From a bacterium (GTDB taxonomy: Bacteria; UBP18; UBA7526): DNA of 13,414 bases. How positions within the stretch are numbered: position 1 is the first letter of the stretch; each line of letters starts with the position of its first letter. The notes under the pieces are model-generated. The model worked only from the letters and a program-made list of their open reading frames with translations. It ran no database searches and was not told where the DNA came from. The stretch spans positions 1-13,414 of the forward strand of contig JAUXAI010000035.1 in assembly GCA_030619985.1 (NCBI GenBank), given 5' to 3'. Shown in pieces: positions 1 through 13,414 of this stretch. Both the position numbers and the translations under genes were made by a program.

Positions 1-95
1 ACTGCCTGGATAAACTCCTTGGCTGGGCCAAAGAATCCCCCTCGGATGGGAAAGAGTTTCTTTAGATTTCTTACTTCAACTAAGGTTTTATTCAT
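1..95 (-). CDS. Peptide-type ABC transporter ATPase, second subunit (DppF/OppF-like), N-terminal fragment
   Basis: Only the first 31 codons are in the window; the gene runs off at base 1. The visible protein begins MNKTLVEVRNLKKLFPIRGG and continues FFGPAKEFIQAV. This matches the opening of the OppF/DppF family, where LVEV.NLKK.FP is followed by an insertion and then the strand leading to Walker A. The start is ATG at 95-93, with an AAAGGA ribosome site (101-106) five bases upstream. It follows the first ATPase gene after a 42-base gap, so it is most likely the partner nucleotide-binding subunit of the same importer. Walker A, signature and Walker B all lie outside the window, so the assignment rests on N-terminal similarity and gene order. 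Confidence 0.8.
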   Translation of the reverse strand, partial: MNKTLVEVRNLKKLFPIRGGFFGPAKEFIQA

Positions 96-137
96 AAGGT
101 TCCTTTTATTAAGTGCAGGATGCGCTTCGCTGGCATC

Positions 138-1103
138 CTAGAGTGCTGAATTATTTACGCAATGACAAGCAATATAGTGATCTTCTTTTATTCTTCTATA
201 TTTTGGTTCTTCTTTTCCACATATCTCCTTTGCTCGGGGACATCTGGGATGGAACCTGCATCCAGAGGGAGGATGGAGTAAATTGGGAACCTCGCCCGGA
301 ATAGGGCTTATTCTTCTCTTAGGTCCTTTGATGCTGGGATAGGAGGAGAGCAATCCTTGGGTATAGGGATGAAGGGGGGATTGGAAGAGAGCGATGGTAG
401 GAGCGTATTCTACTAATTTACCAGCATACATTATCCCAATGGAAGAGCAGGTCTCGGCAATCAAGGAGATATCGTGAGAGATATAGATCAGGGTTAGATT
501 AAACTCTTTCTGTAGTTTCAAAATCTCTTTGATTATCTGATCCTGGATAATGACGTCTAAAGCAGTAGTCGGCTCATCAGCGATTAAGAGTTCTGGATTA
601 CAGGACAGAGCCAGAGCGATGATGGCCCTCTGCTTCATTCCTCCGCTATACTGGTGGGGGAAGCTTCCCATCATACCTGGATCCAGACCTACTAATCTGT
701 AGAGTTCTTCAACCCTTCTTAGGGCCTCCTCCTTACCCATTCTTTCATGTGCCTGAATAGCCTCAATAATCTGATCCCCTACCCTGTGAACTGGGTTTAG
801 GGCATTCAGGGCGGCCTGGAAGATTAAGGAGATACGCCTACCTCTCATCTTGCGCATCTCCTCTTCATCCTTAGTCAATAGGTCTTCATCAGCAAAGAGG
901 ATCTCACCCCCTAAGAGGCGGCCATTGGGGGGAAGGAGCCTCATGATGGAGAGGGCTATAGTTGATTTGCCACAGCCAGATTCACCTACCAGTCCCAGGG
1001 CCTCTCCCTTTTTTACCTCAAATGAGACTCCATCCACAGCCTTGATGAGACCCTGGGAGGTCTGATAGCACATCCTCAGGTTCTTAACTTCCAAAAGGCT
1101 CAT
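138..1103 (-). CDS. Peptide-type ABC transporter ATPase, first subunit (DppD/OppD-like)
   Basis: This is the nucleotide-binding subunit that powers import of peptides or a related small solute from the cytoplasmic face. The 321 aa are normal for DppD/OppD. Visible motifs are Walker [10 protein letters not shown] (40-48), Q-loop Q96, signature YSGGMKQR (152-159), Walker B LLIADEP (172-178) with D-loop following, and switch histidine H210. The C-terminal oligopeptide-transporter extension (about 233-315) holds [13 protein letters not shown] and cysteines C282, C288, C295 and C313. This spacing is known in the family, and one such subunit was reported to carry a [4Fe-4S] cluster there. The ATG (1103-1101) overlaps the stop of the preceding permease as ATGA, indicating coupled translation. 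The substrate (dipeptide, oligopeptide, nickel or other) cannot be read from the sequence. Confidence 0.95.
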
Positions 1104-1966
1104 CTCTCCCTCAATCTGGGATTGATAATCTCATCCAGGGCCCGGCCGATGAGATAGAAGGCAAAAGTAACCAGAGAGATGGAGAGTCCCGGGGGTAGCA
1201 CCCAGTAGGGAGCCCGAAAGGTGTGACCAGTGGTAAAACACCACTGGAGCATCATCCCCCAGCTCACCACACTGGGATCTCCCAATCCCAAGAAACTTAG
1301 ACCGGCCTCTGCTAAGATGGCTCCCGTCACCCCAAAGGTCATGTAGAGAAAGGATAGAGGGAGGATGTTGGGGGCGATGTGGCGAGTAATTATCCTGAAG
1401 TTACTTGCCCCGCTCACCCTTGCTGCTTCTATAAAGGGTCTCTCCTTAAGAGAGAGGGTTTGGGCCCTGATTACCCGGGCAGTCGATGGCCAGCCGATGA
1501 GACCGATGATACCTACGATGATCCAGAGGCTCTGCTTTCCCAAGGCAGCGGCGATAATGATAATTAGGGGAAGGCTGGGAAGAGTGAGGAGGATATCGGT
1601 CAGCCTCATTAAAAGGGTGTCGGTTAAGCGGCCGAAGTAGCCAGCAACCAGGCCTACCAAGGTGCCGATGAGAACTGAGGCCAGGGCAGCGCTTATTCCC
1701 ACCATAAAAGCGATGCGTGCCCCGTGGGCTAACTGACTCAGGATATCCCGGCCCATGAAGTCCGTTCCTAAGAGATGGGCTCTTGAGGGGGGTGTTGACC
1801 AGAGGATCTCCTTATCAACCCCGGTCATGGGCCGATACATCTCATCTATCCTGGGTAGGATGGGACCCAAGATGACCAGGAGGAGAAAGAAGAGTAAGAT
1901 AAAGAGTCCGGTCATGCCCAGTCTATTTTTCCTGAATAGGTTAAAGTTTTCTTTAAACCTTCCCAT
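1100..1966 (-). CDS. Peptide-type ABC transporter permease, second subunit (DppC/OppC-like)
   Basis: This is an inner-membrane permease of the binding-protein-dependent family, pairing with the DppB-like subunit to form the channel. The 288 aa are typical for DppC. A short cytosolic N-terminus with FRKNRLGMTG leads into the first membrane segment (about 18-37). The family hallmark LGTDFMGRDI follows at 67-75. Further hydrophobic segments lie near 85-111, 127-143, 147-162, 203-220 and 258-275. The EAA loop that contacts the ATPase is EAARVSGASNF and following (180-200). The ATG (1966-1964) shares one base with the upstream permease stop (TGATG), and its own TGA overlaps the ATPase start, so translation is coupled on both sides. 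Confidence 0.95.
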   Translation of the reverse strand: MGRFKENFNLFRKNRLGMTGLFILLFFLLLVILGPILPRIDEMYRPMTGVDKEILWSTPPSRAHLLGTDFMGRDILSQLAHGARIAFMVGISAALASVLIGTLVGLVAGYFGRLTDTLLMRLTDILLTLPSLPLIIIIAAALGKQSLWIIVGIIGLIGWPSTARVIRAQTLSLKERPFIEAARVSGASNFRIITRHIAPNILPLSFLYMTFGVTGAILAEAGLSFLGLGDPSVVSWGMMLQWCFTTGHTFRAPYWVLPPGLSISLVTFAFYLIGRALDEIINPRLRER

Positions 1967-2940
1967 CAGTATTTAATCCTTGGGTCGAGATAAGCATAGA
2001 GAATGTCTGCTAAGAGATTGGCAAATAAGACCAGTATGGCGAGTAATAGAAAGGCTGCCTGGGCCAGGGGGTAGTCATGATTTAAGACCGCCTCTACCAG
2101 GGCCTTTCCTAAACCGGGCCAGGAGAATATTGTCTCAGTGAGGACCCCGCCATTCAGGGAGAAAGCCAGACTCAAGGTCAAGGCAGTTACTACAGGAAGC
2201 ATGGCGTTCCTTGCCGCATGCCTATTTTTTATCACTCTTTCTGGTAGACCCTTTGCCCGAGCAGTGAGGATATAATCTTCCCTCAGGGTCTCAAGCATAG
2301 AATTGCGCATGAGGAGCATGGAGCCAGCGAAGAAGAGGAGGGTAAGAACAGATAGGGGAAGGATGAGATGATAGAGAACATCCCATATTTTAGGAAAGAG
2401 GCCAACATCAGCAGCCCAGACCTCAGGGGTGAGCATCCCTCCAATGGGAAACCACCCCAGTCTATAAGAGAAGACCCAGATGGCGATCAGTCCAAACCAG
2501 GGGATGAAGACAGTATAGAAGAAGAGGCCAAAGACCGTGGCTCCCATCTCTAAGCGGCTCCCCCTCCTCCAGGCAATGGTCTTTCCTAAGGGAAGGCCGA
2601 TTAGATAGGATAGAATTACTGCAGTGGTAAATAAGAGGATGGTGGGAGGGAGCTTCCTCTTGACAATCTCTAAGACCGTTTCCGGATAGTAAAAGGATTT
2701 GCCAAAGTTTCCAGTTAAGGTATTTTTCAGGTAATAGAGGTACTGGACCATGAGGGGCTTATCTAGTCCAAACTCTTTTCTTATGAGTTCCTTTGCCTCA
2801 GGAGGCATCTTGGGATCCAGAATCATAGAGGTAGGATCTCCGGGCATCATGCGGAATAGAAGAAAGAGAAAGGTCGTGATGATAAAGAGAGTGATCACTA
2901 TCTGTCCCAGCCTATTCAGAATGAATCTGCCCAGGTTCAT
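1966..2940 (-). CDS. Peptide-type ABC transporter permease, first subunit (DppB/OppB-like)
   Basis: This is the other channel-forming inner-membrane subunit of the importer. The 324 aa fit DppB. It opens with a membrane segment (about 10-30) ending in the family motif FRMMPGDP (29-36), followed by an external loop with FGLDKPL and GNFGKSF. Further hydrophobic segments lie near 100-120, 136-158, 193-211, 247-265 and 292-314. The cytoplasmic EAA-type loop runs from YILTARAKGLPERVI to about residue 247, ending in RNAMLPV. The protein ends in YLDPRIKY, the usual DppB C-terminus. Its ATG (2940-2938) overlaps the stop of the binding-protein gene as ATGA. Confidence 0.95.
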   Translation of the reverse strand: MNLGRFILNRLGQIVITLFIITTFLFLLFRMMPGDPTSMILDPKMPPEAKELIRKEFGLDKPLMVQYLYYLKNTLTGNFGKSFYYPETVLEIVKRKLPPTILLFTTAVILSYLIGLPLGKTIAWRRGSRLEMGATVFGLFFYTVFIPWFGLIAIWVFSYRLGWFPIGGMLTPEVWAADVGLFPKIWDVLYHLILPLSVLTLLFFAGSMLLMRNSMLETLREDYILTARAKGLPERVIKNRHAARNAMLPVVTALTLSLAFSLNGGVLTETIFSWPGLGKALVEAVLNHDYPLAQAAFLLLAILVLFANLLADILYAYLDPRIKY

Positions 2941-4643
2941 TCTTGCCCCTCCTTAATTGGTTTAAGAAATAAGAAGGACCAGCCATTCCCTATGCCATCC
3001 AGTTGATTCACCCAGCCAGTGAACCTATCCTTTCTATAGGCCTCAATTGAGGTTGAGGTATAGAGGGGGATATAGGGGGCTTCTTTTATAATATACTCCT
3101 GCATCTCGAAGATCGATTTCCTTCTCTTCTCTTCATCCAACTCCTTAGCCGACCTATCCGCCAATCTGTCAAAGGCGGGATTGGAATAGCCCATACTATT
3201 ATATCCATCCCGGACGATCTCCTTGGAGTGGAAAAAGGTCCTCATATAATCGGGATCTAAGGATAACCTCCAGCCAAGAAGATAGGTATCGAAGTCCCAC
3301 TCAGTATTGACCTTATTGACGATGTCTCCAAAGGAGGTAGGGGCAGAGGTCACTGGAATGCCTACCTCTCTCAACCACTCCTGAATGAGCAATCCAGCTA
3401 TGGCCCTTAGAGGATCATAGTCTGCGGGAGGAGTGAGGATGGTGAAGGGTTTAACCAGGGTTCCATCGGGCATGGTCAATCCTTCTCCCTTTACAATACG
3501 ACCATTCTCCAATACTTTAGGTCTCCTCTTCCAGGAATAACCTCCCCTCTCCAATATCTCCACTGCTTTCTTAACCCTTTCTTGCCTGCTCATCCCCTTT
3601 CCATACTTCGGGGTGTTGGAATTGAACCAGAACCCATTGCCCGGAGGAACGACGTTATCCATTCTCTCCCCATAGTTCTGCAGAATCCTTCTCACCAGGA
3701 AGTCCTTATCGATCAGGTAGGCCACCGCTCTTCTAAAATTAATGTCAGAAAAAGGAGTCCTTCTCAGGTTGAAGGCCAGATATTTCAACCCATTCTCCGG
3801 GTTATTGGTCACCCCAATCTTAGGGTTTCCCTCCAGATCTTTCACAAATCCAGGCTGTATCGGCCACCAGATATAGTCGATCTCCCCTCTCTTTAAAGCC
3901 AGGATAGCGGTATCTGTCGTTCCATAGATCTTGAACAAGATTTCATCAATATAAGGACCTACTATCTTTCCCTTTACTTTCCTTCCCGAGGCAAAGTATC
4001 CTGGGTTTTTGACTAACTTAACATAGGCTCCCCTGTGCCATCTAGAGAACCTGAATGATCCCAGACCAATGGGCTTGGTAACCTCATATTCTAAAAGAGT
4101 AGTCAGGGGGCTTTTGGTCTCTTTTGCTTCTTCCACTATTGGTTCCCAGATATGCTTGGGAACAATGAGGGACATGAGAGTTCCAGTGAAGAATATGGCA
4201 TAGGGCTCTTTTAGATAAAACTTGAGGGCGTAATCATCCAGAGCTTCAACCTTCTCAATAAAATCCCAGTCAGAGATGTATCTGGGGACTTTAAAGTCAA
4301 GGAAGACCTGGGCAGTGAAGACTACATCCTGGGCAGTGAAGGGGACTCCATCTTCCCATCTTATCTCCTTCTTGAGACGGATGACACAGGTATTCGTCTT
4401 CTTGTCAAATTCTGGATCTCCCTCTGCCAGCCAGGGGATGATCTCAAAGGTCACTGGATTCCTAGTATATAGACCTTCATAGAAGAAGCCGATAACATTC
4501 CAGCTCCAGACGTCAGAGGCCTTGAAGGGGTTTAAGGTCTTGGGTTCATCTTGCATCCCGATCTTTAAGGTAGAGGCAAAAAGGGGATCGATTATTCCTG
4601 AGATTAAAAAAAATGCCGCTAAAAGCGGAATAATTTTCTTCAT
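2937..4643 (-). CDS. Periplasmic/extracytoplasmic solute-binding protein, peptide/nickel family (SBP_bac_5)
   Basis: This protein captures the substrate and hands it to the permease pair. At 568 aa it is of normal to slightly long size for the oligopeptide-binding family. Residues 1-23 form a Sec signal peptide (MKKII, then a hydrophobic core, then LFA before S24). There is no lipobox cysteine, so it should be a free secreted protein rather than a lipoprotein. Family marks include DEPKTLNPF near the mature N-terminus, RWEDGVPFTAQDVVFT (the EDG.PFTA.DV pattern), INFRRAVAYLID in the middle and an APYIPLY segment near the C-terminus. The ATG lies 13 bases after the folK stop, with only a weak GGAA-type ribosome site, so it may be read through from folK. 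The ligand class cannot be fixed from sequence. Confidence 0.93.
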   Translation of the reverse strand: MKKIIPLLAAFFLISGIIDPLFASTLKIGMQDEPKTLNPFKASDVWSWNVIGFFYEGLYTRNPVTFEIIPWLAEGDPEFDKKTNTCVIRLKKEIRWEDGVPFTAQDVVFTAQVFLDFKVPRYISDWDFIEKVEALDDYALKFYLKEPYAIFFTGTLMSLIVPKHIWEPIVEEAKETKSPLTTLLEYEVTKPIGLGSFRFSRWHRGAYVKLVKNPGYFASGRKVKGKIVGPYIDEILFKIYGTTDTAILALKRGEIDYIWWPIQPGFVKDLEGNPKIGVTNNPENGLKYLAFNLRRTPFSDINFRRAVAYLIDKDFLVRRILQNYGERMDNVVPPGNGFWFNSNTPKYGKGMSRQERVKKAVEILERGGYSWKRRPKVLENGRIVKGEGLTMPDGTLVKPFTILTPPADYDPLRAIAGLLIQEWLREVGIPVTSAPTSFGDIVNKVNTEWDFDTYLLGWRLSLDPDYMRTFFHSKEIVRDGYNSMGYSNPAFDRLADRSAKELDEEKRRKSIFEMQEYIIKEAPYIPLYTSTSIEAYRKDRFTGWVNQLDGIGNGWSFLFLKPIKEGQE

Positions 4644-4656
4644 TCTATTTTTCCAG

Positions 4657-5145
4657 TTAGGCTAATTTTCTTACTCTCTTGCTCTTCTTCAAGTTTGCTA
4701 AAAGTTCTAAAATAGATTTTCTCTTCGTGGGATGGATAAGATTTGGTTCCAGTTCCATTAAAGGAATGAGGACGAAGGCCCTCTTGTGCATCTCAGGATG
4801 GGGAATGACTAAATCCTTTGTCTTCAACTTTAGATTGTCACATAAAAGAATGTCTAAGTCAATGGTTCTTGGTCCCCACTTAATAAATCGTCTCTTTCTC
4901 TTTAACTTCTTTTCAATGTCTTTCAGAACGCTCAACAGTTGCCGAGGACTGAGATTGGTTTCTGCTTTCAGGCAGGCATTTACAAACCAATCTTGCTTGA
5001 CATATCCCACTGGTTCTGTCTCATATAATGAAGAGACCTTTAATATTTTGATATCCTTCTTCTTATCTAGTAACTTAACGGCCTTTCTTATATTTGCTCT
5101 TTTTCTTCCCAGGTTAGAACCCAAACCAATATAGACAACGGCCAC
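4657..5145 (-). CDS. folK: 2-amino-4-hydroxy-6-hydroxymethyldihydropteridine pyrophosphokinase
   Basis: FolK transfers pyrophosphate from ATP to 6-hydroxymethyl-7,8-dihydropterin, the step before dihydropteroate synthase in folate synthesis; it acts in the cytosol. With the GTG start the protein is 162 aa, the usual length. It opens VVYIGLGSNLG, continues through TEPVGYVKQDWFVNACL and carries the signature GPRTIDLDILL, whose D96 and D98 correspond to the magnesium-binding aspartates. IPHPEMHKRAFVLIPL follows. I chose GTG at 5145-5143 over the upstream TTG at 5175. A GGGAG ribosome site (5152-5156) lies six bases before the GTG, homology starts there, and the extra ten residues from the TTG would be read partly from the repeat-bearing spacer. 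It follows folB and precedes the importer by 13 bases. Confidence 0.95.
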   Translation of the reverse strand: MAVVYIGLGSNLGRKRANIRKAVKLLDKKKDIKILKVSSLYETEPVGYVKQDWFVNACLKAETNLSPRQLLSVLKDIEKKLKRKRRFIKWGPRTIDLDILLCDNLKLKTKDLVIPHPEMHKRAFVLIPLMELEPNLIHPTKRKSILELLANLKKSKRVRKLA

Positions 5146-5151
5146 CTTACG

Positions 5152-5156
5152 CTCCC
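5152..5156 (-). promoter_or_regulatory. Ribosome binding site deciding the folK GTG start
   Basis: GGGAG on the minus strand, six bases before GTG 5145-5143. The competing upstream TTG (5175) has no comparable site. This supports the shorter, family-length FolK. Confidence 0.7.
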
Positions 5157-5173
5157 GTTGGTCGCAAGTCGAC

Positions 5174-5230
5174 AAGTTGATAGGTTAATAAGTTGGTAAG
5201 TTTCTTGTTAACTTGTATACTTGTTAACTT
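5174..5230. repeat. folB/folK spacer: AT-rich short repeats with an 11-bp direct repeat
   Basis: On the plus strand CTTGTTAACTT occurs twice (5204-5214 and 5220-5230), sixteen bases apart. Next to it lie degenerate 8-9-base units AAGTTGATA, GGTTAATA and AGTTGGTA (5174-5198). The repeat ends directly against the folB stop codon (5231-5233). Similar words (AACTTATCAACTTACC) occur in the dapB/TPR spacer at 6947-6962, suggesting a repeat family dispersed in this genome. No promoter or terminator shape is evident. Function is unknown. Confidence 0.7.
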
Positions 5231-5605
5231 CTATTCTGTTTTCTGTCGTCTTATCTCTACTGCCACATAATCCAAAGAGCCCGCCAACTTCACTTGGGGC
5301 TTTTTGGCTCGAACTAGAACCTCTTCTACTTTAAAATTCTTCAGGATCTCTCGCGCAATATCTTGAGCCAGAGCCTCAAGGAGATGATATTTCTTGGCCT
5401 CTATTCTTTCCTTAATCAGACCATAGACCTTCTCATAATCTACTGTCTTTTCTAAATTATCCGTTTGGGTAGCTTCTTCTAAATCAAGAGAAAGTTCCAC
5501 ATCTAAGGAGATCTTCTGCCTTACTTCCCTCTCCTCCTTCTTCACTCCCAGATGGGCATAGAGAATAATGTTCCTTAACAAGATTTTATCTTTTAAACTC
5601 CCCAA
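5231..5605 (-). CDS. folB: Dihydroneopterin aldolase
   Basis: FolB cleaves 7,8-dihydroneopterin to 6-hydroxymethyl-7,8-dihydropterin and glycolaldehyde, giving the FolK substrate. The 124 aa are a normal length for this small tunnelling-fold enzyme. Visible family features are KILLRNIILYAHLGVKKEER at the N-terminus with the conserved acidic residue in KEER, VDYEKVYGLIKERI, HLLEALAQDIAREIL with the pterin-binding glutamate, and VRAKKPQVKLAGSLDYVAVEI with the catalytic lysine next to proline. No ATG is available; TTG at 5605-5603 is preceded by GGAG (5612-5615) six bases upstream. Both the start and this site lie inside the apparent remnant of another gene (5586-5693), so translation initiation here looks secondarily acquired. 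folK follows after a repeat-filled spacer. Confidence 0.93.
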   Translation of the reverse strand: MGSLKDKILLRNIILYAHLGVKKEEREVRQKISLDVELSLDLEEATQTDNLEKTVDYEKVYGLIKERIEAKKYHLLEALAQDIAREILKNFKVEEVLVRAKKPQVKLAGSLDYVAVEIRRQKTE

Positions 5606-5693
5606 ATATATCTCCAGATATCTCCTTTATTCTTTCCCCTTTTACTACTCCATACTTTGCCTTACCTTCAGCCAAAAATCTGGCATATCTCAT
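5586..5693 (-). pseudogene. 5' remnant of a fumarylacetoacetate-hydrolase-family gene (35 codons)
   Basis: A short frame starts with ATG at 5693-5691 and stops at TAA 5588-5586. Its start overlaps the stop of the TPR lipoprotein gene as ATGA, an arrangement typical of a real coupled gene. The peptide begins MRYARFLAEGKAKYG, continues VVKGERIKEI and ends SGDIFGEFKR. This pattern (MRY.RF...GK.+YG...G+.I..I.GDIFGEF) is how members of the fumarylacetoacetate hydrolase / 2-hydroxyhepta-2,4-diene-1,7-dioate isomerase family begin. Such proteins are about 250 aa, so nearly all of the gene, including the metal-binding core, is missing. The homology ends just where folB begins, and the folB TTG start lies inside it in another frame. 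The family call is from memory of the N-terminal pattern. It could instead be a small expressed upstream peptide. Confidence 0.65.
5612..5615 (-). promoter_or_regulatory. Ribosome binding site for the folB TTG start
   Basis: GGAG on the minus strand, six bases before TTG 5605-5603. It is built from codons of the apparent FAH-family remnant (the SGD segment). A second AAGGAG lies slightly further upstream (5622-5627). Confidence 0.55.
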
Positions 5694-6883
5694 CTCAATT
5701 TACTTTGGGCCCTATGAATTGCTGATTGTAAAGCCTGATTCTTTTCCTTGACGGTGCCACCGAATTTTAGTACATAATTGTATTCTTCATTAGCCTTATC
5801 CTGTAATCCTTTCTTTTCGTATGCCCATGCTAACTCTACATGTATCCAGGCAATGAGCCAGGGCGTCTCTGGCTTTTGTTCCAAGGCCTTCTTAAAACTG
5901 GTGATTGCTTGATCATACTTACCTTTAAAATATAAATTTTCTCCTTCTTTGTAATATCGCCAGGCTTCTGTTGTATAGAAACCCTCCTTAGCCAGTTTTT
6001 CTTTCCAATCCTTATATGTTTTAGCAGTTGCTTCAGTCAAAACAAATGAGACTTCTTTTTCTACATCCACTTCCCAACTTTGCTTCCTTTCTTCTCTAAC
6101 GCGCTTATAAATTCTCTTTTCTCCACCAGTAATTTTTCCCTCTATTCTGATAGGTTTTCCTTCCTTATAGGCAAAATAGGTAGTTAGTTCTCTCTTTGTC
6201 TTAAAATCTTTGATAGTTACCTCTGTATTTTTGCCAAATTTTAGAAACAAAACTTTTCCTTTTTGCATGGGTACCTCTATACTTCCCACGCTTAATATCT
6301 TGGCACAGTCATAGTTTCCCAATTTTTCAAAATCTATCAAACTATTTTTAAATTGAATGGTTAGTGGTAGGGTATCAAAGAAAAGAGAGGTTATTTGCAC
6401 ATCGTTCGTCCAGGAATCGCCAACCTTAACCTTTTTCTCTGGCAAAAGAGGGAAGAACTGATCCGTTATGGAGGGCAACCCTAATTCTGCAAATATTGCT
6501 TTACACTCTGCCCAGTTCTTTATCTCTGTTTTCCCATGTTTACTTATCTCCATTAATATTGGCTTATATCTAAAATCGAAGAATTGGCTTGTTATTTCTC
6601 CATTCTTTTCTTCCTCCATCATCTCTTCAATGGTCAGATTGGCCTGGGCTACTCCTTTATTGTCAATATCTTCTATCTTTATTGTTTGATACATTTCTTT
6701 TTTTATACTAACTGTTTCTGGTTTCCTATTAGCCATTTTAAATTCTACTTTTCCCGTTGTTACTTGTTTATATCGCAAGATGTCTCCTTTTTTAACCTTA
6801 TATTCCAACTTTACCCTTTTTACTGCACATCCAAAAACCAGACTCAGACTCAAGAAACTAACCAATATCAAAAACTTTCTCAT
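5690..6883 (-). CDS. Hypothetical lipoprotein with C-terminal TPR repeats
   Basis: I do not recognise a named family. The 397-aa protein starts MRKFLILVSF and has a lipoprotein signal peptide with lipobox VFGC. C19 would be the lipidated residue, placing the protein on the outer face of a membrane. Residues 20-290 are a beta-rich, lysine-rich region opening YKVKKGDILRYKQ, a style seen in secreted proteins of unknown function. From about 303 to 375 there are two TPR-like helical repeats (EAWRYYKEGENLYFKGKYDQ, then an AWAYEKKG...KANEEYNYVL unit), which suggests protein-protein contact. The ATG is preceded by a strong AAGGGGGAG site (6891-6899) at seven bases. It sits between lysine and folate genes without obvious functional link. 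Its stop overlaps the ATG of the FAH-like remnant. Base composition looks more AT-rich by eye than the importer genes. Confidence 0.85.
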   Translation of the reverse strand: MRKFLILVSFLSLSLVFGCAVKRVKLEYKVKKGDILRYKQVTTGKVEFKMANRKPETVSIKKEMYQTIKIEDIDNKGVAQANLTIEEMMEEEKNGEITSQFFDFRYKPILMEISKHGKTEIKNWAECKAIFAELGLPSITDQFFPLLPEKKVKVGDSWTNDVQITSLFFDTLPLTIQFKNSLIDFEKLGNYDCAKILSVGSIEVPMQKGKVLFLKFGKNTEVTIKDFKTKRELTTYFAYKEGKPIRIEGKITGGEKRIYKRVREERKQSWEVDVEKEVSFVLTEATAKTYKDWKEKLAKEGFYTTEAWRYYKEGENLYFKGKYDQAITSFKKALEQKPETPWLIAWIHVELAWAYEKKGLQDKANEEYNYVLKFGGTVKEKNQALQSAIHRAQSKLR

Positions 6884-6890
6884 CCCTTTT

Positions 6891-6899
6891 CTCCCCCTT
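6891..6899 (-). promoter_or_regulatory. Strong ribosome binding site of the TPR lipoprotein gene
   Basis: AAGGGGGAG on the minus strand, seven bases before ATG 6883-6881. It is independent of the palindromic repeats just upstream and fixes the start so that the signal peptide is complete. Confidence 0.65.
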
Positions 6900-6902
6900 A
6901 TA

Positions 6903-6962
6903 CTTATAAACTTATTTCCGCCGAAGGCGGATCAGCCTCTGGCTGAAACTTATCAACTTACC
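6903..6962. repeat. dapB/TPR spacer: two adjacent palindromes flanked by AACTTATC-type words
   Basis: The spacer holds CCGCC-GAA-GGCGG (6918-6930) and, one base on, TCAGCC-TCT-GGCTGA (6932-6946). Both are perfect inverted repeats with three-base loops. Flanking words are CTTATAAACTTATT (6903-6916) and AACTTATCAACTTACC (6947-6962), the latter similar to the folB/folK spacer. The first palindrome core reappears within the 3' end of argG. The two-hairpin design resembles REP/BIME-type intergenic palindromes. A T-run expected of a terminator is absent on the minus strand, so RNA stabilisation or processing is at least as likely as termination. Confidence 0.75.
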
Positions 6963-6967
6963 GACTC

Positions 6968-7771
6968 CTATTTAAGTTTCAGGACATCCTGCATATCGTA
7001 GAGGCCTTTCTTGGCTTTGACTACAAACTTCACTGCCCTCATGGCCCCCTGGGCAAAGGTATCCCGAGAATGGGCACGATGGGTAATCTCTAATCTCTCC
7101 CCGGTTCCCGCAAAGGTTATAGTATGTTCCCCTACAATATCTCCAGCCCGGACAGCATGAATCCCGATCTCCTTCCTTGTTCTCTCGCCAATCGTTCCTT
7201 TTCTTCCATAAACCCCGGCTTCTTTTAAGTTTCTTCCCAATGCCTTGGCTAAAATTTCTGCAATCCTAATGGCGGTTCCGGAAGGAGCATCCTTCTTCTC
7301 CCTGTGGTGGGCCTCAACGATCTCAATATCATAATCATCTCCTAAAACAGGAGCAATATCTTTTACCAATTTAAATAAGAGGTTCACTCCCACGCTCATA
7401 TTGGGAGCCATAACGCAAGGGATCTGGGTAGCAATCTCTTTTATCTCTTTCAGTTGCTCATCGCTGAAGCCCGTTGTTCCAATGACCATGGCCTTGTTAT
7501 GTTCAATGGCCATTCTTAGATGATTTAAGGTAGTATCCGGACCAGTAAACTCAATGAGAACCTCTCCTTCATCGATGATGTGCTCCAAGTCATCGCTTAT
7601 CAGAACCCCTAATTTTCCCAATCCATTTACTTCTCCAGCATCCTTGCCAAAATTGGGATGGCCTTTCTTCTCTAAGGCACCAACTAACTTGATCTCCCCA
7701 TCATTCTTTATTGCTTTTATAATCCTAGCACCCATCCTTCCACAGGTCCCTGATACAACAGCCTTAATCAT
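6968..7771 (-). CDS. dapB: 4-hydroxy-tetrahydrodipicolinate reductase
   Basis: DapB reduces the product of DapA with NAD(P)H, giving tetrahydrodipicolinate for diaminopimelate and lysine. The 267 aa match the family. The N-terminal dinucleotide-binding turn reads VVSGTCGRMG (5-14), with SGTC in place of the common GAAG-like residues but GRMG intact. VIGTTGFS (97-103) is the family GTTG motif. The catalytic signature EAHHREKKDAPSGTA (153-167) supplies H155 and K159 and the substrate-binding SGT. The C-terminal part contains FAGTGERLEITHRAHSRDTF, as usual. The ATG is preceded by TAGGAGGAG within a few bases. It lies 87 bases after dapA; the spacer is filled with short repeats. Confidence 0.97.
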   Translation of the reverse strand: MIKAVVSGTCGRMGARIIKAIKNDGEIKLVGALEKKGHPNFGKDAGEVNGLGKLGVLISDDLEHIIDEGEVLIEFTGPDTTLNHLRMAIEHNKAMVIGTTGFSDEQLKEIKEIATQIPCVMAPNMSVGVNLLFKLVKDIAPVLGDDYDIEIVEAHHREKKDAPSGTAIRIAEILAKALGRNLKEAGVYGRKGTIGERTRKEIGIHAVRAGDIVGEHTITFAGTGERLEITHRAHSRDTFAQGAMRAVKFVVKAKKGLYDMQDVLKLK

Positions 7772-7785
7772 TTTCTCCTCCTAGA

Positions 7786-7858
7786 CGCGAATGGTCGCGA
7801 ATTTATTCGTGTTCTATTTCTTCCGTTTACGCTTTATAGTTCGTGTTAATTCGTGTTA
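7786..7858. repeat. dapA/dapB spacer: ATTCGTGTTA-type repeats
   Basis: On the plus strand a 10-base unit occurs in tandem as GTTCGTGTTA (7839-7848) and ATTCGTGTTA (7849-7858), with a third copy ATTCGTGTTC at 7805-7814. CGCGAAT occurs twice (7786-7792, 7796-7802) and is nearly the inverse of ATTCGTG, so a small hairpin is possible. The tandem pair ends exactly at the dapA stop codon (7859-7861). No function can be assigned. Confidence 0.7.
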
Positions 7859-8731
7859 TTAACTGTAGAAGTCCATCAAGACTTTTTTAAGTTTCTCGAC
7901 ATTCTCTTCGCTCATTGGAGCGAGGGGAAGCCGAAGTTCTGGGGTATCAAGCAGTCCCTGCAGGGCCATGGCAGTCTTCACTGGGCCGGGATTGGTCTCG
8001 ATGAACATAGCCTTACATAAAGGAAAGATCTTATAGTGAACCTCTCTTGCCTTCTCTAAGTTCCCTTTATTGAATTCATCGACCAGGGCCGCCATCTCTG
8101 CCGGGACTAAGTTAGCCACCACAGAGATTACTCCTTTTCCTCCTAAGGCGAGCATGGGAAGAACGATGAAGTCATCCCCAGATATGAGGTCGAACTTTTC
8201 TCCACAGAGTCTTGCGATATCAGAAGCCTGTTTTAGGTCCCCTGAGGCCTCCTTTATTCCCACGATATTCTTTATCTTGGCGAGTTTGGCCACCGTCTCA
8301 GGTAAGAGATTGACGCTTGTTCTTCCCGGAACATTATAAAGAACAATGGGAATGTTTACCTCTTTGGCAATCTTCTCGAAGTGGAGATACATCCCCTTCT
8401 GAGTCGGCTTATTATAATAGGGGGTGATTACTAAGGCTCCGTTTGCGCCAGCTTCTTTGGCATGTTTGGTCAATTTTAGTGCTTCCTCTGTATTATTGGA
8501 GCCGGTCCCGGCAATCACCGGAACCTTTCCCTTTGCTTGATCAATGACTACTTCTACTACCTTCTCATGCTCCTCAAATGACAGGGTGGCACTCTCTCCC
8601 GTTGTCCCACAAGGAACAATAATATCTGTTCCATTCTTGATGTGGAAATCGACCAGTTCCCTTAACTTCTTCTCATCCACCTTTCCCTCTTTAAATGGAG
8701 TAACTAAAGCCACCATAGAACCACTAAACAT
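7859..8731 (-). CDS. dapA: 4-hydroxy-tetrahydrodipicolinate synthase
   Basis: DapA condenses pyruvate with aspartate semialdehyde, the committed step to diaminopimelate and lysine. The 290 aa are the usual length of this TIM-barrel enzyme. It opens MFSGSMVALVTPF and carries CGTTGESATL (41-50) with catalytic T44, TPYYNKP with Y106, LYNVPGRTS (131-139) with Y132 and R137, and GIKEASGD (158-165), where K160 forms the Schiff base with pyruvate. All active-site residues I can place are present. The ATG is preceded by AAGGAGG (8738-8744) at six bases, one of the best ribosome sites in the window, so it can be translated independently of lysA despite the repeat array between them. Confidence 0.97.
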   Translation of the reverse strand: MFSGSMVALVTPFKEGKVDEKKLRELVDFHIKNGTDIIVPCGTTGESATLSFEEHEKVVEVVIDQAKGKVPVIAGTGSNNTEEALKLTKHAKEAGANGALVITPYYNKPTQKGMYLHFEKIAKEVNIPIVLYNVPGRTSVNLLPETVAKLAKIKNIVGIKEASGDLKQASDIARLCGEKFDLISGDDFIVLPMLALGGKGVISVVANLVPAEMAALVDEFNKGNLEKAREVHYKIFPLCKAMFIETNPGPVKTAMALQGLLDTPELRLPLAPMSEENVEKLKKVLMDFYS

Positions 8732-8737
8732 CTCTTA

Positions 8738-8744
8738 CCTCCTT
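8738..8744 (-). promoter_or_regulatory. Strong ribosome binding site of dapA
   Basis: AAGGAGG on the minus strand, six bases before ATG 8731-8729. It lies between the G/C-rich repeat hairpin and the start codon. Confidence 0.7.
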
Positions 8745-8753
8745 AATTTGATA

Positions 8754-8840
8754 GGGGTAGCAGGGGTAACATGGGGCACAGGGGTTACAGGGGGATAACC
8801 CTTGTTACCCCTGTCTCCCTTGCCACCCTTGTCACCCCTG
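8754..8840. repeat. lysA/dapA spacer: convergent 9-bp repeats forming a long imperfect inverted repeat
   Basis: On the plus strand five 9-base units run GGGGTAGCA, GGGGTAACA, TGGGGCACA, GGGGTTACA, GGGGGATAA (8754-8798). They are followed by C-rich units CCCTTGTTA, CCCCTGTCT, CCCTTGCCA, CCCTTGTCA, CCCCTG (8799-8840), largely the inverse. The two arms could pair into a hairpin of about 40 bp. Each arm also has at least four runs of three or more G on one strand with 4-6-base loops, which fits the G-quadruplex pattern; the arm at 8799-8840 is G-rich in the minus-strand transcript. The array begins one base after the lysA stop. It could attenuate or process the message between lysA and dapA, but this is inference. 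Confidence 0.85.
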
Positions 8841-8841
8841 T

Positions 8842-10119
8842 TCATCTTAGCTCTTCGCCCCGGACTAGATCTTCATAGTCTTCTCTTTTCTTAATGATAT
8901 GATATTTATCCTTTTCCACCAGGACCTCTGCCACTTTAGGTCGGGCGTTATAATTGGAAGACATACTGAAGCCATAAGCGCCAGCATCTAAAATGGTCAG
9001 GAGATCACCAAACTTTAATTCTGGCAGTTCCCTGTTTTTAGCGAAATAGTCTCCGCTCTCGCATACTGGACCAACGATATCAACGGTGATCGGTGATCGG
9101 TGACCAGTGATCGGTTTGATAGAAATGATTTCGTGGTAGGCGTTATAAAGTGTGGGGCGGATGAGGTCATTCATCGCCGCATCGACGATGACAAAATTCT
9201 TCTCTTCCGTCTTCTTGATATATAAGACTTTAGTAACCAAGATTCCAGCATTACCAACAATTGCCCTCCCTGGCTCAAGGATTATTTTACATTTCAATTC
9301 TTTAATCAAGGGTAACAGCCTTTCAGCAAACTCTTTAGGAGTGGGTGCTTTCTCACCCTTTTTGTAACTTATTCCCAAACCTCCTCCAATATCCAGATAC
9401 CTTAATTTAATTCCTTCTTTTTCTAATTCCTTTATCAGTTCAACAATTTTTTCCAAACTATCAACAAAGGGTTCTAATTCTGTAATCTGAGAGCCGATGT
9501 GCATATGGATTCCCATAGTCTCGATATTCTTTAGTTCTTCTGCTTTTTTATAGGCTTCTTTCGCCCCCGATATCTCGATGCCAAACTTACTCTTCGCCAG
9601 ACCAGTAGAGATATGAGGATGGGTGTTGGGATTGATGTCTGGATTTATTCTCAAAGCAAGGGATGCCTTCTTCTTTAATTTCCCTGCTATTTTATTAGTA
9701 AGTTCTAATTCTGGGATGGACTCCACATTAAGCAAGAGAATACCTTCTTTTAGTGCATACTTAATCTCGGATGCTGTCTTGCCCACTCCAGAGAAGACTA
9801 TCTTCTTTGGCTCCACTCCTACCTTTAATGCCTTATATAACTCTCCTCCGGAGACGACATCTGCTCCCGACCCTTCCTCTCTTAGGACTTTACAGATAGA
9901 GAGGTTAGAGTTCGCCTTATAGGAGTAGCAGATGAGATGGTCTATCTCTTTAAAAGCCTCGTCAAAGGCTTTATAATTATCTATGATGCTCTTCTGACTA
10001 TAGAGATAGAAGGGGGTTGCTATCTCTTTAGCAATCTCTTCTATCCTCACTCCCTCACAGTATAAATCTCCACCTTTATAATGGAAGTAGTCGTTTACCG
10101 TTAACCGTTTACCGTTCAC
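8842..10119 (-). CDS. lysA: Diaminopimelate decarboxylase
   Basis: LysA decarboxylates meso-diaminopimelate to lysine using PLP. The 425 aa are a normal length. Motifs are YSYKANSN with PLP lysine K68, HMHIGSQ (205-211), YLDIGGGLGI (241-250), EPGRAIVGNAGIL (282-294) binding the PLP phosphate, CESGD (353-357) with the catalytic cysteine, and AGAYGFSMSSNYN near the C-terminus. No ATG fits. GTG at 10119-10117, seven bases after the argH stop, gives a protein whose first nine residues (read VNGKRLTVN) come from a 7-bp repeat, after which family sequence starts at DYFHYKGGDLYCEG. The nearest ribosome site, AGAAAGG, is about 12 bases away, so coupling to argH is likely. Residues about 335-345 (KPITGHRSPIT) are encoded by a second 7-bp repeat. 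Confidence 0.96.
   Translation of the reverse strand: MNGKRLTVNDYFHYKGGDLYCEGVRIEEIAKEIATPFYLYSQKSIIDNYKAFDEAFKEIDHLICYSYKANSNLSICKVLREEGSGADVVSGGELYKALKVGVEPKKIVFSGVGKTASEIKYALKEGILLLNVESIPELELTNKIAGKLKKKASLALRINPDINPNTHPHISTGLAKSKFGIEISGAKEAYKKAEELKNIETMGIHMHIGSQITELEPFVDSLEKIVELIKELEKEGIKLRYLDIGGGLGISYKKGEKAPTPKEFAERLLPLIKELKCKIILEPGRAIVGNAGILVTKVLYIKKTEEKNFVIVDAAMNDLIRPTLYNAYHEIISIKPITGHRSPITVDIVGPVCESGDYFAKNRELPELKFGDLLTILDAGAYGFSMSSNYNARPKVAEVLVEKDKYHIIKKREDYEDLVRGEELR
9084..9115. repeat. 7-bp tandem repeat inside lysA
   Basis: On the plus strand CGGTGAT, CGGTGAT, CGGTGAC, CAGTGAT and CGGT follow in register (9084-9115). Translated on the minus strand this gives part of KPITGHRSPIT, in the loop just before VDIVGPVCESGD. 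As I recall the family, that segment is short and variable, so an in-frame insertion there would be tolerated. The unit resembles the CGGTnAA unit at the start of lysA, but in opposite orientation. Confidence 0.75.
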
Positions 10120-10126
10120 CGTAAAC
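10092..10126. repeat. 7-bp tandem repeat spanning the argH/lysA junction and the lysA start
   Basis: On the minus strand five units follow without gap: GTTTACG, GTGAACG, GTAAACG, GTTAACG, GTAAACG (10126 down to 10092). The first fills the whole spacer after the argH stop. The second contains the lysA GTG start, and the rest encode the first LysA residues. Confidence 0.85.
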
Positions 10127-11467
10127 CTATGCCTTTCTGACTATTTCTTTCCCCTGAGCAATGAGCCTCTTCACACTCTCCTTCGCTGTCCCTCCCAAGG
10201 ACTTCCGGGCAGCGATGCCTGCCTTTACTTTTATAGTATCGAAGACATCCCGACCGAATAATTTAGAGTAAGTCTTGAACTCTTTCAAGGTTAAATCGTC
10301 CAAATCTTTTTTCTTCTTGATAGTCTCTTTCACTAATTTGCTCACTATCTGATGGGCCTTCCTGAAAGGCAGACCCTTCCTCACTAAATAGTCTGCTAAA
10401 TCTGTAGCCATAGAAAAGTCACCCTCCAAAGAGGCCAACATCTTCTTCTTATCTATCTTTACGGTATCGAGCATCTTAGCATAGAGAGATAGAGAACCTT
10501 TTAAGGTATCCACGGTACCGAATAGAGGAATTTTATCCTCCTGCATATCCCGATTGTAGGCCAAGGGCAGAGACTTCATAGTAGTCAGTAAGCTCATCAG
10601 GTTCCCATAGACCCTTCCTGTCTTTCCCCTTATCAACTCACAGACGTCTGGATTCCTTTTCTGGGGCATGATGGAAGAGCCAGTAGTAAAGGGATCGGCA
10701 AGTTCGATAAAGCCGAATTCTTTGCTCGAGAAGAGGATGAGTTCCTCACTGAGCCGGGAGAGATGCATCATAATCAAAGAAGCATCGGCTAAGAACTCAA
10801 TAATAAAGTCCCTATCCGATACGGCATCCATGCTGCTTTGAACTACCTTGGAAAAGTCCAAAAGGCGGGCCGTATATTCCCGATCAGTAGGATAAGAGGT
10901 TCCTGCTAAAGCAGCTGCTCCCAGGGGAGAGACATTCACCCGATCAAAGGTATTCAAGAGCCTCTCCCAGTCCCTGTCGAGCATGAAGAAATAAGTCATT
11001 ATCCAATGAGAGAAGAGTATGGGCTGGGCATGCTGGAGGTGAGTATACCCAGGCATAATGGCATCTATATTCCTCTCCGCCACTTTAAGAATACTCTTTT
11101 GCAAATTCCTGATTAACTTTGCAATCTCCTTTATCTCATCCCGCAGGAAGAGGCGCATATCCAAAGAAACTTGATCGTTTCGACTCCGTGCAGTATGAAG
11201 CTTTGCTCCTATGTCCCCGATCTTCTCTATGAGCCTCTTCTCAATGTGGGTATGGATATCTTCCAAAGAAAGGTTAAACTTAAATTTTCCGGTTTTTATT
11301 TCCTTCTCTATCTCCTTCAAGGCCTTAACAATCCTTTTCCCTTCAGAGTCCGTGATAATCTTACACTTGGTAAGCATCTTGGCATGGGCGATGGAGCCCT
11401 GAATGTCATATTTATAGAGCCTCTTATCAAAGGAGATGGACTCCAGAAACTCTTCTATTTTTTTCAT
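10127..11467 (-). CDS. argH: Argininosuccinate lyase
   Basis: ArgH splits argininosuccinate to arginine and fumarate, the last arginine step; it is a homotetramer of the fumarase/aspartase superfamily. Motifs are LEDIHTHIE (68-76), HTARSRNDQVSLD (91-103), MPGYTHLQHAQP (138-149) and the superfamily signature GSSIMPQKRNP (263-273) with the catalytic serine. The 446 aa are slightly short. The protein begins MKKIEEFLESISFDKRL, aligning to the family only from the ..EEF.ASISFD+RL part. The usual N-terminal LWGGRF segment (about 11 residues) is missing, and reading upstream in the same frame gives no such motif. The start has AAGGAG (11475-11480) at seven bases, encoded by the last codons of argG. 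It is one base from argG and seven from lysA. Confidence 0.96.
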   Translation of the reverse strand: MKKIEEFLESISFDKRLYKYDIQGSIAHAKMLTKCKIITDSEGKRIVKALKEIEKEIKTGKFKFNLSLEDIHTHIEKRLIEKIGDIGAKLHTARSRNDQVSLDMRLFLRDEIKEIAKLIRNLQKSILKVAERNIDAIMPGYTHLQHAQPILFSHWIMTYFFMLDRDWERLLNTFDRVNVSPLGAAALAGTSYPTDREYTARLLDFSKVVQSSMDAVSDRDFIIEFLADASLIMMHLSRLSEELILFSSKEFGFIELADPFTTGSSIMPQKRNPDVCELIRGKTGRVYGNLMSLLTTMKSLPLAYNRDMQEDKIPLFGTVDTLKGSLSLYAKMLDTVKIDKKKMLASLEGDFSMATDLADYLVRKGLPFRKAHQIVSKLVKETIKKKKDLDDLTLKEFKTYSKLFGRDVFDTIKVKAGIAARKSLGGTAKESVKRLIAQGKEIVRKA

Positions 11468-11468
11468 A

Positions 11469-12704
11469 CTATTTCTCCTTTGCCGCCTTCGGCGGCACCC
11501 CGCCTTTTGGCGGTGGCGCTATCTTTGCCTTTACTTTTATGGGAAGGCCCAAGATCTCTATGAAGCCCTTAGCCAATTTCTGATCGAAGATATCTCCCTT
11601 GCCATAGGTGGCCAGGGCCTGGCTATAAAGAGAATAAGGAGACTTTCGACCAACGACGATACAATCTCCCTTATAGAGCTTGAGTCTCACAGTTCCTGTG
11701 ACATTTTCCTGGGTCTTTTCGATAAAAACGTCCAGAGCTTTCTTTAAGGGAGAATGCCACATTCCGCTATAGATTAGTTCGCTGTACTTTTTATCAACCA
11801 ATGCCTTAAACTCTAATGTCTGGCGAGTAAGGGTTAAATTCTCCATTTCCTTATGGGCCAGATAAAGAATCCTTCCTGCTGGTGCCTCATATATCTCCCT
11901 GGATTTTATTCCCACCACCCGGGATTCAATATGATCTACACGACCAACTCCATTCGCTCCCCCAATCTCGTTCAGTTTAGCGATCAAATCTATTGGTTCA
12001 TACTCTTTACTATCTATCTTCTTAGGAATCCCATTCTCAAAATCAATCTCTAAGTAAGTGGGTTTATCTGGTGCTTTCTCTGGCGAAGTAGTTAGCTGAT
12101 AGATCTCCTCTGGCGGCTCCTTCCAAGGGTCTTCTAAGACACCGCATTCAATGGAGACCCCCCAGAGATTCCTATCAATACTGTAAGGACTCTCTTTGGT
12201 TATTTTTAGGGGAATATCGTGCTTCTTGGCATAATCCATCTCCTCTTCCCTGGTCTTAAGTTCCCACTCCCTTACTGGAGCAAGGACCTTCATATCGGGT
12301 GCTAAAGCAGCAATTGAAATCTCAAAGCGCACCTGGTCATTCCCTTTTCCTGTACAACCGTGAGCCACCACATCTGCCTTCTCTTCCTTGGCCACTTTTA
12401 CTAATGATTCTGCGATCAATGGTCGGGATAGAGCAGTAGCCAATAGATACTTATCCTCATAGATGGCATTGGCACATAATCCTTTAAAGACAAAGTCCCT
12501 TACAAACCTCTCTTTCAAATCCTTTACTACTACCTTCTCTGCCCCGATCTTCGCTGCCCTCTTCTTAGCATCCTCCAGATCCTCTCCCTGACCTAAGTCA
12601 GCCAGAAGAGCGGTTACTGGAACTTTATACTTCTCCTGTAACCATTTCAGGATTACAGAAGTATCCAGTCCCCCAGAATATGCTAGAACAATCTTTTTAA
12701 TCAT
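11469..12704 (-). CDS. argG: Argininosuccinate synthase
   Basis: ArgG joins citrulline and aspartate with ATP to argininosuccinate. The 411 aa are slightly long for the bacterial type. The N-terminal pyrophosphatase-loop AYSGGLDTS (8-16) binds ATP, and AHGCTGKGNDQVRFE (114-128) is the second family signature. EWELKTREEEMDYAKKHDIP and a YSIDRNLWGVSIECG segment are also typical. The last 16 residues, APPPKGGVPPKAAKEK, look like an added tail. They are encoded by two GC-rich palindromes (11482-11513) and carry the argH ribosome site. The ATG (12704-12702) shares one base with the argF stop (TAATG) and has GGGAGG six bases upstream. Confidence 0.97.
   Translation of the reverse strand: MIKKIVLAYSGGLDTSVILKWLQEKYKVPVTALLADLGQGEDLEDAKKRAAKIGAEKVVVKDLKERFVRDFVFKGLCANAIYEDKYLLATALSRPLIAESLVKVAKEEKADVVAHGCTGKGNDQVRFEISIAALAPDMKVLAPVREWELKTREEEMDYAKKHDIPLKITKESPYSIDRNLWGVSIECGVLEDPWKEPPEEIYQLTTSPEKAPDKPTYLEIDFENGIPKKIDSKEYEPIDLIAKLNEIGGANGVGRVDHIESRVVGIKSREIYEAPAGRILYLAHKEMENLTLTRQTLEFKALVDKKYSELIYSGMWHSPLKKALDVFIEKTQENVTGTVRLKLYKGDCIVVGRKSPYSLYSQALATYGKGDIFDQKLAKGFIEILGLPIKVKAKIAPPPKGGVPPKAAKEK
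11482..11513. repeat. GC-rich palindromes within the 3' end of argG
   Basis: GCCGCC-TTC-GGCGGC (11482-11496) is a perfect inverted repeat, followed by CCGCC-TTTT-GGCGG (11500-11513). The first shares the core CCGCC(GAA/TTC)GGCGG with the intergenic palindrome at 6918-6930. Both lie inside the reading frame and encode the unusual PPPKGGVPPKAA tail. They sit two bases upstream of the argH ribosome site on the transcript and might influence argH translation. Confidence 0.8.
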
Positions 12705-13414
12705 TATTTTCCTCCCATCAAAAGTACTAAGATTGCTTTTTGGACGTGGAGCCGATTCTCTGCCTGGTCGAAGACCACCGAATGCGGCCCATCCATCACC
12801 CCATCGGTAATCTCCTCTCCCCGATGGGCAGGGAGACAGTGCATAACAATACAGTCCTTCTTTGCCTTTGAAACCAGTTCCTCATTCACCTGATAGGGAT
12901 AGAAGATGCTCCTTCGCTCTGCGGCTTCTTCCTCCTTCCCCATACTTGCCCAGACATCAGTATAGATAACATCCGCATCCTTTACTGCCTCGGACGGATC
13001 CTGAAGTATATTTATTTTTGCCCCACTAATCATGGCTTCCCCACTTGCCCTCCTCACCACTGTCTCATTCGGCTGATAGCGAGCGGGACAAGCAAGAGAG
13101 AGTTCTATCCCCATCTTGGCCGCCCCATAGCACCAGGAATTGGCAACATTATTCCCGTCACCGACATAGGCCACCTTTAGTTTCTTGAGCCTTCCCTTCT
13201 TCTCTCTTATGGTATAGAGATCAGATAACACCTGGCAGGGGTGAAGAAGATTGGATAGACCGTTTATTATTGGAATAGTAGCATATTTTGCCAGATCCTC
13301 TACATCCTGATGGTCATAGGTCCTGATCATTATCCCATCCACATACCTGGATAGAGTAAGTGCCGTATCCTTAATCGTCTCCCCCCTTCGCAGTTGCAGA
13401 TCCTGGGCACTCAA
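12704..13414 (-). CDS. argF: Ornithine carbamoyltransferase, C-terminal three quarters
   Basis: ArgF makes citrulline from ornithine and carbamoyl phosphate. The gene enters the window already open: the first codon here (TTG at 13414) is internal leucine in L-SAQDLQLRRGETIKDT, a segment found about 70 residues into the family, so the STRTR phosphate-binding motif lies outside. Within the 236 visible residues are LLHPCQVLSD with HPCQ at 58-61, VGDGNNVANSW (84-94), YTDVWASMGKE (151-161) with the ornithine-binding SMG loop, and MHCLPAHRG (191-199) with the catalytic cysteine. These separate it from aspartate carbamoyltransferase. Its stop shares one base with the argG start. Confidence 0.97.
   Translation of the reverse strand: MSAQDLQLRRGETIKDTALTLSRYVDGIMIRTYDHQDVEDLAKYATIPIINGLSNLLHPCQVLSDLYTIREKKGRLKKLKVAYVGDGNNVANSWCYGAAKMGIELSLACPARYQPNETVVRRASGEAMISGAKINILQDPSEAVKDADVIYTDVWASMGKEEEAAERRSIFYPYQVNEELVSKAKKDCIVMHCLPAHRGEEITDGVMDGPHSVVFDQAENRLHVQKAILVLLMGGK

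What the first reader, a model, noticed from the sequence alone, without database searches (positions are those of the whole stretch)
5174..10126. Spacer repeats of different period abut stop codons at successive junctions
The folB/folK (to 5230), dapA/dapB (to 7858), lysA/dapA (to 8840) and argH/lysA (to 10126) repeats each begin within zero to two bases after the upstream stop codon. The dapB/TPR spacer is similar, starting about five bases on. Each uses a different unit (11, 10, 9, 7 bp; palindromes). This is more regular than random spacer decay. It suggests that several repeat families expand in, or insert at, the 3' ends of genes. The importer half, with overlapping genes, has none.
Basis: seen in the sequence. 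Interest (0 to 1): 0.6.

Follow-up and report, generated by a model that had tools for sequence, protein, structure and literature searches.

The report
Mobile-element scars in gene gaps
The odd short repeats sitting right behind stop codons look like empty shells of a poorly known class of tiny mobile elements whose full copies, in the same and in very distant bacteria, carry one small gene (a 23S-intervening-sequence S23 protein or a GxxExxY nuclease), which offers a testable origin for a kind of bacterial spacer repeat that is seen often and rarely explained.

Summary
Short-period arrays (8, 10, 9 and 7 bp) start directly after the folB, dapA, lysA and argH stops. Another lies five bases after dapB, and one is in frame inside lysA. 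In sampled parts of this genome and two congeners, 29-38% of gene spacers of 30-400 bp hold such arrays, against about 0.2% of shuffles. Every window family except one half-array recurs elsewhere. The excess at stop codons is real but modest: 102 of 224 arrays begin by 3 bp after the stop, against 73 expected once the ribosome-binding site is kept free. Much of the abutment is tight packing, and 23% of arrays begin inside the gene. Sister genomes show empty junctions, different families at the same junction, and full elements. Full copies are inverted arrays around a single ORF: S23/IVP (PF05635), GxxExxY nuclease (PF13366), or sometimes GIY-YIG. The dapA/dapB junction carries such a GxxExxY element in two sisters. 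The folB/folK array matches an S23 flank over 26 identical bases. One junction is S23 element, ORF-less array and empty in three sisters. The same anatomy occurs in other phyla. No reverse transcriptase or REP transposase was found. Best reading: ORF-less derivatives of small, sense-oriented mobile elements. How they move is unknown.

The parts
5170..5230 (-). folB/folK spacer array: 8-bp units AAGTTAAC/AAGTATAC, then an inverted arm CTTACCAACTTATTAACC; starts directly after folB TAG
   Evidence: 26/26 identical bases with the flank of an S23 gene at G000:C42:68408; family in 37 of 607 spacers; junction empty (1-bp overlap) in G001
6937..6962 (-). dapB/TPR spacer, stop-proximal half-array GGTAAGTTGATAAGTTT and the first nested bases
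   Evidence: family in 29 spacers; link to an S23 flank only suggestive (p 0.06)
6917..6946 (-). two nested palindromes TCAGCCAGAGGCTGA and TCCGCCTTCGGCGGA interrupting the array
   Evidence: absent in L008, which has a TGCGTTTA array at this place
6897..6916 (-). dapB/TPR spacer, start-proximal half-array AATAAGTTTATAAGTATAAG
   Evidence: no significant hit elsewhere on its own
7778..7861 (-). dapA/dapB spacer: 10-bp units TAACACGAAT (the dapA stop TAA is itself in register with the unit), inverted arm ATTCGCGACCATTCGCGTC
   Evidence: the same junction holds a GxxExxY ORF between ACACGGATAG arrays in L008 and L012; best flank match GxxExxY L255
8749..8841 (-). lysA/dapA spacer: 9-bp units ACAGGGGTG/ACAAGGGTG and inverted arm; strong hairpin
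   Evidence: -57.6 kcal/mol, z -5.5; matches the flank of the S23 gene G000:C42:70098; empty in L009/G002, other families in L010, L011, L012
10085..10126 (-). argH/lysA array: 7-bp units GTTTACG/GTGAACG/GTAAACG/GTTAACG; includes the likely GTG start of lysA at 10119
   Evidence: family in 30 spacers; matches an S23 flank in G004, L212; absent in L010, L011 and L012, where argH and lysA overlap
9084..9115 (-). in-frame 7-bp array inside lysA (encodes KPITGHRSPITV)
   Evidence: L010 (GTCCAAA), L012 (CGAACTC) and L011 (about 90 bp palindromic) have unrelated inserts in the same loop; matches S23 flank L200
7859..8731 (-). dapA, upstream gene of the dapA/dapB junction
   Evidence: TIGR00674
8842..10119 (-). 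lysA
   Evidence: TIGR01048
10127..11467 (-). argH
   Evidence: TIGR00838
6968..7771 (-). dapB
   Evidence: TIGR00036
5231..5605 (-). folB
   Evidence: TIGR00525
4657..5145 (-). folK
   Evidence: TIGR01498; start by gene caller

Best explanation
The arrays are ORF-less copies or remnants of a class of small mobile elements. A complete element is a short-period array (7-10 bp units), one small ORF and the inverted array, about 0.5-0.6 kb in all. The ORF is an S23/IVP four-helix-bundle protein, a GxxExxY PD-(D/E)XK-type nuclease, or occasionally a GIY-YIG nuclease. Elements enter the tiny gap between one gene's stop and the next gene's ribosome-binding site, in the sense orientation. Loss of the ORF leaves the fused arms as a spacer. 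Stop-codon abutment has three sources: the gap is tiny when empty, units often carry TAA/TAG/TGA, and insertions that destroy the ribosome-binding site or truncate the gene are removed. Shown here: recurrence, empty sites, shared families with ORF-bearing elements, three allelic states at one junction, orientation bias, spread across phyla. Inferred: that the ORF product drives movement, that the host operon supplies expression, and that ORF-less forms arise by deletion. The chemistry of insertion is unknown.
For: Inverted flanks: 30 S23/GxxExxY genes have upstream/downstream flank complementarity median 27, against 14 in 918 other genes (p 1e-14; size-matched p 7e-12). Repeated for 58 elements from other phyla and two sister-genus genomes (p 1e-9). 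Window families match element flanks beyond 200 shuffles for five of six queries, including 26/26 bases for folB/folK. Direct allelic links: dapA/dapB is a GxxExxY element in L008 and L012 and ORF-less in window, L009 and L010. Another junction is S23 element (own L154), ORF-less array of the same family (G001 L175) and a 4-bp overlap (G002). An S23 element in an Omnitrophota genome (L236) is 72.6% identical to own L155 over 500 bp including the arrays, and its two ends match the ORF-less L175 spacer at 89% and 79% with the ORF missing. Orientation: all 30 elements with both neighbours called lie in the sense of both; in other phyla 35 of 39 share the upstream gene's strand. Array family tracks protein type, 49 of 64 nearest neighbours against 33 permuted. 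ORFs are under purifying selection in two orthologous pairs (dN/dS 0.053 and 0.027). Independent published parallel: the Coxiella 23S IVS carries tandem GACAGAT heptamers just upstream of its S23 ORF (PMC4990558).
Against: Target-site duplications are not clean: inferred values range from -63 to +44 over 40 junctions, with a suggestive cluster of about 4-12. dapB/TPR has only a suggestive link (p 0.06). No protein in the element is a proven mobilisation enzyme, and no reverse transcriptase or Y1 transposase was found in these genomes. At several junctions the ORF-bearing and ORF-less alleles belong to different families, so replacement or repeated insertion is needed. Eight of 30 S23/GxxExxY genes do not exceed the control 95% for inverted flanks. 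In other phyla the periodicity excess is weak (45% vs 34%, p 0.02).
Confidence: 0.74

Rival explanations
1. Arrays arose in place by replication slippage and inverted template switching in unconstrained spacer DNA; S23 and GxxExxY ORFs came later by chance.
For: Short-period tandem structure is what slippage makes; array edges and copy numbers vary between sisters.
Against: The same family recurs at dozens of loci, with 26/26 identity to an S23 flank. Empty sites gain 60-500 bp of unrelated sequence. Whole array+ORF units are shared across phyla.
Confidence: 0.1
2. Arrays are independent mobile hairpins or hotspots, and S23/GxxExxY elements use them as landing pads, as 23S IVSs use rRNA helix tips.
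For: The same junction can hold different families and different cargo in sisters; S23 IVSs sit in rRNA helices (PMC4990558); GC palindromes are nested in the dapB/TPR array.
Against: Array family tracks protein type (49/64 vs 33). An array+S23 unit is conserved between phyla.
Confidence: 0.2
3. REP/REPIN-like palindromes mobilised by a RAYT (Y1) transposase.
For: Many dispersed extragenic palindromes plus a few gene-bearing copies resemble REPIN/RAYT organisation (PMC3116915, found).
Against: No Y1 transposase in any of six genomes of the phylum, one 93% complete. Units differ between families, with no common head.
Confidence: 0.03
4. Arrays are selected regulatory elements (terminators, mRNA stabilisers or translational switches) at operon junctions.
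For: lysA/dapA folds at -57.6 kcal/mol, z -5.5. TAACTGA heptamers upstream of start codons were proposed as translational regulators (PMC4679880).
Against: The other window arrays fold no better than shuffles (z -1.9 to +0.8). Of 183 orthologous junctions 45 differ by presence/absence, and 10 of 19 array-bearing pairs show clearly unrelated families.
Confidence: 0.08

Closest known systems
23S rRNA intervening sequences (IVS) encoding S23p (PF05635)
   Same: A small element with terminal inverted repeats around a sense-oriented S23 ORF; in Coxiella, tandem heptamers lie just upstream of the ORF (PMC4990558)
   Different: Here inserted between (or inside) protein-coding genes, in many families, often without an ORF; GxxExxY or GIY-YIG can replace S23
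REPIN/RAYT and MITEs
   Same: Many short non-autonomous palindromic copies dispersed in spacers plus a few larger ORF-bearing copies
   Different: No Y1 transposase found; ends are short-period arrays of many unrelated units; no clean target duplication
TAACTGA heptamer arrays of Beggiatoaceae, Cyanobacteria and Bacteroidetes (PMC4679880)
   Same: Short-period intergenic arrays, some overlapping upstream stop codons; patchy taxonomic spread; mechanism unknown
   Different: One fixed heptamer, mostly placed upstream of starts; no linked ORF seen in the passages read
GxxExxY (PDDEXK_3, PF13366) multi-copy genes
   Same: Same protein family, several copies per genome
   Different: Here in sense within gene junctions and usually bounded by inverted arrays; only two papers in the searched library mention the name, neither on this by title and abstract

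Membership tests
S23-encoding IVS elements | S23 (PF05635) ORF inside the element | tested here: met
   Met for the full-length relatives, not for the window copies, which have no ORF
S23-encoding IVS elements | Terminal inverted repeats | tested here: met
S23-encoding IVS elements | Located inside the 23S rRNA gene, excised by RNase III | tested here: not met
   All copies examined in detail lie between protein genes; the only 23S gene found spans 3017 bp for a 2925-position model. Excision not testable
REP/REPIN with RAYT | Y1 (RAYT) transposase encoded in the genome | tested here: not met
   0 of 6 genomes
REP/REPIN with RAYT | One short palindrome with a conserved head, in many copies | tested here: not met
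   Many unrelated units of 7-10 bp
MITE | Terminal inverted repeats, no ORF, dispersed | tested here: met
   folB/folK and lysA/dapA in the window; family counts
MITE | Target-site duplication | tested here: inconclusive
   Overlaps of 4-12 bp at many of 40 junctions, but a broad spread
MITE | Autonomous partner with a transposase | tested here: inconclusive
   Partners carry S23, GxxExxY or GIY-YIG and no Y1 or RVT_1 is present, but other transposase families were not searched
Retroelement (group II intron, DGR, retron) | Reverse transcriptase in the genome | tested here: not met
   0 of 6 genomes; S23 is weakly similar to the DGR accessory protein bAvd
TAACTGA heptamer arrays | Unit TAACTGA | tested here: not met
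   Window units are AAGTTAAC, TAACACGAAT, ACAAGGGTG, GTAAACG

The most novel reading that the evidence does not exclude
A class of mobile elements spread over many bacterial phyla, with no known transposase or reverse transcriptase, in which short-period inverted arrays are the mobile ends and a single S23 or GxxExxY protein moves them, perhaps through the host transcript since insertion is almost always sense. 23S rRNA intervening sequences would be one branch of it, and much unexplained bacterial spacer repeat DNA its debris.
Probability: 0.35. Interest if true: 0.9.

Novelty: new variant of a known kind. Interest (0 to 1): 0.7.

Why it matters
Heptamer-like and 8-10-bp spacer arrays are common in the uncultured bacteria sampled here and rarely explained, and the S23 and GxxExxY families are abundant with no established role. 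Linking them gives a single testable origin for the repeats, suggests a function for the proteins (element maintenance or mobility), and ties both to the origin of 23S rRNA intervening sequences. It also shows how operon junctions, C-termini, N-termini and even an enzyme surface loop (lysA) are remodelled by tiny insertions within one genus.

Tried and rejected
Strict targeting of the stop codon: only a modest excess once the ribosome-binding site is kept free. REPIN/RAYT: no Y1 transposase. Spread by a host reverse transcriptase: none found. A structured RNA function: no Rfam match or tRNA in the window, and only one array is unusually stable. A clean target-site duplication: inconclusive. 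First gene caller under-called and was replaced. Literature searches for a description of the link found none in the held open-access library, which lacks most subscription papers and all preprints.
Full report
What is in the window. The window is contig C81 of a 1.25-Mb, 84%-complete metagenome-assembled genome in 91 contigs. The genes with assigned functions all run on the minus strand: argF-argG-argH-lysA-dapA-dapB-TPR protein-folB-folK, followed by an importer (importer parts read from their sequences). The folB/folK unit is 8 bp, not 11; the others are 10 (dapA/dapB), 9 (lysA/dapA) and 7 bp (argH/lysA). Two further facts matter. The argH/lysA array contains the likely GTG start of lysA. 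Another array of 7-bp units lies in frame inside lysA (9084-9115).

More than chance. I called genes in sampled stretches with a hexamer-based caller of my own: 472 kb and 490 genes of this genome, plus 355 and 196 kb of two congeners, G001 and G002. Part of the sample was chosen around S23/GxxExxY genes, so frequencies may be slightly high. In co-directional spacers of 30-400 bp, short-period arrays occur in 29.8%, 38.4% and 28.9%, against 0.09-0.21% of dinucleotide shuffles. Six of seven window segments used as queries recur at 7 to 37 other spacers, with about 0.6 expected. The start-proximal half of the dapB/TPR array had no hit.

Stop-codon abutment. Over 224 arrays the left edge lies at a median of +5 from the stop, and the right edge 24 bp before the next start. 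102 begin at or before +3. Random placement within the spacer gives 31, or 73 (maximum 85 of 1000 draws) if 15 nt are reserved for the ribosome-binding site. So the preference is real but modest. 23% begin at least 4 bp inside the upstream gene, so the array itself writes the last codons and the stop. At dapA the stop TAA is in register with the TAACACGAAT unit.

Insertions, not decay. Four related MAGs carry the same operon with dapA 91-96% identical. At dapA/dapB, lysA/dapA and folB/folK they hold different repeat families, and in some genomes the junction is empty: G002 for lysA/dapA, G001 for folB/folK. Across 339 orthologous junction comparisons, 55 are filled in one genome and empty in the other. 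Among 183 immediate-neighbour comparisons, 45 differ by array presence; of 19 with arrays in both, 10 are clearly unrelated in family. The lysA surface loop carries CACCGAT units in window and L009, GTCCAAA in L010, CGAACTC in L012 and a 90-bp palindromic insert in L011, always in frame.

What the arrays belong to. In L008 and L012 the dapA/dapB junction is an ORF of the GxxExxY family between ACACGGATAG arrays and their inverted copies. That led to a family search. The six genomes of the phylum carry 2-10 PF05635 (S23/IVP) matches each, some of them fragments, and the three congeners carry 3-6 PF13366 genes each. Their upstream and downstream flanks are inverted copies of one another far more often than for other genes (p 1e-14). 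The folB/folK array is identical over 26 bases to the flank of an S23 gene elsewhere in this genome; lysA/dapA, argH/lysA and the lysA-internal array match other S23 flanks, and dapA/dapB matches GxxExxY flanks; dapB/TPR is only suggestive. One gene flanked in the same way encodes a GIY-YIG nuclease.

How an ORF-less array arises. One junction shows three states: S23 element (own genome), ORF-less array of the same family (G001) and a 4-bp gene overlap (G002). An S23 element from an Omnitrophota genome is 72.6% identical to an own element over 500 bp including arrays. Its two ends match the ORF-less G001 spacer, while the ORF is missing there. A GxxExxY element in the own genome (L159) corresponds to an ORF-less array of like sequence in G001.

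Breadth. Twenty-two of 26 genomes from other groups (Omnitrophota, Nitrospirota, Planctomycetota, Bacteroidota, Elusimicrobia, Deltaproteobacteria and others by record title) carry S23 genes, often several and often with broken copies. Their flanks again are inverted repeats of many unrelated units (p 1e-9), although the periodicity excess there is weak (45% vs 34%). Array family tracks protein type; by my reading of the flanks, GxxExxY goes with CAC(A/G)GA-like units and S23 with others.

Orientation and machinery. All 30 elements with both neighbours called point the same way as both neighbours; in other phyla 35 of 39 agree with the upstream gene. Nearly all neighbouring genes in these genomes are co-directional anyway, but an insertion free to land either way round would still be expected to be antisense half the time. 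The genomes have no detectable reverse transcriptase and no Y1 transposase. ORFs are under purifying selection in the two orthologous pairs where dS could be measured. Sense orientation may reflect an RNA step, or simply selection for read-through expression; the data do not decide.

Limits. Gene calls are mine, the genomes are incomplete MAGs, and target-site duplications could not be resolved. Only Y1 and RVT_1 were searched as mobility enzymes. The literature library lacks most subscription papers and all preprints, so an earlier description may exist.

Comparison with the known. The nearest relative is the S23-coding intervening sequence of 23S rRNA; the Coxiella IVS even has tandem heptamers before its S23 ORF (PMC4990558). 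The intergenic heptamer arrays of Beggiatoaceae, some of which overlap stop codons, are a second parallel (PMC4679880). Neither report links intergenic arrays of many families to S23 or GxxExxY cargo in the passages read.

Noticed in passing
window 9084-9115: The same lysA surface loop carries a different in-frame short-period insert in several related genomes. Repeated hits on so small a target suggest a hotspot or direct replacement of one family by another; not explained.
   Followed up: partly
L163 and L278 (G001), L095 (own), L011: A second class of about 100-bp elements (ends CCCCGCACCTT..AAGGTGCGGGG or TCCCGTTAGACCT..AGGTCTAACGGG) sits at the start codon of the next gene, seems to repeat ATGAA/GTGAA on both sides, and its right end supplies the ribosome-binding site. 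One copy (L278, G001:C35:39292) has a GIY-YIG nuclease ORF inside.
   Followed up: partly
window 11470-11515: The argG C-terminal tail (PPPKGGVPPKAAKEK) is encoded by GC-rich GCCGCC palindromes; the tail is absent in L009.
   Followed up: no
sampled stretches of G000: Neighbouring genes are almost all co-directional (448 of 456 pairs), an unusually strong strand order within contigs.
   Followed up: no
L012, dapA at 8001-8903: dapA of CSMAG_2709 has an 11-residue in-frame insert (ASGLEGPLARK), another possible intragenic element remnant.
   Followed up: no
L185 (G002:C79), sbp/permease junction: At the syntenic importer junction, which in the window is a 4-bp overlap, G002 has a short-period array TTGAACATTGAACAATTAACAATG; the importer there is a different paralogue (29-44% identity).
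   Followed up: partly
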